A DNA stretch of 64,000 nucleotides from Amycolatopsis nigrescens CSC17Ta-90 (lineage in GTDB: Bacteria; Actinomycetota; Actinomycetes; Mycobacteriales; Pseudonocardiaceae), in the NCBI RefSeq assembly GCF_000384315.1, contig NZ_ARVW01000001.1:5146157-5210156 (forward strand). Reading direction: 5' to 3'. The notes under the pieces were generated by a model. The model was given only the letters and a program-made list of their open reading frames with translations, did no database searches and had not been told where the DNA came from. The position numbers were made by a program, and so were the translations under genes. This document shows, one piece after another, positions 1 to 64,000 of the stretch; position 1 is the first letter of the stretch, and each line of letters opens with the position of its first letter.

Positions 1-517
1 CGACGACCACCCGCACGTTGCGCAGGTCGAGCAGGGTGGTCGGTTCGTCGCAGACCAGGATCTCCGGCTCGGTGACCAGTACCGAGGCCAGCGCGAGCAT
101 CTGCTTCTGCCCGCCGGAAAGCAGGTGCGCCGGATGGTCGTGGTGCTCGGCGAGCCCGTGCGCGGCAAGGATCTCCGTCGTTCGCCGGTCCACTTCGGAC
201 TTGTCGAAGCCGTGCCTGCTCAGTCCGATCGCGACGTCCTCGGCCACCGTGGGCATGATGATCTGGGTGTCCGCGTCCGGGAACATGAAACCGACCCGGC
301 GGCGGATCCGGTGACCGTGCTTGCGGGTGTCCAGCCCGTCCACCAGCACCCTGCCCCGGCGCGGCAGCACCAGCCCGTTGAACATCCTGGCCAGGGTGGA
401 CTTGCCGGAACCGTTCGCGCCGATGATGCCGATCCGCGGCTCGGCCAGTTCCAGGTCGATGCCGTGCAGCACCGGGTGATCGTCGTAGGAGTGGTGCACC
501 TCCTCGACGGTGATCAC
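1..517 (-). CDS. bioM: Biotin ECF transporter ATP-binding subunit (3' end outside window)
   Basis: ABC ATPase that would power vitamin uptake through the membrane S-component BioY encoded directly upstream. Only the first 172 codons lie in the window. From GTG at 517 the reading frame shows a Walker A GANGSGKST (residues 33-41), the ABC signature LLSGGQKQM (about residue 130) and a Walker B ILVCDEPT followed by TLLDL close to the edge, as in BioM/EcfA proteins. The GTG overlaps the bioY stop as GTGA, so translation is probably coupled. The biotin assignment rests on the neighbour; the ATPase alone could serve another ECF substrate. Confidence 0.88.
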   Translation of the reverse strand, partial: MITVEEVHHSYDDHPVLHGIDLELAEPRIGIIGANGSGKSTLARMFNGLVLPRRGRVLVDGLDTRKHGHRIRRRVGFMFPDADTQIIMPTVAEDVAIGLSRHGFDKSEVDRRTTEILAAHGLAEHHDHPAHLLSGGQKQMLALASVLVTEPEILVCDEPTTLLDLRNVRVVV

Positions 518-1119
518 CCTTCGCCCCGCCGCTTTCCGGCTTCGGGAATCGGGTAGGAGCGGGCCACCCCGGCGGTGATCAACGCGCTGAGCACCACCTT
601 GATCGCGTCGCCCGGCAGGTACTGGGTGGCCGAGACGACGGTGGCGAAGAACCCGCTGTCCACCCGCCATGCGGTGAACGGGATGCCGATCAGGTAGATC
701 GCCACGATGCCGCCCAGCGCGTTCGCCAGCACCAGCCGCGGCACGGTCCTGGACTTCCGCACCAGCAGTCCGATCACGGTCACGCCGAGCAGCCAGCCGA
801 ACAGGTAGCCACCGGACGGCCCGGCGAAGGCCGCGATGCCGCCGCGCCCGCCGGCCAGCAGCGGCAGCCCGGCCGCGACCAGCGCGAGAAAGGCCAGCAC
901 GGCGAGAAAACCGCGTTTGGCGCCGAGGATGCTGCCGGCCAGCATCACGCCGAGGGTCTGCGCGGTGATCGGCACCGCGGCGCCGAACAGCGCGAAGCTG
1001 CCGGGCAGGCCGAGTACCGCGATCAGCGCCGCGAACAGGGCGATCAGGGCCAGGTCGCGGGGCAGCAGCCCGGGGCCTTTCCGGCGGGCTTCGGGTTCGG
1101 GTGTCGCGGACTCAGTCAC
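514..1119 (-). CDS. bioY: Biotin transporter substrate-binding membrane protein BioY
   Basis: Integral membrane S-component that captures biotin and works with the BioM ATPase. The 201-residue length is normal for BioY. After a charged N-terminus of about 20 residues there are several hydrophobic helices, and the family segments PITAQTLGVMLAGSILG (about residues 50-66) and GPSGGYLFGW (about residues 100-109) are present. GTG at 1119 is used. The start overlaps the 3' end of the upstream adenosyltransferase by 8 bases, and the stop overlaps the bioM start by 4, so the three genes probably form one transcript. Confidence 0.93.
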   Translation of the reverse strand: MTESATPEPEARRKGPGLLPRDLALIALFAALIAVLGLPGSFALFGAAVPITAQTLGVMLAGSILGAKRGFLAVLAFLALVAAGLPLLAGGRGGIAAFAGPSGGYLFGWLLGVTVIGLLVRKSRTVPRLVLANALGGIVAIYLIGIPFTAWRVDSGFFATVVSATQYLPGDAIKVVLSALITAGVARSYPIPEAGKRRGEG

Positions 1120-1684
1120 TGCCGCCGGGCTTCCACAGCACGTCGCCGTCCGGGTTGGCCAGCCTGGCCAGGATGAACAGCAGGTCGGACAGCCGGTTCA
1201 GGTATTTCACGGCCAGCGCGTTGGCGCGTTCGCCGTCCGCCTCCACCAGCGCCCAGCCGCTGCGCTCTGCCCGCCTTGCCACCGTGCGGGCCTGGTGCAG
1301 GAAGGCGGCGCCGGTGGTGCCGCCGGGCAGGATGAACGAGGTGAGCTTCGGCAGCCGCTCGTTGAACTCGTCGCACCAGCCTTCGAGGCGCTCGATGTAG
1401 CGCTCGGTGATCCGCAAGGGCTCATACGGAGGGTCGGGTACGACCGGAGCGCACATGTCGGCACCGACGTCGAAGAGATCGTTCTGCACGGCGCGCAGCA
1501 CGCCGCTGATCTCGTCGGTGAGCCCGCCGAGCGCGATCGCCAGCCCGATCACCGAGTTGGCCTCGTCCACGTCGGCGTAGGCGCCCAGCCGCGGATCCGT
1601 CTTCGGCACCCGGGAGCCGTCGCCGAGCGCGGTGGTGCCGGTGTCCCCGACCTTGGTGTAAACGCGATTGATCCGAACGACCAT
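1112..1684 (-). CDS. pduO: PduO-type cob(I)alamin adenosyltransferase
   Basis: Transfers the adenosyl group of ATP to Co(I) cobalamin, making coenzyme B12. The N-terminal TKVGDTGTT motif (residues 10-18) is the ATP-binding signature of the PduO family, followed by the ADVDEANS motif (about residues 37-44); 190 residues is the usual length. The start is ATG at 1684, with a TAGACT -10 box 7 bases upstream (1692-1697), suggesting a leaderless transcript in addition to read-through from the M16 gene. It sits next to murA as in mycobacteria, and the B12-dependent mutase meaA is about 4 kb away, a likely user of the cofactor. Confidence 0.92.
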   Translation of the reverse strand: MVVRINRVYTKVGDTGTTALGDGSRVPKTDPRLGAYADVDEANSVIGLAIALGGLTDEISGVLRAVQNDLFDVGADMCAPVVPDPPYEPLRITERYIERLEGWCDEFNERLPKLTSFILPGGTTGAAFLHQARTVARRAERSGWALVEADGERANALAVKYLNRLSDLLFILARLANPDGDVLWKPGGSD

Positions 1685-1694
1685 GGGGCGGAGT

Positions 1695-3233
1695 CTACGG
1701 CCGGTCGTTTCCGCTACCGGCGGGTTCGATCAGGCGCATCGGTTCAGGTGTCCGGAAGCACAGCGCGGGCTCGATCCGCTGCCGCACCTCGCGCACCAGC
1801 GCGCGGCCACCACGCCAGTCCGCGGCCCGCAGCGCGATCGAGCCGCCGTGCGTGGTGTACAGGTGCAGGATCGGCTCGTCCGCGTGCTCCTCGGTCTCCA
1901 GGCCCACTCCGGCGAGATCGTCGAACCGGACCACGGCGACCGGAATGTCGCTTTCGCTGGAGTACGAGGTCAGCCCCTCCGGCCCGGACACCAGCCGGTA
2001 GCCCTTGGGCACCGAGGAACCGAACAGGCTGCGCTTGACCGGTTTCCCGGTCACCGGCGGCACCGGGAAGCCGGACAGTTCCGTCAGCCCGGCAGGCGGC
2101 CGTTCACCGGGAGTGCAGAGGACCAGGTTGCCTGCCAGCTCGCTGGCCGCTGCGGCGACGTCCTCGGCGCGCAGCCCGCGCAGCACGCTGAGCTGGTGCT
2201 CGGTGACGGACGGCCAGCCGGTCAGCTCGGCCATGGCCGCGTCCACGGCGGTGTACTCGGCGAACTCCGGCTCCTCCAGCCCCTCGGCCAGGCTCGCCCG
2301 GTCGTCGGCCAGCTCGTCCGCGGTGGGCCCGGTGCGGCCGAGATCGGCCAGCACCGACTGGATCACCTCCGCCGCGCGCCCGGCGTCGGCGTCCGGCAGG
2401 TCGGTGCCGAACCCGGCGACCGCGAGCTCCGGACCGACCAGCTGGAAGTCGCTCACCACCTGGTAGACCAGCCCGTCGCGGTGCCTGAGCTGCTCGGTCA
2501 GCCGGTTCTCCAGCACGTTCAGCGCGCAGGCCATGGCAGGGCCCCAGCGCACCAGCGCGCAGCCGAGCACCCCGTTCGGCACCGCTGTCCAGGCCGGGGT
2601 CAGCAGCTCGAACGGCGTCACCCGCGGCGGGGTGCCGCGCGGGCCGTCCGGCAGCGGCAGCCGGAGCCCGTGCGGCGGGGGACCGGAGAGCACCAGCGCC
2701 GCGTTGCCGCGGTGGAACCAGCGGGCCGCCCAGGCGCGCACCCGGTCCGCGTCCGCGGTCACCGGGGCGAGCTGGATGTTGCCGAGCAGGCCGTACGCCT
2801 GGTTGCCGAACCACAGCGTGGACGGCAGCCACTCCACGATGGACGGGCCGCCGTTGTCGCGTTCCTCCGCGGTGACCACCCCGCGCTCCAGGTCCAGCGA
2901 ACCGGTGTCCAGGTCGGTCAGTGCCGCGCAGAGGCGGGCGAGGTGGTCGATCACCGTGCCCGGGTTGCTGGCCACTTCGAAGCTGGTGTTCAGCACGCCG
3001 GTGGCGGCGTTGTTCTCGTAGCGCTCGGTGCTCACCGCGCGCATCACGAGATGTTCTACGAGGTGGGTGATTCCGTAGTCCAGAAAGCCTTCGCCGGCCT
3101 GGCCGACGCCGAAGATCAGGCTGGCCTTGAGTCGTCCCGGCCGGTGGTTCCAGAACACCGGCACCCCGTCCACTTCGGTGCGGTTTACCTCCGGGAGCGT
3201 GTAGCTCGCGTCGCCGGCTTCGGTCAGCGTCAT
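1695..3233 (-). CDS. M16-family zinc metallopeptidase-like protein
   Basis: 512-residue protein of the pitrilysin/insulinase group. The inverted zinc motif HLVEH lies at residues 57-61, and acidic residues that could give the third zinc ligand follow about 63-73 residues later (E123/E124, E134), slightly short of the usual spacing. The start is ATG at 3233, preceded by GAGG about 8 bases upstream; the frame stays open upstream, antisense to murA, but that extension has no homologue-like content. It ends 10 bases before the adenosyltransferase start and may be co-transcribed with it. The substrate is unknown; a processing peptidase role is inference. Confidence 0.75.
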   Translation of the reverse strand: MTLTEAGDASYTLPEVNRTEVDGVPVFWNHRPGRLKASLIFGVGQAGEGFLDYGITHLVEHLVMRAVSTERYENNAATGVLNTSFEVASNPGTVIDHLARLCAALTDLDTGSLDLERGVVTAEERDNGGPSIVEWLPSTLWFGNQAYGLLGNIQLAPVTADADRVRAWAARWFHRGNAALVLSGPPPHGLRLPLPDGPRGTPPRVTPFELLTPAWTAVPNGVLGCALVRWGPAMACALNVLENRLTEQLRHRDGLVYQVVSDFQLVGPELAVAGFGTDLPDADAGRAAEVIQSVLADLGRTGPTADELADDRASLAEGLEEPEFAEYTAVDAAMAELTGWPSVTEHQLSVLRGLRAEDVAAAASELAGNLVLCTPGERPPAGLTELSGFPVPPVTGKPVKRSLFGSSVPKGYRLVSGPEGLTSYSSESDIPVAVVRFDDLAGVGLETEEHADEPILHLYTTHGGSIALRAADWRGGRALVREVRQRIEPALCFRTPEPMRLIEPAGSGNDRP

Positions 3234-3396
3234 CTTGTCCTCGGCAGAGTCGTAGCCGCTCGAAAGGTCGCGGCCGCCACCTGCCCATCGCCGCGAACCT
3301 CCTTTGCGTTTCACACTTTTGCCGGATTGTGGCCGGTCAGGGCGAGGACATCCCCCAGCGTGGGTGCGCCTTCGACGGGGGGCATGATGGGCCACC

Positions 3397-4671
3397 ATGA
3401 GTGAGCACTTCGACGTGCATGGCGGCGGGCGACTGGTCGGCGAGGTCGACGTCGTAGGGGCCAAGAACAGCGTCCTCAAGCTGATGGCGGCCGCGCTGCT
3501 GGCCGAGGGCACCACCACCATCACCAACTGCCCGCAGATCCTGGACGTCCCGTTGATGGGTGACGTGCTGCGCAGCGTGGGCTGTGAAGTCGAGATCGAC
3601 GGCGACACCGCGCGGATCACCACCCCCGCCGAGCTGTCCCACCGCGCCGACTCGCCGGCGATGGGCAAGCTGCGCGCGTCGGTCTGCGTGCTGGGTCCGC
3701 TGATGGGGCGGCTGAAGCAGGCCGTGGTGGCGCTGCCCGGTGGCGACGCGATCGGCTCGCGGCCGCTGGACATGCACCAGAACGGGCTGCGCAAGCTGGG
3801 CGCGACCAGCATGATCGAGCACGGCTGCGTGGTGGCCAAGTCCGACGGGCTGCACGGCGCGCAGATCTGGCTGGACTTCCCGAGCGTGGGCGCGACCGAG
3901 AACATCCTGATGGCGGCGGTGCTCGCGGAGGGCACCACGGTGATCGACAACGCGGCGCGCGAGCCGGAGATCATCGATATCTGCATGATGCTCAACGAGA
4001 TGGGTGCCAAGGTCGAAGGCGCCGGCACCTCCACGCTGACCGTGCACGGCGTGGACGAGCTGCACCCGACCGAGCACCGGGTGATCGGCGACCGGATCGT
4101 CGGCGCCACCTGGGCCTTCGCCGCGGCGATGACCCGTGGTGACCTGACCGTGCGCGGGGTGAACCCGCATCACCTCGACCTGGTGCTGGAGAAGCTGCGG
4201 CTGGCCGGCGCGGAGGTGACCACCTTCGACGACAAGGGTTTCCGGGTGGTGCAGCAGGAGCGGCCGGAGTCGGTGGACTTCGTGACGCTGCCCTACCCCG
4301 GGTTCGCCACCGACCTGCAGCCGTTCGCGGTGGCGCTGTCCGCGGTCTCGCGGGGTACGTCGATGATCACCGAGAACGTGTACGAGGCGCGGTTCCGGTT
4401 CATCGAGGAGATGGTCCGGCTCGGAGGCGACGCCAGGACCGACGGTCACCACGCGGTGGTGCGCGGGGTGGAACGGCTCTCCAGCGCGCCGGTGTGGGCG
4501 TCGGACATCAGGGCCGGGGCCGGGCTGGTGCTGGCCGGGCTGTGCGCGGACGGGGTCACCGAGGTGTGGGACGTGTTCCACATCGACCGCGGCTACCCGC
4601 ACTTCGTGGAGAACCTCAACCGCCTCGGCGCGCGCATCGAGCGGGTCAAGACCGAGCCCGACCGCTCCTGA
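3397..4671 (+). CDS. murA: UDP-N-acetylglucosamine 1-carboxyvinyltransferase MurA (Asp117 form)
   Basis: First committed step of peptidoglycan synthesis: transfers enolpyruvate from PEP to UDP-GlcNAc in the cytoplasm. The length of 424 residues and the segments [18 protein letters not shown] (21-38) and the C-terminal [10 protein letters not shown] are typical. In the catalytic loop [11 protein letters not shown], residue 117 is Asp (codon 3745-3747) where fosfomycin-sensitive enzymes have Cys; M. tuberculosis MurA also has Asp117. ATG at 3397 follows a CATGAT -10-like box by 8 bases. The gene is monocistronic here, convergent with the LysE gene 8 bases downstream. Confidence 0.97.
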
Positions 4672-4679
4672 CCCGGCGG

Positions 4680-5303
4680 CTAGGACTCGGTGGCGAGTGC
4701 GACGCCGAAGCCGATCAGCGCGGTGCCGGTGACGGCGTCCAGTGCGCGCCGGACCTTCCGCCGCTTCAGCCACACCCTGACCTTGTGCACGAAGAACATC
4801 AGCACCAGCAGCCAGAGTCCACCCAGCACGGCGACGGTGTACGCGAGCAGCAGCGCCTCCCAGGTGCTGGTCCGGCCGGGGTCGAGGAACTGCGGTAGCA
4901 CGGAGAGGTACAGCGCGAGCACCTTCGGGTTGGTCATGTTGGACAGGAATCCTTCGCGCCAGCGGCGGAATCCGCTGGTCCTGGCGCCGATGTCGTCGGT
5001 GGCTCGGTAGTCGCCACGCCACGCCCCGCGCAGCGCCTGGAAGCCCAGGTAGCAGAGGTAGACGACGCCGGCCCAGCGCAGCGTCTGGAACAGCGGCTGC
5101 GAGTGCACGATCAGGGTGCCGAGACCGAGCGCGACCGCGGTGCCCTGCACCAGGTTGCCCATGGTGACCCCGGCGGTCGCGAGCAGCCCGCCCCTGGTCC
5201 CGCCGGCGAGCGAGTTCTTCAGCATCACCATGGTGTCCGGTCCGGGCGCGAGTACGACGAGTACGACGAAGACCAGGTAGCTGGCGTAAGAACTCCATGT
5301 CAC
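4680..5303 (-). CDS. LysE family translocator (amino-acid exporter)
   Basis: Predicted six-helix inner-membrane exporter of the LysE/RhtB family. The N-terminal hydrophobic helix leads into the family motif APGPDT, followed by GTRGGLLATAGVTMGN. I chose GTG at 5303, giving 207 residues beginning VTWSSYASY, because a TACCGT -10 box lies exactly 6 bases upstream (leaderless pattern); an in-frame GTG at 5333 would add ten residues that do not look family-like. The substrate cannot be read from sequence. It is convergent with murA. Confidence 0.85.
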   Translation of the reverse strand: MTWSSYASYLVFVVLVVLAPGPDTMVMLKNSLAGGTRGGLLATAGVTMGNLVQGTAVALGLGTLIVHSQPLFQTLRWAGVVYLCYLGFQALRGAWRGDYRATDDIGARTSGFRRWREGFLSNMTNPKVLALYLSVLPQFLDPGRTSTWEALLLAYTVAVLGGLWLLVLMFFVHKVRVWLKRRKVRRALDAVTGTALIGFGVALATES

Positions 5304-5411
5304 GGCTGCACGGTAACGCCCGGCCGGACTCACACGGAAGTGGCGGATTCCACTCGGTGGCTGAAGTTACTGGCTAGTACAATCGACAGGTCGTCCACCG
5401 GGAGGTTCACC

Positions 5412-7433
5412 GTGCCCTATCCAACGGACCGAGAGCGCGATCGCCCGTGGGTGATGCGCACCTACGCGGGGCACTCCTCGGCCGCTGCTTCGAACGAGCT
5501 CTACCGCCGGAATCTCGCCAAGGGGCAGACCGGCCTGTCGGTCGCCTTCGACCTGCCCACGCAGACCGGTTACGACGCCGACCACAAGCTGTCCAAGGGC
5601 GAGGTCGGCAAGGTCGGCGTGCCGATCGCGCACATCGGTGACATGCGCCGGCTGTTCGAGGGCATCCCGCTGGCCGAGGCGAACACCTCGATGACCATCA
5701 ACGCGCCGGCGATGTGGCTGCTGGCGCTTTACGTGACGGTCGCGGAGGAACAGGCCAAGGCTGAAAACCGGGATGTGGACGAGGTGCTGGCCAAGCTGAC
5801 CGGCACCACCCAGAACGACATCATCAAGGAGTACCTGTCCCGCGGCACGTACATCTTCCCGCCGGGACCGAGCCTGCGGCTGATCACCGACATGATCGCC
5901 TGGACCGTGCACCACGTGCCGAAGTGGAACCCGATCAACATCTGCAGCTACCACCTGCAGGAGGCGGGCGCGACGCCGACGCAGGAGGTGGCCTACGCGC
6001 TGTGCACCGCGATCGCGGTACTGGACGCGGTGCGCGACTCCGGCCAGGTCGCCGAGGCCGACATGGCGCGGGTGGTCGCCAGGATCTCCTTCTTCGTCAA
6101 CGCCGGCGTGCGGTTCGTCGAGGAGATGTCCAAGATGCGCGCGTTCACCGCGCTGTGGGACGAGCTCACCCGCGACCGGTACGGCGTCACCGACGCCAAG
6201 GCGCGACGGCTGCGCTACGGCGTCCAGGTGAACTCGCTCGGCCTGACCGAGGCGCAGCCGGAGAACAACGTGCAGCGCATCGTGCTGGAGATGCTCGCGG
6301 TCTCGCTGTCCAGGGGAGCCAGGGCCCGTGCGATCCAGCTGCCCGCCTGGAACGAGGCGCTCGGCCTGCCCCGGCCGTGGGACCAGCAGTGGGCGCTGCG
6401 CATGCAGCAGGTGCTCGCGTACGAGACGGATCTCCTGGAGTACGAGGATATTTTCGATGGATCCCGGGTGATCGAGTCCAAAGTGGACGAGATCATCACC
6501 GGTGCCCGCGAGGAGATCTCGCGGGTGCAGGAGATGGGCGGCGCGGTGGTCGCGGTGGAGAACGGCTACATGAAGTCGCAGCTGGTCTCCTCGCTCGTCG
6601 AATACCGGCGTGGCATGGAGGACGGCGACCGGATCCTGGTCGGGGTCAACAAGTTCGACACCACCGAGCCGAGCCCGCTGCAGGCCGAGGGCGCGAAAGC
6701 GATCGAGACGGTCGACCCGGCGGTGGAAAAGGAAGCCGTGGCGGCGGTCGAACAGTGGCGCGAGAGCCGGGACAACGCGGCGGTGGAAAAATCGCTGACG
6801 AACCTGCGTGCGGTTGCGAAAACCACTGACAACCTGTTCGAGGCCACGCTGTCCTGCGCGCGGGCCGGGGTCACCACGGGTGAGTGGGCCGGCGCGCTGC
6901 GCGAGGAGTTCGGCGAATACCGCGCGCCGACCGGGGTTTCCGCCGGGGCCAATTCCGGGGACGTCGGGGTTGAGTTGACCCGCGTCCGTGAACGAGTGAA
7001 GGCCACCAACGACGAACTCGGCGAGCGGCTGCGGATCCTGGTCGGCAAACCCGGGCTGGACGGCCATTCGAACGGTGCCGAGCAGGTTGCCGTGCGTGCC
7101 CGTGACGCCGGTTTCGAGGTGATCTACCAGGGCATCCGGCTCACTCCGGAACAGATCGTGGCGGCCGCGGTACAGGAAGGCGTGCACGTGGTCGGGCTTT
7201 CCGTGCTCTCCGGTTCGCACCTCGAAGTGGTGCCGGAAGTGGTGGACGGGCTGCGGGCGGCCGGCGCCGGGGACATCCCGGTGATCGTCGGCGGAATCGT
7301 GCCGCCGGACGACGAGAAACTGCTGCTGGAACGCGGAATCGCGCGGGTGTTCACGCCAAAGGACTACGAGCTGACCGAGATCATGGACGAGATCGTCACG
7401 GTGATCCGGGAAACGCACGGCCTCATGTCATAA
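5412..7433 (+). CDS. meaA: Ethylmalonyl-CoA mutase / MeaA, B12-dependent
   Basis: Coenzyme B12-dependent carbon-skeleton mutase that converts (2R)-ethylmalonyl-CoA to methylsuccinyl-CoA in the ethylmalonyl-CoA pathway. 673 residues in one chain: an N-terminal acyl-CoA mutase barrel (RPWVMRTYAGHSSAAASNELY, then SVAFDLPTQTGYD) and a C-terminal cobalamin domain with the lower-ligand motif D550-x-H552-x-x-G555 in LDGHSNG and the later GLSVLSGSH. GTG at 5412 is preceded by GGAGG, 7 bases upstream. The single-chain form and the pairing of features match MeaA rather than two-subunit methylmalonyl-CoA mutase; exact substrate is by family. The nearby adenosyltransferase could supply the cofactor. Confidence 0.92.
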   Translation: MPYPTDRERDRPWVMRTYAGHSSAAASNELYRRNLAKGQTGLSVAFDLPTQTGYDADHKLSKGEVGKVGVPIAHIGDMRRLFEGIPLAEANTSMTINAPAMWLLALYVTVAEEQAKAENRDVDEVLAKLTGTTQNDIIKEYLSRGTYIFPPGPSLRLITDMIAWTVHHVPKWNPINICSYHLQEAGATPTQEVAYALCTAIAVLDAVRDSGQVAEADMARVVARISFFVNAGVRFVEEMSKMRAFTALWDELTRDRYGVTDAKARRLRYGVQVNSLGLTEAQPENNVQRIVLEMLAVSLSRGARARAIQLPAWNEALGLPRPWDQQWALRMQQVLAYETDLLEYEDIFDGSRVIESKVDEIITGAREEISRVQEMGGAVVAVENGYMKSQLVSSLVEYRRGMEDGDRILVGVNKFDTTEPSPLQAEGAKAIETVDPAVEKEAVAAVEQWRESRDNAAVEKSLTNLRAVAKTTDNLFEATLSCARAGVTTGEWAGALREEFGEYRAPTGVSAGANSGDVGVELTRVRERVKATNDELGERLRILVGKPGLDGHSNGAEQVAVRARDAGFEVIYQGIRLTPEQIVAAAVQEGVHVVGLSVLSGSHLEVVPEVVDGLRAAGAGDIPVIVGGIVPPDDEKLLLERGIARVFTPKDYELTEIMDEIVTVIRETHGLMS

Positions 7434-7490
7434 AGGGCTTTGTAAGTGTCTCTTTCCGGTAACGGTGCGTAGCTAATTCACCAACTTCCT

Positions 7491-7519
7491 TTGACCCGAT
7501 CGGGTGCGCCGCCTACGTT
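7491..7519 (+). promoter_or_regulatory. Promoter with embedded palindrome upstream of ehuB
   Basis: TTGACC (7491-7496) and TACGTT (7514-7519) are separated by exactly 17 bases, a vegetative sigma-type promoter about 35 bases before the ehuB start. A perfect 12-bp palindrome ACCCGATCGGGT (7494-7505) overlaps the -35 box and the start of the spacer, where a dimeric repressor would block polymerase. The regulator is not identified; no regulator gene lies next to the operon. Confidence 0.6.
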
Positions 7520-7553
7520 CGGTGATCTACAGAAACCGGATGAAGGGTCAGTG

Positions 7554-8438
7554 ATGGCGCAGGCTGGTTGGACTCGACGGGACTTTTTCAGGCGCTCGGC
7601 GGCAATGGGAGCGGTCGCGATCGGAGGTCCGGCCCTGCTGTCGGCATGTGCAAGCAGTGACGACACCACTACGTTCGCCGGCGCCAAAGCGTCCAAGAAG
7701 ATCAAAGTCGGTTTCGGGAACGAGGCACCCTACGGGTTCACCGACGCGAGCGGAAAGCTGACCGGCGCGGAGCCCGAGGTGGCCCGCGTGGTGCTCAAGG
7801 CGATGGGCATCGACGAGATGGAGGCCGTGCCTTCGGACTTCGGCCAGCTGATTCCGGGGCTGCAGGCGAAGAAGTTCGCCTTCGTCGCGGCCGGCATGTC
7901 CATCCGGCCGGACCGCTGCGAGACCGCGGCCTTCTCCGCGCCGGAGTTCAAGGTCGCCTCCTCCTTCCTGGTGCCGAAGGGAAATCCGCAGGGCATCAGG
8001 CGGTTCGAGGACATCAGCGGCAAGGACGTCAAGATCGCGGTGCTCAGCGGGGCGGTGGAAAAGGGTTACGCCGAAGAGGTCGGGGTGCCCGCGGACAAGA
8101 TCGTCACCCTGGACAACCAGGACAACATCCTGCGTCAGGTGCAGGACGGCCGCGTTTACGGCGCGGCACTGCTGGACATCACCAGCCGCTGGCTGCTCAA
8201 GCAGAACCCGGGCGCCCCGCTGGAGGCGACGGAATCCTTCCAGGGCAGCAAGAAGGCGCCGGACGTCGGTGCCTTCACCTTCCGCAAGGAGGACACCGAA
8301 TTCATCAACGCGTTCAACGCGGAGCTGAAGAAGGTGAAGGAAAGCGGTGAGTGGCTGCGGATCGTCACCCCCTTCGGCTTCAGCGAGGCCAACGCACCGG
8401 GCCCCGAGCTGACCACCGAAGCGCTCTGCAAGGGCTGA
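7554..8438 (+). CDS. ehuB: Ectoine/hydroxyectoine ABC transporter substrate-binding lipoprotein EhuB
   Basis: Extracytoplasmic solute-binding protein that captures ectoine-type compatible solutes for the EhuC/EhuD permease. 294 residues. The N-terminus has a twin-arginine motif TRRDFF (7-12) and a lipobox LLSAC with Cys32, so it is probably exported folded by Tat and lipid-anchored. The body is an SBP family 3 fold (VGFGNEAPYGFTD, then MSIRPDRCETAAFS). ATG at 7554 is chosen; GTG at 7551 is also possible, with a GAAGGG ribosome site upstream. First gene of ehuBCDA. The ectoine assignment is from family resemblance and gene order, not from ligand residues I could check. Confidence 0.87.
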   Translation: MAQAGWTRRDFFRRSAAMGAVAIGGPALLSACASSDDTTTFAGAKASKKIKVGFGNEAPYGFTDASGKLTGAEPEVARVVLKAMGIDEMEAVPSDFGQLIPGLQAKKFAFVAAGMSIRPDRCETAAFSAPEFKVASSFLVPKGNPQGIRRFEDISGKDVKIAVLSGAVEKGYAEEVGVPADKIVTLDNQDNILRQVQDGRVYGAALLDITSRWLLKQNPGAPLEATESFQGSKKAPDVGAFTFRKEDTEFINAFNAELKKVKESGEWLRIVTPFGFSEANAPGPELTTEALCKG

Positions 8439-8463
8439 GCGCACTCGGACGGCGGAGGATCCC

Positions 8464-9174
8464 GTGTTCGACAACTTCCCGATCATCTTGCCCAGGCTGC
8501 TCGAAGGCCTGCCCTACACCGTCATCGCGACCGCCGGCGGCATCGCGCTGACCATCGTGATGTCGCTGGTCGCCGGTCTCGCGCTGCTGTCCCCGTCGCG
8601 GGTGGTGCGCGGTATCTCGCGGGTCTACGTGGAGGGCTTCCGCGGAACGTCCGAAGTGGTCCAGCTGTTCTGGATCTACTTCGTGCTGCCGATCCTGGTC
8701 GGCCTGGAGCTGCTGCCGCTGACCGCCGGGATACTGGTGCTCGGGCTCAACCACGGCGCATACGGCGCCGAGGTGGTCCGCGGCGCGGTGCAGTCCGTGC
8801 CCCGCGCGCAGTTCGAGGGCGCGATCGCGCTGAACCTGACGCCGGCGCAGCGGATGCGGCGGGTGATCCTGCCGCAGGCGGTGGTGGAGATGCTGCCGTC
8901 CTTCAACAACCTGTTCATCCAACTGCTCAAGAGCACCGCGATCCTGTTCTTCATCGAGGTGCCGGAGATCTTCAAGCAGGGTGAGATCCTGCGCCCGCAG
9001 TTCGGCGACGACATCGGCCTGATCTACCTGATCGAGCTGGTGCTCTACCTGCTGCTGGCGATCGTGATCACGGTGACCATGCGCTGGCTGGAGAAGCTGG
9101 CCAGCCGCCGGGTCGGCCGGACCGCGGTGAGCCGGACCAGCGCGCTGGCCAAGGTGACCGGAGGCGGGATCTGA
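8464..9174 (+). CDS. ehuC: Ectoine/hydroxyectoine ABC transporter permease EhuC
   Basis: Inner-membrane permease subunit of the ectoine importer. 236 residues with about five hydrophobic helices and the polar amino-acid-type permease motif ALNLTPAQRMRRVILPQA (the EAA loop that contacts the ATPase) at about residues 121-138. GTG at 8464 follows GGAGG by 6 bases. It lies 25 bases after ehuB, and its TGA overlaps the ehuD ATG as TGATG, so the permease pair should be made in equal amounts. Confidence 0.87.
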   Translation: MFDNFPIILPRLLEGLPYTVIATAGGIALTIVMSLVAGLALLSPSRVVRGISRVYVEGFRGTSEVVQLFWIYFVLPILVGLELLPLTAGILVLGLNHGAYGAEVVRGAVQSVPRAQFEGAIALNLTPAQRMRRVILPQAVVEMLPSFNNLFIQLLKSTAILFFIEVPEIFKQGEILRPQFGDDIGLIYLIELVLYLLLAIVITVTMRWLEKLASRRVGRTAVSRTSALAKVTGGGI

Positions 9175-9833
9175 TGGACGTCTGGGACTGGGGCAAGGCG
9201 CTGGACAGCATTCCGGTGATCCTGCGCGGCCTGGTGGTCACCCTGCAGATCACCGTGCTCGGCTCGCTGCTCGCCTACGTGCTCGGGTTGGTCTTCGCGA
9301 TCGTGCGGCGGGCCAGTATCCCGGTGGTGGACCAGCTGCTGTGGGCGTTCATCGAGTTCGTCCGCAGCACCCCGCTGCTGATCCAGGTGTTCGTGCTGTT
9401 CTACCTGCTGCCGCCGGTTACCGGGATCAGCCTCTCCCCGACGGTGACCGGGGTGATCGCGCTCGGCGTGCACTACGCCTGCTACACCTCCGAGGTGTAC
9501 CGCGCCGGGATCGACGCCATCCCGGCCGGGCAGTGGGAGGCGGCCACCGCGCTCAGCCTGCCGAGGACCAGGGTGTGGACCGGGGTGATCCTGCCGCAGG
9601 CCATTCCCAGGGTGCTGCCGGCGCTGGGCAACTACACCATCTCGATGTTCAAGGAGGTGCCGTTGCTGCTCGCGATCGGCGTCCTGGACATCGTGAACAG
9701 CGCGAAAGAACTGGGCGCGGACGACTACCGGTTCGTCGAGCCCTACACCATGGCGGGCCTGGCATTCCTGCTGCTGAGCTACCCCGCCGCCCTGCTGGTG
9801 CGGAAATTGGAGCGTCGTGTCAACCGAGTCTGA
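9174..9833 (+). CDS. ehuD: Ectoine/hydroxyectoine ABC transporter permease EhuD
   Basis: Second permease of the importer, a HisM/GlnP-like protein of 219 residues. It shows an EAA-type loop EAATALSLPRTRVWTGVILP (about residues 120-139) and hydrophobic helices on both sides, with the characteristic FVRSTPLLIQ segment before it. ATG at 9174 overlaps the ehuC stop. The 3' end overlaps ehuA by 17 bases. It would form a heterodimer with EhuC in the membrane. Confidence 0.87.
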   Translation: MDVWDWGKALDSIPVILRGLVVTLQITVLGSLLAYVLGLVFAIVRRASIPVVDQLLWAFIEFVRSTPLLIQVFVLFYLLPPVTGISLSPTVTGVIALGVHYACYTSEVYRAGIDAIPAGQWEAATALSLPRTRVWTGVILPQAIPRVLPALGNYTISMFKEVPLLLAIGVLDIVNSAKELGADDYRFVEPYTMAGLAFLLLSYPAALLVRKLERRVNRV

Positions 9834-10608
9834 GTACATGATCCGTTTCGACGGGGTGGTCAAGAAGTTCGGTGACCATGTCGTGCTCCGGGAGCTGGAC
9901 TTCGCGGTGCGGCCCGGTGAGTTCGTCACGCTGATCGGGCCTAGCGGCTCCGGAAAGACCACCATTCTGCGGTTGCTGATGACCCTGGAAAAGGTGGACG
10001 CCGGCACGATCGACGTCGGCGGGAACTGCCTGAGCCATATCGACCGCGGCGGGAAGAAGGTGCCCGCGGACGAAAAGCACCTGCGCGAGATGCGCAAGCG
10101 GATCGGCATGGTGTTCCAGCAGTTCAACCTCTTCCCGAACATGAAGGTGCTGCAGAACATCACCGAGGCACCGATCCGTGCGCTCGGCATGTCCAAAGGG
10201 GAGGCCGAGGCGCGGGCGGTGGACCTGCTGGAGATGGTCGGCCTCACGGACAAGGCCGGGGCGCACCCGAGCCAGCTCTCCGGCGGGCAGCAGCAGCGGG
10301 TCGCGATCGCCCGTGCGCTGGCCATGCAGCCGGAGGTGCTGCTGCTGGACGAGGTGACCTCGGCGCTGGACCCGGAGCTGGTGGCCGGGGTGCTGGCGCT
10401 GCTCAAGCGGATCGCGTCCACAACGGACATCACCATTCTCTGCGTCACGCACGAGATGCAGTTCGCGCGGGACGTCTCGGACCGGGTGATGATGTTCGAC
10501 CAGGGCCAGGTGATCGAGGACGCGGCGCCGGCGAAGCTGTTCACCGAACCGGAGCACGGCAGGACGAAGGAGTTCCTGCGCGCGGTGATCGACCGCGCGG
10601 CCGACTGA
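9817..10608 (+). CDS. ehuA: Ectoine/hydroxyectoine ABC transporter ATP-binding protein EhuA
   Basis: ATPase of the importer, 263 residues. It has a Walker A GPSGSGKTT, a Q-loop MVFQQFNLFPNM, an ABC signature LSGGQQQR, a Walker B VLLLDEVTSALD and an H-loop VTHEM, in the order and spacing of polar amino-acid/ectoine ATPases. GTG at 9817 lies inside the 3' end of ehuD, preceded by TTGGAG. Last gene of the operon. No ectoine breakdown genes follow, so uptake for osmoprotection rather than catabolism is the simpler reading (inference). Confidence 0.88.
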   Translation: MSTESEYMIRFDGVVKKFGDHVVLRELDFAVRPGEFVTLIGPSGSGKTTILRLLMTLEKVDAGTIDVGGNCLSHIDRGGKKVPADEKHLREMRKRIGMVFQQFNLFPNMKVLQNITEAPIRALGMSKGEAEARAVDLLEMVGLTDKAGAHPSQLSGGQQQRVAIARALAMQPEVLLLDEVTSALDPELVAGVLALLKRIASTTDITILCVTHEMQFARDVSDRVMMFDQGQVIEDAAPAKLFTEPEHGRTKEFLRAVIDRAAD

Positions 10609-10657
10609 GCGTTTCGCGAACGTGAGACTCGCCTGGCGGGAGCTTGGGACTCGCGGG

Positions 10658-11650
10658 TCAGCGGAGGCGAGTGAGGGCGCGGGTGGCTTCGGCGACCAGT
10701 TGGGCGACGATGTCGGCGGCGGGAGCCACTTCGCGGACGACACCAGCGCTTTGCCCGGCGTAGAGGGCCATCGCCTCGACGTCGCCGTGGACTCCCCGCA
10801 GCGGCGCGAGATCCGCGTAGCGGGGGACCTCGGTGCCGTCGGTCCAGGTGCCGATGGTGTCCGTCTCACCGGGACGGTCGCCGGGTGCGGGCCGTCCCGC
10901 CGCCTCCCAGGCGCGCACAGTGCTGTTGCGCAGCGCGCGGTGCGGGGCGTCCGGCCAGCCCTTGTCGAACACGATCCCGTGCGCGGTCCCGGTTTCCGCC
11001 GCGTCCGCGATCAGCTCCCGGTACTCGGCGGCGGTCGCCGCCTCCTCGGCGAGCAGGAACCGGGTGCCGATCCAGGCCGCGTCCGCGCCGAGCGCGAGCG
11101 CCGCCGCCAGCCCGCGGCCGTCGCCGATGCCGCCGGCGGCCAGCACCGGCACCGGCGCGACCGCGTCCACCACCGCCGGTACCAGTGGCAGGGTCGCCAC
11201 CTCGCCCCAGACGTGCCCGCCTGCCTCCCAGCCCTGTGCGACGATCACGTCCACTCCCGCCGCCACCGCACGCGCGGCCTCCGCCGCCGAGGCGACGGAG
11301 TGCAGGTGCAGCGCGCCGGCGTCGTGGATCATGCCGGTGAGCGGGGCCGGATCACCCCAGAAGGTGGAGATGATCCGGACGCCCGCGCGCAGGCACTGCG
11401 CGATGCGCTCCCGCTGCGGCCACTTCAGGATCAGGTTCACGCCGAACGGGCGGTCGGTCAGCGCCGTGGTCTCCGCGAGTTTCGCGCTAAGGCCGCCGGG
11501 ATCGTCCCAGCTCACGGCCAGCGTGCCGAGGCCACCGGCGGCACTGACCGCGGCGGCCAGCGCCGGCACGCTCGGCCCGCCGACGGGTGCTTGCACGATC
11601 GGCACCGAAATGCCGGTGAGCTCGCAGAACGGGGTGCGGGGAAGTGCCAT
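10658..11650 (-). CDS. Nitronate monooxygenase family protein (FMN-dependent)
   Basis: TIM-barrel flavoprotein of the 2-nitropropane dioxygenase/nitronate monooxygenase family, which oxidises toxic alkyl nitronates; some members act in other pathways. 330 residues. N-terminal PIVQAPVGGPS, the loop VDVIVAQGWEAGGH that carries the catalytic-type His, and the FMN phosphate site VPVLAAGGIGDGRGLAAALALGADA are visible. ATG at 11650 has TAGCTT 7 bases upstream, a leaderless arrangement. It is divergent from the enoyl-CoA hydratase gene with a 49-base shared promoter region. Confidence 0.88.
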   Translation of the reverse strand: MALPRTPFCELTGISVPIVQAPVGGPSVPALAAAVSAAGGLGTLAVSWDDPGGLSAKLAETTALTDRPFGVNLILKWPQRERIAQCLRAGVRIISTFWGDPAPLTGMIHDAGALHLHSVASAAEAARAVAAGVDVIVAQGWEAGGHVWGEVATLPLVPAVVDAVAPVPVLAAGGIGDGRGLAAALALGADAAWIGTRFLLAEEAATAAEYRELIADAAETGTAHGIVFDKGWPDAPHRALRNSTVRAWEAAGRPAPGDRPGETDTIGTWTDGTEVPRYADLAPLRGVHGDVEAMALYAGQSAGVVREVAPAADIVAQLVAEATRALTRLR

Positions 11651-11699
11651 GCCGCCCAAGCTATCCAACGGACTGGACTCCGGGGGTAGCGTCGGGGAC

Positions 11700-12473
11700 A
11701 TGGGCGAGTACGAGCACCTCCTCGTCAAACGCGAGGACGACACGGTCACCATCACGATGAACCGCGCGTCGCGGCGGAACTCGCTGTCCGAGGCGCACCT
11801 GACCGAGCTGCTGATCGCGTTCCGGGCCGCGGCGAGTTCGGACGCCACCGGCATCGTGCTGGCCGCCGCCGGGCCGGTGTTCTCCGCCGGCCACGACTTC
11901 GGCGACGTCGCGTCGCGTGACCTGATCGGCGTGCGGAAGCTGCTGCGGCTGTGCACCGACCTGATGGGCGTCATCCAGGCCGCGCCGCAGGTGGTGCTGG
12001 CGCGGGTGCACGGGCTGGCCACCGCGGCGGGCTGCCAGCTGGTGGCCTCCTGCGACCTTGCGGTGGCCGCCGAGTCGGCCGGTTTCGCGTTGCCCGGCGG
12101 CAAGGGCGGCTGGTTCTGCCACACGCCCGCGGTGCCGGTGGCGCGCTCGGTCGGGCGCAAGCGGCTGATGGAGCTGGCGCTGACCGGTGACCCCATCGAC
12201 GCGGCCACCGCGCTGGACTGGGGCCTGGTCAACCGGGTGGTGCCGGACGACGAGCTGGACACCGCGGTGGCCGAGCTGCTGGCCAGGGCGACCAGGGGCA
12301 GCAGGGCGAGCAAGGTGATCGGCAAGCAGACCCTCTACGCCCAGCTGGACCGGCCGGAGGCGGATGCCTACGCGATCGCGCTGGAGGTGATGGCCTCGGC
12401 GTCGCAGCTGCCAGGGGCCAAGGAGGGAATGGCCGCTTTCCTCGAGAAACGCCACCCCTCCTGGCCGGACTGA
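11700..12473 (+). CDS. Enoyl-CoA hydratase/isomerase family protein
   Basis: Crotonase-fold protein of 257 residues. The oxyanion-hole segments are FSAGHDF (about residues 61-67) and HGLATAAGCQLVASCDLAVA (about 104-123). The usual second catalytic Glu region reads LPGGKGGWFCHT, as in the ECHDC3-like branch, so hydratase activity is not certain. ATG at 11700 has TAGCGT 7 bases upstream (leaderless). It is the last host gene before the integrated element; in an uninterrupted chromosome it would be convergent with the FG-GAP gene at 22 kb. Confidence 0.87.
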   Translation: MGEYEHLLVKREDDTVTITMNRASRRNSLSEAHLTELLIAFRAAASSDATGIVLAAAGPVFSAGHDFGDVASRDLIGVRKLLRLCTDLMGVIQAAPQVVLARVHGLATAAGCQLVASCDLAVAAESAGFALPGGKGGWFCHTPAVPVARSVGRKRLMELALTGDPIDAATALDWGLVNRVVPDDELDTAVAELLARATRGSRASKVIGKQTLYAQLDRPEADAYAIALEVMASASQLPGAKEGMAAFLEKRHPSWPD

Positions 12474-12516
12474 GCCCCCTTTGTCCGTGAAAGTGGCTTT
12501 CACAACAGGCGGCTTT

Positions 12517-12530
12517 CTGACCTGGGCAAG
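12517..12530 (+). repeat. Left half of split 14-bp inverted repeat at element boundary
   Basis: CTGACCTGGGCAAG, 43 bases after the enoyl-CoA hydratase stop. Its exact reverse complement is at 21945-21958, 8 bases after the integrase stop. Together they would make one hairpin if the 9.4 kb between them were removed, so they are read as the halves of an interrupted host palindrome or as the paired arms of an integration site. Confidence 0.6.
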
Positions 12531-12645
12531 ATCGTGTCATCCGTAGGTTGACCAGGCAAAATAGCTGTCATCGGTTGTGGTCGGTTGCCGACCCTAGTTG
12601 TCCTCGCGCGTCCCCGGCGCGTCCCGGCGCCGAGCGGAGAAGACC

Positions 12646-12684
12646 AGCGACCCCCGTACCCGTTCGCCGGGTGCGGGGGTCGCT
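12646..12684. terminator. Hairpin terminator below the SLOG-like gene
   Basis: A 17-bp stem (12646-12662 with 12668-12684, one G-U pair) around a 5-base loop TTCGC, with the core AGCGACCCCC facing GGGGGTCGCT. It lies 19 bases past the stop of the leftward SLOG-like gene, and probably isolates the element from the rightward host gene as well. No long U-run follows. Confidence 0.65.
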
Positions 12685-12702
12685 GCCTGTCCGGGTCTCG
12701 CG

Positions 12703-13182
12703 CTAGTCGCGTTCGGCACCGTCCGGCCAGATCACGGTGACCGGTATGCCGCGTTCACGGGCGGCCTCGACCACGTCGGCGGTGCCGCCGTACCCGCGCG
12801 CGGGTTTCCCGTCCCAGATGGCTACCAGTTCGTCAGCGTTTTCGATCATGCGCAGGCTGGCGTTCATGTGCGCTTCGGAGTTGGACTCGGTGTGATCGAG
12901 CTGGATTACCTCGGACGCCTGGGCCATGAGCGCGTCATAGATGGGGTGGTGGTCGGCGGGCAAGCCGTCGCGGTAGGTGGTCGCCGGAACGACCACTATC
13001 AGCTCTCCGCCCGCGTCCAGGACAGCACGTGCGAACTGTGCATCTGCCCCGTCCGCGATGCAGGACAACCCGGTAAGCGTGCCGTCCGCGCGCCGGGCGA
13101 TCTCGGCACGTAGTGCCTCGTCGATGAGTTGGGCGGTGCGCTTGGGGAGTTCGCGGTGTCCGGTCACGGCCAGGCGGGTCAA
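12703..13182 (-). CDS. SLOG-like Rossmann-fold protein, element-borne
   Basis: 159-residue protein of unknown function with the pattern of the SLOG/LOG nucleotide-binding superfamily: an N-terminal strand with VTGHREL, the glycine-rich turn CIADGADAQFARAVLDAGG, an alternating strand ELIVVVPAT, and late segments ELVAIWDGKPARGYGGTAD and GIPVTVIW. Known SLOG proteins bind or hydrolyse nucleotide-derived ligands, and several act as sensors in defence or signalling; that role here is inference. The TTG start at 13182 overlaps the stop of the XRE-TPR gene as TTGA, so the two products are made together. Confidence 0.62.
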   Translation of the reverse strand: MTRLAVTGHRELPKRTAQLIDEALRAEIARRADGTLTGLSCIADGADAQFARAVLDAGGELIVVVPATTYRDGLPADHHPIYDALMAQASEVIQLDHTESNSEAHMNASLRMIENADELVAIWDGKPARGYGGTADVVEAARERGIPVTVIWPDGAERD

Positions 13183-14441
13183 GGGGTCTCCGTCTCGTAG
13201 AGGGCGGCTAGCGCGTCGTCGAGGTCACGGGCGGCGGTGGTGCGGGCGGGTAGCGCTGCACGGAACTCCCGAGCGCGGGCGATGATCCGTTCGCTACCGA
13301 AGTCACGGCCGACCTGAAGGGCTTCGGCGGTGAGCTGGCAGCCTTCGGCAACGAGCCCGGCGGCGGCCATCGCTTGCGCTTGGTCAAGCTGCGCAAGCGC
13401 ACGGGGCTTTGGTCCGGCCAGCGTGGGTAGCGCCGCGTCGAAAGCGGCGGTGGCTGCGCGCAGGTCTCCGAGTCGGCCAAGCGCTCCGGCCTGGTATCGG
13501 GCCACCTTGGCACGATCGAAGGTGAACACCCATGGCCAGTGAGGTTCGCCTCGCTGGCGGCTGGTCAGCTTCTCAGCGGCCCGGAGTGCGGCCAGCGTGG
13601 CCGTCTGGTCGCCAAGTGCGGCGTGGGCGACCGCGTGCAGGGAAGCGAGCCAGGCACGGGCGGTGTCCGGGGCGCTCTTGTCGAGTTGCGTGGCTGCGCG
13701 GTCGAGCAGGGTGACGCCCTGGCGAGGATGGCCAGCCTCCACGGCGAAGTGCCCCAGGCTGGCAGTCATGTAGGACGCAAGGAGGGGATGGTCCGCGCGT
13801 TCGGCGTGGCTCACGGCCTCGCTGTAGCGGCGGCGCGCAGTGGCGTTGTCGCCCCGGTCGGCGGCCAGCCATGCGGCCAGCCCGGAGACTTCGGCCAGCA
13901 CGCTGAACCCGGTCGACGTACGCAGTGTGGTCTGCACGATGCCCGTGGTGAGTGCGAGGTGGGCGTCTACGGCGGGGGCCAGTTGTTCAGAGGACACGGC
14001 CGATTCCATGCGCCGGTAGTGGGCGGTCGGACCGGACACGGCCGCCGCCAGTTCGCGCGTGTCCTGCACTGGACCGGGGACGTGGTGGGAGACCAGGACC
14101 CCGGCGCCCGTGCCGAGCGCGGTCTTGAGGAAGGTCTTTCGGTCCACGTTGTCAGGGTTGCCTCTAACCGGCCGCGCAAACCCGAGTTCGGCATCCGTGG
14201 TGACGTCGAGGACTGCGCGGATTGCAGCTCGATAATACGCCGCTGGCCAGCGGATCTTTCCCCGTTCCCACTTGCCCACGTGGTTGGCGTCCACGGTCGT
14301 CACCCTGGCGCCGCCACTGGCGCGGTACACCTGAGCGTTAACGGCGTCGGCCAGTTCTTGCCGCGTCATCGCTTCGCCGGGCGAGGTAGGCGACTCCACG
14401 CGTATACGAGCAGCGCGCAGCAACTCGTTCGGCTCTGACAC
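13179..14441 (-). CDS. XRE-type HTH regulator with C-terminal TPR-like repeats
   Basis: 420-residue protein. The first 80 residues hold a Cro/C1-like HTH (MTRQELADAVNAQVYRASG, then VDANHVGKWERGKIRWP). A short segment DRKTFLKTALGTGAGVLV follows, as often seen in actinobacterial XRE-TPR regulators of the NsdA type. The remaining 280 residues are helical repeats rich in Ala/Leu (for example SYMTASLGHFAVEAGHPRQG). GTG at 14441 is chosen because AGGAGAGG lies 8 bases upstream. Divergent from a tiny ORF and two unknown genes, which it may control; coupled to the SLOG gene downstream. Ligand unknown. Confidence 0.8.
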   Translation of the reverse strand: MSEPNELLRAARIRVESPTSPGEAMTRQELADAVNAQVYRASGGARVTTVDANHVGKWERGKIRWPAAYYRAAIRAVLDVTTDAELGFARPVRGNPDNVDRKTFLKTALGTGAGVLVSHHVPGPVQDTRELAAAVSGPTAHYRRMESAVSSEQLAPAVDAHLALTTGIVQTTLRTSTGFSVLAEVSGLAAWLAADRGDNATARRRYSEAVSHAERADHPLLASYMTASLGHFAVEAGHPRQGVTLLDRAATQLDKSAPDTARAWLASLHAVAHAALGDQTATLAALRAAEKLTSRQRGEPHWPWVFTFDRAKVARYQAGALGRLGDLRAATAAFDAALPTLAGPKPRALAQLDQAQAMAAAGLVAEGCQLTAEALQVGRDFGSERIIARAREFRAALPARTTAARDLDDALAALYETETP

Positions 14442-14592
14442 GACCGGGCCTCTCCTCACCTGGGGGGCTTGTGTGCGGAGTGTAACTGTCGCCTTGACGA
14501 ATCGCGAAGAATCAACTCTCCCCCAAGTCTCCCCTTGACATCCCCTCGCGCGTCACTCCTGCGGGTCTTCCTGGGCGCGCACGCTGGAGATC

Positions 14593-14664
14593 ATGACCGC
14601 CCCCAATGCGAACGTCCACGTTTGGCGCGGCATCGTCGGTGAGACCGTCGGGGGCGCGCGATGA
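14593..14664 (+). CDS. Putative 23-aa leader peptide
   Basis: ATG at 14593 preceded by GGAG 5-6 bases upstream, 23 codons, with a TGA that overlaps the ATG of the next gene (ATGA at 14661-14664). The next gene has no ribosome site of its own, so this reading frame most likely serves to load ribosomes onto it by translational coupling. No homology is recognised. It could also be the true N-terminus of nothing more than a leader. Confidence 0.4.
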   Translation: MTAPNANVHVWRGIVGETVGGAR

Positions 14665-14993
14665 AGACGCCCTTGGAGCTGTACCCGGAGTTGCGACGGG
14701 TCTTTGACCTGAAGGAAGCCGGGTGGTCGTTCGTCCCCACCGTGGACGACAACGGCGAAGTGACCAAGCTGACCGGCTTGTACGTGTGGCCGGATGGCGT
14801 GGCGGACGCGCTGCACATCGGATCACAGACGGACGCGGGCGCGCTTCGGATGGACCACACGGGCGGCTTGCTCTGGCAGTGTGACGGGACGCTCGCCGAG
14901 GTGACGGACGCGCTTCTCGCTTTGCCCGCACCGAGTAGCCCGCTTGCGCCCCGGTTGGTACTGGGCTCCGCGCCGACGTTGTGGACTCCGTAG
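14661..14993 (+). CDS. Hypothetical protein, element-borne
   Basis: 110 residues, not recognised. It is mildly acidic with a Trp/Phe-rich first half (EAGWSFVPTVDDNGEVTKLTG), a central GLYVWPDGVADALHIGS segment and a Pro/Leu-rich tail. No membrane segment, signal peptide or metal motif is visible. It starts at an ATG overlapping a 23-codon leader and overlaps the next gene by 3-13 bases, so the three reading frames are one expression unit, divergent from the XRE-TPR regulator. Function unknown. Confidence 0.6.
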   Translation: MKTPLELYPELRRVFDLKEAGWSFVPTVDDNGEVTKLTGLYVWPDGVADALHIGSQTDAGALRMDHTGGLLWQCDGTLAEVTDALLALPAPSSPLAPRLVLGSAPTLWTP

Positions 14994-15403
14994 TGGGGTA
15001 TCTCAGCCGTCGCCGGGCGCGTCGCGCGGTGTCGGTCCACAAAGTACAGAACGCACTGAAGCGCCTGCCTGCGGCAGACCGGATTCTCGTTGGATACAGC
15101 GAATCCACTCACAACGAGATCGCCGAAGTGCACGCGGCGGTGGTCGAAGCCCGGCGTCTGGCGCGCAAGTCGTCCGCCGTTGGCCTTCTGCTGCGGGACG
15201 CGAACGTGTGGCTTTCCGCGTGGCTGGACTTGTGGAAGACCGGGGAAGCCCGTACCCCGCACCTGCCGCTGTTGTATCGCCAGATGGTGGAGCATCTAGA
15301 ACGCGTGTCGGATCGACTGTCCCTTGTAGCCGAACTTGAAGCGCGCAAAGTGGACAAGACCATGTGGCCGTATGCGGAGCCGGATGACGGCAACGGCACC
15401 TGA
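14981..15403 (+). CDS. Hypothetical helical protein, element-borne
   Basis: 140 residues, not recognised. It looks largely helical and charged, with a basic N-terminus (YLSRRRARRAVSVHKVQNAL) and runs such as EIAEVHAAVVEARRLARKS, and no Cys pairs, signal peptide or membrane segment. GTG at 14981 gives this length; GTG at 14993, overlapping the previous stop as TAGTG, is an equally good start. It is the last gene of the rightward unit facing the capsid gene, with two hairpins in between. Confidence 0.6.
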   Translation: MDSVVGYLSRRRARRAVSVHKVQNALKRLPAADRILVGYSESTHNEIAEVHAAVVEARRLARKSSAVGLLLRDANVWLSAWLDLWKTGEARTPHLPLLYRQMVEHLERVSDRLSLVAELEARKVDKTMWPYAEPDDGNGT

Positions 15404-15499
15404 AGATGTCCGGCGGGGGTCGTCTCGACGCTAAGCCCCCTCGACTGCTCCCGCCGGGCTTAGCCTCCCTCGTTTTTGGTCACGCTTGGGCGAGGGGGA

Positions 15500-15529
15500 G
15501 ATACGGCACCCGTTCGCGGGTGCCGTATC
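15500..15529. terminator. Hairpin with 13-bp perfect stem and TTCG loop
   Basis: GATACGGCACCCG, loop TTCG, then the exact complement (15500-15512 and 15517-15529), about 100 bases after the rightward hypothetical gene. Placed between convergent genes; likely a bidirectional terminator. Confidence 0.75.
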
Positions 15530-15585
15530 GCATGTGGACACCCGCCGACCGGCCTGGAGGGGTACCGGGCGGCGGGTGCCAGGGT

Positions 15586-15619
15586 GCTGAGCCGGGCCAC
15601 GCCAGGGGTTCGGCTCAGC
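15586..15619. terminator. Hairpin next to the capsid gene 3' end
   Basis: GCTGAGCCG (15586-15594) pairs with CGGCTCAGC (15611-15619). It ends 7 bases from the capsid gene stop, on the downstream side of that leftward gene, so it is its probable terminator. Confidence 0.6.
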
Positions 15620-15625
15620 GGGCTT

Positions 15626-16852
15626 CTACGCGGTCAGGTCGAGCTTGACCACTCCGGCCGGACGGGTCACCGCGAATCCGAACCGTCCTTCGCAGCGGAA
15701 GCGGATCATGTTGCGCTCGAAGTCGCTGGCGCCTTCGCCTACGCCCAGAGCGTCCGGGTCGTAGGTGTTCTCGGACCAGTCGATCACTGCTTCCTCGCGG
15801 ACCTTGAGCGTGGTGGAACCGGCGAAGTCGGCCAGCCATCCGGTTCCCGCAGTGACCGAAGTGGACAGAACAACTGGGACGGACCATAAACGGCGGGCGG
15901 CCCGATCGACTGGGAGCGCCTGCCCGGCCTGGGTGAGCAGGTAGCCGTTGGCGTTCGCGGCTAGCTCGATGTTCTGCCAGTCCCCCGGGTGCAGAACCCA
16001 TCCAGAACCGTTGAGGGACAACACTTCCAGCTTCGTCACGGCTTGCCGGGTGGTGGTCATCAGGTCGGTAGCCCATGCTTGACTCTGGGTGCCGGAGGTG
16101 AAGTTCAGGCCGGTCGGCCGATCCCCGGTACCATCGCCGTTGATGACCTCGTTCTCCAAAGCCTCCTCAAGACCAAGCCGAAGCTCGGTGTCCACAAAGG
16201 TCTGAAGCATCGGGGCGTCGGAAAGGTCCTGCCGGGAGATAGGTTCCGTGAGGTGCGCAACCGTTCCCGACCTGCCTTCCACGCGCTCCAATGTGTACCG
16301 GCTCGTGGGCTTCTTCGCGCCCCGCGGAACGACCTCCGCGTTGTTCTCTCGCAGGGTCTGCCGCATGTACGCCCAAACCCCAGCTGTGTCCTTTTCGGAC
16401 GGAATGAGCTGTCGCAAGGCTAGGACGGGCTCGGCCTCGCGTACCGGTTGGGTGGCGAGCGGCACGGTCACCATCACGCTGCCGGACGGGGCGATCGACT
16501 TGAACCGCCCCAGCGGGTCACTGTGCTGGCGGACGATCTCCTTGCCCCACGTCGAACCGCCCAGCGACTTCAGGCGGGGGCTGTTGTCGTGTAACGGGCC
16601 TTCTCCGGGGTATCCGCCTACCGCGTCGCCGAGTTTCTTGATGGCGGCCTTGACGCTCTCGTCGCGCTCGTCCTCCCGCACCTTGTCGTACTCAGACTTC
16701 AACCGCTGCGCGTCGCGCATAAGGTCGCGGACGACTTCCCTTTCCTTCTCGGTAAAGTCGCGTCCCGCGTCGTCCGCCTTCGCGGCAATCTCGTTCGCGG
16801 ACTTCAGTTTCTCTTTCATCTGCGCCAAAAGGCGCTCAGCATTGGGCGACAA
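15626..16852 (-). CDS. HK97-family phage major capsid protein
   Basis: 408 residues. The first 60 residues are a charged coiled-coil (MKEKLKSANEIAAKADDAGR onward) typical of the delta/scaffolding domain, and the rest matches the HK97 capsid fold, with the family segments EEALENEVINGDGTG, SGWVLHPGDW and PVVLSTSVTAGTGWLADF. A TTG start at 16852 with AGGA about 8 bases upstream is used; ATG eleven codons in is the alternative. No prohead protease, portal or terminase gene is in the element, so if the protein assembles it would need those functions from a helper phage. Function in assembly is by family; the satellite role is inference. Confidence 0.85.
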   Translation of the reverse strand: MSPNAERLLAQMKEKLKSANEIAAKADDAGRDFTEKEREVVRDLMRDAQRLKSEYDKVREDERDESVKAAIKKLGDAVGGYPGEGPLHDNSPRLKSLGGSTWGKEIVRQHSDPLGRFKSIAPSGSVMVTVPLATQPVREAEPVLALRQLIPSEKDTAGVWAYMRQTLRENNAEVVPRGAKKPTSRYTLERVEGRSGTVAHLTEPISRQDLSDAPMLQTFVDTELRLGLEEALENEVINGDGTGDRPTGLNFTSGTQSQAWATDLMTTTRQAVTKLEVLSLNGSGWVLHPGDWQNIELAANANGYLLTQAGQALPVDRAARRLWSVPVVLSTSVTAGTGWLADFAGSTTLKVREEAVIDWSENTYDPDALGVGEGASDFERNMIRFRCEGRFGFAVTRPAGVVKLDLTA

Positions 16853-17021
16853 TGGACTGTCCTAATGATCAGGTGTGGTCACTGATCGGCGGACTCTTCG
16901 CGGTGCGTCTGCCTGGCGCCGGGGCGCGGGGCACGGTCGCATGGCGCGGCTGGCCGATTCGGTGGGTGCCCGGCTGGCCGTGGTGCACCACAGCGGATCG
17001 TCACCCCCGACGAGAACGATC

Positions 17022-17285
17022 TTAGCCCACGTTCCCGATGTAGCGGTCCACTTCGTGCCCAATGCACCACACGGTGACTTCGGCCCGCCCATCGGGTAGC
17101 GGCTCCATCCGGGCCGCGTATCCGCTATGGACCCACCAGAACGCGGTAGGCATCACCAGGCACACCCCGTTCTCGTCAGGACGGGCCACCCTGGGCCGCC
17201 CGATCTCCACCCCCGGCGGAACATGCCACGCCAACACGGCTAGGGCGTTCTCGGCCTTCTCAGGGGCGATTCCGATGGTCCTCAC
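17022..17285 (-). CDS. Hypothetical small protein, element-borne
   Basis: 87 residues, unrecognised; mixed strand-like content with aromatic segments (ENGVCLVMPTAFWWVHSGY) and an acidic C-terminal half. No membrane helix or signal. Its ATG at 17285 overlaps the stop of the upstream zinc-ribbon gene as ATGA, so it belongs to the leftward operon that leads to the capsid gene. The next 170 bases toward the capsid gene hold no convincing gene. Confidence 0.6.
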   Translation of the reverse strand: MRTIGIAPEKAENALAVLAWHVPPGVEIGRPRVARPDENGVCLVMPTAFWWVHSGYAARMEPLPDGRAEVTVWCIGHEVDRYIGNVG

Positions 17286-17560
17286 GTCGTTTCCTCCTTG
17301 CTGCCCAGCAGCACCCGCAGGCGGGCTTCCAGTCGATCTTGTTCCACTTCGATCTTGGGTAGCTGGTCGCCGAACACGGTCGACCAGTTCAACCTGATGT
17401 CGCGGTGGTGGTCTTCCAGCGATTCCAAGGCGCGCTGTATCCGCCGGACTTCGTACTCAGCGGCCCGACGGCACGCCTGCGAGCAGTACGCGGCCGGACG
17501 TCCCGGTCCGGCGCGTTCGGCAAGCTGCCCGCCGCACTTGAGGCACTCCAATTTGTCCAC
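17282..17560 (-). CDS. Small zinc-ribbon protein, element-borne
   Basis: 92 residues from GTG at 17560. Near the N-terminus four cysteines form ECLKCGG and, about 16 residues later, YCSQACRRAAEY (CxxC...CxxxC), a likely zinc-binding site. The rest is a charged helix (RRIQRALESLEDHHRDI) that could be a coiled coil. TTG at 17551 has a better spaced AGGAAGG site, and an upstream TTG at 17602 is also open, so the start is uncertain by up to 17 codons. A DNA-binding or accessory replication role is a guess from its place beside the DUF3631 gene. Confidence 0.6.
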   Translation of the reverse strand: MDKLECLKCGGQLAERAGPGRPAAYCSQACRRAAEYEVRRIQRALESLEDHHRDIRLNWSTVFGDQLPKIEVEQDRLEARLRVLLGSKEETT

Positions 17561-17645
17561 CTTCCTCGATCGGGTTATCTGGCACGCCACGCGCGAGACC
17601 AACGGCGCGGTCTTGCGGTCGCACTGTCACCGTGATGTTGACGCC

Positions 17646-19010
17646 CTATCCCTCGCCGGGTAGCTCGGTGGCGTCCAATTCGGACTCCAGCAGGGCGGCT
17701 GCGCGATCGATGGCGTCCGGGTTAGCGTCCAAACCGTCCTGAAGTGTCCGTACCGGGCCTGACCTGCGGGAACGGCGGGACGCTTCGCCGGACGCTTTCG
17801 CGGGGCCGTCCAAAGCGTCCGGCAAAGCGTCCGGCTGTTTCGCCTGGTCAGAGGACGTTTGGACGCTTCGGGACACTTCGGACGGTTGCACGGGCCGTCG
17901 CGGGACGTCGGCCGCGTCGGCGGTGTCCTCATCGGACGGGTAGCGCTCCCAGGCGTCGGCGAAGTCGCGTCGGTTGTAGCCGCGCTTGGCCCTGTCCTTG
18001 TTGCGGTCGGACTTGATCCCGAAGTGGCTGAGCATCCGGCCCAGCTTGTGCGCGGTCAGTTCCATTTCGGACCACGGCGACTCGTCTACCTTCCACAGTT
18101 CCCGCACCAGATTCTCCGTGGCCACCCAGTCACCCTTGAAACCCGCGAACACTCTGCGCATGTCGTGTAAGAGCTGGACGGGCAGGGAGTTCTCACGTTC
18201 GTCCTCGGCGGACTCTTCGAGTAGCCGCTTCGCGGCTGTGCGGGCGCGCTGCGGCCAGTCGGCCCCGGCGAGGTCGGCCACCATGAGCAGGGGTTCCCAG
18301 ACGTCGGCGGCCCGGTCTTCGAGGTCCGACTTGGGTTCGGCGTGGCTGAGCACGGTCTTGGTGTCCTCTGTGGTTAGCCATGCGGCCAGCCGGGTGCCCA
18401 CGGCTTCGATGGCGGGCTTGTCGCGGAGGATGCGGAACGGCTTCACGATCTCGCTCGGCTTGCGGCGTCGCATGTGGATGATCACCGACCGGTCCTCGAT
18501 GGTGTCGGGAAGCGAGCCGATCCCGGCGAGCGCGGCCATTGCGAATGACGGGAATTCCACCGGGGTCTGTGACTGGCCGACACATCGCAGCGACGGGGCG
18601 CCGCGCTCGAACCCGGCGTTAAGCAGGCCACGTAGGTCTTCGTTGTTCTCGGCGACCTTCTTGGACCCGAAGATGGTGTCCGCTTCATCGAAGATCAGCG
18701 TGGGCGGGTGTTCGCCGCCGAGTGATCGGAAGATCGCGGGCACCGTGGCGTTGACCGTCTTGAGTGGACGGTGGCTGAGCAGGGTCACCACGTCGAGCAC
18801 GCGGGTCTTGCCGGATCGCTTGGTAGCCGACCGCACCGACAGCCGGGGCGCGAACGGCAGGGTTTCCAGCGCATGTGTTGCTGCACACCACAAAACGATG
18901 GCGTCGGCCGCTTCCGGCGTCGGCAACGCGCAGTAGGTCACCAGCAAGTCGCGGGCTTCGTCCAGCAGGGCGGCGCCATCGATCGTCGCGTCCAGTTCGT
19001 CGATCTTCAC
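17646..19010 (-). CDS. DUF3631 P-loop ATPase (replication helicase-like), element-borne
   Basis: 454 residues. A P-loop variant SATKRSGKT (about residues 62-70) is followed by a Walker B PPTLIFDEADTIF, then a sensor-like segment and the domain of unknown function DUF3631. The C-terminal 100 residues are Ser/Asp/Arg-rich and probably disordered. DUF3631 proteins are commonly paired with prim-pol domains in mobile elements, where a helicase/ATPase role in replication is assumed. GTG at 19010 overlaps the prim-pol stop (GTGA), which decides the start; the frame is open further upstream. Confidence 0.82.
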   Translation of the reverse strand: MKIDELDATIDGAALLDEARDLLVTYCALPTPEAADAIVLWCAATHALETLPFAPRLSVRSATKRSGKTRVLDVVTLLSHRPLKTVNATVPAIFRSLGGEHPPTLIFDEADTIFGSKKVAENNEDLRGLLNAGFERGAPSLRCVGQSQTPVEFPSFAMAALAGIGSLPDTIEDRSVIIHMRRRKPSEIVKPFRILRDKPAIEAVGTRLAAWLTTEDTKTVLSHAEPKSDLEDRAADVWEPLLMVADLAGADWPQRARTAAKRLLEESAEDERENSLPVQLLHDMRRVFAGFKGDWVATENLVRELWKVDESPWSEMELTAHKLGRMLSHFGIKSDRNKDRAKRGYNRRDFADAWERYPSDEDTADAADVPRRPVQPSEVSRSVQTSSDQAKQPDALPDALDGPAKASGEASRRSRRSGPVRTLQDGLDANPDAIDRAAALLESELDATELPGEG

Positions 19011-19867
19011 GACGGACCACCCGCCCGGCGAAGCGCGGAGTTCACCGTGGACTGGGCTTCCCGGCGTGGGAGTCCGGTTTGGACGGCCGCGTCCACGAGT
19101 AGATAAACTTCGGCCTGGCGGCCGGCGTCGACCGCCCGGTTTGCCGCCCAGTACAGGGCGTTGTTCCGGTTGCTTTCTTGTTGGCGCGCAAGCCATCGAG
19201 CGAGACGAGGGACTTCTTCACTCCGGTTTCCGGTGCACGGCAACAAGAGTTTCCGCGTCGGCGTCACCAGCCGCTTGCACGCCTGCCAGTCCAGCGCCCG
19301 GCCTCGGGCGCCTTCGCGCCAATCGAGGACTTCGTACGCGGCATGGTCCACGGTGGACGGGGGCACGAGAACGTACCCGCCGAGTCCACGGAAGTCGATC
19401 CCGTGCCCGGGAAGGCTTCCGTTTCCTTGGCGTGTTCCCCGGTAGTAGATGTGCAGCCCGCCGGACGGGGTGCGCACGGTGCCGAGTGCCCCGGTGAGAA
19501 GCCCGGCGGCCTTGAGTCGGTCCACTGTGGCCATCCCGTCAACGTGGCCTTTTACGTCGACGTCGAGCACGTCGAACGCGGGCGCCCCGGTCGCTACCGC
19601 GAGGTTGGCGCCCGGTATCCGGCGCCACCACCGCGTGATCACACTGGGGTCGGTGGTGGCGTCCTTGAACCCGTGGCGCGTCGCCGGTTGCTTGGCGCCG
19701 GGCTTGCAGGGGAACACGGGCCAGCCGCGCCGGGCGCACGCCAACGCGGCCCGGAGTGCGCTATCGTCCACAGTGGTCGAACTGTCGTGAGTGTCGATCT
19801 TGTCTGTCGGGGCCGCCCGGTCCGTGCGTGCCGGGCGGCTTCGTTCTGCCGGGGGCTTATTGATCAC
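19007..19867 (-). CDS. Bifunctional DNA primase/polymerase (prim-pol), element-borne
   Basis: 286 residues with the archaeo-eukaryotic primase-polymerase domain: the metal-binding acidic pair in FDVLDVDVKG, the SGGLHIYY motif with its conserved His, and the third-motif segment GIDFRGLGGYVLVPPS. It would prime and extend the element's own DNA during autonomous replication. GTG at 19867 overlaps the stop of the HTH gene (GTGA), and the stop overlaps the DUF3631 start, so HTH protein, primase and ATPase form a tightly coupled leftward set. Confidence 0.9.
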   Translation of the reverse strand: MINKPPAERSRPARTDRAAPTDKIDTHDSSTTVDDSALRAALACARRGWPVFPCKPGAKQPATRHGFKDATTDPSVITRWWRRIPGANLAVATGAPAFDVLDVDVKGHVDGMATVDRLKAAGLLTGALGTVRTPSGGLHIYYRGTRQGNGSLPGHGIDFRGLGGYVLVPPSTVDHAAYEVLDWREGARGRALDWQACKRLVTPTRKLLLPCTGNRSEEVPRLARWLARQQESNRNNALYWAANRAVDAGRQAEVYLLVDAAVQTGLPRREAQSTVNSALRRAGGPS

Positions 19868-20055
19868 GCGACGCGGCCCCCTTCGGCCTCGTGGGCTTTC
19901 TCCCACTTCTCGACGTCGGCCAGCCGGTACCGCACGTGCTTGCCGACCTTGAGGTACTTCGGCCCATCACCCCGGCTGTTCCACTGGTAGACCGTGCGGC
20001 GGGGCACGCCCAGACGCTCCGCAAGATCACTGATCGTCAGGTGCCGTCCAACCAT
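19864..20055 (-). CDS. MerR-type helix-turn-helix protein, probable excisionase
   Basis: 63 residues from ATG at 20055, with AGGAGA 7 bases upstream. The sequence LTISDLAERLGVPRRTVYQW is a winged-helix/MerR-like HTH of the kind used by element excisionases (Xis), and the second half (GPKYLKVGKHVRYRLADVEKW) is the wing and final helix. It probably controls excision direction together with the integrase, which is encoded on the other strand 0.7 kb away. An in-frame ATG further upstream (20124) would add 23 residues with no domain content. Confidence 0.82.
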   Translation of the reverse strand: MVGRHLTISDLAERLGVPRRTVYQWNSRGDGPKYLKVGKHVRYRLADVEKWEKAHEAEGGRVA

Positions 20056-20115
20056 CGGCCCATCTCCTTCCATCTGGTCCTGTACCCGATGGTTGCCATC
20101 CTGGCCTAGATGAGG

Positions 20116-20159
20116 CATCATCACCTAAGCCAAAACCCGAGAGATTGGCGTAGATGATG
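20116..20159. promoter_or_regulatory. Imperfect inverted repeat between divergent element genes
   Basis: CATCATC (20116-20122) and AAGCCAA (20127-20133) are mirrored by TTGGCG (20145-20150) and GATGATG (20153-20159). The repeat spans the short gap between the leftward HTH gene and the rightward regulator-like gene and covers the latter's start codon. It is a good candidate operator for one of these two HTH proteins. Confidence 0.45.
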
Positions 20160-20732
20160 GTTTGGACGGGTAAGTCCCGCGTGTACCGGCACCCGGGCGG
20201 GAAGTTTCGCGGAGACGTCCGACTCGGGGACCTGATGGTGCCCCGGCACGCCTTCTTCGACCTAGAGGGCGCGGACGGGCATCCGGACGTTCACGCCCAC
20301 TTCGAGGTCAGGGACGGCCGTCCCGAGTGTCGAGAGCTTCGGATCACCAGCAATGACCCCGGACGGGGAATCACTGATGATGATCTCAAATTCTTCAATC
20401 TCGACAATTTCACCACTCAAGTTTTCCATCAATTGGTGTCACATGTAATCGACGAAAACGACGGTGAGCCGATAGCGATTGACACGAATTACGGGCGCGC
20501 AGTCCGGGAGTCGTTCGACGAGATCAGGGAGGCTGTCACTAAACCAAGGAAGGAAAAGGGTGCCGACCTGGAATACGTGGCGAGACTTTACCGGGAAAAT
20601 ATCGATGGATCACCCATTAAAATAATCTCCGAAGAATGCAAAGTATCGGAGCGAACGGCCGTGCGACGTGTCAAGCAAGCGCGCGACGCTGGCCTACTTC
20701 CACCCACCACCAAAGGAAAGCGAAAGGCGTAA
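20154..20732 (+). CDS. Hypothetical protein with C-terminal HTH, element-borne
   Basis: 192 residues, not recognised as a family. The N-terminal 90 residues look beta-rich (KSRVYRHPGGKFRGDVRL, then HAHFEVRDGRPECRELRI); the last 50 hold a helix-turn-helix-like segment (IISEECKVSERTAVRRVKQA) and a basic end. Codon use is noticeably less GC-rich than the host, with ATT, AAT and AAA codons between 20.35 and 20.65 kb, a sign of foreign origin. ATG at 20154 or 20157. It ends 2 bases before the integrase and is likely co-expressed with it, possibly as its regulator. Confidence 0.65.
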   Translation: MMVWTGKSRVYRHPGGKFRGDVRLGDLMVPRHAFFDLEGADGHPDVHAHFEVRDGRPECRELRITSNDPGRGITDDDLKFFNLDNFTTQVFHQLVSHVIDENDGEPIAIDTNYGRAVRESFDEIREAVTKPRKEKGADLEYVARLYRENIDGSPIKIISEECKVSERTAVRRVKQARDAGLLPPTTKGKRKA

Positions 20733-20734
20733 CG

Positions 20735-21937
20735 ATGTCTGTCGAAGACCGTTGGCACTACAAGGGAACGCGCAAGCAGACAAGGGAATACGGACGCGGG
20801 AAACGGTGGCGTGTCCGGAATCCCGGCGCGCCCAACAAGTCCTTTCACAAGAAGTCGGACGCGGAAACGCACGACACCGAGGTCAAAGCGGACTTGCTGA
20901 AGGGCCTGACCCCGTTCGACACCGCCAAGGGGCGCATCCGGTTCCGGGACTACGTGGAAAAGCACTGGTTGCCCAACCACCCCGGCACCCCCGGCTCTCT
21001 CCGTACGATCAAGTCCCGGCTCAAGAACCACATCTACCCGCACTTCGGGGACAAGAGCATGAACGAGTGCCGACCGTCCACGGTGAACGGGTGGAAAGCC
21101 GCCATGCGCACCAAGACGTCCAAGCGCGGCGGCGGGAAGCTCTCGGACGCAACGGTTCTCGCGTGCTGGGTTCACCTGGGCGGCATCTTCCGCGCGGCCA
21201 AGATCGACGGCGTGATCGCGGCACATCCGTTTGAAGGCGTGGACCGCGTGGACGAACCGCGCCGGGGGCACATGCGGTTGCTGGAGGACAAGACCGTGGA
21301 CGGCATCTTGGATGCCTTCCCGGACCGGTACCACGGCGTCCCGCTCGTGTCGGCCACGTGCGGGCACCGACAGGGAGAGAGCTTCGCCGTGGCCGTCGAG
21401 GACTTGGACTTCCTCCGGCGCAAGATCGAGATTCGCCACCAAGTCCAGGTGATCGACGGGGAGTTGAAGCTAGTCCCGCCCAAGCGCGGGTCCGTGCGCA
21501 CGGTGCCACTCCCGACGCACACCGGGGAAGCCCTGGCGACCCACATCGAGCGCTACGGCACGGTGGCCGTCCGGTGCGAGTGCTGTAACCGGGTGAATCA
21601 CCTGCTGTTCGTCACGGAGTCCGGCGAACTGATCAACTACACCAAGTTCAACCGGGCGCTCTGGCACCCGGCGATCACGGCGGCAGGGCTGGACCCTGCC
21701 GCCGGGGATGAGACCGGTCAGCACCTTCTCCGGCACTACTACGTGTCGGTGCTGATCGAGGCGCACACCAACCCGAAGGCCATTCAGCAGTACGTCGGCC
21801 ACAAGCACATGAGCACGACCATGGACGTGTACGGCCACCTGTTCGAGCGCGCCCACGAGCAAGCGGCCAGGGCCGTCGATCGTGCGTTCGCTGGGCGGGG
21901 CCGTGTGTCCCCTGTGCGTCCCGCGAAGGGTGCCTAG
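20735..21937 (+). CDS. int: Tyrosine recombinase (phage-type integrase)
   Basis: 400-residue site-specific recombinase that would integrate and excise the element. The N-terminal region is basic (arm-binding type), a core-binding SAM-like domain spans about residues 65-160 (RFRDYVEKHWLPNHPGTPGS), and the catalytic domain shows Arg in CGHRQGE, the HLLRH box, and YVGHKHMSTTMDVYGHLF with the nucleophilic Tyr. ATG at 20735 lies just after the upstream stop. All catalytic residues appear present, so it may be active. The gene ends 8 bases from the right boundary repeat, the usual place for the attachment site. Confidence 0.93.
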   Translation: MSVEDRWHYKGTRKQTREYGRGKRWRVRNPGAPNKSFHKKSDAETHDTEVKADLLKGLTPFDTAKGRIRFRDYVEKHWLPNHPGTPGSLRTIKSRLKNHIYPHFGDKSMNECRPSTVNGWKAAMRTKTSKRGGGKLSDATVLACWVHLGGIFRAAKIDGVIAAHPFEGVDRVDEPRRGHMRLLEDKTVDGILDAFPDRYHGVPLVSATCGHRQGESFAVAVEDLDFLRRKIEIRHQVQVIDGELKLVPPKRGSVRTVPLPTHTGEALATHIERYGTVAVRCECCNRVNHLLFVTESGELINYTKFNRALWHPAITAAGLDPAAGDETGQHLLRHYYVSVLIEAHTNPKAIQQYVGHKHMSTTMDVYGHLFERAHEQAARAVDRAFAGRGRVSPVRPAKGA

Positions 21938-21944
21938 GGGTGGA

Positions 21945-21958
21945 CTTGCCCAGGTCAG
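21945..21958 (-). repeat. Right half of split 14-bp inverted repeat at element boundary
   Basis: CTTGCCCAGGTCAG, the exact reverse complement of 12517-12530. It follows the integrase stop by 8 bases and marks the proposed right end of the element. See the left half for interpretation. Confidence 0.6.
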
Positions 21959-21983
21959 GGGCACATTTTGTCGCTCTCAGTTA

Positions 21984-22028
21984 TGAAGGGCACCTTGCCT
22001 ACCTTCAAGGTAGGCAAGGTGCCCTTCA
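21984..22028. terminator. 45-bp near-perfect palindrome between convergent genes
   Basis: Two 22-base arms (21984-22005 and 22007-22028) are exactly complementary around a single C. The arms begin TGAAGGGCACCTTGCC. It stands between the integrase and the leftward FG-GAP gene, which stops at 22047. As a transcript it forms a very stable hairpin and should terminate both genes. Confidence 0.75.
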
Positions 22029-22046
22029 CGGACATCTATCGACGGG

Positions 22047-23063
22047 TTAGGAGAGCTGGGAGTCCGCGGACCACTTGGTGCCGAGGGCGTTGCGGCCGCT
22101 GAAGGACACCGTGCCGTCCGCCCCGGTGTTCAGGAAGGCGACCAGTTGGCCATCGGTCAGCTTGCTGACGACGTCCTTCTTGCCGTCGAGGTTCACGTCC
22201 TTGGAGATGGTCAGCACGGCCTGCTCCCAGCCGTGCCCGATCACGATCGGCTCGGCGGGCGCGGCGGCCGAACGAGCCTGCTTCGCCGCACCGGACTTGA
22301 TCGCCGCCACGTCGGCCGCGTCGAAGGACGGCAACGACTTGCCCGCCTTCGCCGCCCCCTGCGGCTCTGTCTCCGTCTCGGCGAGGATGCCGTAGAGCAC
22401 GCCGCCAAGGCGGACGATCAGGTCGGGCAGGGTGTCGCCGTTCAGGTCGGCGACGTCGAACTGGTCGAACACGGTGAAGTCGTCGATCAGCGTGAGCGGT
22501 GCTCCGACGGTGGTCTGTCCCGCTGCCGCGGTGACCGGCCAGACCGTCAGCGCGCCGTCCGGCGTCCGGCCCCAAATGTCCGCCACACCGTCGCCGGTGA
22601 TGTCCTGCAGCACCTTCAGGTCGATCTGGTCCCAGCCGAAACCGCCGAACTGCTGGGCGCTGGTCAGCGTGCCCAGCGGAGCCGCCGGGTCGTAGGCGCC
22701 GCCGTGCTTGTGCGCGGTGATGGTGCCACCGACCTGCGCGAGCACGTCGGGGACGTCGTCGCCGGACACGTCCGCGACGGAGATCCAGCCCGCGTTGTTC
22801 CAGCCGAAGTTGATCGCAGTCGCGCCGCCGAAGGTGGCGCCGGGGTTGCCGGCGCTGAAGCCGCCGGAATGCGGGTAGACCACCAGCGCGCCGTCGGGCT
22901 TCCTGGAGACAAGGTCCTCGTGACCGTCGCGGGTGATGTCGCGGGTGCGGTCACCGGAGCCGGTCTGCGCCGGAGCGGCGGTGGCCACTGCCGGTGCCGC
23001 GGCCAGCACAGCGAGCGCCGCGGCCGTTCCGGCCAGGACGCGCTTGTATCTGCCAGAAGACAT
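22047..23063 (-). CDS. Secreted FG-GAP/VCBS-repeat protein
   Basis: 338 residues. A signal peptide (MSSGRYKRVLAGTAAALAV, with an Ala-rich cleavage region) leads to repeats of the FG-GAP/VCBS type, each with a Ca-binding-like acidic loop: DITRDGHEDL, DVSGDDVPDV, DITGDGVADI, DLNGDTLPDL and DVNLDGKKDV. These normally build a beta-propeller on the outside of the cell. ATG at 23063 follows AAGGGG by about 7 bases. The 165-base upstream gap is AT-richer than average and probably holds the promoter. Ligand unknown. Confidence 0.85.
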   Translation of the reverse strand: MSSGRYKRVLAGTAAALAVLAAAPAVATAAPAQTGSGDRTRDITRDGHEDLVSRKPDGALVVYPHSGGFSAGNPGATFGGATAINFGWNNAGWISVADVSGDDVPDVLAQVGGTITAHKHGGAYDPAAPLGTLTSAQQFGGFGWDQIDLKVLQDITGDGVADIWGRTPDGALTVWPVTAAAGQTTVGAPLTLIDDFTVFDQFDVADLNGDTLPDLIVRLGGVLYGILAETETEPQGAAKAGKSLPSFDAADVAAIKSGAAKQARSAAAPAEPIVIGHGWEQAVLTISKDVNLDGKKDVVSKLTDGQLVAFLNTGADGTVSFSGRNALGTKWSADSQLS

Positions 23064-23228
23064 AGATTTCCCCTTGAATGAAATCGAATTAAAACAATGG
23101 GAAGAAATGCGTGCAGGACGAAGATCCCCGATGCGTCGCCCCTCGCGCATCGCCAACCTACACCCTTTTCACACCGGGTGGCGCAGATATCTTTTGGATA
23201 TCATTACCCCTGGGCAGGTAACATCGGG

Positions 23229-23762
23229 TCAGCCGCGCTCGTGCAGCAGGAGCAGGGTGTACGCGGCGATCGACTGGGCGTCGGTGACCTCCCCGGTGGC
23301 GATCAGCCGCTCGAACTCGGCCCTGGAGAACCAGGCGGTGGCCATGTCCTGCTCCTCGTGCTCGCGTTCGGCCGCGCCCTCGGTCAGCTCGGTGGCCAGG
23401 AAGACCCTGCCGCGCTGGCTGGACATGCCGGCGGCCACGTCCAGCAGGCCGAGCTCCATCATCGAACCGGCGCGCAGCCCGGTCTCCTCGCGCAGCTCGC
23501 GGGCGGCAAGGCCGAGCGGCTCCTGCTCGGCGAGCCCCGGCGCGGTGCCCTGCGGGAACTCCCAGCGGCGCAGCCCGAGCGGATAGCGGAACTGTTCCAC
23601 CAGATGCAGCCGGTCACCGTTCAGCGGAATTATCAGCGCGTAGTCGGGTTTGTCGATCACGCCGTAAATACCGGCCGAGCCGTCCGCCCGCCGAACGGCG
23701 TCTTCGCGCACGGTCATCCAGTTGTTCCGATAGACCTCTTGCGTGGTCATCCGCTCGATCAT
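23229..23762 (-). CDS. Nudix hydrolase (ADP-ribose pyrophosphatase-like)
   Basis: Hydrolyses a nucleoside diphosphate linked to another moiety. 177 residues; the Nudix box is recognisable as GLAARELREETGL (REUxEExGU core), although spacing before it differs by one residue from the strict consensus. The context (WEFPQGT before the box, the EHEEQD segment after it) resembles ADP-ribose pyrophosphatases. ATG at 23762 is chosen because a CATAAT -10 box ends 6 bases before it, which indicates a leaderless mRNA; the longer frame to 23840 has no support. Confidence 0.83.
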   Translation of the reverse strand: MIERMTTQEVYRNNWMTVREDAVRRADGSAGIYGVIDKPDYALIIPLNGDRLHLVEQFRYPLGLRRWEFPQGTAPGLAEQEPLGLAARELREETGLRAGSMMELGLLDVAAGMSSQRGRVFLATELTEGAAEREHEEQDMATAWFSRAEFERLIATGEVTDAQSIAAYTLLLLHERG

Positions 23763-23853
23763 GATCCCATTATGCAGTCCGCCCGGAAATGCGCTGTGAA
23801 TGGTGCGGGCACCCCGCGAATCGCCTTCCCGTCGCGTCACCTACCCTCGCCGG

Positions 23854-24513
23854 GTGCGTCTAGTGATCGCTCGTTGCCAGGTGGACTACGCCGGCCGCCT
23901 CACCGCCCACCTGCCCATGGCGACCAGGCTGCTGCTGGTCAAGGCGGACGGTTCGGTGTCCGTGCACTCCGACGACCGCGCCTACAAGCCGTTGAACTGG
24001 ATGAGCCCGCCGTGCTGGCTGATCGAGGACGGCAAGATCTGGACCGTGCAGAACAAGGCCGGCGAGAAGCTGGTGATCAGCATGGAAGAGGTGCTGCACG
24101 ACGCCGCGCACGAACTCGGCGCCGAACCGGGGCTCGTCAAGGACGGGGTCGAGGCGCATCTCCAGGAACTGCTCGCCGAGCACATCTCCACCCTCGGCGA
24201 GGGCTATTCGCTGGTGCGCCGCGAATTCCCGACCGCGATCGGGCCGGTGGACATCATGGCCCGCGACGCCGACGGCGTCTCGGTCGCGGTGGAGATCAAG
24301 CGCCGCGGCGAGATCGACGGCGTCGAGCAGCTGACCCGCTACCTGGAACTGCTCAACCGCGACCCGCTGCTCGCCCCGGTGAAGGGCGTGTTCGCCGCGC
24401 AGCTGATCAAGCCGCAGGCACGCACGCTCGCCGAAGACCGCGGCATCCGCTGCCTGACGCTGGACTACGACGTGCTGCGCGGCACCGACTCGGACGAGTT
24501 CCGGCTGTTCTGA
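23854..24513 (+). CDS. nucS: Mismatch-specific endonuclease NucS/EndoMS
   Basis: Cuts both strands at base mismatches and provides the non-canonical mismatch repair of actinobacteria that lack MutS/MutL. 219 residues. The N-terminal half has [11 protein letters not shown] and the conserved [12 protein letters not shown]; the C-terminal nuclease has the catalytic set D133, E147 and K149 (GPVDIMARD and AVEIKRR), with the same spacing as known for archaeal NucS. GTG at 23854 lies 6 bases after a TACCCT box, so the mRNA is probably leaderless. The extreme C-terminus ends in EFRLF, where NucS contacts the sliding clamp. Confidence 0.96.
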
Positions 24514-24546
24514 GCCCCGATCACCGCATTCCCGCTGCTCACGGGT

Positions 24547-24588
24547 CGTGAGTGAAAAATGTTGCCAGGGCAACCGTTTTCACTCACG
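24547..24588. terminator. Long hairpin downstream of nucS
   Basis: CGTGAGTGAAAA (24547-24558) pairs with TTTTCACTCACG (24577-24588), and inside it GTTGCC pairs with GGCAAC around a very short loop. It starts 34 bases after the nucS stop. The rest of the 250-base gap to the symporter gene holds no gene, only its promoter region. Confidence 0.7.
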
Positions 24589-24709
24589 AGGTGGGGCGGC
24601 CGATCAGGTGTCAACACGGATACGGACCGACGCGTCAGGTGCACGTGAGCTACGTCATGCAGTACTGTGCCCCCGGCAGGTTGATCCTGGTGGTTCTTGT
24701 TGAATGGTG

Positions 24710-24738
24710 TTGACTGAATCGGTCCTGGTGGCTGCGAT
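24710..24738 (+). promoter_or_regulatory. Possible promoter of the symporter operon
   Basis: TTGACT (24710-24715) and TGCGAT (24733-24738) are 17 bases apart, placing transcription start near 24745, about 20 bases before the symporter GTG with its own GGAGG site. The -10 box is a weak match. Confidence 0.35.
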
Positions 24739-24765
24739 GCTGCAGTTGGAATCGGAGGTGGGTCG

Positions 24766-26466
24766 GTGCATGTGCTAGCCGAGGCGAACTTGCGCCTTGA
24801 TGCGAACGCGATCGACTACGTGTTGCTCGCGTTCTACTTCGTCCTGGTCCTTGGCATCGGTTATCTGGCTCGCCGCCAGGTCTCCTCGAGCCTCGACTTC
24901 TTCCTCTCCGGTCGTTCACTGCCCGCCTGGGTAACCGGGCTCGCCTTCATCTCGGCGAACCTGGGCGCGATCGAGGTCATGGGCATGTCGGCCAACGGCG
25001 CGCAGTACGGCCTGCCGACCGCGCACTACTTCTGGATCGGCGCGGTGCCGGCGATGCTGTTCCTCGGCGTCGTGATGATGCCGTTCTACTACGGCTCCAA
25101 GGTGCGCAGCGTTCCCGAGTTCATGCGCCGCCGGTTCGGCAAACCGGCCCACCTCGTCAACGGCATCAGCTTCGCGGTCGCGCAGATCCTGATCGCGGGT
25201 GCCAACCTCTTCCTGCTCGCCACCGTGGTGAACCTGCTGCTCGGCTGGCCGATCTGGGTCTCGGTCATCCTGGCCGCCGCGATCGTGCTGACCTACACCG
25301 CGCTCGGCGGCCTGTCCGCCGCCATCTACAACGAGGTGCTGCAGTTCTTCGTCATCGTGGCCGCGCTGGTCCCGCTGACCGTGGTCGGCCTGTACAAGGT
25401 CGGCGGCTGGCAGGGCCTGGTGGACAAGGTCAGCGGCAGTCCCGGCGGTGCCGACCAGCTGAACTCCTGGCCCGGCAACCAGCTCACCGGTTTCGGCGAC
25501 AACTTCCTGTCCGTGCTCGGCCTGGTCTTCGGCCTCGGCTTCGTGCTGTCCTTCGGCTACTGGACGACGAACTTCGTCGAGGTGCAGCGCGCGATGGCCT
25601 CGAAGAGCATGTCGGCTGCCCGCCGCACGCCGATCATCGGCGCTTTCCCGAAGATGCTCATCCCGTTCATCGTGATCATCCCGGGCATGATCGCCGCGGT
25701 CACCGTCACCGAGCTGATGGGGGAGAACAAGACCGCACTGCTCGCCGGAGATCCGTCGGCCAGTGGCGCGGACTTCAACGACGCGCTGCTGCTGCTGATG
25801 CGCGACTTGCTGCCCAACGGCATGCTCGGTATCGCCATCGCCGGGCTGCTGGCCTCGTTCATGGCCGGTATGGCGGCGAACCTGAGTTCGTTCAACACGG
25901 TGTTCACCTACGACATCTGGCAGTCCTACATCAAGAAGGACAAGCCGGACGGCTACTACCTGAGCTTCGGCAGGCTGGTCACCGCGATCGGCACGATCCT
26001 GGCCATCGGTACCGCGTTCATCGCGTCCACCTACTCGAACCTGATGGACTACCTGCAGCAGCTGTTCTCCTTCTTCAACGCGCCGCTGTTCGCCACGTTC
26101 ATCCTGGGAATGTTCTGGAAGCGGATGACCGCGACCGCGGGCTGGACGGGCCTGGTCTCCGGCACGCTCGCCGCGATCGGCGTCTTCCTGCTGGCCGAGA
26201 CCGGGGCCTGGGACCTACCGGGCCAGGGCGCCAGCTTCATCGGTGCCGGTGCCGCGTTCGTGGTCGACATCGTGGTCAGCGTCGCGGTCACCTACGCGAC
26301 CAGGCCGAAACCCGAAGCCGAACTGGTCGGGCTGGTCTATTCGCTGACGCCGAAGAACACCCGGCAGCACTCCACCACCGGCGACGACGCCGGCTGGTAC
26401 CGCAAGCCGGGCCTGCTCGCCGGCATCGTCCTGATCATCACGATCGTTCTCAACATCATCTTCTAG
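24766..26466 (+). CDS. Sodium:solute symporter (SLC5-type)
   Basis: 566 residues with about 13 hydrophobic helices, beginning DYVLLAFYFVLVLGIGYLARR. The segments SSLDFFLSGRSLPAWVTGLAF and YTALGGLSAAIYNEVLQFF are typical of the sodium/solute symporter family (sodium-coupled import of sugars, acids or amino acids). GTG at 24766 is preceded by GGAGG; a second GTG two codons later is possible. It is followed after 12 bases by a two-helix small protein probably made with it. The substrate cannot be predicted. Confidence 0.88.
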   Translation: MHVLAEANLRLDANAIDYVLLAFYFVLVLGIGYLARRQVSSSLDFFLSGRSLPAWVTGLAFISANLGAIEVMGMSANGAQYGLPTAHYFWIGAVPAMLFLGVVMMPFYYGSKVRSVPEFMRRRFGKPAHLVNGISFAVAQILIAGANLFLLATVVNLLLGWPIWVSVILAAAIVLTYTALGGLSAAIYNEVLQFFVIVAALVPLTVVGLYKVGGWQGLVDKVSGSPGGADQLNSWPGNQLTGFGDNFLSVLGLVFGLGFVLSFGYWTTNFVEVQRAMASKSMSAARRTPIIGAFPKMLIPFIVIIPGMIAAVTVTELMGENKTALLAGDPSASGADFNDALLLLMRDLLPNGMLGIAIAGLLASFMAGMAANLSSFNTVFTYDIWQSYIKKDKPDGYYLSFGRLVTAIGTILAIGTAFIASTYSNLMDYLQQLFSFFNAPLFATFILGMFWKRMTATAGWTGLVSGTLAAIGVFLLAETGAWDLPGQGASFIGAGAAFVVDIVVSVAVTYATRPKPEAELVGLVYSLTPKNTRQHSTTGDDAGWYRKPGLLAGIVLIITIVLNIIF

Positions 26467-26478
26467 GAGGTCGGACGC

Positions 26479-26763
26479 ATGGCTACCGAATCGACGTCCG
26501 GTACCCGCCGGGCGGGCGCCTTCGACATCAGGCTGATCATCGCGCTGCTGATGGGTGTGTACGGCCTGGTGATCACGATCATGGGCCTCACCGTCACCTC
26601 CGACGAGGAACTGGCCAAGGCCGACGGGCTGAACATCAACCTGTGGGCCGGTATCGGCATGCTCGTGTTCACCCTGCTGTTCGTGCTCTGGGCCCGGTTG
26701 CGGCCGTTGCAGGTGCCCGAGCCCGAACCGGCGGCGGAGGAGCCTTCGAAACCGACCGAATAG
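26479..26763 (+). CDS. Small two-helix membrane protein, symporter partner
   Basis: 94 residues with two membrane segments (about residues 18-36 and 52-70) and an acidic Pro/Glu-rich tail. ATG at 26479 follows AGGAGG by 8 bases and the symporter stop by 12, so it is co-transcribed. Similar small proteins are often found behind SLC5-type genes in actinobacteria; an assembly or stability role is inferred from that position only. Confidence 0.75.
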   Translation: MATESTSGTRRAGAFDIRLIIALLMGVYGLVITIMGLTVTSDEELAKADGLNINLWAGIGMLVFTLLFVLWARLRPLQVPEPEPAAEEPSKPTE

Positions 26764-26810
26764 CGAGGTTGTGCGCGCGGGGCACGGTGGGGACGGCTAC
26801 CGTGCACGGC

Positions 26811-27803
26811 GTGTTCTTTCGCTCTCGTGGTGCCCGGCCAGTCCGGTATGTCCTGACCGTGCTGGCCGGGTTCGCCGTCGTCACGGGGTGCGGGCCCGAC
26901 CTCGGCAAGGCCAACTTCCCGCGCACCACCGTGCCCGCCGCGGCCACCGGCGGGCAGAGCGCGGACGGCAAGATCAACGACCCGGCGGTGGCCATCGCCG
27001 CGCTGCGCACGGTCGACCCGTGCGGGCTGGTGGACGCCGCCGCGGTCGCCGACCTCGGCGCACCCGGCAAGCAGGACCCGTTCGGCCTGGACAAGTGCAG
27101 CAACGAGGTCACCGACGCCGGCGGCAAGACGATCCGGATCTCGGTGCAGCTCGGCGAGCCGCTGATCGGCGTGGACAACGACATCAGCGGCACGGTGGAG
27201 GGCCTGCCGCTGATCGAGCGCAAGCAGGACACCGCGGCCTGCTTCGTCACCGCGGTCACCGCGCGGGCCCCGGATCTCGGCGTCACCGTGCAGACCAGGT
27301 ACGAGGGCGGCGACCCCTGCCGGCCGGGTCGCTCGGTGCTGCAGAAGGTGCTCAAGAAGCTGCGCGACAAGCCGGCCCAGTACCCGCAGCAGCAGGGTTC
27401 GCTGATGCCGGTGGACCTGTGCACCACGGCGGACGACGCGGCGGTGACCGAACTGCTCGGCAAGGACATCAAGAAGGAGCCGTTCGGCCTGCACGGCTGC
27501 ACCTGGACGCCGAACGGCTCCGGCCCCAACGCCACCCTCAACTTCCGGGTGGCCACCACTCCCGGCACGTCGGACGGCACCGAGGTGGATCTCGGCGGCG
27601 GGGTCAAGGGATTTCAGAAGTCACGCAGCGAGAGCGCGGCCCAGTGCAACATCGTGTTCCAGCACCGGCCGACCACGAACGGCGAGGGCGAGCTCGTTTC
27701 GTTCGACTACAACAACTACCTCGCCGACGCGGGGAGCGAAGACGCGTGCGGCAAGGCGCTCAAGGTGGTCAAGGCTGTGGTGCCGAAACTTCCCAGTTCC
27801 TGA
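26811..27803 (+). CDS. Lipoprotein with two DUF3558-like modules
   Basis: 330 residues. A signal peptide ends in a lipobox VVTGC (Cys27), so the protein is anchored outside the membrane. The mature part has two similar halves: VDPCGLVDAAAVADLGAPGKQDPFGLDKC and, about 140 residues later, a second start VDLCTTADDAAVTELLGKD with EPFGLHGCTW. Each resembles the DPC...C pattern of DUF3558 lipoproteins common in actinobacteria. GTG at 26811 lies 7 bases after TACCGT (leaderless pattern). Function unknown. Confidence 0.72.
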   Translation: MFFRSRGARPVRYVLTVLAGFAVVTGCGPDLGKANFPRTTVPAAATGGQSADGKINDPAVAIAALRTVDPCGLVDAAAVADLGAPGKQDPFGLDKCSNEVTDAGGKTIRISVQLGEPLIGVDNDISGTVEGLPLIERKQDTAACFVTAVTARAPDLGVTVQTRYEGGDPCRPGRSVLQKVLKKLRDKPAQYPQQQGSLMPVDLCTTADDAAVTELLGKDIKKEPFGLHGCTWTPNGSGPNATLNFRVATTPGTSDGTEVDLGGGVKGFQKSRSESAAQCNIVFQHRPTTNGEGELVSFDYNNYLADAGSEDACGKALKVVKAVVPKLPSS

Positions 27804-27826
27804 ACTTGGAAAACACAGGAGGCCGC

Positions 27827-28828
27827 ATGAAGAAGATCATCAACGATCCGTCGACCGTGGTCGCGGAGTCGTTACGCGGGCTCGCGGCGGCACACGCCGA
27901 TCTGCTCCGGGTGCGCGACGACCCGGCGGTGGTGCTGCGCGCGGACGCTCCGGTTGCAGGCCAGGTGGCGGTGATCTCCGGCGGGGGCTCCGGGCACGAG
28001 CCGCTGCACGGCGGGTTCGTCGGCCCCGGCATGCTGCACGCCGCGGTGCCGGGGGCGGTGTTCACCTCGCCGACCCCGGACGCTGTGCAGGCCGCGGTGG
28101 AGGCCACCGCCGGTGAACGGGGCGCGCTGCTGATCGTGAAGAACTACACCGGGGACGTGCTGAACTTCGAGACCGCCGCCGAGCTCGCCGCGGTGGACGG
28201 GGTGGATGTGCGCAGCGTGGTGATCGACGACGACGTGGCGGTGGCCGACTCGACCTTCACCGCGGGCCGTCGCGGGGTAGGCGGCACCGTGCTGCTGGAG
28301 AAGCTCACCGGTGCGGCGGCGGCAAGGGGCGACTCGCTGGACTCGCTGGAAGCCTTGGCGCGCAAGGTGATCAGCCAGGTCCGCTCGATTGGCGTTGCGC
28401 TCACCCCGCCGACCGTGCCGCACGCGGGGGAGCCCAGTTTCACCCTCGCGGAAGACGAGATCGAGTTCGGCATCGGCATCCACGGCGAGCCGGGCCGGGA
28501 GCGGATCCCGGCTGAGCCCGCGGACGCGCTGGTCCGGCGGATGGTGGACGCGGTCTGCACGGACCTGCCCTTCGGCGAAGGCGACCGGGTGCTGCTGTTC
28601 ACCAACTCGATGGGCGGCACCCCGCTGCTGGAGCTCTACCTGGCGCACGGCATCGCCGAGCGGCTGCTGGCCGAGCGCGGCATCACCGTGGAGCGCAGGC
28701 TGGTCGGGCCGTACATCACCAGCCTGGAGATGCAGGGCATCAGCCTCACCGTGGCGAAGGTGGACGACGAGCTGGTCGAACTCTGGGATGCGCCGGTGCA
28801 CACCGCCGCGCTGCGATGGGGAGTGTGA
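27827..28828 (+). CDS. dhaK: Dihydroxyacetone kinase subunit DhaK
   Basis: Binds dihydroxyacetone covalently and presents it to DhaL-ADP for phosphorylation by the PTS. 333 residues. GGGSGHEP (52-59) shapes the substrate site, and H219 in GIGIHGEPG is the His that forms the hemiaminal with the substrate. ATG at 27827 follows AGGAGG. First gene of dhaK-dhaL-ORF58-dhaM; only 2 bases separate it from dhaL. Confidence 0.96.
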   Translation: MKKIINDPSTVVAESLRGLAAAHADLLRVRDDPAVVLRADAPVAGQVAVISGGGSGHEPLHGGFVGPGMLHAAVPGAVFTSPTPDAVQAAVEATAGERGALLIVKNYTGDVLNFETAAELAAVDGVDVRSVVIDDDVAVADSTFTAGRRGVGGTVLLEKLTGAAAARGDSLDSLEALARKVISQVRSIGVALTPPTVPHAGEPSFTLAEDEIEFGIGIHGEPGRERIPAEPADALVRRMVDAVCTDLPFGEGDRVLLFTNSMGGTPLLELYLAHGIAERLLAERGITVERRLVGPYITSLEMQGISLTVAKVDDELVELWDAPVHTAALRWGV

Positions 28829-28830
28829 GG

Positions 28831-29466
28831 ATGAGCTGTACAGCGGAAGGCGTGGCCGCCGCGTTGCGCGCGGCCGCGGTGGTGGTCGCCGAGCATCGTG
28901 CAGAGCTGATCGAGCTGGACCGCGCCATCGGCGACGCGGACCACGGCGAGAACCTCAACCGGGGCTTCGCCGCGATCGTGTCCGCTTTGGACGCGGGCTC
29001 GGTGCCGGAGACCGCGGGCGGTGTGCTGAAACTGGCCGCGACCACGCTCATTTCAAAGGTCGGCGGAGCGGCGGGGCCGTTGTACGGCACGGCTTTCCTG
29101 CGCGCGGCGAGCTCGATCGGCGACAAGTCCGAAATGGACTCCGCCGCGCTGGCCGCCGCGCTTCGGGCCGGCCTGGAAGGCGTGCAGGCGCGGGGAAAGG
29201 CCGTCGAAGGCGACGCCACCATGGTGGACGCGCTGCTGCCGGCGGTGGCCGCCGCGGAGGCGGCCGCGGCCGATGGCGGCGACGCCGGTGCCGTGCTTGC
29301 CGCCGCCGCGAACGCCGCGGACAAGGGTGCTGAGTCCACTGTGGACATAGTGCCGCGCAAAGGCAGGGCCTCCTACCTCGGGGAGCGCGCGGTCGGCCAT
29401 CTCGACCCCGGCGCCAGGTCCACGGCGGTACTGCTGCGGGCATTCGCGGAGGCGGTCGCCGGATGA
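28831..29466 (+). CDS. dhaL: Dihydroxyacetone kinase subunit DhaL
   Basis: Carries a tightly bound ADP that is phosphorylated by DhaM, then passes the phosphate to dihydroxyacetone on DhaK. 211 residues. The Mg/ADP site D30, D35, D37 is in DRAIGDADHGENLNRG. Later GDATMVDALLPA and SYLGERAVGHLDPGA are family-typical. ATG at 28831 with GAGG before it; the in-frame GTG 15 bases upstream lies inside dhaK. Its TGA overlaps the ATG of a 58-codon reading frame (ATGA). Confidence 0.95.
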   Translation: MSCTAEGVAAALRAAAVVVAEHRAELIELDRAIGDADHGENLNRGFAAIVSALDAGSVPETAGGVLKLAATTLISKVGGAAGPLYGTAFLRAASSIGDKSEMDSAALAAALRAGLEGVQARGKAVEGDATMVDALLPAVAAAEAAAADGGDAGAVLAAAANAADKGAESTVDIVPRKGRASYLGERAVGHLDPGARSTAVLLRAFAEAVAG

Positions 29467-29639
29467 GTGGCCCTGTGTCAAGCCGCGGCACCCAGGACGA
29501 CCATGGCGCGCGCACCGGCCGGCAGGCCCCGCTATCGGGGCGGCAGGGCGCTCATCTGGTCATCCTTGCGGGGCAACGGGAGTCGCGCCCTGTCGACACG
29601 ATCGCGGATGCGCGCAGACTCGCGGAGGAGTGGGCATGA
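29463..29639 (+). CDS. Putative 58-aa protein between dhaL and dhaM
   Basis: An open frame of exactly 58 codons that joins dhaL and dhaM: its ATG overlaps the dhaL stop (ATGA 29463-29466) and its TGA overlaps the dhaM start (ATGA 29636-29639). Both junctions are the form used for translational coupling elsewhere in this genome. The sequence is polar at the start (Gly, Arg, Gln, Ser), has a short strand-like HLVILAG and ends in a helix (TIADARRLAEEW). GC at third positions is lower than in dhaL or dhaM. No homology is recognised; it may simply be a ribosome bridge. Confidence 0.5.
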   Translation: MSGPVSSRGTQDDHGARTGRQAPLSGRQGAHLVILAGQRESRPVDTIADARRLAEEWA

Positions 29640-30313
29640 GCGTGGGACTTGTGCTGGTCTCGCACAGCGCGAAGCTGGCCGAAGGGCTGGCCGAGCTGGC
29701 CGTGCAGATGGCGCCGGACGTCACCGTGGTCCCGGCGGGCGGGCTGCCGGGCGGCGGACTGGGCACCGACTACGACGGGGTGGTGGCCGCGGTGCAGCGG
29801 GCCGACTCCGGTGACGGGGTGGTGCTGCTCTACGACCTCGGCAGCGCGCAGATGACCGCCGAGCTGGCGGTGGAGTCGCTGGCCGACCCAGCCGGCGCGG
29901 CGGTGGTGGACGCGCCGCTGGTGGAGGGCTCGATCGCCGCCGCGGTCGCCGCGCAGGGCGGCGCGGGCCGGGCCGCGGTGGCCGCGGCCGCCGCCTCGGC
30001 GGGGGCGCCGCCGGACCTCGCGGTCACGCTGCCGGATGACGGCGGTGCCGGTGAGGGTGTCGAGCTGACCCTGAGCAACGACGTCGGCCTGCACGCCCGG
30101 CCGGCCGCGTTGCTGGCCAGGAGTCTGACCGGGCTGGACGCCGAGGTCACCATCAGGCTCGGCGACTCGGTGGCGGACGCGCACAGCGTGCTCGCGCTGA
30201 TGTCCCTCGGCGCGCGGATGGGCGACCGGATCGAGGTGCGGGCCGGCGGGGCGCAGGCCGCCGAGGCGATGCGGGTGGTCAAGGAGCTGGTCGAGCGCAA
30301 TTTCGACGAGTGA
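29636..30313 (+). CDS. dhaM: PTS-dependent dihydroxyacetone kinase phosphotransfer subunit DhaM (EIIA-HPr)
   Basis: Passes phosphate from the PTS to DhaL-ADP. 225 residues with two domains: an EIIA-Man-like part with phospho-His H10 in LVLVSHSAKLAEG, and an HPr-like part with H153 in GLHARPAALLAR. There is no EI domain, so phosphate must come from the general EI. ATG at 29636 is preceded by GGAGGAG inside the small upstream frame. Last gene of the operon; a strong hairpin follows at 30397-30437. Confidence 0.95.
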   Translation: MSVGLVLVSHSAKLAEGLAELAVQMAPDVTVVPAGGLPGGGLGTDYDGVVAAVQRADSGDGVVLLYDLGSAQMTAELAVESLADPAGAAVVDAPLVEGSIAAAVAAQGGAGRAAVAAAAASAGAPPDLAVTLPDDGGAGEGVELTLSNDVGLHARPAALLARSLTGLDAEVTIRLGDSVADAHSVLALMSLGARMGDRIEVRAGGAQAAEAMRVVKELVERNFDE

Positions 30314-30396
30314 GCCCGGTGGAGTGCCGGATGTCACGTTTCGGCCGGTGCGGTCGCGGTGCTGGTGACCGTTCGCCGGAGGTTTGCGAATAGGAG

Positions 30397-30437
30397 CCGG
30401 CCGCGCCGTGGATGAGGGCGGTCCACGGCGCGGCCGG
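30397..30437. terminator. 16-bp stem hairpin between dhaM and the micro-peptide genes
   Basis: CCGGCCGCGCCGTGGA (30397-30412) pairs perfectly with 30422-30437 around a 9-base loop. On the plus strand TTGTTT follows, as for an intrinsic terminator of dhaM; on the minus strand it lies 15 bases beyond the second micro-peptide stop and should end that transcript too. Confidence 0.85.
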
Positions 30438-30451
30438 TTGTTTCCGGCCGG

Positions 30452-30526
30452 TCAGCCGACGCCGATGGCCTTGAGCAGCGCGAGTAGCGCGTCGACCAGT
30501 GAACCGAGAATGCTCGTCGATCCCAT
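30452..30526 (-). CDS. Amphipathic micro-peptide B (24 aa)
   Basis: Reading leftward from ATG at 30526: 24 codons ending in TGA at 30452-30454, with a GGAG ribosome site 7 bases upstream. After MGST the sequence SILGSLVDALLALLKAIGVG is an almost ideal amphipathic helix (hydrophobic at i, i+3/4; Asp and Lys on the polar face). It is 14/20 identical to the neighbouring micro-peptide A, and the differences are conservative (E/D, I/L, I/V, H/K), which argues that both are translated. No signal peptide or known family is recognised. The length and pattern recall membrane-active peptides; function is unknown. Confidence 0.72.
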   Translation of the reverse strand: MGSTSILGSLVDALLALLKAIGVG

Positions 30527-30558
30527 CGTTTTCTCCGTTCTCTTCCGGTGGTTCGTGC

Positions 30559-30624
30559 TCAGCCGATTCCGATGGCGTGCAGCAGGGCGGACAACGCTTC
30601 GACGAGCTGGCCGATAATGCTCAT
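30559..30624 (-). CDS. Amphipathic micro-peptide A (21 aa)
   Basis: Reading leftward from ATG at 30624: 21 codons ending in TGA at 30559-30561. An unusually strong ribosome site AGGAGGAG lies 7 bases upstream. The product, M followed by SIIGQLVEALSALLHAIGIG, has hydrophobic residues at 3, 4, 7, 8, 11, 14, 15, 18 and 20 and polar Ser, Gln, Glu, His on the opposite face. The gap to micro-peptide B is 32 bases with a second ribosome site, so the two form a bicistronic unit ending at the hairpin 30397-30437. Function unknown. Confidence 0.72.
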   Translation of the reverse strand: MSIIGQLVEALSALLHAIGIG

Positions 30625-31077
30625 GGGTTTCTCCTCCTGGTTGGTGCGGCGGTTTCGGTGCCTTGACGACCGGTGCCCGCCGTGTGTCGGGAATCAGATC
30701 CCGCGCTCATTTCGGCCAGGTTATCGTCGTTTTCGTCTTGGTTAACGGAAATCATCGAGCATTTCCTGGCGATGAATTCGCAGGTGATCGCGGTTGCTCA
30801 CAAGGAGCGTCGCGCTGTGATCGCCATCGCCTTTGTTCGGTACTGGCAGATTGTTCCCGGCGGCTGACCCGTTTTGCGCCTATCGAGCTGACAGCCGTTT
30901 TAGAATTCGTGTCAGCAATGGCTTTCGTCGATTCATCCGGTTTTGGCGTACGTTGTGATTTCACTCGATAGGGGGCCGTTCTGACTCGATTCCGAAGCCC
31001 GACGACCCTGCTGGATCTTGCGCCGCATGGCACTATCTAGCCGGAAACTACCAGCGAGTAACCACCGGAGGCCGGTT
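30625..31077. other. Gene-poor region upstream of the micro-peptides and the dehydrogenase
   Basis: About 450 bases, clearly less GC-rich than the surroundings. It must contain the leftward promoter for the micro-peptides and the rightward promoter for the dehydrogenase gene. I see an inverted repeat GCTGACA (30887-30893) / TGTCAGC (30910-30916). Short open frames here (for example 31 codons from 30772) lack ribosome sites and codon bias, so I do not call them. Confidence 0.5.
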
Positions 31078-32856
31078 GTGGCACGGGAGATCGCGAGTGT
31101 GGGAGTTGTCGGCCTCGGCACGATGGGGGCCGGAATCGCCGAGGTACTGGCCCGCAGCGGGCTGTCCGTCATCGGGGTGGAGGTCGGCGACGACGGGGTG
31201 GCGCGCGGCCGCGGGCACCTCGAGCACTCGACCGGCCGGGCGCTGAGCAAGGGCAAGCTGGACGAAGCCGGCCGCGCGGAGCTGCTGGGGAGGGTCTCCT
31301 ACAGCACCTCGCTGCACGATCTCGCCGAGGTGGACCTGGTGATCGAGGCGATTCCGGAGAGCCTCGAACTGAAGGCCGAGGTGTTCGCGCAGCTGGACAA
31401 GATCACCGGGCCGGACACCGTGTTCGTCTCGAACACCTCGTCCCTGTCGATCACCGAGATCGGCGTGCACACCGCACGTCCGGGCAAGGTCGTCGGCATG
31501 CACTTTTTCAACCCGGCTCCGGTGCTGAAGCTGGTGGAGATCGTGCGGACGGTGGTCACCGAGCCGGGCGTGGTCGAAGAGGTCACCGCCTTCGCCGAGC
31601 GGCTCGGCAAGACGCCGGTGGTGATGGGCGACCGCGCCGGCTTCATCGCGAACGCGCTGCTGTTCGGCTACCTCAACCACGCGGTGCGGATGTACGAGCA
31701 GCGCTACGCCACCCGCGAGGACCTGGACGCGGCGATGCGGTTCGGCTGCGGTTACCCGATGGGCCCGCTGGCGCTGCTCGACCTGATCGGGCTGGACACC
31801 GCGTACGAAATCCTGGACACGATGTACCACCAGTCGCGCAACCGGCTGCACGCACCGGCGCCGCTGCTGAAGCAGATGATCACCGCCGGCCTGCTGGGCC
31901 GGAAGGTGGGCCGCGGCTTCTACAGCTACGACGCGCCGGACTCGCCGAACGTGGTCGCCGACGCGATCGGCGCCGAATCGTCCACTGTGGACGAATCGGC
32001 GCTGCGCGAGGTGCGACGGGTCGGTGTGGTCGGCACCGGCACGATGGCAACCGGGATCGTCGAGGTGTTCGCCAAACGCGGTTACCCGGTGGTGCTGCGG
32101 GCACGCAGTGCGGAGAAGGCCGAGGCGGCCGTCGCGCGGGTGCGCAAGTCGCTGGACAAGGCCGTGGCCAAGGGGAAGCTGAGCGAGGGCGACGCCGCTG
32201 CCGCGCTCGGCCGGATCTCCCCGGCGGTCGAGTTCGAGGAACTGGCCGACGTGGATCTGGTGGTGGAGGCCGTCGCCGAGGAGCTGCCGGTGAAGCAGGC
32301 CGTGTTCGCCGCGCTGGACGACGTGGTCCGGCCGGGCGCGATCCTGGCCACCACCACCTCCTCGCTGCCGGTGATCGAGTGCGCCGCGGCCACCTCGCGG
32401 CCTTCAGCTGTGCTCGGCATGCACTTCTTCAACCCGGCGCCGGTGATGAAGCTGGTCGAGGTGGTCAGCACCATCGCCACCGCGCCGGAGGTGACCGCCA
32501 CCGCGGCCGCGGTGTGCGGGGAACTCGGCAAGCATCCGGTGCGCTGCGGCGACCGGGCCGGGTTCATCGTGAACGCGCTGCTTTTCCCTTACCTCAACGA
32601 CGCGGTCAAGATGCTGGAGGCGCACTACGCCGGCGCAGACGACATCGACACCGCGATGAAGGTCGGCTGCGGGCTGCCGATGGGCCCGTTCGAGCTGCTC
32701 GACGTGGTGGGCCTGGACGTGTCGCTGGCGATCGAGCGCACGCTGTACAACGAGTTCCGCGAAGAGGGTTTCGCGCCGGCGCCGTTGCTGGAGCACCTGG
32801 TCACCGCGGGCAGGCTCGGCCGCAAGACCGGCAAGGGCTTCGGCGACTACACCTGA
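31078..32856 (+). CDS. Double-module 3-hydroxyacyl-CoA dehydrogenase
   Basis: 592 residues made of two complete 3-hydroxyacyl-CoA dehydrogenase units. Module 1 starts with the NAD-binding GLGTMGAGIAEVLA and contains GMHFFNPAPVLKLVEIV; module 2 starts with GTGTMATGIVEVFAKRG and contains GMHFFNPAPVMKLVEVV. Both carry the catalytic His in that HFFNPAP motif and the GDRAGFI(A/V)NALLF segment. It would oxidise 3-hydroxyacyl-CoA (for example 3-hydroxybutyryl-CoA) in fatty-acid or PHB-linked metabolism. GTG at 31078 follows GGAGG by 6 bases. Internal duplication of this type is common in actinobacteria. Confidence 0.93.
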   Translation: MAREIASVGVVGLGTMGAGIAEVLARSGLSVIGVEVGDDGVARGRGHLEHSTGRALSKGKLDEAGRAELLGRVSYSTSLHDLAEVDLVIEAIPESLELKAEVFAQLDKITGPDTVFVSNTSSLSITEIGVHTARPGKVVGMHFFNPAPVLKLVEIVRTVVTEPGVVEEVTAFAERLGKTPVVMGDRAGFIANALLFGYLNHAVRMYEQRYATREDLDAAMRFGCGYPMGPLALLDLIGLDTAYEILDTMYHQSRNRLHAPAPLLKQMITAGLLGRKVGRGFYSYDAPDSPNVVADAIGAESSTVDESALREVRRVGVVGTGTMATGIVEVFAKRGYPVVLRARSAEKAEAAVARVRKSLDKAVAKGKLSEGDAAAALGRISPAVEFEELADVDLVVEAVAEELPVKQAVFAALDDVVRPGAILATTTSSLPVIECAAATSRPSAVLGMHFFNPAPVMKLVEVVSTIATAPEVTATAAAVCGELGKHPVRCGDRAGFIVNALLFPYLNDAVKMLEAHYAGADDIDTAMKVGCGLPMGPFELLDVVGLDVSLAIERTLYNEFREEGFAPAPLLEHLVTAGRLGRKTGKGFGDYT

Positions 32857-32862
32857 GTCGGT

Positions 32863-33072
32863 TCAGGAACAGCAGCCGCCTCCGCAGCAGCCACCGGAGG
32901 GTGCGGAGGCGGCTGGGCCGATGGCCGAGCCGGTGAGCGCGACCGTGGTGAGCAGTTTGACGGTGTCCTGGTGGCCCTCGGGGCAGTCGGCCGGCGCGCT
33001 GGACTCGCTCATCGGCCGGTTCAGCTCGAAGGTCTCGGTGCATTCGCGGCAGCGGTACGCGTAGGTCGGCAT
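32863..33072 (-). CDS. FmdB-family zinc-ribbon protein with Cys-rich tail
   Basis: 69 residues. MPTYAYRCRECTETFEL is the standard FmdB start with the first CxxC knuckle; the second ligands are probably in CPEGH. The C-terminus ends in GGCCGGGCCS, four extra cysteines that might bind another metal. ATG at 33072 is 6 bases after GATAAT (leaderless). Convergent with the dehydrogenase gene, 6 bases apart. FmdB proteins are proposed regulators; the actual role is unknown. Confidence 0.83.
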   Translation of the reverse strand: MPTYAYRCRECTETFELNRPMSESSAPADCPEGHQDTVKLLTTVALTGSAIGPAASAPSGGCCGGGCCS

Positions 33073-33117
33073 GCACCCATTATCGCGGGATCACGCCGCG
33101 GGTGGGAAGCTGCCAAG

Positions 33118-34248
33118 GTGCAGCCGCCTTCGCTGGGAGAACATCCGCATCTGGCCGCCGTGGTGCCTTCGGCGCTGGCCGCGATCGGCACCGGTGGGTT
33201 TCCGAACACGCTCGGCTTGCCGTCGTCGGCCGGGATCTGCGTGCTGCTCGTGGACGGCCTCGGCTGGGAGCTGCTGAACGAGTACCGCGCCGACGCCCCG
33301 GTGCTGAGCGGGCTTTCCGCGTCGCCGCTGCGGGTCGGCTATCCGGCCACCACCGCGGCCGGGCTGGCCGCGATCGGTACCGGCGTGGCCACCGGCGAGC
33401 ACGGCATGGCCGGCTACACGTTCGAGATGCCGGGGGCCGGCGTGCTCAACGCGTTGCGCTGGTGCAGCCACGAAGACGGCGGTGACCTTCGCGGCGCGCT
33501 GCCGCCGGAGGAGGTGCAGCCGCTGCCGACCACCTTCGCCCGCGCCAGCGCCGCCGGGGTGACGACCAGTGTGGTGTCCTCCGCGAAGTTCGCCGACTCG
33601 GCGCTGACCAGGGCGGTGCTGCGGGGTGCCCGCTACGTCGGCGTGCACGCCCTCGGTGACCTTGCCGCCGGCGCACTGCACGCGCTGCGCGAGCGGCCGA
33701 GCTTCTGCTACGCGTACCACAGCGAACTCGACATGCTGGGTCATCTGCACGGCCCCGGTTCGACCGCTTGGCGGATGCAGCTCCGGCAGGTCGACCGGCT
33801 GGTGGAGTCGCTGGTGGACGGCCTGCCGCCGGGCCGGACCCTGGCGGTGGTGGCCGACCACGGCATGGTGCGGGTGGACGACACCGCGGTGGACCTGGAC
33901 ACGACTCCGGAGCTGCTCGCCGGGGTGCGCGCGGTCGGCGGCGAGGTGCGGGCACGGCACATCTACACCGAGGACGGTGCCGCGCCGGAGGTACTGGCAG
34001 CCTGGCGCTCGCTCGTCGGTGACCGGGCCTGGGTGGCGGGCCGGGACGAGGCCGTGGAGTCGGGCTGGTTCGGCCCCACCGTGTCGGACCGGGTGCGGCC
34101 GCGGATCGGTGACGTGGTGGCCGCCGCTCGTGACCGGTTCGGCATGCTGCGCGAGGACGTCGAGCCGATCGAGTCCTCGCTGATCGGCCAGCACGGCTCG
34201 TTCACCACCGCCGAACAGCTCGTTCCCCTTGCGCTGCACACTTCCTGA
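33118..34248 (+). CDS. Alkaline-phosphatase-superfamily nucleotide pyrophosphatase/phosphodiesterase
   Basis: 376 residues. Metal and catalytic motifs of the family are visible: VDGLGWE (first metal Asp), GYPATTAAGLAAIGTG with the nucleophilic Thr, ELDMLGHLHGPGS (Asp/His metal ligands), and VADHGMV. It would hydrolyse phosphodiester or pyrophosphate bonds. No signal peptide or membrane anchor is apparent, so it may be cytoplasmic. GTG at 33118 is the family-like start. A 13-bp stem hairpin follows at 34297. Confidence 0.85.
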   Translation: MQPPSLGEHPHLAAVVPSALAAIGTGGFPNTLGLPSSAGICVLLVDGLGWELLNEYRADAPVLSGLSASPLRVGYPATTAAGLAAIGTGVATGEHGMAGYTFEMPGAGVLNALRWCSHEDGGDLRGALPPEEVQPLPTTFARASAAGVTTSVVSSAKFADSALTRAVLRGARYVGVHALGDLAAGALHALRERPSFCYAYHSELDMLGHLHGPGSTAWRMQLRQVDRLVESLVDGLPPGRTLAVVADHGMVRVDDTAVDLDTTPELLAGVRAVGGEVRARHIYTEDGAAPEVLAAWRSLVGDRAWVAGRDEAVESGWFGPTVSDRVRPRIGDVVAAARDRFGMLREDVEPIESSLIGQHGSFTTAEQLVPLALHTS

Positions 34249-34296
34249 CACTCTTCCGTCCTTTTAGGACGCCCTGGGTCCTGGTTGGTGCGGGTG

Positions 34297-34330
34297 AGTT
34301 GTGCACAGGTTGTCCTGCCTGTGCACAACT
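34297..34330. terminator. 13-bp perfect inverted repeat after the phosphatase gene
   Basis: AGTTGTGCACAGG (34297-34309) and its exact complement (34318-34330) around 8 bases. It lies in the 200-base gap between convergent genes, of which the rest shows no gene. Confidence 0.65.
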
Positions 34331-34448
34331 GCCTGTGAGCGGAGGTCTTGTCGGCGGTGGGGCGATAGGCTGGAGCGGGGCCGCCCCCCGGGAGTGGTGG
34401 GGGCTGCGCGGGTGGCCGTGCAAGTGGTTGCGCGGGACGGAAAGCGGG

Positions 34449-35018
34449 TCAGGCCGGGGCGACGGCGCGCCAGCGGAGGTTCGCGGCGCGGGTGGTCACT
34501 TCGATGTCGGTGAAGCCGGCCGCGTGCAGGCGGTCCGGCAGAGTCGCCACCGGTATCGGGTTGTACGTGTCGCCGAGGTGGATCAGCCGGAACGCGAGCC
34601 CGTGCACGCCGTCGCTGCCGGCGAACACGCCACCGGGCCGCAGCACCCGCCGGGCCTCCGCGAAAAGCGCGTCCTGCTGTTCCGGGGTCGGCACGTGGTG
34701 CAGCATGGTGAAGCAGACGACCGAGCTGAACTCGTTGTCCGGCAACGGCATTGAGGCGCCATCGCCGTGCACGAACTCGGCGCGGTCGGGGAAATCGCGG
34801 CGCAGGCCGTCGAGCAGTTCCTCGCTGATCTCCAGCGCGGTCAGGCTCGGCACCAGCTCGGCCAGCACCCGCAGGTTCGCGCCGTAGCCGGGGCCGATCT
34901 CCAGTGCCCGGTCACCGAGGTGGACACCGTCCAGCGACCACGGCAGCAGCTGCCGCTCAACTTTTTCCGCCCAGGTCTTCGAACTGCACAGCTTCCGGTG
35001 GAGCAGGTTCATCGGCAT
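34449..35018 (-). CDS. Class I SAM-dependent methyltransferase
   Basis: 189 residues. The SAM-binding motif I is ALEIGPGYGANL (about residues 38-49), followed by ALEISEELLDGLRRDFPDRAEF, FVHGDGASMPLPDNEFSSVVCF and RVLRPGGVF, all in methyltransferase order. The N-terminus MNLLHRKLCSSKTWAEKVE occurs in small uncharacterised methyltransferases. ATG at 35018 lies 7 bases after TAGCGT (leaderless); a second ATG two codons later is possible. Divergent from an AraC-type regulator that could control it. Substrate unknown. Confidence 0.86.
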   Translation of the reverse strand: MPMNLLHRKLCSSKTWAEKVERQLLPWSLDGVHLGDRALEIGPGYGANLRVLAELVPSLTALEISEELLDGLRRDFPDRAEFVHGDGASMPLPDNEFSSVVCFTMLHHVPTPEQQDALFAEARRVLRPGGVFAGSDGVHGLAFRLIHLGDTYNPIPVATLPDRLHAAGFTDIEVTTRAANLRWRAVAPA

Positions 35019-35073
35019 GTGCGCAACGCTAGGCAGTCCGGGCGCTGGCCGATAGGCGCTAGGCTGCCAGTCG

Positions 35074-35826
35074 ATGTCGCAGAACAGCCAACTGGTGCCG
35101 GGGCCGGGCGCGATGCTGCTCGGCGGGATCGACCTGCCGGCGGGTGCCTGGTTCGGCTGGCACCGGCACGACGCGCACCAGCTGGCCTGGGCGGTGCGCG
35201 GAGTGGTCGCGGTGAACGTCGGTGACGCGCACTGGGTGCTGCCGCCGACCATGGCGCTCTGGCTGCCGGCCGGGGTCGAGCACCGCACCGGCGCCACCAG
35301 CCGCGCGCTGCTGCGCGGGGTCTACGCGGATCCCGGCCGGTGCCCGGTGGACTGGCCGGAGCCGCGGCTGGTCCGCGTCACCTCCCTGCTGCGGGAGCTG
35401 CTGGAGCACCTGGCCAGAGCCGACCTGGCGGATCCGCCCCGCCTGCGTGCCGAGTCGGTGGTGTTCGACCTGCTCGAACCGGTCGAGGTGATGCCGATCA
35501 GCCTGCCGATGCCGGTCGACCCGCGGGCCAGGTTCGTCGCCAACGCGCTGCTCGCGGACCCGGCCGACCAGCGCGGGCTGGCCGAGTTCGGCCGCGCGGC
35601 CCGCGCCGGGGAGCGCACGCTGGCCAGGCTCTTCCTCGCCGAGACCAAGCTGACCTTCGGCCGCTGGCGGACCCAGGCCAGATTGCGGGCGGCGCTGCCG
35701 TTGCTGGCCGCCGGCCTGCCGCTGACCGCGGTGTCCAGACGCGCCGGCTACTCGTCGCCGAGCGCGTTCATCGCGGCCTTCCGGCGCGCGGTCGGCATCC
35801 CGCCCGGTGAGTACTTCGCCCGCTAG
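35074..35826 (+). CDS. AraC-family transcriptional regulator with cupin N-domain
   Basis: 250 residues. The first 100 form a small cupin-like sensor (FGWHRHDAHQLAWAVRG holds the typical His pair), and the last 100 hold two HTH motifs ending in AVSRRAGYSSPSAFIAAFRR and GIPPGEYF. This layout fits AraC regulators that sense a small ligand. ATG at 35074 is 8 bases after TAGGCT. It shares a 55-base divergent promoter region with the methyltransferase gene and may repress or activate it. Confidence 0.9.
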   Translation: MSQNSQLVPGPGAMLLGGIDLPAGAWFGWHRHDAHQLAWAVRGVVAVNVGDAHWVLPPTMALWLPAGVEHRTGATSRALLRGVYADPGRCPVDWPEPRLVRVTSLLRELLEHLARADLADPPRLRAESVVFDLLEPVEVMPISLPMPVDPRARFVANALLADPADQRGLAEFGRAARAGERTLARLFLAETKLTFGRWRTQARLRAALPLLAAGLPLTAVSRRAGYSSPSAFIAAFRRAVGIPPGEYFAR

Positions 35827-35848
35827 AACCACTGGCTAACGTGAAGGG

Positions 35849-36133
35849 GTGCCGCGACGCAACCGCCAGTCCACAAACCGCCCGGCCCGCGAGTTCGGGT
35901 CCGCGATGGGCTGGGCGCAGGCCGAGTCGGGGCCGGACGGGGACTGGCTGATCCGTACCGTGCCGGGCGCGCAGGCGACCAAGACCTACCGCTGCCCCGG
36001 CTGCGACCACGAGATCCGGCCCGCCGTGCCGCATATCGTGGTCTGGCCTGCCGACGAGACCGGTTCGGTGGCCGACCGGCGGCACTGGCACCGGCCATGC
36101 TGGCAGGCGCGGGAGCGGCGCAGGCCCCGCTAG
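35849..36133 (+). CDS. Small zinc-binding protein, actinobacterial conserved
   Basis: 94 residues. Residues 49-57 read YRCPGCDHE, and a later RRHWHRPCW supplies His/Cys, so a zinc site is likely. The N-terminus is basic (MPRRNRQSTNRPAREFG). Such proteins are often annotated as ATP/GTP-binding but show no P-loop here. GTG at 35849 is exactly 6 bases after TAACGT, a leaderless pattern. Function unknown. Confidence 0.72.
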   Translation: MPRRNRQSTNRPAREFGSAMGWAQAESGPDGDWLIRTVPGAQATKTYRCPGCDHEIRPAVPHIVVWPADETGSVADRRHWHRPCWQARERRRPR

Positions 36134-36175
36134 CCGAAGCACTCTTTACCGCTGAGGCGCCATGTCCGCCATGTC

Positions 36176-36685
36176 TCAGCCCCGGCGGTAGTGCCGCGAG
36201 AGCAGCCCGAAATAGTCGGCCACGGTGTAGTCGGTGAAACCGAGCCGTTCGGCCACCCGGATCGACGGAACGTTCTCCACCGACACACTGATCACCACCG
36301 GCCGCTCCGGCACCTCGCGCTCGGCCCACGCGACCACGGCGGCGGCCATTTCGGACGCGTATCCCTTGCCCCAGGCGCCGGGGGAGAACCGGTAGTACAG
36401 GTTCAGCACCTCTTCGTCACCGAAGCGCCGGTTGGCCACGCCGCCGACCCCGAGCAACTCACCGGTCCCGGCCTCGACCGCGGCCAGGTACCCGTAGCCG
36501 TACTCGCCCCAGTGCGTCAGCCACTGGTCGAACTTCTGCTCGCTTTCCGCCACCGATGGCGGATCCGGATTGAACCGGTTGGTCCGCGGGTCGGTCTGGA
36601 TCTCGATCACTTCGGCCCGGTCGGACTCCCGCAACGGCCGCAGCAGCAGCCGTTCGGTCCGGATCTCCATGAGTTGGGTGGTCAC
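36176..36685 (-). CDS. GNAT-family N-acetyltransferase (RimJ-like)
   Basis: 169 residues. MEIRTERLLLRPLRESD is the typical start of RimJ/RimL-type acetyltransferases, and the acetyl-CoA site is YRFSPGAWGKGYASEM, followed by VENVPSIRVAERLGF. It would acetylate a small amine or a protein N-terminus. GTG at 36685 is chosen because TACCGT lies 7 bases upstream; ATG at 36670 is the conventional alternative. Divergent from the alpha/beta hydrolase. Confidence 0.87.
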   Translation of the reverse strand: MTTQLMEIRTERLLLRPLRESDRAEVIEIQTDPRTNRFNPDPPSVAESEQKFDQWLTHWGEYGYGYLAAVEAGTGELLGVGGVANRRFGDEEVLNLYYRFSPGAWGKGYASEMAAAVVAWAEREVPERPVVISVSVENVPSIRVAERLGFTDYTVADYFGLLSRHYRRG

Positions 36686-36724
36686 CCCTGCGACGGTAGC
36701 CCGCGGGTCCGACACAATGTCGGT

Positions 36725-37474
36725 ATGGCTGACCTTCCACTGGTGCTGCTGCACGCCTTTCCGCTCGACTCGCGGATGTGGAACGCGGTGCGAGAACCGC
36801 TGGCCAAACGCGTCCGGGTGATCAGCGCGGATCAGCGCGGCCTCGGCCGCACCGCACTGCCGGTGTCCGACCGGGCGCCCAGCCTCGAGGACGCGGCCAG
36901 GGACGTGCTGGCCATGCTGGACAAGCTGGAGCTGGACCGGGTGGTGCTCGGTGGCTGCTCGATGGGCGGCTACCTGGCGATGGCCGTGCTGCGCGCGGCA
37001 CCGGAGCGGGTCGGCGGGCTGGTGCTGATCGACACCAAGGCGAGCGCGGACACGCCCGTCGCGGCCGAAAACCGCCTCGCCGTCGCGGATCGCGCGGAAG
37101 CGAAGGGGATCGAGGGCTGGCTCGCGCCGTCGATGCTGGCGAAGCTGCTCAGCGTCGGCACCATGTACCGGCGGCCGGACATCGTGGAGACCGTCCGCGA
37201 CTTGATCGAGTCGCAGCCGCCGGCCGGGATCGCCTGGGCGCAGCGCGCGATGGCCGCCCGGCCCGACTCGCTGGACCTGCTGCGCGAGGCCGACATTCCG
37301 GCGCTGGTGCTGGTCGGCGGCGAGGACAAGCTGACCCCGGTGCCCGAAGCCCGCGCGATGGCCGAAGCGCTGCCGAACGGCAAGCTCGTCGTGCTGCCCG
37401 GTACCGCGCACCTCACCCCGCTGGAGGACCCCGCGGCCGTGGTGGGGGCCATTCAGGACTGGTATCCGTCTTGA
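36725..37474 (+). CDS. Alpha/beta hydrolase
   Basis: 249 residues with the alpha/beta-hydrolase fold: oxyanion segment LLHAFPLDSRMW, nucleophile Ser in GGCSMGGYLA, catalytic Asp region LVGGEDKLTPV and His in GTAHLTPLED. Substrate unknown; it resembles 3-oxoadipate enol-lactonase-like esterases. ATG at 36725 is 6 bases after CACAAT, pointing to a leaderless transcript. It is followed within 6 bases by the MBL-fold gene, so it may lead that operon. Confidence 0.87.
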   Translation: MADLPLVLLHAFPLDSRMWNAVREPLAKRVRVISADQRGLGRTALPVSDRAPSLEDAARDVLAMLDKLELDRVVLGGCSMGGYLAMAVLRAAPERVGGLVLIDTKASADTPVAAENRLAVADRAEAKGIEGWLAPSMLAKLLSVGTMYRRPDIVETVRDLIESQPPAGIAWAQRAMAARPDSLDLLREADIPALVLVGGEDKLTPVPEARAMAEALPNGKLVVLPGTAHLTPLEDPAAVVGAIQDWYPS

Positions 37475-37479
37475 GTGGA

Positions 37480-38274
37480 ATGGCCATGCGGTTCCTTGGC
37501 CACTCGACGGTGCGGATCGAGATCGCCGGCCGGGTGGTCCTGACCGACCCCGTGCTCGGCGCCAAGGTGGGCCCGCTGAGCAGGGTCGCCGCCCCGCTCG
37601 ACCCGGCGGCCTGGGCTGGCGTGGATCTGGTGCTCATCTCCCACCTGCACGGCGACCACCTGCACCTGCCGTCGCTCCGGCTGCTCGGCCCGCAGGTCAG
37701 GGTGGTCGTCCCGGCCGGGGCGGGCGAGTGGCTGCGGAGGCGGGGCGTCCGCCGGGTGGAGGAGCTGAGCCCCGGCGAGGAACTGGTGGACGGCGAACTG
37801 CGGATCACCGCGACCTACGCGGCGCATTCCGGCCATCGCTGGGGTCCCCGGTTCACCCACGGCCCGCACGCGCCCGCGATCGGCCACCTGCTCCGGGCGC
37901 CGGGCAGTGCGGGCAGCGGGGTGTACTTCGCCGGCGACACCGACCTTTTCCCGGCGATGGCCGATCTCGCCGGCGCGGTGGACGTCGCACTGCTGCCGGT
38001 CTGGGGCTGGGGCCCGTCACTCGGCCCCGGCCATCTCGACCCGCACCGCGCAGCACAGGCGGTGGACCTGGTCAAGCCGGGGCTCGCGGTGCCGGTGCAC
38101 TGGGGCACGCTCGCCCTGCCCGGCCTGGCCCGCGGCCGCCGGATGCGGCGGCTGCTGGTCGAACCGCCGCGGGTGTTCGCCGACGAGGTGGCCGCGCACG
38201 GCTCGCCCACCGACGTCGTGGTGGTGCGTCCCGGGCACGAGATCCCGCTCGGCGCCGGTTCGGAGGCCCGGTGA
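37480..38274 (+). CDS. MBL-fold metal-dependent hydrolase
   Basis: 264 residues. The zinc motif HLHGDHLHLP is at about residue 53, and later ligands are AHSGHRWG, FAGDTDLFP and VPVHWGT. The N-terminal MRFLGHSTVRIEIAGRVVLTDP is typical of the UlaG/RNase Z-like branch, which includes N-acylphosphatidylethanolamine phospholipase D relatives. ATG at 37480 or 37486 (a TTG at 37471 overlapping the previous stop is also open). It overlaps the DedA gene by 4 bases. A lipid-related role would fit the membrane genes that follow, but this is inference. Confidence 0.85.
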   Translation: MAMRFLGHSTVRIEIAGRVVLTDPVLGAKVGPLSRVAAPLDPAAWAGVDLVLISHLHGDHLHLPSLRLLGPQVRVVVPAGAGEWLRRRGVRRVEELSPGEELVDGELRITATYAAHSGHRWGPRFTHGPHAPAIGHLLRAPGSAGSGVYFAGDTDLFPAMADLAGAVDVALLPVWGWGPSLGPGHLDPHRAAQAVDLVKPGLAVPVHWGTLALPGLARGRRMRRLLVEPPRVFADEVAAHGSPTDVVVVRPGHEIPLGAGSEAR

Positions 38275-38900
38275 CCGGGATGGTGCTGGCCGTGAACTGG
38301 TCCGATCCGGCCGCGATCGGCTACCCGGTGCTCTTCGGCGGCGTACTGCTCGGCTCGGTCATCCCGGTCGTGCCCACCGGGGCGGTGGTCGGCGCGGCCG
38401 CCGCGGTGGCGATGACCACCCCGCACCTGAACCTGCCGCTGGTGCTGCTGCTGTCCACCGTCGCCGCCTTCGCCGGTGACGTGCTGACCTTCGCGGTGGC
38501 CAGGCTCGGCGGGCCGGCCGCGGTCCGCTGGGTCGCCCGCGGCCAGCGGACCGAGCAGCTGGAGAAGGTCCGCGGCCAGTTCGCCCGCCGCGGCTGGCAG
38601 CTGGTGGTGATCGGCCGGCTGGTGCCGGCCGGCCGCATCCCGGTGCTGCTCGCGGCCGGCGCGCTGGCCTACCCGTGGCGGCGGCTGCTGCCCGCTGCGC
38701 TGGGCGCCTGCCTGCTGTGGGCGGTGGCGTACGCCTTGCTCGGCGTGGTCAGCGGCGGCATCTTCGACTCACCGCTGATCGCCACCCTGATCGCCACGCT
38801 GCTGGTACTGCTGGTCACCGTGCTGGCGAACCTGGTCAGCCGGTACCGCAAGAAACGGGCCCAAGAAACAGGCAAGGCGAAGACCGGAGGATCGTCTTGA
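38271..38900 (+). CDS. DedA/VTT-family membrane protein
   Basis: 209 residues with four to five membrane segments. The motifs FAGDVLTFAVARLGG and VVIGRLVPAGRIPVLLAAGAL correspond to the conserved DedA/VTT motifs, although the usual RF(I/V)P...R appears as RLVPAGR. DedA proteins move lipid carriers such as undecaprenyl phosphate across the membrane. GTG at 38271 overlaps the previous stop (GTGA), and the TGA overlaps a TTG start of the next gene. Confidence 0.87.
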   Translation: MTGMVLAVNWSDPAAIGYPVLFGGVLLGSVIPVVPTGAVVGAAAAVAMTTPHLNLPLVLLLSTVAAFAGDVLTFAVARLGGPAAVRWVARGQRTEQLEKVRGQFARRGWQLVVIGRLVPAGRIPVLLAAGALAYPWRRLLPAALGACLLWAVAYALLGVVSGGIFDSPLIATLIATLLVLLVTVLANLVSRYRKKRAQETGKAKTGGSS

Positions 38901-41023
38901 ACACGCTCCCACCGAACGGTCGGCTGCTCCGGGGCGGGCGCGTTTTCGCGCGTGCCCTGCTGGTCTGGGCCGCGGTCACCGTGCTGCTGAACGTGCTGGA
39001 CTCGATGCTGGCCGGGTTCGAGATGGACAGCTGGTGGCAGCCGCTGGTCTGCGCGCTGCTGTTCGGCCTGCTGACCGCCGTGGTCTGGCCGCTGGTGCTG
39101 CGGGTCGCGCTGCCGGTGGCGTTCTTCACCCTCGGCCTCGGCAGCTTCCTGCTGCTCGGCGCCGGGGTGCTGGCCATCTCCTTCGCGGTGCCCGGGGTGG
39201 TGGTCGCCGACCTGCGCACCGCGGTGATCGTGACCGTCGGCGTGTCCGCGGTCGGTGGCCTGACCAGCAGCCTGCTGGCCATCGACGAGGACGAGATCTT
39301 CTTCCGCCGCGCCGCGCGCCGGGCGAACCGGCAGGGGAACCGGGACGAGCTCCCGCCAGGGGTGCTGTTCCTGCAGGTCGACGGCCTCGGTTACGACGTG
39401 GTCCGGCGCGCCATCCGGGACGGTGATATGCCCACCCTGGCCGGCTGGCTGGCCGCGGACAGCCACGGCCTCGGCCTGTGGCACACCGACTGGAGCTCGC
39501 AGACCGGGGCCAGCGTCTGCGGCATCCTGCACGGCTCGAACCACGACATCCTCGGGTTCCGCTGGTACGAAAAGGACCGCGACCACGTGATGGCCTGCGC
39601 ACATCCTCGGGACGCGGCCGAGATCGAGCGGCGGCACTCGGACGGCCGCGGCCTGCTCGCCGGCGACGGCGCGGCCAGGGGGAACCTCTTCACCGGCGAC
39701 GCCCCGCACTTCAGCCTGACCATGAGCTCGATCGCCGGGCTGGTCCCGAAGGGCAAGCGGCGCCGGCGCTCCCGCGCGGACCGGGTCGGCGCGGGCTACT
39801 ACGCCTACTTCGTGAACCCGGCGAACGCCCTGCGCACCCTGGCCGCCGCGCTGATCGACGTCGGCCGCGAGCTTTCCGCCGCGGCAAGGCAGCGGCGCGC
39901 GGACGTGCGGCCGCGGGTGAAACGCGGCGGCGTCTACCCGCTGGCGCGGCCCGGCACCACGGTGATCGCCCGTGACGTGGTGGTCTCCGCGATCATCGAG
40001 GACATCCTCGCCGGCAGGCCCGCGGTGTACGCGGATTTCCTCGGCTACGACGAGGTCGCGCACCACTCCGGCATCGAACGCTTCGACGCGCTCGCCGTGC
40101 TCCGCTCGATCGACCAGCAGATCGGCAGGCTGCACCGGGCCGCGCAGCTCGGCCCGCGCCGCTACCACCTGGTGGTGCTCTCCGACCACGGGCAGACCCA
40201 GGGCTGGGCGTTCGCCGACCGGTTCGGCGAGTCCATCGAGACGGTGGTCGGCAGGCTGTGCGGTGGCCCGGCCGCTGCGGCCGGCGGGAAGAGTCCCCGT
40301 CGCCAGGCCGAGGGCTGGCAGGCCACCGCGGCGCTGGCCGAGGCGACCGCCGGCGGCGGCCTGATCGCCAGGCGGTTACGCGGCCGGGTGGAGCACGCCG
40401 GCACCACGGCGGGCCAGGCCCGCACGCCCAGCGGCGCGCCCGGCGAGGTCAGCCGGGCCGCGCCAGGGGTCGTGGTGGTGGTCTCCGGGCATGTGGCGAT
40501 GGTCTCATTCACCGAGCACGAGGGCCGCGTGCCGCTGGAGGTCATCGAGCGCGAGTTCCCGCAGCTGCTGCCCGAGCTGGTGGACCACGACGGGGTCGGC
40601 TTCATGCTGGTGCGCAGCGAGGAGTTCGGCCCGGTGGTGCTCGGTCGGGACGGGCTGCACCGGCTGGCCACCGGCGTGGTGATCGGTGCGGACCCGCTGG
40701 CCGATTACGGCCCGCACGCCGCTGAGCTGGTCAAACGGGTGGACGCCTTCCCGCACTGCGCCGACATCATGATCAACAGCCGGTACGACCCGGAGACCGA
40801 GAACGCGTCGCCGTTCGAACCGCACGTCGGCTCGCACGGCGCGCTCGGCGGGCCGCAGGCACGGGGATTCCTGGTGTACCCCAAGGAGTTCCCGCCGCCC
40901 GGCGAACCGGTCGGTGCGGAGGCGGTGCACCGGCTGTTCCGCGACTGGCTGACCCACCTCGGCCACCCTGGCGCCGCACCGCCCGCCGAGCAGGCCGATC
41001 CGGTGCAGGTTCAGGCCGGATAG
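38897..41023 (+). CDS. Membrane-anchored alkaline-phosphatase-like protein with holin-like N-domain
   Basis: 708 residues. The first 125 form four hydrophobic helices (LLVWAAVTVLLNVLDSML, then the PXXX-type phage holin-family segment). The rest is an alkaline-phosphatase-superfamily domain: LFLQVDGLGYD (metal Asp), DWSSQTGASVCGIL (nucleophile Thr/Ser), DFLGYDEVAHHSG and VLSDHGQTQG. TTG at 38897 overlaps the DedA stop and has GGAGG 6 bases before it. A membrane-bound phosphodiesterase/phosphatase acting on a lipid-linked or polymer substrate is likely; the substrate is unknown. Confidence 0.83.
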   Translation: MNTLPPNGRLLRGGRVFARALLVWAAVTVLLNVLDSMLAGFEMDSWWQPLVCALLFGLLTAVVWPLVLRVALPVAFFTLGLGSFLLLGAGVLAISFAVPGVVVADLRTAVIVTVGVSAVGGLTSSLLAIDEDEIFFRRAARRANRQGNRDELPPGVLFLQVDGLGYDVVRRAIRDGDMPTLAGWLAADSHGLGLWHTDWSSQTGASVCGILHGSNHDILGFRWYEKDRDHVMACAHPRDAAEIERRHSDGRGLLAGDGAARGNLFTGDAPHFSLTMSSIAGLVPKGKRRRRSRADRVGAGYYAYFVNPANALRTLAAALIDVGRELSAAARQRRADVRPRVKRGGVYPLARPGTTVIARDVVVSAIIEDILAGRPAVYADFLGYDEVAHHSGIERFDALAVLRSIDQQIGRLHRAAQLGPRRYHLVVLSDHGQTQGWAFADRFGESIETVVGRLCGGPAAAAGGKSPRRQAEGWQATAALAEATAGGGLIARRLRGRVEHAGTTAGQARTPSGAPGEVSRAAPGVVVVVSGHVAMVSFTEHEGRVPLEVIEREFPQLLPELVDHDGVGFMLVRSEEFGPVVLGRDGLHRLATGVVIGADPLADYGPHAAELVKRVDAFPHCADIMINSRYDPETENASPFEPHVGSHGALGGPQARGFLVYPKEFPPPGEPVGAEAVHRLFRDWLTHLGHPGAAPPAEQADPVQVQAG

Positions 41024-41396
41024 CCGGCCCGCGATCGGCTGAGAAACTGGTAATACGAACACGCCACGAGTCGTCCATTCCCGCACTTACGGCTTGCCCC
41101 GCCGGGTGGGGCGGGCGTTCTGACCATCGTCATACCCGGTCCCACCAGTACTTTCGACCCTTTCGTGTGCATTTCGGACCGTTCGGCGCGCGGCCGGTGG
41201 CTCCGTCCGAAGCGGACGCGGCCGGCACCGTCGCGGCGGTGAATTCACCGCGCACGGCGTGATCTTGCCAGCCGTGCGCACCACGCCGGGCGGTGAGCGC
41301 TACGATCCATTCAGTCGCCGGGGAGGGTGCTTGCGCTCGCCCGGGCGGCCGCCGTGAGGCGACCACCACAGAGGCTCATTAGTGCAGGAGGCAGGA
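41024..41396 (+). promoter_or_regulatory. Regulatory region upstream of ctaD
   Basis: A 373-base gap without a gene. A GC-rich hairpin (around 41094-41112, CCCGCC with GGCGGG) is a probable terminator of the phosphatase operon. TACGAT at 41301-41306 is a possible -10 box for ctaD without a clear -35. The remaining sequence shows a small dyad CGTCCG/CGGACG near 41210. Confidence 0.4.
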
Positions 41397-43178
41397 GTGA
41401 CGGCCGTAGCCCCCCAGCCGATCGCGACGCGTCCCTATCCGACGCGCGAAACGGTAAAGGGTTCGTACCTGCTGCGGTTGTTCCGCACTACGGACCCGAA
41501 GCAAATCGGGATCATGTACCTGGTCACGTCGTTCGCCTTCTTCATGATCGGCGGCGCGATGGCCATGCTCATGCGCAGTGAGCTCGCCAGGCCGGGGCTG
41601 CAGTTCCTGTCCCAGGAGCAGTACAACCAGCTGTTCACCATGCACGGCACGATCATGCTGCTGATGTACGCGACGCCCAGCTTGTTCGGCTTCGCGAACT
41701 TCATCCTGCCGCTGCAGATCGGCGCGCCGGACGTGGCCTTCCCCCGGCTGAACGCCTTCTCCTACTGGCTGTTCCTGTTCGGCAGCCTGATCGCGATCTC
41801 CGGCTTCCTGACCCCGGGTGGCGCCGCCGACTTCGGCTGGTTCGCCTACACCCCGCTGTCGGACGCGATCCACTCGCCTGGGATGGGCGCCGACCTGTGG
41901 ATCGTCGGTCTGGTGATCTCCGGTCTCGGCACGATCCTCGGTGCGGTCAACATGATCACCACGGTGGTCTGCCTGCGGGCGCCGGGCATGACGATGTACC
42001 GGATGCCGATCTTCACCTGGAACATCCTGATCACCAGCATCCTGATCCTGCTGGCGTTCCCGATCCTCACCGCGGCACTGATGGGGCTGCTGGCCGATCG
42101 AAAACTCGGGGCACACGTCTTCGACCCGGCCAACGGTGGTGCGATCCTCTGGCAGCATCTGTTCTGGTTCTTTGGCCATCCAGAGGTCTACATCGTCGCT
42201 TTGCCGTTCTTCGGGATCGTGTCCGAGATCTTCCCGGTGTTCAGCCGAAAACCGGTGTTCGGCTACAAGACGCTGGTCTGGGCGACGCTGAGCATCGCCG
42301 CGCTGTCGGTCGCGGTGTGGGCGCACCACATGTACGCCACCGGCGCAGTGCTGCTGCCGTTCTTCTCGTTCATGACCTTCCTGATCGCGGTGCCGACCGG
42401 CGTGAAGTTCTTCAACTGGATCGGCACGATGTGGAAGGGCCAGCTGAGTTTCGAGACACCCATGTTGTTCTCGCTCGGCTTCCTGGTCACCTTCCTCTTC
42501 GGCGGGCTCACCGGCGTCATGCTGGCCGCGCCCGCGATCGACTTCCACGTCTCGGACAGCTATTTCGTGGTGGCGCACTTCCACTACGTGCTCTACGGGA
42601 CGATCGTGTTCGCCACCTTCGCCGGGATCTACTTCTGGTTCCCCAAGTTCACCGGCCGGATGATGGACGAGCCGTTGGGCAAGCTGCACTTCTGGACCAC
42701 GTTCATCGGCTTCCACGGCACCTTCCTGGTGCAGCACTGGCTTGGCAACGAGGGCATGCCGCGGCGGTACGCCGACTACCTGGCCAGTGACGGGTTCACC
42801 ACGCTGAACACGATCTCCACGATCGGCGCGTACATCCTGGGTGCCTCCACCCTGCCGTTCATCTGGAACGTGTTCCGAAGCTACCGGTACGGCGAAGTGG
42901 TCACAGTGGACGATCCATGGGGTTACGGCAACTCCCTGGAGTGGGCGACATCCTGCCCGCCGCCACGGCACAACTTCACCGAGCTGCCGAGGATCCGGTC
43001 CGAACGGCCCGCCTTCGAGCTGCACTACCCGCACATGGTCGAGCGAATGCGCACCGAGGGTGAGATCACCTTCACCGGTAAGCAGAAGCTGCACGACGGG
43101 GCCAGGACCCCGTCGCAGGTGCTCACCGAGGCGGTCGTCCCCGGTAAGCACGACGAGGACAACGCAAGCGAACAGTGA
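41397..43178 (+). CDS. ctaD: Cytochrome c oxidase subunit I (aa3-type)
   Basis: Catalytic subunit of the terminal oxidase, carrying heme a, heme a3 and CuB in the membrane. 593 residues, about 12 helices. Heme and copper ligands are seen in [23 protein letters not shown] (CuB His and cross-linked Tyr), VWAHHMY and [14 protein letters not shown] at 41397 is preceded by AGGAGG; an in-frame GTG at 41382 overlaps that site and is less likely. As in many actinobacteria the gene is separate from ctaC/ctaE. A 12-bp stem terminator follows. Confidence 0.96.
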
Positions 43179-43186
43179 GCAGCTAG

Positions 43187-45279
<2,093 letters not shown>

Positions 45280-45283
45280 CGGG

Positions 45284-45691
45284 ATGACAGGGCTCGAAGT
45301 ACAGCGGACCGGCAGGCACGAGTTCGTCGGCCGGAACGACCGCGGCGCCGAGGTGCGGCTCGGCCGGGCCGGGCAGGACGGGGTGTTCTCGCCGGCCGAA
45401 CTGTTGCAGGTGGCCGCGGCCGGCTGCGCGGGGGTGACCGCGGAGGAGCTGATCACCCGGCGGATCGGCGAGGACTCGAAGTTCCGGGTCGAGGTGTCCG
45501 CGGACCGCCGGGAGGGCGCGTCGGAGCTCGACGCGGTGCACGTCAGGTTCGACGCTGACGTCTCGGCGCTGGACGACGAGCAGCGCCAGGCGCTCGCGCT
45601 GGCCGTGGACCGCGCCATCGAGCGCCTCTGCACGGTCAGCCGCACGCTGAAAAAGGCCATCCCGGTCACCGAAGAGTTCCCGACCGCCTAA
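45284..45691 (+). CDS. OsmC-family protein
   Basis: 135 residues. The OsmC/Ohr fold is indicated by FSPAELLQVAAAGCAGVTAEELITR (one conserved Cys) and, near the end, RLCTVSRTLKKAIPV with the second Cys. The pair suggests thiol-dependent reduction of organic hydroperoxides. ATG at 45284 lies 4 bases after the previous stop with a weak GCGGGA site. Last gene of the serB set; two imperfect hairpin repeats follow directly. Confidence 0.85.
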   Translation: MTGLEVQRTGRHEFVGRNDRGAEVRLGRAGQDGVFSPAELLQVAAAGCAGVTAEELITRRIGEDSKFRVEVSADRREGASELDAVHVRFDADVSALDDEQRQALALAVDRAIERLCTVSRTLKKAIPVTEEFPTA

Positions 45692-45749
45692 GGGCAAATA
45701 GTCGGCTATTTGCCGCACGACTCCTGGGCAAGAAGTCGGCTGTTTGCCG
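45692..45749. repeat. Two tandem imperfect hairpin repeats between convergent genes
   Basis: GGGCAAATAGTCGG plus CTATTTGCCG (45692-45715) and a second copy (45726-45749) are 21/24 identical and 34 bases apart. The first is a perfect 9-bp stem with a TCGG loop. They fill the gap between the OsmC and carbonic anhydrase genes and probably terminate both. Confidence 0.65.
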
Positions 45750-45751
45750 TC

Positions 45752-46516
45752 TCAGGTGAGTTCGGAGACCTTGCCGTCGGCGAGGTCGTAGGTGGCGGCG
45801 ACGACCTTCAGGCCGCGCTGGGCCACGGCGTCGCGGATGATCTCCGAGCGCTCGGCGAGTTCGGTTTTGACCCGCCTGGCCTGCTCGGCGACGCAGGCGG
45901 TGAGGAACTTGCCGGGGTCCGGGTCCGGCGGGGTCGCCAAGACGGCGGGCTCCACCGCGCGCACCAGGGTGGCGATGTTGCCGGTGACCTCGCCCTTGTG
46001 CCGCACCAGATCGATCGCCGCGGAGACCGCACCGCAGCCGGCGTGCCCGAGCACCACGACGAGGTTCGTCCGCACGTGCTCGACGCTGTACTCGATGCTG
46101 CCGAGCACCGCGTCGTCCAGCACCTCGCCGGCGGAGCGGACGGTGAAGACGTCGCCGAGCCCGGTGTCGAAGACCAGCTCGGGGGTCACCCGCGAATCTC
46201 CGCAACCGAGCACGCAGGCGAACGGGTGCTGCGCCTGCACCAGCGAACTGCGCCACTGCGCGGCCTGGTGCGGGTGGGTGGGCTGGTCCCCGATGAAACG
46301 GGTGTTTCCGGCCAGCAACTGCTTCCACGCGTCTTCGCCGGAAACTGCGCCGGCAGCCTCCGATGGCGGCGCGGTCGGTGCGGGCGCCGCGCTGCTGCTC
46401 GTCGCCGCGGCGCGGTCGGCCGAGGCGCAGGCGGAGAGCAGCCCACCGCCGGCGGCTAGCGTGGTCAGACCGAACACGTGCCTGCGGGTCAGCGCACGGC
46501 TACCGGGAAGAACCAT
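45752..46516 (-). CDS. Exported lipoprotein beta-carbonic anhydrase
   Basis: Converts CO2 and bicarbonate. 254 residues. The N-terminus has a twin-arginine-like TRRHVF (10-15) and a lipobox LLSAC (Cys30), followed by a 30-residue Ala/Ser/Pro linker, so the enzyme is displayed outside the membrane. Zinc ligands and dyad are complete: C105-G-D107-S-R109 and H158-x-x-C161. ATG at 46516 is 6 bases after TAACCT (leaderless). Beta-class enzymes are mostly cytoplasmic, so the export signal is worth noting. Confidence 0.9.
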   Translation of the reverse strand: MVLPGSRALTRRHVFGLTTLAAGGGLLSACASADRAAATSSSAAPAPTAPPSEAAGAVSGEDAWKQLLAGNTRFIGDQPTHPHQAAQWRSSLVQAQHPFACVLGCGDSRVTPELVFDTGLGDVFTVRSAGEVLDDAVLGSIEYSVEHVRTNLVVVLGHAGCGAVSAAIDLVRHKGEVTGNIATLVRAVEPAVLATPPDPDPGKFLTACVAEQARRVKTELAERSEIIRDAVAQRGLKVVAATYDLADGKVSELT

Positions 46517-46557
46517 CCCGGCAGGTTAACCCCGCCGGGTGCGGATGAACCTGTGAC

Positions 46558-46908
46558 CTAGGACGCGTTGGCGTCCTCGGCCTTCCACACCACGTAGGCC
46601 TCGTCGGCGTCGGTGGTCATGGCTTCGATGAACTTCTCGTTGTCGAAGCCGGGCAGGCTCTGCAGCCGTTCGATCAGCGCGTCCGCCGCGGGGTCGCCGC
46701 TGGGCACCGCGGTGCCGTTGCCGTCCGAGCCGGCCAGCATCAGGAACACGTCCTCTTTCCACGGACCCTCGGGAATCACCCTGATCACCACGGCGGAAAG
46801 TTCCGCCCAGGTCACCGACTCCTCGCTGCCGTCCGCGAGCTGGCGGCGCACACCGGTGTCGTCGACGCTGACCGAACGCGAACGGGCGTTGGCTGACTCC
46901 TGGGACAA
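46558..46908 (-). CDS. Conserved hypothetical protein
   Basis: 116 residues, not recognised beyond a general resemblance to short actinobacterial proteins. It contains a strand pattern RSVSVDDTGVRRQLADGSEESVTW followed by AVVIRVIPEGPWKEDVFLML and a helical end. No signal, membrane segment or metal site. TTG at 46908 is preceded by GGGAG; a TATACA box lies about 20 bases further upstream. It lies between the carbonic anhydrase and dinG genes, all leftward but with their own starts. Confidence 0.7.
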   Translation of the reverse strand: MSQESANARSRSVSVDDTGVRRQLADGSEESVTWAELSAVVIRVIPEGPWKEDVFLMLAGSDGNGTAVPSGDPAADALIERLQSLPGFDNEKFIEAMTTDADEAYVVWKAEDANAS

Positions 46909-46963
46909 GGCAGGCTCCCTGTGTATACGGTCTGTTTACGGTACTTGTGCGCTGTTCGCCCGT

Positions 46964-49012
46964 TCAGGCGGGGGCGGCCGCATCAAGTCTTCGCAGCGCG
47001 GCACGGGCCACTTCCGGGTCTTGCGTCGGCCAGAAGGGCGGCAGGGAAGCGCGCAGGAAACCGCCGTAGCGCGCGGTCGCCAGCCTGGAGTCCAGCACCG
47101 CGACCACCCCGCGGTCGGCCATCGAACGGTGCAGCCTGCCGGTGCCCTGTGCCAGCAGCAGCGCCGCGTGGGTGGCCGCCACGGTGAGGAACCCGTTGCC
47201 ACCCCTGGCCTCCACCGCCCGCTGCCGGGCAGAGGACACCGGATCGTCCGGCCGGGGGAACGGGATCCGGTCCACCACCACGAGTTGCAGGGACGGCCCC
47301 GGTACATCCACGCCCTGCCACAGCGAAAGCGTGCCGAACAGGCAGGTGCGCGGGTCGTCGGCGAACTTGCGCACCAGCAGGCCGGTGGAGTCCTCGCCCT
47401 GGCACAGGATCGGGTGCTTGACCCGGTCGCGCAGCTCCTCGGTGGCCTGCTTCGCGGCGCGCATCGAGGAGAACAGCCCGAGCGTGCGGCCACCGGCGGC
47501 CTCCACCAGCTCGGCCAATTCGTCCAAAGTGGACTTCTGCAGCCCGTCGCGGCCGGGGGCGGGCAGGTGCTTTGCCACGTAGAGGATGCCGTTGCGCTTG
47601 TGGTCGAACGGGGAGCCGACGTCCAGCCCGGACCATTTCGGCTCGTCGTCGTCCGATGGCGGCTCCTTGTCCGTCGCGGTGCCCTCGGCCTTGCGCACCG
47701 CGGCCTGACCCGGCGGCAGGCCCCACTGCCTCGCCAGCGTGTCGAAGGTGCCACCGAGGGTGAGCGTGGCGGAGGTGAGCACCGTGGTGTTCTGGTTGAA
47801 CACCCGCTCGCGGAGCAGCCCGGCCACGCCGAGCGGAGCGACCTTCAGCGATGGCGGGCGCGGGTTCGCGGAGAACCTGTCGTTCTGCAGCCACACCACA
47901 TCGCGCTGGTGCGCCTGGTCGTCGTCGAAGGCGTCCAGCAGCCGGACCGCGGTGTCGTGCACCTCTTCCAGCAGGGACCTGGCCAGTTTGCGGCTGGTGG
48001 CCTCGTCCACGTCCTCCTTGCGGTCCGAACCGAGCGCGGTGAGGCAGCCGTGCGCGGCGTCGCGGATCGCGGGCAGCGCGCCCCGCAGCGCCTGCGGCAG
48101 CGCGTCCATCCGGCCCGAGGGCAGGTCCTCCACCACCAGCGCCAGCCCGTCGCCGGACTCCATCAGCCGGTCCGCGATGTCCGCGTCGATCAGCTTGCCG
48201 CAGCGCCGGACCGCGGCCGAGATCATGCCGCTGGTCAGCTCCGCGGTGGCCACCGAGGTGACCCGGTCCACCAGGTCGTGCGCCTCGTCGATGATCACCA
48301 GATCGTGCTCGGGCAGTACCTGGTAGCCCTGCAGCGCGTCGATGGCGAGCAGCGCGTGATTGGTGACCACCACGTCCGCGCGACCCGCTTCGCCGCGTGC
48401 CTTCTCCGCGAAGCAGTCCACGCCGATCGGGCAGCGCGACACCCCGAGGCATTCCTTCGCGGTCACCGAAACCTGCCGCCACGCCTGTTCGGACACCCCG
48501 GGCACCAGTTCGTCGCGGTCGCCGGTCTCGGTGTCCGACGACCACTCGTAGAGCCGCTTGACCTCCTTGCCCATCCGCGACACCGCGAACGGGTCGAACA
48601 GGGCCGCGTCCTCCGGCTCCTCCGGCGCGCCGGTGTCCAGCCGATGCAGGCAGAGATAGTTGCGGCGGCCCTTGAGGATGGCGAAGGTCGGTTCGCGGCC
48701 GAGGGGCTTCTTCAGCGCCTTGGCCAGCCGGGGCAGATCCCGGTCCACGAGCTGGCGCTGGAGCGCGATGGTGGCCGTGGAGACCACCACGGTGGCCTCT
48801 CGTTCCACCGCGTGCCGGATCGCCGGTACCAGGTACGCCAGCGACTTCCCGGTGCCGGTGCCCGCCTGCACGGCGAGGTGCTCGCCGGTGCGGATCGCCC
48901 GGCCGACCGCCTCCGCCATCTGCACCTGCCCGGCGCGCTCGGCTCCGCCCACCGCCTCGATGGCGTGGGTCAGCAGCTCGTTGACGCCGGGGAAGTCAGC
49001 TCGGGGTGGCAC
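46964..49012 (-). CDS. dinG: DinG-family ATP-dependent DNA helicase (XPD-like)
   Basis: 682 residues, 5'-3' SF2 helicase with an Fe-S cluster. Walker A AGTGTGKS (about residues 50-57), the Fe-S cysteines in RRNYLCLHRL, ECLGVSRCPIGVDCF, the DEAH box VIIDEAHDLVDR, and the last motifs SLWQGVDVPGP and QGTGRLHRS are all visible. It acts in DNA repair, on D-loops or R-loops. GTG at 49012. It matches Rv1329c by position, and the pncB and clpS genes follow in the same order as in mycobacteria, with three extra genes between. Confidence 0.95.
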   Translation of the reverse strand: MPPRADFPGVNELLTHAIEAVGGAERAGQVQMAEAVGRAIRTGEHLAVQAGTGTGKSLAYLVPAIRHAVEREATVVVSTATIALQRQLVDRDLPRLAKALKKPLGREPTFAILKGRRNYLCLHRLDTGAPEEPEDAALFDPFAVSRMGKEVKRLYEWSSDTETGDRDELVPGVSEQAWRQVSVTAKECLGVSRCPIGVDCFAEKARGEAGRADVVVTNHALLAIDALQGYQVLPEHDLVIIDEAHDLVDRVTSVATAELTSGMISAAVRRCGKLIDADIADRLMESGDGLALVVEDLPSGRMDALPQALRGALPAIRDAAHGCLTALGSDRKEDVDEATSRKLARSLLEEVHDTAVRLLDAFDDDQAHQRDVVWLQNDRFSANPRPPSLKVAPLGVAGLLRERVFNQNTTVLTSATLTLGGTFDTLARQWGLPPGQAAVRKAEGTATDKEPPSDDDEPKWSGLDVGSPFDHKRNGILYVAKHLPAPGRDGLQKSTLDELAELVEAAGGRTLGLFSSMRAAKQATEELRDRVKHPILCQGEDSTGLLVRKFADDPRTCLFGTLSLWQGVDVPGPSLQLVVVDRIPFPRPDDPVSSARQRAVEARGGNGFLTVAATHAALLLAQGTGRLHRSMADRGVVAVLDSRLATARYGGFLRASLPPFWPTQDPEVARAALRRLDAAAPA

Positions 49013-49190
49013 GAGGGCAGACGTTACCGGGGGCCACCGTCAGTTCCCGGCACGCCTCTTCCTTGCGGGTTCTCGTGCCGCTCGAACCGGGTCCACCCGA
49101 CCGGGTGGCGTCCGGCCGGGTGGGTCAGGGTGCGCCGGAGAGCGGCCGATGGCGAGGAGGGGAGATACGCGCGAGCGAGAGGAGAGGGCG

Positions 49191-49841
49191 ATGAAGGGCG
49201 AGCGGATGGTACTGGCGTTGGCGATGTGCGGTGGGCTGACCGTGCTGCCCGGTTCGGCGCAGGCGGCCGAGTTCACGCCGACCGCGGCCGGCTGGGTCGG
49301 GGAAGCCGAGCTGACGGTGGGCGGCCGGCAGGTGCACGCCGCACCGATCGCGCCGTGCGAAACCGGCGGCACGCTGAGCAACGAGTCCAGGGGTACGAAG
49401 GTCGGCAGCAGCACCGAATATGGCCGGGGCACCAGCACCTGCGCCAGGAACTCCGACGGCACGGCCACCGCGCTGGTCACCGGCCAGCGGTTCGAGACCA
49501 GGGTGCTCGAGCAGTTCGGCGGCCCGGCGATCAAGGTGCGCACCTACAGCGCCCGCTGCGACACCACGCAGAGCGGCAGCCGGGGTTCGGTGGAGCTGGG
49601 CAACGCGGAGGGCATCACGGTGCCGTCGTCCATCCCGGCCAACTACACGCAGACCATCCCCGGCCGCGCCGCCGGCGACCCGCCGATGGCCACCGTGGTG
49701 ATCAACGAGCTGATCACGCCCAGCCCACCGGACGGCAGCCTGAGCACGAACGCCATGCGCATCAAGCTGTTCCCGGAGGGCGGCCCGGCGGAGGGCGAGA
49801 TCGTGCTCGGCGCGGCGACCTGCGACCCCTACGGCGATTGA
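49191..49841 (+). CDS. Secreted protein, choice-of-anchor P-like
   Basis: 216 residues with a classic signal peptide (MKGERMVLALAMCGG, cleavage near AQAAEF). The mature part is beta-rich with spaced Cys (APCETGG, TSTCARN, ARCDTTQ, ATCDPYGD), resembling actinobacterial proteins described as choice-of-anchor P. ATG at 49191 follows GAGAGG by 7 bases. Function unknown; extracellular localisation is the only safe statement. Confidence 0.7.
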   Translation: MKGERMVLALAMCGGLTVLPGSAQAAEFTPTAAGWVGEAELTVGGRQVHAAPIAPCETGGTLSNESRGTKVGSSTEYGRGTSTCARNSDGTATALVTGQRFETRVLEQFGGPAIKVRTYSARCDTTQSGSRGSVELGNAEGITVPSSIPANYTQTIPGRAAGDPPMATVVINELITPSPPDGSLSTNAMRIKLFPEGGPAEGEIVLGAATCDPYGD

Positions 49842-49856
49842 GCACCCGGCGACCTG

Positions 49857-49905
49857 GCCCAACGTGACGTTCGGTGTCTTCTATTGGCCAAACGTCACGT
49901 TGGGC
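49857..49905. terminator. 18-bp stem hairpin between convergent genes
   Basis: GCCCAACGTGACGTTCGG (49857-49874) pairs with 49888-49905, 17 of 18 positions, around 13 bases. It stands between the secreted-protein gene and kdgK. It is one of several palindromes at convergent junctions in this window. Confidence 0.75.
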
Positions 49906-49941
49906 TCGCGCCGTGGTTGGTGAATTACGGCCATTGAAGGG

Positions 49942-50886
49942 CTAGCGCAGGACGGTGCCGCCCTTGGTGAGCAGGCCGAGGTCTTCGCGGGTCGGCAGCC
50001 CTTCCCAGTCACCGAGCACGGAGACCGCGAAGGCGCCGCACGCGGCCGCGGTGCGCAGCCGTTCGGCGGGCGGGGCACCGGCCAGCAGCTCGGCCAGATA
50101 GCCGGCGACGAAGGCGTCACCGGCGCCGACCGCGTCCACCGCGCGCACTTCGAACGCGGGCACCTCGTGCCGCGCGCCGCCGACGTCCGCGAGCGCGCCC
50201 CGCGCGCCCAGCTTGAGCACCACCTGCGCCGGGCCGAGCGCGCGCATGCCGTCGAGCAGCCCGGCGCCGGAGCCGTCCATGCCGAGCAGTGCGGTCTCGT
50301 CGTCCCCGGCGAACAGCACGTCCGCGCGGCCGGCAAGGTCGGTCAGCACGGGCGTGGCCAGCTCGGCCGGCCAGAGCGCCGCCCGGTAGTTCACGTCGAA
50401 GGACACCGGCACCCCGGCCGAACGGGCGATCTCGGCCGCGGTGAACACCGCCGCCCGCGCGCTGCCGGACAGCGCCGGGGTGATCCCGGTCAGGTGCAGC
50501 ACCCCGGCCGCGGCGATCCGCTCCGCGTCCAGATCTGCCTCGCACAACCGGGAACCGGCGCTGTGCTCGCGGTAGTAGGTCACCCGCATGACGTCCGCGG
50601 TCCGGTAGTCCTTCAGCATCAGCCCGGTCCTGGCAGCTTCGTCGGTGACCACGGTGCCGGTCTCCACGTCCTCGCCGCGGATCTTGGACAGCACCAGTGC
50701 GCCCGGTTCGTCCGCGCCGACCCGGCCCTGCCAGCTCGCCTGGCCGCCGAGGCGGCGCACACCGATCGCCACATTGGACTCCGCGCCCGCCATGCCCACG
50801 TTGACCGTGGCGGCGTGCCGCAGCCGGCCAGACGGCGTGGTGAACACGGCCATCGTCTCGCCGAGCGTGAAAAGCCCGCCGCTCAC
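49942..50886 (-). CDS. kdgK: 2-Keto-3-deoxygluconate kinase (PfkB family)
   Basis: Phosphorylates 2-keto-3-deoxygluconate to KDPG, which the aldolase encoded next to it cleaves. 314 residues; PfkB signatures are GMAGAESNVAIGVRRLGG near the N-terminus and the catalytic VDAVGAGDAFVAGY (Asp base and anion hole) near residue 250. GTG at 50886 overlaps the aldolase stop (GTGA). The sugar specificity is by neighbour: kinase plus KDPG aldolase is a standard uronate/KDG degradation pair. Confidence 0.85.
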   Translation of the reverse strand: MSGGLFTLGETMAVFTTPSGRLRHAATVNVGMAGAESNVAIGVRRLGGQASWQGRVGADEPGALVLSKIRGEDVETGTVVTDEAARTGLMLKDYRTADVMRVTYYREHSAGSRLCEADLDAERIAAAGVLHLTGITPALSGSARAAVFTAAEIARSAGVPVSFDVNYRAALWPAELATPVLTDLAGRADVLFAGDDETALLGMDGSGAGLLDGMRALGPAQVVLKLGARGALADVGGARHEVPAFEVRAVDAVGAGDAFVAGYLAELLAGAPPAERLRTAAACGAFAVSVLGDWEGLPTREDLGLLTKGGTVLR

Positions 50887-51509
50887 CCGGTCGCCTCGAC
50901 GAAGGCGGCGGCCCGCTCGGCCAGCTCGTCCAGGCTGCCGCCGGTCAGCGCGTCGCCGAGCAGCGGGGTCGCCGCGGCGACCGCCACCGCGCCCGCCGCC
51001 AGATAATCGTCCACATCGGACAGTGCGACGCCGCCGGTCGGCACCAGCGGCACGTCCGGCAGCGGGGCCCGCACGGCCTTGAGGTAGGCCACGCCACCGG
51101 CTTCCGCGGCCGGGAAGACCTTCACCGCGGTGGCGCCGAGCCGCCAGGCGTGCTCGATCTCGGTCGGGGTGAGCGCGCCGGCCAGCACCGGCAGGCCGAG
51201 CTCCGCGGCGAGCGCCAGCACCTCGGCGCGGGTGGTGGGGGTGACCAGGAAGTCCGCGCCGGCGTCCGCCGCGACCCGGACGTCCTCCTCGGTGCGCACA
51301 CTGCCCGCGCCGACCAGGCCGTCGCCGGGCAGTTCCCGCTTGATCGCCGCGATCGCGTCTGGCGCACCGTGCGTGGTCAGGGTGGCCTCCATCAGCCGCA
51401 CCCCGGAGGAGTAGAGCACCGCCGCGGCATCGGTGAAGCGGCTGGAGTCCCCGGCTCGCAGGATCGCGACCAGCCGGTGCGTACTCAGCAGTTCGTCGAA
51501 GGTGCTCAT
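50883..51509 (-). CDS. eda: KDPG/KHG aldolase
   Basis: Splits 2-keto-3-deoxy-6-phosphogluconate into pyruvate and glyceraldehyde-3-phosphate (possibly also 4-hydroxy-2-oxoglutarate). 208 residues. The Schiff-base Lys is in AVKVFPAAEAGG, the catalytic Glu in LMEATLTTHGA, and the phosphate-binding loop in VPTGGVALSDVDDYL. The sequence also keeps GAGSVRTEEDV. Overlaps kdgK at its 3' end and pncA at its start (ATGA), so all three are translated together. Confidence 0.93.
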   Translation of the reverse strand: MSTFDELLSTHRLVAILRAGDSSRFTDAAAVLYSSGVRLMEATLTTHGAPDAIAAIKRELPGDGLVGAGSVRTEEDVRVAADAGADFLVTPTTRAEVLALAAELGLPVLAGALTPTEIEHAWRLGATAVKVFPAAEAGGVAYLKAVRAPLPDVPLVPTGGVALSDVDDYLAAGAVAVAAATPLLGDALTGGSLDELAERAAAFVEATG

Positions 51510-52078
51510 CCGGCCACCTTCGGCGTACCGGTCAGCTCGGCGCCGGCCGCGCGCAGTTCGCCCACCGCGCTGTCCACAGTGGACCGCGAGACGCCGGCGG
51601 TAAGGCCGAGCAGCACGCGGACCCCGAAACCGGCCCGCACCGCGTCCATCGAGGTGGCCCGCACGCAGTGGTCGGTGGCGATGCCGATCACGTCCACCGA
51701 GCGCACGTCCCTGGCCCGCAGCCAGTCGGCCAGCCCCTCGCCGGCGTCGGTGTGCCCCTCGAACCCGGAGTACCCGTCGCTGTACTGGCCCTTCGAGAAC
51801 ACTGCGGCGATCGGTGCGACATCCAGCTCGGGATGGAAGGAGGCGCCCGCGGTGCCGGCCACGCAGTGCCGCGGCCAGGACCGGACGAAATCCGGCTCGT
51901 CGCTGAAATGCGCGCCGGGGTCGATGTGGTAGTCACGGGTGGCCACCACCTGGGAGTAGCCGCCGGTGGCCAGGTACTTCGAGATCTCCCCGGCGAGCGC
52001 GGCACCGCCGGTCACGGCCAGGGTGCCGCCCTCGCAGAAGTCGTTCTGCACGTCCACCACGATCAGTGCGGTGTTCAT
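51506..52078 (-). CDS. pncA: Nicotinamidase/pyrazinamidase
   Basis: Converts nicotinamide to nicotinate for NAD recycling; also activates pyrazinamide in mycobacteria. 190 residues with the complete active site: catalytic triad D9, K96, C138 (IATDHCVRAT) and metal ligands D49, H51, H57, H71. ATG at 52078 has GGGAG 5 bases upstream. It lies 9 bases after pncB, whose product uses the nicotinate it makes; NAD salvage in one operon. Confidence 0.95.
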   Translation of the reverse strand: MNTALIVVDVQNDFCEGGTLAVTGGAALAGEISKYLATGGYSQVVATRDYHIDPGAHFSDEPDFVRSWPRHCVAGTAGASFHPELDVAPIAAVFSKGQYSDGYSGFEGHTDAGEGLADWLRARDVRSVDVIGIATDHCVRATSMDAVRAGFGVRVLLGLTAGVSRSTVDSAVGELRAAGAELTGTPKVAG

Positions 52079-52087
52079 CGGTACTCC

Positions 52088-53392
52088 CTAACTGAAGATC
52101 GTCGGGATGGCGGGGTCACCGTGCGAAAGCTTCAGGCCCTCCCACGGCAGGCTCACCAGCGCCCGGCGCAGCCGCTGCCTGGCGTCGTCCAGGGTGGGCA
52201 GGTCCGGCACCGGCTGTCCAGCCCGGATCATCGGGATCTGCAGCGGACGATCGTCCGGACCCGCCGACGGCTCGGCCTGCCCGGCCGCGTAGACGACCTC
52301 CTCCACCGCCGTGCCGGTGGCCCGGTGCCGGCGCAGCGCCCGCTTGCGCCCGCCCCTGGACTCCTTGTGCGTACTGCGTTTCGCCACCGGCCTGCCGTCC
52401 ACTTCGACCAGCTTGTAGACCATCCCGGCGGTGGGCGCCCCGGAGCCGGTGACCACCGAGGTGCCCACGCCGTACGCGTCCACGGGCTCGGCGCGCAGCG
52501 CCGCGATGGCGTGCTCGTCCAGGTCGCCGGAGACCACGATGCGGGTGTCCTTCGCGCCGAGCGAGTCGAGCTGTTCACGGGCCCGGCGGGCCAGCGGGCC
52601 GACATCGCCGGAGTCGATCCGGATCGCGCCGAGTTCGGCGCCCGCCACCCGGACCGCCGCGTCGATACCGGCGGTGATGTCGTAGGTGTCCACCAGCAGC
52701 GTGGTGTCCGCGCCCATCTTCGCCACCTGCGCGCGGAAGGCCTCCTCTTCGTTGTCGTGCAGCAGCATGAAGGCGTGCGCGACGGTGCCGCGGGTGGGAA
52801 TCCCGTAGCGGCGGCCCGCTTCCAGGTTCGACGTGGTGGCGAAGCCGGCCAGGTAGGCGGCGCGGGCGGCGGCGACCGCGGCGTACTCGTGCGTCCGGCG
52901 CCCGCCCATCTCGATGATCGGCCTGCCGTGCGCCGCGCCCGCCATCCGCGCGGCCGCGGAGGCGATCGCGCTGTCGTGGTTGAGGATGGACAGCACCACC
53001 GTCTCCAGCACCACGGCCTCGGCGAAACTGCCGCGCACGGTCAGGATCGGTGAACCGGGGAAGTACAGCTCGCCCTCGGGATAGCCCTCGATGTCGCCGG
53101 TGAAGCGGTAGTCGGCCAGCCAGGACAGCGTCGGCTCGTCCACCACCGCGGTCGATTCCAGCTGGGCGAGCTCGGCGTCGGTGAACCGGAAGTCGGCGAC
53201 CGCGTCCAGCACCCTGGCGGTGCCGGCGACCACGCCGTACCGCCTGCCGTCCGGCAGCCGCCTGGCGAACACCTCGAACACGCACGGCCGGTCACCCGTG
53301 CCGTCGGCGAGCGCGCTGCCCAGCATGGTCAGCTCGTAGTGGTCGGTGAGCAGTGCGGTGCTGGCCGCCGCGTCGGCATGAGGACTACCCAT
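52088..53392 (-). CDS. pncB: Nicotinate phosphoribosyltransferase
   Basis: Joins nicotinate to PRPP, giving nicotinate mononucleotide for NAD synthesis. 434 residues. TDHYELTML near the N-terminus, the active-site region MGGRRTHE (phospho-His loop), TSNLEAGRRYGIPTRGTVAHAF and IRIDSGDVG are family hallmarks. ATG at 53392 is 7 bases after TAGGCT (leaderless). Syntenic with Rv1330c. The downstream pncA, eda and kdgK genes are an insertion relative to the mycobacterial order. Confidence 0.95.
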   Translation of the reverse strand: MGSPHADAAASTALLTDHYELTMLGSALADGTGDRPCVFEVFARRLPDGRRYGVVAGTARVLDAVADFRFTDAELAQLESTAVVDEPTLSWLADYRFTGDIEGYPEGELYFPGSPILTVRGSFAEAVVLETVVLSILNHDSAIASAAARMAGAAHGRPIIEMGGRRTHEYAAVAAARAAYLAGFATTSNLEAGRRYGIPTRGTVAHAFMLLHDNEEEAFRAQVAKMGADTTLLVDTYDITAGIDAAVRVAGAELGAIRIDSGDVGPLARRAREQLDSLGAKDTRIVVSGDLDEHAIAALRAEPVDAYGVGTSVVTGSGAPTAGMVYKLVEVDGRPVAKRSTHKESRGGRKRALRRHRATGTAVEEVVYAAGQAEPSAGPDDRPLQIPMIRAGQPVPDLPTLDDARQRLRRALVSLPWEGLKLSHGDPAIPTIFS

Positions 53393-53493
53393 GCCGGAAA
53401 GCCTATGGCCTACCTGGCGGGCCTGATCGCCGTCACCCACATGGCGGCCCCTACTGACCCACCCGATGAAGCTTCCGTGACACCATGGTGCGC

Positions 53494-53793
53494 ATGACCA
53501 CGCCTGTCGAGTCCGAGCAGACGCAGGTTGATCCACTCGGGGCCGATCAGGTCACCGAGGACAAACCTTGGCGCACGATCGTCTGGAACGACCCGGTGAA
53601 CCTGATGTCGTACGTGACGTATGTGTTCCAGAAGCTGTTCGGGTACAGCCGGGACCATGCCACGAAGCTGATGCTGGACGTGCATCACAAGGGCAAGGCC
53701 ATCGTGTCCTCGGGCAGCAAGGAGAAGGTCGAGGGTGACGTGGCCAAGCTGCATGCTTCCGGCTTGTGGGCGACGATGGAACAGCCGTCGTGA
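53494..53793 (+). CDS. clpS: ATP-dependent Clp protease adaptor ClpS
   Basis: Delivers N-degron proteins to ClpC/ClpP. 99 residues. The core is [16 protein letters not shown] with the N-degron ligands Asn-Asp and the later DVHHKG His, plus GKAIV and the acidic-basic C-terminus. ATG at 53494; an ATG three codons upstream is open. It opens the clpS-DUF2017-P1 peptidase group conserved with M. tuberculosis Rv1331-Rv1333. Confidence 0.94.
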
Positions 53794-53827
53794 CCGCCGA
53801 CGTACTTGTTCCCGCGGAGGCGGCGAT

Positions 53828-54385
53828 ATGAAGGGTTGGCGGCGCAAGGGTGCCAATGTGCTCGCTGGGTTCGAGCAGCAGGAGGCCGCGGTACTGCGCG
53901 GACTGGTCAGCCAGCTGGACGACATGCTCCGCGCCCGGGGTGAAGAGGCGCCGCAGGATCCGCTTTCCGAGCTGACCGGTATCCGCACCGGGCCCACCGA
54001 ATCGCCGAACGACCCGGTGCTGTCCCGGCTGCTGCCGGACTTCCACCGGCTCGACCCGGACAACCCGTCCAAGGAGGATCTCGACTCCGCCGCCGCGCTG
54101 CGCTCGCTGCACGAGCCGGAGGTGCTGGAGGCGAAGGTCGGGGTGGCCGCGGTGGTGATGAACACGCTGCCCCGCGACGGCGGTGACGTGCGGCTGAGCT
54201 TCGAGCAGGCGGACGCCTGGCTCTCCGCGCTCAACGACGTGCGGCTGGCGCTTGGCACCGCGCTGGACGTCACCGAAGACATGCCGGACGAGCTGCCGGA
54301 GGACGATCCGCGCTCGCCGCATCTCGGCGTCTACCACTGGCTGACCTGGGTCCAGGAGAGCCTGGTGCAGGCGTTGAGCGAATGA
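53828..54385 (+). CDS. DUF2017 protein
   Basis: 185 residues, the Rv1332-type partner of ClpS. It is acidic with no signal or membrane segment; segments FEQQEAAVLRGLVSQLDDML and SPHLGVYHWLTWVQESLVQAL are conserved in the family. ATG at 53828 follows a GGAGG sequence. The stop overlaps the peptidase ATG (ATGA). Function unknown; its constant link to clpS suggests proteolysis or its regulation. Confidence 0.85.
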   Translation: MKGWRRKGANVLAGFEQQEAAVLRGLVSQLDDMLRARGEEAPQDPLSELTGIRTGPTESPNDPVLSRLLPDFHRLDPDNPSKEDLDSAAALRSLHEPEVLEAKVGVAAVVMNTLPRDGGDVRLSFEQADAWLSALNDVRLALGTALDVTEDMPDELPEDDPRSPHLGVYHWLTWVQESLVQALSE

Positions 54386-55410
54386 GCACCGCGATCACCG
54401 ACGTGCCGGGGGTGCTGGTCGGGCACTACCAGCGGCTCGGTGCCGGCTGGGCGACCGGGACCACCGCGGTGCTGGTGCCCGATGGCGCGACCGGTGCGGT
54501 CGACCAGCGCGGTGGCGCGCCCGGCACCAGGGAGACCAACCTGCTGGAGCCGGAGAACCTGGTGCAGCGGGTCAACGCGGTGTGCCTGTCCGGCGGCAGT
54601 GCGTACGGCCTCGCCGCGGCGGACGGGGTGACGCGCTGGCTCGGCGAGCGCGACCTGGGTTTCCCGGTGGGCGCGCAGCCTTATGAGGTGGTGCCGATCG
54701 TGCCGTCCGCGGTGCTGTTCGACCTGCCGCGCAGCGACTGGGGCAACCGGCCGGACGCAGATTTCGGTTACGCCGCCTGCGAGGCGGCCGCGGCAGGGCC
54801 GGTTGCGATGGGCACCGTCGGTGCCGGTACCGGTGCCGTGGTCGGTTCGCTCAAGGGCGGCATCGGGACCGCGAGCGAGCGGGTGCACGGATTCACCGTC
54901 GGTGCGCTGGCCGCGGTGAACGCCTCCGGGGAGGCGGTGGACTTCGCCACCGGCCGCCCGTTCGCGGCCGATCACGAGGTGGCCGGCGAGTTCGGGGTGA
55001 GCTGGCCGGACCGGCCGGGTTCGGTGCCGCCGGTCCGTACCGACCTGAACACCACGATCGGCGTGGTCGCGGTGGACGCGGAGCTGTCCAAGGCGGAGGC
55101 GCGACGGCTGGCGGTGGCCGCGCAGGACGGCCTCGCCCGCGCGGTGCGCCCGGCGCACACCATGTTCGACGGCGACACCGTCTTCGCGCTGGCCACCGGC
55201 GCCACCGCGCTGCCGGAAGCGACGGGGCACCGCCGACGTACTCCTTTCAGCGGAGGCGGCGTTGAACACAGCGGGGTGGCGACCAGGGCGGGCGCGCTGG
55301 ACGCGCTCTGCTCGGCGGCGGCCAGGGTGTTCGCCCGCGCGATGGTGCACGGCCTGCTCTCCGCCACCTCCGCGGCGGGCGTCCCCGCTTACCACGACGT
55401 CTGGCTCTGA
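54382..55410 (+). CDS. P1-family (DmpA-type) peptidase
   Basis: 342-residue N-terminal-nucleophile aminopeptidase that cleaves itself into two chains. The expected cleavage point is TDLNTTIGVV at about residue 231, where the Thr after Asn would become the nucleophile. CLSGGSAYGLAAADGV and GGIGTASERV are other family segments. It matches Rv1333 by position. ATG at 54382 overlaps the previous stop. Substrate not known. Confidence 0.88.
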   Translation: MSTAITDVPGVLVGHYQRLGAGWATGTTAVLVPDGATGAVDQRGGAPGTRETNLLEPENLVQRVNAVCLSGGSAYGLAAADGVTRWLGERDLGFPVGAQPYEVVPIVPSAVLFDLPRSDWGNRPDADFGYAACEAAAAGPVAMGTVGAGTGAVVGSLKGGIGTASERVHGFTVGALAAVNASGEAVDFATGRPFAADHEVAGEFGVSWPDRPGSVPPVRTDLNTTIGVVAVDAELSKAEARRLAVAAQDGLARAVRPAHTMFDGDTVFALATGATALPEATGHRRRTPFSGGGVEHSGVATRAGALDALCSAAARVFARAMVHGLLSATSAAGVPAYHDVWL

Positions 55411-55474
55411 ACCGGCCGCTACGTGCGGAGTCTCACGGTATGAACACCCGCTGTCCACGGGCTAGGATGTGGAC

Positions 55475-55939
55475 GTGCTTCGGATCCGCCGTGAACTCGT
55501 CGAAGAGATCGTCGCGCATGCCCGCCGGGATCACCCGGACGAGGCCTGCGGCGTGATCGCCGGTCCGGAGGGCTCGGACCGCCCGGAGCGCTACATACCG
55601 ATGCTCAACGCGGCCAGGTCGCCGACCTTCTACGAGTTCGACTCCGGGGACCTGCTCAGGCTCTACCGCGAGATGGACGCGAAGGACGAGGTCCCGGTGG
55701 TGATCTACCACTCGCACACCGCGACCGAGGCCTACCCTTCGCGCACGGACGTCTCCTACGCCTCCGAGCCCGAGGCGCACTACGTGCTGGTTTCCACCAG
55801 GGACCCCGAGCGGCACGAGTTCCGCTCCTACCGGATCGTGGACGGTGTCATCACCGAGGAGCCGGTCGAGGTCGTCGTGTCGGATACGGAGTCGTACATG
55901 TTCGCCAACACCGGCAGTGACGACACTCCAGACGCCTGA
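55475..55939 (+). CDS. mec: Mec (JAMM) CysO-cysteine hydrolase
   Basis: Zinc peptidase that releases cysteine from CysO-Cys. 154 residues; the JAMM set is complete: E23 (PDEACG), H79-x-H81 and D92 in IYHSHTATEAYPSRTD. GTG at 55475 is decided by TAGGAT ending 6 bases upstream (leaderless); GTG at 55469 lies inside that spacing. The protein resembles Rv1334 along its full length. It opens mec-cysO-cysM, the sulfide-to-cysteine route via thiocarboxylated CysO. Confidence 0.95.
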   Translation: MLRIRRELVEEIVAHARRDHPDEACGVIAGPEGSDRPERYIPMLNAARSPTFYEFDSGDLLRLYREMDAKDEVPVVIYHSHTATEAYPSRTDVSYASEPEAHYVLVSTRDPERHEFRSYRIVDGVITEEPVEVVVSDTESYMFANTGSDDTPDA

Positions 55940-56003
55940 GCGCGGGAATTTCCCGGCTTCCCCGAACGTCTGCCATCAAGAGAAACCAAGCGGAGGTAAA
56001 CCC

Positions 56004-57237
<1,234 letters not shown>

Positions 57238-57285
57238 GCCCCCGAAGTGACCTCGCCGTGACCGCGGAATCGGTAGTTTTGGTTT

Positions 57286-57945
57286 GTGGAGCCCTTTCCG
57301 ATCGCCGGCGCACCGGAGCCGGTCAAGCCACCCAAGCCGGCCAAGACCCCGCCGCCGCCGGGCAAGCGCATCCTGCCGCCGAAGCCGTTGCAGGCCATCA
57401 TCGTGGTCGGCGGTTTCGTGGCGCTGCTGTTCGTGATCGAAGGCATCGACACCGTGCTCGGTGGTGCGCTGGACCGGAACGGCATCTACCCGCGCGTGCT
57501 CGACGAGTGGGACAACATGCTGTGGGCGCCGCTGCTGCACTCCGGCTGGGACCACCTGACCGCGAACGCGGTGCCGCTGCTGGTGCTCGGCCTGCTGGCG
57601 ACCTCCGGCGGGATGCGGCAGTTCCTCGGCGTGGTGGCCGTCATCTGGCTGTTCGGCGGCTTCGGCACTTTCCTGATCGGCCGCGACGCCGTGCATCTCG
57701 GCGCGTCCGGGCTGGTCTTCGGCTTCCTCACCTTCCTGCTGGTGCGCGGCATCTTCGCGCGCAGCCTCCCGCAGATCCTGATCGCGGTCGGGGTGTTCGC
57801 GCTGTACGGCTACGCGCTGTGGGGCGTGCTGCCCACCAACGAGCACATCTCCTGGGAGGGCCACCTGTTCGGCGCGATCGGCGGCATGGTGGCGGCCTGG
57901 ATGGTGGGCAGGTCACTGCGGCCGTCCACCCCGGCAGTTGCCTAA
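57286..57945 (+). CDS. Rhomboid intramembrane serine protease (copy 1)
   Basis: 219 residues. A Pro/Lys-rich N-terminal cytoplasmic tail (about 35 residues) precedes six membrane helices. The catalytic Ser141 is in HLGASGLVFG and the catalytic His193 in EGHLFGA. GTG at 57286 is 6 bases after TAGTTT (leaderless). It corresponds to Rv1337, but in this window a second copy follows at once. Confidence 0.92.
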   Translation: MEPFPIAGAPEPVKPPKPAKTPPPPGKRILPPKPLQAIIVVGGFVALLFVIEGIDTVLGGALDRNGIYPRVLDEWDNMLWAPLLHSGWDHLTANAVPLLVLGLLATSGGMRQFLGVVAVIWLFGGFGTFLIGRDAVHLGASGLVFGFLTFLLVRGIFARSLPQILIAVGVFALYGYALWGVLPTNEHISWEGHLFGAIGGMVAAWMVGRSLRPSTPAVA

Positions 57946-58008
57946 CCAGGCCCAACCTCAGGGTTTTCTCCCGAGGCAGGAGCGGGCGGACGGGCTTAGC
58001 CTGGATTT

Positions 58009-58680
58009 GTGAGCACTCTGCCCGCGCAACCAGCCCCGTCCGGGAAGTCGCCGGCCCCGGATTCGGCCAAGCGCATCCTGCCGGCCAACCCGAAGGCCGC
58101 GGGCCTCGTCTCGGTGGCCTTCGTCGCCCTGCTCTACCTGGTGGAGCTGGTCGACGTGCTCGTGCCGGGCGACTTCGACAACGGCGGTATCCACGCGCGC
58201 ACGCTGTCCGGCCTGGACGGGGTGATCTGGGCGCCGCTGCTGCACGCCGGCTGGCCGCACCTGCTCAGCAACACCATCCCGGTGCTGGTGTTCGCCTTCC
58301 TGGCGATGGCGGCCGGGATCGGCCAGTGGGCGATGGTCACCGCGACCATCTGGATCATCGGCGGGCTCGGCGTCTGGCTGACCGGGCCGAGCATCGGCGC
58401 CACCGTCGGCGCTTCCGGGCTGGCCTTCGGCTGGCTGGCTTACCTGCTGGTGCGCGGGATCTTCAACCGCAGCATGGGACAGCTCGTGGTGGCCGTGGTG
58501 CTGCTGTTCGTCTGGGGCGGCATGCTGTGGGGCGTGTTGCCGGGCAACCCGGGAATCTCCTGGCAGGGGCACCTGTTCGGCGCGCTGGCCGGGGTGCTGG
58601 CGGCCTGGATCGCGGCCAAGGCGGACCGTTCCCGCGCGGCCAAGGCGAGCCCTCCGGCGCCCGGTAGCCTCGGGGTGTGA
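58009..58680 (+). CDS. Rhomboid intramembrane serine protease (copy 2)
   Basis: 223 residues, paralogous to the previous gene: same tail-plus-six-helix layout, Ser136 in [10 protein letters not shown] and His188 in QGHLFGA. It has its own leaderless start (TAGCCT 6 bases before GTG at 58009), so the two copies can be expressed separately. The stop overlaps the murI GTG (GTGA). Targets unknown. Confidence 0.92.
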
Positions 58681-59486
58681 CCCGCGGACCAAGCCAGAAC
58701 GCACCGATCGGGGTTTTCGACTCGGGGGTGGGCGGGCTCACCGTCGCTCGCGCCATCGTGGACCAGCTGCCCGCCGAGCGGCTGCGCTACGTCGGCGACA
58801 CCGCGCACAACCCGTACGGCCCGCTGCCCATCGCGAGGGCCCGCGAGCTGGCGCTGGCCGCGTTGGACGAACTGGTCGACGGCGGGGTCAAGGCGCTGGT
58901 GATCGCCTGCAACACGGCGTCCGCGGCTTGCCTGCGCGACGCCAGGGAACGCTACGACGTGCCGGTGGTCGAGGTGGTGCTGCCCGCCGTCCGACGGGCC
59001 GTGGCCAGTACGCACAGCGGCCGGATCGGCGTGATCGGCACCGAGGGCACGGTGCGTTCGCGGGCCTACGAGGACGCCTTCGCGGCCGCCACCGGGGTGA
59101 CGGTGACCAGCGTGGCCTGCCCGCGGTTCGTCGATTTCGTCGAGCGCGGGATCACCTCGGGCCGGCAGGTGCTCGGCCTGGCACAGGGCTACCTCGAGCC
59201 GCTGCTGCGTGCCGAGGTGGACACCATGGTGCTCGGCTGCACGCACTATCCGTTGCTCACCGGCGTGCTGCAGATCGTGATGGGGCAGCAGGTCACTTTG
59301 GTGTCCAGCGCGGAAGAAAGTGCGAAAGACGTGGTGCGGGTGCTCACCGAGCTCGATCTGCTCGCGGATCGGGGCGAAACGCCTGCACACGAGTTCGTGG
59401 CGACCGGTTCGGCGGAGCCGTTCGCCAGGCTCGCCCGGCGCTTCATGGGCTTCGCACCGGGTGTGCTCGCTCCCACGGTCTCCTGA
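58677..59486 (+). CDS. murI: Glutamate racemase
   Basis: Makes D-glutamate for peptidoglycan. 269 residues. The two catalytic Cys are in [11 protein letters not shown] and LGCTHYPLL, with the start segment [13 protein letters not shown] and PYGP loop. GTG at 58677 overlaps the upstream stop. Syntenic with Rv1338. Confidence 0.96.
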
Positions 59487-59516
59487 TTTGCGGCGGTTCA
59501 GCATAAGGTGTGCTGC

Positions 59517-60293
59517 GTGCGACTGATCATTCTCGGTTGTTCGGGCAGCATCCCCGGGCCGGACGCGGCCGCGTCGGGCTATCTGCTCGAAGCGGACGGC
59601 TTCCTGCTCGGACTGGAGCTCGGCAACGGTGCCCTGGCCAGACTCCAGGCCGAGCGCGACCCTTTCGACCTGGACGCGCTCCTGCTGTCCCATCTGCATC
59701 CGGACCACTGCGCCGACTTCAGCGCGCTGACCGTGCTGCGCCGCTACCATCCGGCGCCGCCGTACGAGACGCGTCCGCGAAGGCTGCCGGTGTACGGGCC
59801 GGAGGACGCGCCTCAGCGGCTGGTCAACGCGTTCGCGGCCAACGAGGCCGAACGGCTGCAGACCGACCTCTCCGACGTGTACGAGTTCCACACGTTCGGC
59901 GAACAGCCGCAGCGGATCGGCCCGTTCGAGGTCACCGCGTTCCCGGTGGAACATCCGACGCCGGCGTTCGGGCTGCGGATCAGCCACGGCGGCAGGACCG
60001 TGGCCTACAGCGGGGACACCGGCATGTGCCCGGTGCTCGAAGAGCTGTCGCGCGAGGCCGACGTGCTGCTCTGCGAGGCGTCCTGGACCGACGCGGCGGA
60101 CCGTCCGCCGGGGGTGCACCTATCCGGCCGGGAGGCGGGCGCGATCGCGGCCCGTGCCGCGCCCAAGCGGTTGCTGCTCACCCACGTCGCGCCCTGGACC
60201 GACCGGGAAGCCGTGCTGGCCGAGGCCAAGGTCTTCTTCCCCGGGGCCGAGCTCGCCGAGCAGGGTGCGGTTTACGACCTCGGCCCGGCGTAG
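59517..60293 (+). CDS. MBL-fold metallo-hydrolase, Rv1339-like
   Basis: 258 residues. Zinc motif HLHPDHCADF (about residue 60), further ligands at VEHPTPAFG, SGDTGMC and LTHVAPW. Its Mtb counterpart by position, Rv1339, is reported as an atypical class II cyclic-nucleotide phosphodiesterase, so a role in cAMP turnover is possible. GTG at 59517 is 7 bases after TAAGGT. Its last 174 bases overlap the convergent flippase-like gene. Confidence 0.87.
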   Translation: MRLIILGCSGSIPGPDAAASGYLLEADGFLLGLELGNGALARLQAERDPFDLDALLLSHLHPDHCADFSALTVLRRYHPAPPYETRPRRLPVYGPEDAPQRLVNAFAANEAERLQTDLSDVYEFHTFGEQPQRIGPFEVTAFPVEHPTPAFGLRISHGGRTVAYSGDTGMCPVLEELSREADVLLCEASWTDAADRPPGVHLSGREAGAIAARAAPKRLLLTHVAPWTDREAVLAEAKVFFPGAELAEQGAVYDLGPA

Positions 60294-61265
60294 CAGCAGC
60301 CAGGCGAGCAGGCCGACCGGGATGATCAGCCAGCAGGACAGCAGCCGGTAGGCCAGCACCGCGGCGGTGGCGGGCGACTCGGCCGCGCCGGCCGAGACCA
60401 GCCCGGCGAGCAGGCTCAGCTCGATCACGCCGATGCCGCCAGGGGTGAGCGGGAGCTGCCGGACGATCTGCACGGTGAGGTAGACCCCGGCCAGCTCGGC
60501 AACGCCGAGGTCGAGGCCGAAGGCCCTGGTCGCGGCGTACAGGCAGAGCAGGTCGGTCAGCCAGTTCCCGGCCGCCGAGGCCAGCGCCAGCGCCCAGTGC
60601 CGGGGCGGCACCGCCCTGGACCGGAGCACCGCGTCCACCAGCGGCCGCAGCAGCGAGGCGAGCCGGGGCCGCCGCGCGGAAAGCCTCGCCAGCGGGTCAC
60701 CGCGCGGCGGGCGCCTGGTGTGCCGCGCCCGGCGCACCAGCGATCCGAGCACGGCCGCTGCGGCCAAGCAGGCCAGCCCGGTCAGCGCGGGGTGGGTGTG
60801 CCACGCCTCGGACACCCGCAGCACGCCCGAGGTGAGCGCGCCGGTCAGGTAGAGCAGCACCAGGCCGAGCAGGGAGAGCAACCCGGACAGCACCATCACC
60901 GTGGTCGCCGAGGTGCGGTCCGCGCCGCCGGCCCGGAACTGGCGGAAGGCGTAGCCGGCGGAGATCGCGGAACCGGCGGGCAGGCTGATCGAGATGGCCG
61001 AGCGGCTGTAGGACAGCGCGAGCATCCTGGCCCTGGGCATGGTGACGCCGAACGCGATCAGCAGCCGGCGTTGCTGGCGGGCGAACAGGGCCATCGAGAC
61101 GAACTCGGCGACCGCGCCCGCCAGCAACCAGCGCGGGTCGGCGAGGCGCAGGGCGCGCAGCACCTCCGCCGGGGCCGGGATCCGGTCGCGCAGGGTCAGC
61201 ACCATCAGGGCCGCCACCACGAGCACACCCAGCGTCTGGAGCACCTTGCGGCGTCGTCTGTCCAT
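60120..61265 (-). CDS. Flippase-like/LPG-synthase-type membrane protein
   Basis: 381 residues. About nine hydrophobic helices run from residue 13 to about 325, with the UPF0104/lysylphosphatidylglycerol-synthase TM motif VQIVRQLPLTPGGIGVIELSLLAGL. The last 57 residues (GELGPGEEDLG onward) are soluble, Gly-rich and encoded antisense to the metallo-hydrolase gene. No earlier stop exists, so the overlap of 174 bases is real unless there is a frameshift. ATG at 61265 has TAGGGG upstream. Likely role in lipid or glycolipid transfer, by family. Confidence 0.83.
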   Translation of the reverse strand: MDRRRRKVLQTLGVLVVAALMVLTLRDRIPAPAEVLRALRLADPRWLLAGAVAEFVSMALFARQQRRLLIAFGVTMPRARMLALSYSRSAISISLPAGSAISAGYAFRQFRAGGADRTSATTVMVLSGLLSLLGLVLLYLTGALTSGVLRVSEAWHTHPALTGLACLAAAAVLGSLVRRARHTRRPPRGDPLARLSARRPRLASLLRPLVDAVLRSRAVPPRHWALALASAAGNWLTDLLCLYAATRAFGLDLGVAELAGVYLTVQIVRQLPLTPGGIGVIELSLLAGLVSAGAAESPATAAVLAYRLLSCWLIIPVGLLAWLLLRRAEVVNRTLLGELGPGEEDLGLGQHGFPVGPGRDVGEQQPLGRGTGRDRARLPAG

Positions 61266-61279
61266 GGCGCACCCCTAAT

Positions 61280-61295
61280 TTCATCTTACGATGAA
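61280..61295 (-). promoter_or_regulatory. Operator-like dyad over the flippase promoter
   Basis: TTCATC-TTAC-GATGAA is a perfect 6-bp dyad. On the minus strand TAAGAT inside it could be the -10 box, 14 bases before the ribosome site. The short AT-rich patch stands out and suits a TetR-like repressor. Confidence 0.35.
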
Positions 61296-61347
61296 TTATG
61301 CGCGCCGCGGATACCTTGTCAACGTGTGTTGAAATACAGCCGGAGGG

Positions 61348-62187
61348 TCAGCCGGCCGCGGTCTCCGCGAGGTAGGAGTCCAGCAACTCGGTGAGGTAGG
61401 CGTTCAGCAGCGCCTGCCCGCCCAGTGCGCTGCCGGGCAGGTCGAACTCGGCCATGTGGTAGGCCAGCTCGGCGCCCTTCCGGCTCGGCGTCGCGTTGCC
61501 GACGTCGGTGAACCAGTCGAGGATCGTGATCTGGCGCGGCTGGCCGGGACCGGCCGGCACGGAGATCAGGTCGGTCAGCGGCGGCCTGTTGCGCAGGGTC
61601 AGCCGGTACAGCTCGGAGAACTGGTAGAAGCGCTGTTCCACGCCGGTGGCTTCGAGGCCGTGCGTCCGCTCGGCCAGCGCGACCCCGTGCTCGGTGGACG
61701 CCTGCTCGGCCTCGCTCCATGCCTTGTCGTGCGCCGAGCGGGCGGTCAGCCGTCCGGCACCCAGTTCGGTCAGGTAGCTCGCCCAGCGAAGTGACCCGGG
61801 GTTGCCGAAGGTGTCGGCGGAGCGGCCGAGCGCGATCGCGATCCCGCGCTCGATACCCTCCACGATTCCGGAGTCCACATAGGACACCCAGCTGCCCGGC
61901 TCGCCCATCCGGTTGTCGTGGAAGAACTGGATGATGCCCTCGATGTTGCGCCAGCGCGGGAGGTAGCCGGGGACGAGCTCGGCCGCCGGGCCCGCGGAGA
62001 GCGTGCGGACCAGCTCCAGCCGTTCCGGCATGGTCATCCGGTTGATCTCCTCGGCGCCGCAGTCCAGGCTCGCCGCGCACTGGGCGGGCGTGCGGTGCTC
62101 TGCTGCTGCGGCGAGCGCCGGTGCGAAGGCGCAAAGCAGCACGGAGACCAGGAAAGTGGCAACGGCGGACCGCGCTCGTGTCATCAT
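61348..62187 (-). CDS. Secreted protein of unknown function
   Basis: 279 residues with a signal peptide (MMTRARSAVATFLVSVLLCA, cleavage near ALAAAAEH). A pair of Cys (PAQCAASLDCG) may be bridged. The mature part is mostly helical and contains WRNIEGIIQFFHDNRM and ILDWFTDVGNA. ATG at 62187, with a TTGACA box about 55 bases upstream. No enzyme motif was recognised. Confidence 0.75.
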   Translation of the reverse strand: MMTRARSAVATFLVSVLLCAFAPALAAAAEHRTPAQCAASLDCGAEEINRMTMPERLELVRTLSAGPAAELVPGYLPRWRNIEGIIQFFHDNRMGEPGSWVSYVDSGIVEGIERGIAIALGRSADTFGNPGSLRWASYLTELGAGRLTARSAHDKAWSEAEQASTEHGVALAERTHGLEATGVEQRFYQFSELYRLTLRNRPPLTDLISVPAGPGQPRQITILDWFTDVGNATPSRKGAELAYHMAEFDLPGSALGGQALLNAYLTELLDSYLAETAAG

Positions 62188-62299
62188 TCGCCCCAGTGTC
62201 GTAGATCACATTCGGCACCCTAGCGTGTTGGCTCGATGTCAACAAGCTCTTGGCGCGACCGCTACCCGGCGCCTTCCGGGAGGGTTCTAGAGTGCAGCC

Positions 62300-63079
62300 G
62301 TGGCGAGAAAAGATGGCAGGAACGACGACCAGCTCCGGGACGTGAAGATCACGCGCGGATACCAGCAGTGGCCGGCCGGTTCGGTGCTGATCGAGTTCGG
62401 CAACACGCGCGTGCTGTGCGCGGCCAGCGTTACCGAGGGGGTGCCGCGCTGGCGTTCCGGCTCCGGCCTCGGCTGGGTCACCGCGGAGTACGCGATGCTG
62501 CCCTCGGCGACCAACACGCGGAGCGACCGCGAGTCGGTGAAGGGCCGGATCGGCGGCCGCACGCACGAGATCTCCCGGCTGATCGGGCGTTCCCTGCGGG
62601 CCTGCATCGACCTCGCCGCGCTCGGCGAGAACACCATCGTGATCGACTGCGACGTGATCCAGGCCGACGGCGGCACCAGGACCGCGGCGATCACCGGCGG
62701 CTATGTCGCACTCGCCGACGCGGTCACCTGGCTCGGCGCCGCCAACCGGCTCGCGGATCCGCAGCCGCTGTCCTCGTCGGTGGCCGCGATCAGCGTCGGC
62801 GTGGTGGACGGCCGGGTCCGGCTGGACCTGCCGTACGAAGAGGACTCGCGGGCCGAGGTGGACATGAACGTTGTCGCCACCGACGCCGGCACGCTGATCG
62901 AGGTGCAGGGCACCGGCGAGGGCGCCACCTTCGCGCGGTCCACTTTGGACACCATGCTGGACATGGCGCTGGCGGGCTGCGCCGAGCTCACCCGGCAGCA
63001 GGTGGCGGCGTTGGCCGCCCCGTATCCCGGCGAGCTGCCCGAACCGCGTCCGGACAAGAAGTCGAAGGGCTCGAAATGA
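62300..63079 (+). CDS. rph: Ribonuclease PH
   Basis: 3'-5' phosphorolytic exonuclease that trims tRNA 3' ends. 259 residues: [25 protein letters not shown] at the start, the phosphate/RNA loop [20 protein letters not shown], and [20 protein letters not shown] at 62300 is 6 bases after TAGAGT (leaderless). The stop overlaps rdgB (ATGA). Syntenic with Rv1340. Confidence 0.97.
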
Positions 63080-63693
63080 CCCGCCTCCTGCTGGCCACCC
63101 GCAACGCCAAGAAGCTGGAAGAGCTGCGCCGGATACTGGCCGCCGAGGGGATCGAAGGGCTCGAGGTGGTCGGCCTGGTCGATGTGGACGAGTTCGAAGA
63201 GGCGCCCGAGATCGGTGCCACCTTCGAGGAGAACGCGCTCGCCAAGGCCAGGGATGCGGCGGAGGCGACCGGCCTGCCGTCGATCGCGGACGACTCCGGG
63301 CTGAGCGTGGACGCGCTGAACGGGATGCCCGGCGTGCTCTCCGCGCGCTGGTCCGGCCGGCACGGTGACGACCAGGCCAACCTGGAGCTGGTGCTCGCCC
63401 AGCTCGCCGACGTGCCGGACGAACGCCGCGGCGCCGGCTTCGTGTGCGCCGCCGCGCTGGTCGATCCGGACGGCGACGAGGTCGTCGTGCACGGCGACTG
63501 GGGTGGCACTCTGGCCAGGAAACCCAGCGGTACCAACGGTTTCGGCTACGACCCGATCTTCGTGCCGGACGATGAGGAGCGCACCTCCGCCGAACTGGAC
63601 CCGGCGGAAAAGGACGCGCTGTCCCACCGCGGCATCGCCCTGCGCGCCCTGCTTCCCCACCTACGCGAGCTGGCCGACGAGGTCAGGCGGTGA
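63076..63693 (+). CDS. rdgB: RdgB/HAM1 dITP/XTP pyrophosphatase
   Basis: Removes deaminated purine nucleotides (dITP, XTP) from the pool. 205 residues. [18 protein letters not shown] at the start, [26 protein letters not shown] and [12 protein letters not shown] are the family's binding and catalytic parts. ATG at 63076 overlaps rph. Its last 11 bases overlap the convergent bcp gene. Confidence 0.96.
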
Positions 63694-64000
63694 GTTTGAG
63701 GTCCTTGAGCAGCTTGGCCACGTGCCCGGTGGCGCGGACGTTGTACTGCGCGACCGCGATCTCGCCCTCCGGGTCGACCACGAAGGTGGACCGGATGACG
63801 CCCTGCACCACGCGGCCGTAGTTCTTCTTCTCGCCGAACGCGCCCCACTCGGTGAGCACGGTCTTCTCCGGGTCGCTCAGCAGCGGGAAGGTCAGCTGCT
63901 CGGCTTCGACGAACTTGGCCAGCTTCGCGGGCTTGTCCGGCGAAATGCCGAGCACCTGGTAGCCGGCGCCGTTGAGCTGGGCGAGGCTGTCGCGGAAGTC
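63683..64000 (-). CDS. bcp: Thioredoxin-dependent thiol peroxidase Bcp (5' part outside window)
   Basis: Peroxiredoxin Q-type peroxidase. 105 residues of the C-terminal part are present: AQLNGAGYQVLGISPDKPAKL, then PLLSDPEKTVLTEWGAFGEK and STFVVDPEGEI. The peroxidatic Cys lies upstream of the edge. The frame is open to base 64000, so the gene starts outside. Convergent with rdgB by 11 bases. Confidence 0.92.
   Translation of the reverse strand, partial: DFRDSLAQLNGAGYQVLGISPDKPAKLAKFVEAEQLTFPLLSDPEKTVLTEWGAFGEKKNYGRVVQGVIRSTFVVDPEGEIAVAQYNVRATGHVAKLLKDLKLTA

Follow-up and report, generated by a model that had tools for sequence, protein, structure and literature searches.

Two neighboring minus-strand genes, alpha and beta, encode micropeptides of 21 and 24 residues that constitute a new peptide family of an already known general kind. 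They lie in the window, i.e., the whole 64,000-nt stretch of Amycolatopsis nigrescens DNA analyzed here (genome G000), and they recur in genome G021, read as Amycolatopsis anabasis, as well as in G242, read as Actinosynnema sp. ALI-1.44; G240, read as Kibdelosporangium phytohabitans, has alpha. G242 and G240 belong to one genus (g44), the Kibdelosporangium clade. In our best reading, the unit encodes leaderless amphipathic helices, an old pair with a patchy distribution that would assemble at membranes. Its features in the window are as follows:

30559-30624, minus strand: alpha micropeptide gene, 21 aa, MSIIGQLVEALSALLHAIGIG; orthologues in G021, G242, and G240, synonymous changes prevail
30452-30526, minus strand: beta micropeptide gene, 24 aa, MGSTSILGSLVDALLALLKAIGVG; orthologues in G021 and G242, synonymous changes prevail
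30631-30638, minus strand: alpha Shine-Dalgarno sequence, AGGAGGAG; from sequence and pairing energy
30533-30536, minus strand: beta Shine-Dalgarno sequence, GGAG; from sequence and pairing energy
30397-30437, minus strand: 16-bp hairpin 3' of beta, a probable terminator shared with the convergent dhaM gene; from folding, with counterparts in G021, G242, and G240
30719-30745, minus strand: direct repeat TTAACC-N15-ATAACC, a probable regulator site or promoter element; from the alignment of four upstream regions

The coordinates of the two micro-ORFs given by the first-pass annotation, which had placed them on the minus strand 32 bases apart, proved correct (32 nt separate the alpha stop codon from the beta ATG), and the 14 identities that it had counted between the 20-residue cores of alpha and beta were recovered. 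Very strong ribosome sites had been proposed for both genes. The 16S tail is predicted to pair with the alpha site at -10.3 kcal/mol and with the beta site at -7.5 kcal/mol, values as strong being found for 1.5 and 7.1%, respectively, of the 997 ATG codons of the window (both strands); a very strong site is therefore a property of alpha alone. The distance between the Shine-Dalgarno sequence and the ATG is 6 nt in both genes and not 7, as had been noted. In the predicted fold of a 305-nt stretch, the mean unpaired probability of the start codon is 0.40 for alpha and 0.11 for beta, i.e., the latter is mostly paired, and the alpha ribosome site is predicted to be accessible (mean unpaired probability 0.58). 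High output is plausible for alpha and less so for beta, judging from these predictions. The 16-bp hairpin described earlier after beta is a solid feature: the 76-nt stretch containing it folds at -45.5 kcal/mol (z-score -5.3), which was equaled by none of 200 shuffled sequences. A U-run is lacking, and no minus-strand terminator was listed by the scan; termination at this site is therefore only probable. The same hairpin is also 3' of the convergent dhaM, and a strong hairpin follows the last peptide gene in all four units (G000, G021, G242, and G240).

The comparison of G000 with G021 demonstrates selection on the encoded residues. The majority of the differing codons (14/17) are synonymous and 3 change a residue, the expected synonymous share being 0.29 (P about 9e-6); similarly, 15 of the 19 base changes fall at third positions (P about 6e-5). 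For the concatenated genes, dN is 0.042 and dS is 0.575, so that dN/dS is about 0.07 between these orthologues, far from the value near 1 that had been named beforehand as speaking against translation. Within the genus, 20 of 21 alpha residues and 22 of 24 beta residues are kept (G000-G021), and between genera 19-20 of 21 and 20-21 of 24. The corresponding identities are 175/227 for DhaM (G000-G021) and, for PurE, 143/156 in G000-G021 and 128-131 of 156-157 between genera (129/156 for G000-G242); given the in-genus value of PurE, the peptides are not more conserved than this enzyme within the genus. Since the residues are conserved through synonymous change and orthologues are present in three other genomes, alpha and beta are, on this comparative evidence, translated genes. 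The earlier claim that the frames are translated is thus borne out by the selection test, and so is the expectation that relatives keep them, both frames being intact in G021 and G242 and the alpha frame in G240.

The share of identical codons at sites encoding the same residue in different genera is 0.63-0.78 for alpha, 0.42-0.60 for beta, and 0.57-0.65 for PurE. By this measure, which is rough, saturates, and draws on few codons, the peptides would have diverged over about the same time as the genera themselves, with their residues held. A recent transfer is not indicated by these values, and an old transfer of the unit between genera is possible.

The distribution of the unit is patchy. Besides G000, both peptides were found in G021 alone when beta was searched in 60 relatives and alpha in 80 genomes of the genus; the other matches of these searches were weak (E above 1) and located inside frames of 214-989 codons. 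A codon pattern for the C-terminal part, applied to 390 genomes of the family, added G242 (alpha and beta) and G240 (alpha), with beta not found in the latter. Likewise, a profile built from the seven peptides and run on 390 Pseudonocardiaceae genomes recovered these seven, in 4 genomes, at 48-54 bits, the next-best score among the matches listed being 20.0 bits; all of these searches would miss strongly diverged relatives. Profile matches at E up to 1 occurred in 143/390 genomes, and those listed beyond the seven peptides were set aside by score and frame length, two matches in short frames (L077 and L093) being inspected and found unlike the peptides. Among 394 genomes sampled from the class, the same codon pattern matched G000 and two unlike places. 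Three pattern matches were rejected because they do not resemble the peptides ahead of the matched end, namely a 79-codon open frame in G103 (L017), a 25-codon open frame in G552 (L039), and the end of a 404-codon open frame in G622 (L040). Of 16 contig stretches obtained by sequence search, two are genuine, one from Actinosynnema sp. ALI-1.44 and one from A. anabasis, and the remaining 14 lie inside open frames of 135-489 codons.

No Pfam or NCBIfam family was matched by any of the seven members at E up to 10, the sensitivity of such searches being low at this length. PHROGs gave noise (one member matched one family of unknown function at E 0.5), and nothing above noise was obtained for the peptides from PADLOC, the PDB, the protein database, plasmids, phages, or viral contigs. 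This agrees with the first-pass annotation, which knew of no family with such a sequence. The peptide sequences were not found in the open-licence literature, a result that leaves print elsewhere aside, and searches of it for PSM-like peptides in Actinobacteria and for small proteins of Streptomyces and Pseudonocardiaceae gave nothing relevant.

In the window, the unit is located between dhaM (29630-30313, plus strand), which encodes PTS EIIA-man and HPr domains and is convergent with it, and a gene at 31075-32856 (plus strand; start chosen by us) whose 593-residue product contains 3-hydroxyacyl-CoA dehydrogenase domains in two tandem sets. This protein is matched in two stretches by both Pfam 3HCDH_N and 3HCDH and is hence a tandem fusion. 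The stretch 31025-31074 before this gene, carrying a TTACTCGC-type repeat, has matches in 25 of 28 other loci of the genus, and a second short block at about 30975-30997 in 6 of 28; the two are probably the promoter of the dehydrogenase gene and a site for a fatty-acid regulator. The tRNA scan of the window was empty, and all Rfam matches between 29800 and 31400 fell far short of the gathering scores.

The G021 unit occupies the same site beside dhaM. The placement next to the dha operon, to which the first-pass annotation had drawn attention, does not generalize: it was observed in 2/80 genomes of the genus, and the setting is a different one in the Kibdelosporangium clade, where the unit (2/8 genomes) is flanked by a purE relative and another gene, presumably acyl-CoA-dehydrogenase-like. 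Among the best-scoring 30 of the 80 dhaM loci of the genus, a peptide-like stretch is absent from all 28 besides those of G000 and G021 (best core score 32 vs. 74-79). The gap between dhaM and the dehydrogenase gene, measured at the 25 of these 28 loci with a placeable dehydrogenase start, is 94-403 bp in 24 loci and 651 bp in G096, compared with 762 and 811 bp in the peptide-bearing G000 and G021. The gap of G096 (L042) holds another apparent reading frame, lipoprotein-like by eye. Possibly this gap is a hot spot of insertion. In a tree built from 27 of these 30 dhaM loci, G000 and G021 group together with weak support (79/6) and long branches.

An upstream alignment of the four units revealed a direct repeat, TTAAYC-N15-WTAAYC, starting 94-132 nt before the alpha ATG (121 nt in G000). 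It is perfect in G000, G240, and G242, and has two mismatches in G021 (TTTACC/GTAACC). The place is the sole perfect match to TTAAYCN15NTAAYC in the G000 genome, and likewise in G240 and G242, where it was read on both strands, whereas the one perfect copy of G021 is elsewhere in its genome; the pattern was drawn from these very units, so its uniqueness is partly circular. A wider regulon was rejected, the one-mismatch matches numbering 13, 6, 10, and 9 in G000, G021, G240, and G242 vs. 9, 10, 7, and 13 for the reversed control. The promoter scan found no sigma-70-like promoter. With its own repeat upstream and a hairpin at the end in all four units, the unit looks portable and self-contained.

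A gene for a secreted-looking protein of 114 residues (L072, 6390-6824; L071, 5977-6324; L114, 1501-1845; L116, 1498-1842) adjoins the peptides in G240 and G242. In the latter, the two have a divergent stretch in common: the secreted gene and the peptides diverge across the direct repeat in G242, and they are convergent, with beta missing, in G240 (L019/L018), an arrangement that is a local rearrangement. The protein has no Pfam or NCBIfam match that would back the label 'I36-like' first given to it. It is encoded in 34/390 genomes of the family, comprising all four with the peptides and 30/386 without them (unstratified P 5e-5; product within two genera 0.009; the test was chosen after the adjacency had been seen). 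In G000 and G021 its gene is not beside the peptides; in G000 it is located about 6.6 kb away from purE. Its position beside the peptides in the Kibdelosporangium clade may therefore go back to an old neighborhood of purE. The direct repeat is absent within 300 bp upstream of this gene in G240, G000, G031, and G021. The separate location in G000 and G021 and the missing repeat in those four genomes speak against a link to the peptides.

All members of the family are 21-25 residues long, have a net charge of 0 or -1, contain no Trp, and have GRAVY values of 1.0-1.8. Their computed form is an amphipathic helix, as had been suggested from the window. On the alpha wheel, I3, L14, L7, I18, L11, I4, L15, and V8 (with G21) are gathered within 200-340 degrees, and the remainder consists of Gly, Ser, Ala, His, Glu, Gln, and Met, with the exception of I20; the beta wheel is similar and less clean. 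Shuffling the same residues gave a hydrophobic moment at least as high in 1.0-4.2% of cases. Small residues four apart are present near the end of both peptides (A13-A17-G21 in alpha, A16-A20-G24 in beta), as are an acid and a base seven apart (E9/H16 and D12/K19, respectively). The base is kept in all seven peptides and the beta acid in all three; the acid position of alpha is occupied by Thr in G242 and by Ala in G240, therefore acid/base pairing cannot be needed in alpha. G000, G021, and G242 retain both alpha and beta as two distinct forms, whereas the occurrence of alpha without beta in G240 means that the pair is not obligatory.

The explanation that we prefer, at somewhat less than even probability, is that the peptides are released as surface-active or mildly membrane-permeabilizing agents. 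A self-contained two-gene operon, controlled through its upstream repeat, equipped with a ribosome site for each gene, and closed by the hairpin, would yield two paralogous micropeptides without signal peptides. At a membrane, each would form one amphipathic helix with one face made up entirely of Ile, Leu, and Val, and an opposite face of small residues (Gly, Ala, and Ser) that carries, near its middle, no more than one acid and one base, spaced by seven residues. The helices would pack via the small-residue face, as alpha-beta or like pairs, and the assembled, nearly neutral peptide would act on membranes. To our knowledge, leaderless amphipathic helices of such size do so in known cases. 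The peptides would be released in quantity, as an accessory trait. Each of the last three steps has its ground: the keeping of the pair suggests co-assembly, the strong alpha ribosome site suggests a product needed in quantity, and the patchy presence (4/390), together with the empty site in relatives, points to an accessory trait. The explanation is further supported by peptide residues held more tightly than those of DhaM (G000-G021) or PurE (between genera). Several observations speak against it: the acid of alpha is missing in G242 and G240, G240 has alpha without beta, the beta start codon is predicted to be mostly paired, PurE is as conserved as the peptides within the genus, conservation is high for an antagonistic peptide, and no adjoining exporter or immunity gene was recognized by eye beside the unit in the window, G240, or G242. 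The last two bear on release itself, toward which we nevertheless lean in preference to action on the own membrane.

Such action is the strongest alternative, and we consider it rather improbable. The peptides would act on the producer under stress or at a growth stage, depolarizing its own membrane and slowing growth as type I toxins such as TisB or IbsC do, whether or not an RNA antitoxin is involved. Their size and hydrophobic helix fit this, the dedicated upstream repeat suggests tight control, and no linked exporter is recognized; moreover, according to one account, the narrow polar face of TisB bears an acid/base strip, and the 19-residue IbsC lacks a cationic end (PMC8309996). However, there are two strongly conserved paralogues, the accessible ribosome site of alpha is unmasked, no Rfam match above threshold was obtained at 29800-31400 (a search that would miss an unknown RNA), and the type I systems known so far come from Proteobacteria, Firmicutes, and Tenericutes alone, as one paper states (PMC12390103).

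Less probable still are subunits or regulators of membrane proteins, or curvature-sensing markers, that stay inside the producer and are harmless to membranes. Strong purifying selection across the whole of a short peptide fits a fixed contact surface, and the small-residue face fits packing on another helix; on the other hand, no neighboring gene is common to the two settings, core complexes seldom have a subunit with so patchy a presence, and the co-occurring secreted 114-aa protein is also encoded in 30 peptide-free genomes. Helical pore subunits of an outer layer, like corynebacterial PorA/PorH, are very unlikely. The resemblance to them consists in two neighboring genes for leaderless helical peptides (PMC5944148), whereas no mycolic-acid layer is expected, judging from what is reported for one species (PMC11004387), the peptides are shorter than the 40-residue PorACj, as described (PMC3792995), the gene setting differs, and there is no family match. 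Finally, leader or attenuator peptides or chance ORFs, suggested by short ORFs that end at a hairpin, are the least credible reading and are largely refuted by the selection test, which shows amino acids conserved through synonymous change, by the convergent orientation of dhaM, which leaves no same-direction gene downstream to control, and by the recurrence of the unit in another setting with its own hairpin.

The preferred reading, released surface-active or permeabilizing peptides, can be extended to a bolder proposal, which we regard as doubtful: an undescribed two-component system of ribosomally made, leaderless, nearly neutral helical peptides of filamentous actinomycetes, which would form a co-assembled membrane-permeabilizing or surface-coating complex. 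Growing cells would release it, perhaps in association with plants, and it may act together with the secreted 114-residue protein. A. anabasis is described as isolated from roots of Anabasis elatior (PMC11004387), and K. phytohabitans as an endophyte of Jatropha curcas (PMC6092505); a plant association of the producers is a lead only.

Gene products of this kind fall below the usual size limit of annotation. If the preferred reading is true, products of such size hold their residues at least as tightly as the neighboring enzymes do, and short leaderless amphipathic peptides would be extended to the Pseudonocardiaceae, raising the question of how, if at all, they exit the cell. At 21-25 residues, the peptides allow cheap synthesis and biophysical tests, for which relatives with an empty site provide natural controls.

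Several known systems resemble the alpha/beta unit in part. PorA and PorH are likewise leaderless helical peptides encoded by neighboring genes, and are reported to possibly form hetero-oligomers (PMC5944148). They differ in being longer, probably in the mycolic-acid wall, and in the gene setting, the porin genes of C. urealyticum being described between the groEL2 and polyphosphate kinase genes (PMC5944148), which is not the place of alpha and beta; the latter also have no family match. The analogy to outer-layer porins drawn by the first-pass annotation is not supported: PorA/PorH are described as part of the mycolic-acid cell wall of Corynebacterium (PMC5944148), and mycolic acids are reported absent in one Amycolatopsis species (PMC11004387). 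The alpha-type phenol-soluble modulins of staphylococci share the leaderless amphipathic helix, in our case by computation only, and are described as needing the exporters Pmt and AbcA (PMC12607899), whereas none was recognized by eye as linked to alpha and beta. Phenol-soluble modulins come from another phylum, and alpha and beta match neither Pfam nor NCBIfam.

Leaderless bacteriocins of the aureocin A53 type, mined in Actinomycetota too, have no leader either and are active as translated, and some are reported to be two-peptide systems (EntDD14). Aureocin A53 is described as a highly cationic peptide of 51 residues with five tryptophans (PMC11580447), in contrast to the 21-24 residues, charge of 0 or -1, and absence of tryptophan in alpha and beta; the two actinomycete A53-type peptides described there have 52 residues, and transport genes lie in the vicinity (PMC11580447). 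From the type I toxins, alpha and beta differ in being two kept paralogues with no Rfam-recognized RNA antitoxin at 29800-31400, and from TisB in the lack of a cationic C-terminus, which is also described as lacking in IbsC, ShoB, and DinQ (PMC8309996). They share with TisB and IbsC a hydrophobic helix of about 20-30 residues, such toxins being defined as small hydrophobic helices of under 60 residues (PMC8309996). In TisB, an acid/base strip with residues seven apart is likewise described, through which the peptide is thought to pair in antiparallel orientation (PMC8309996).
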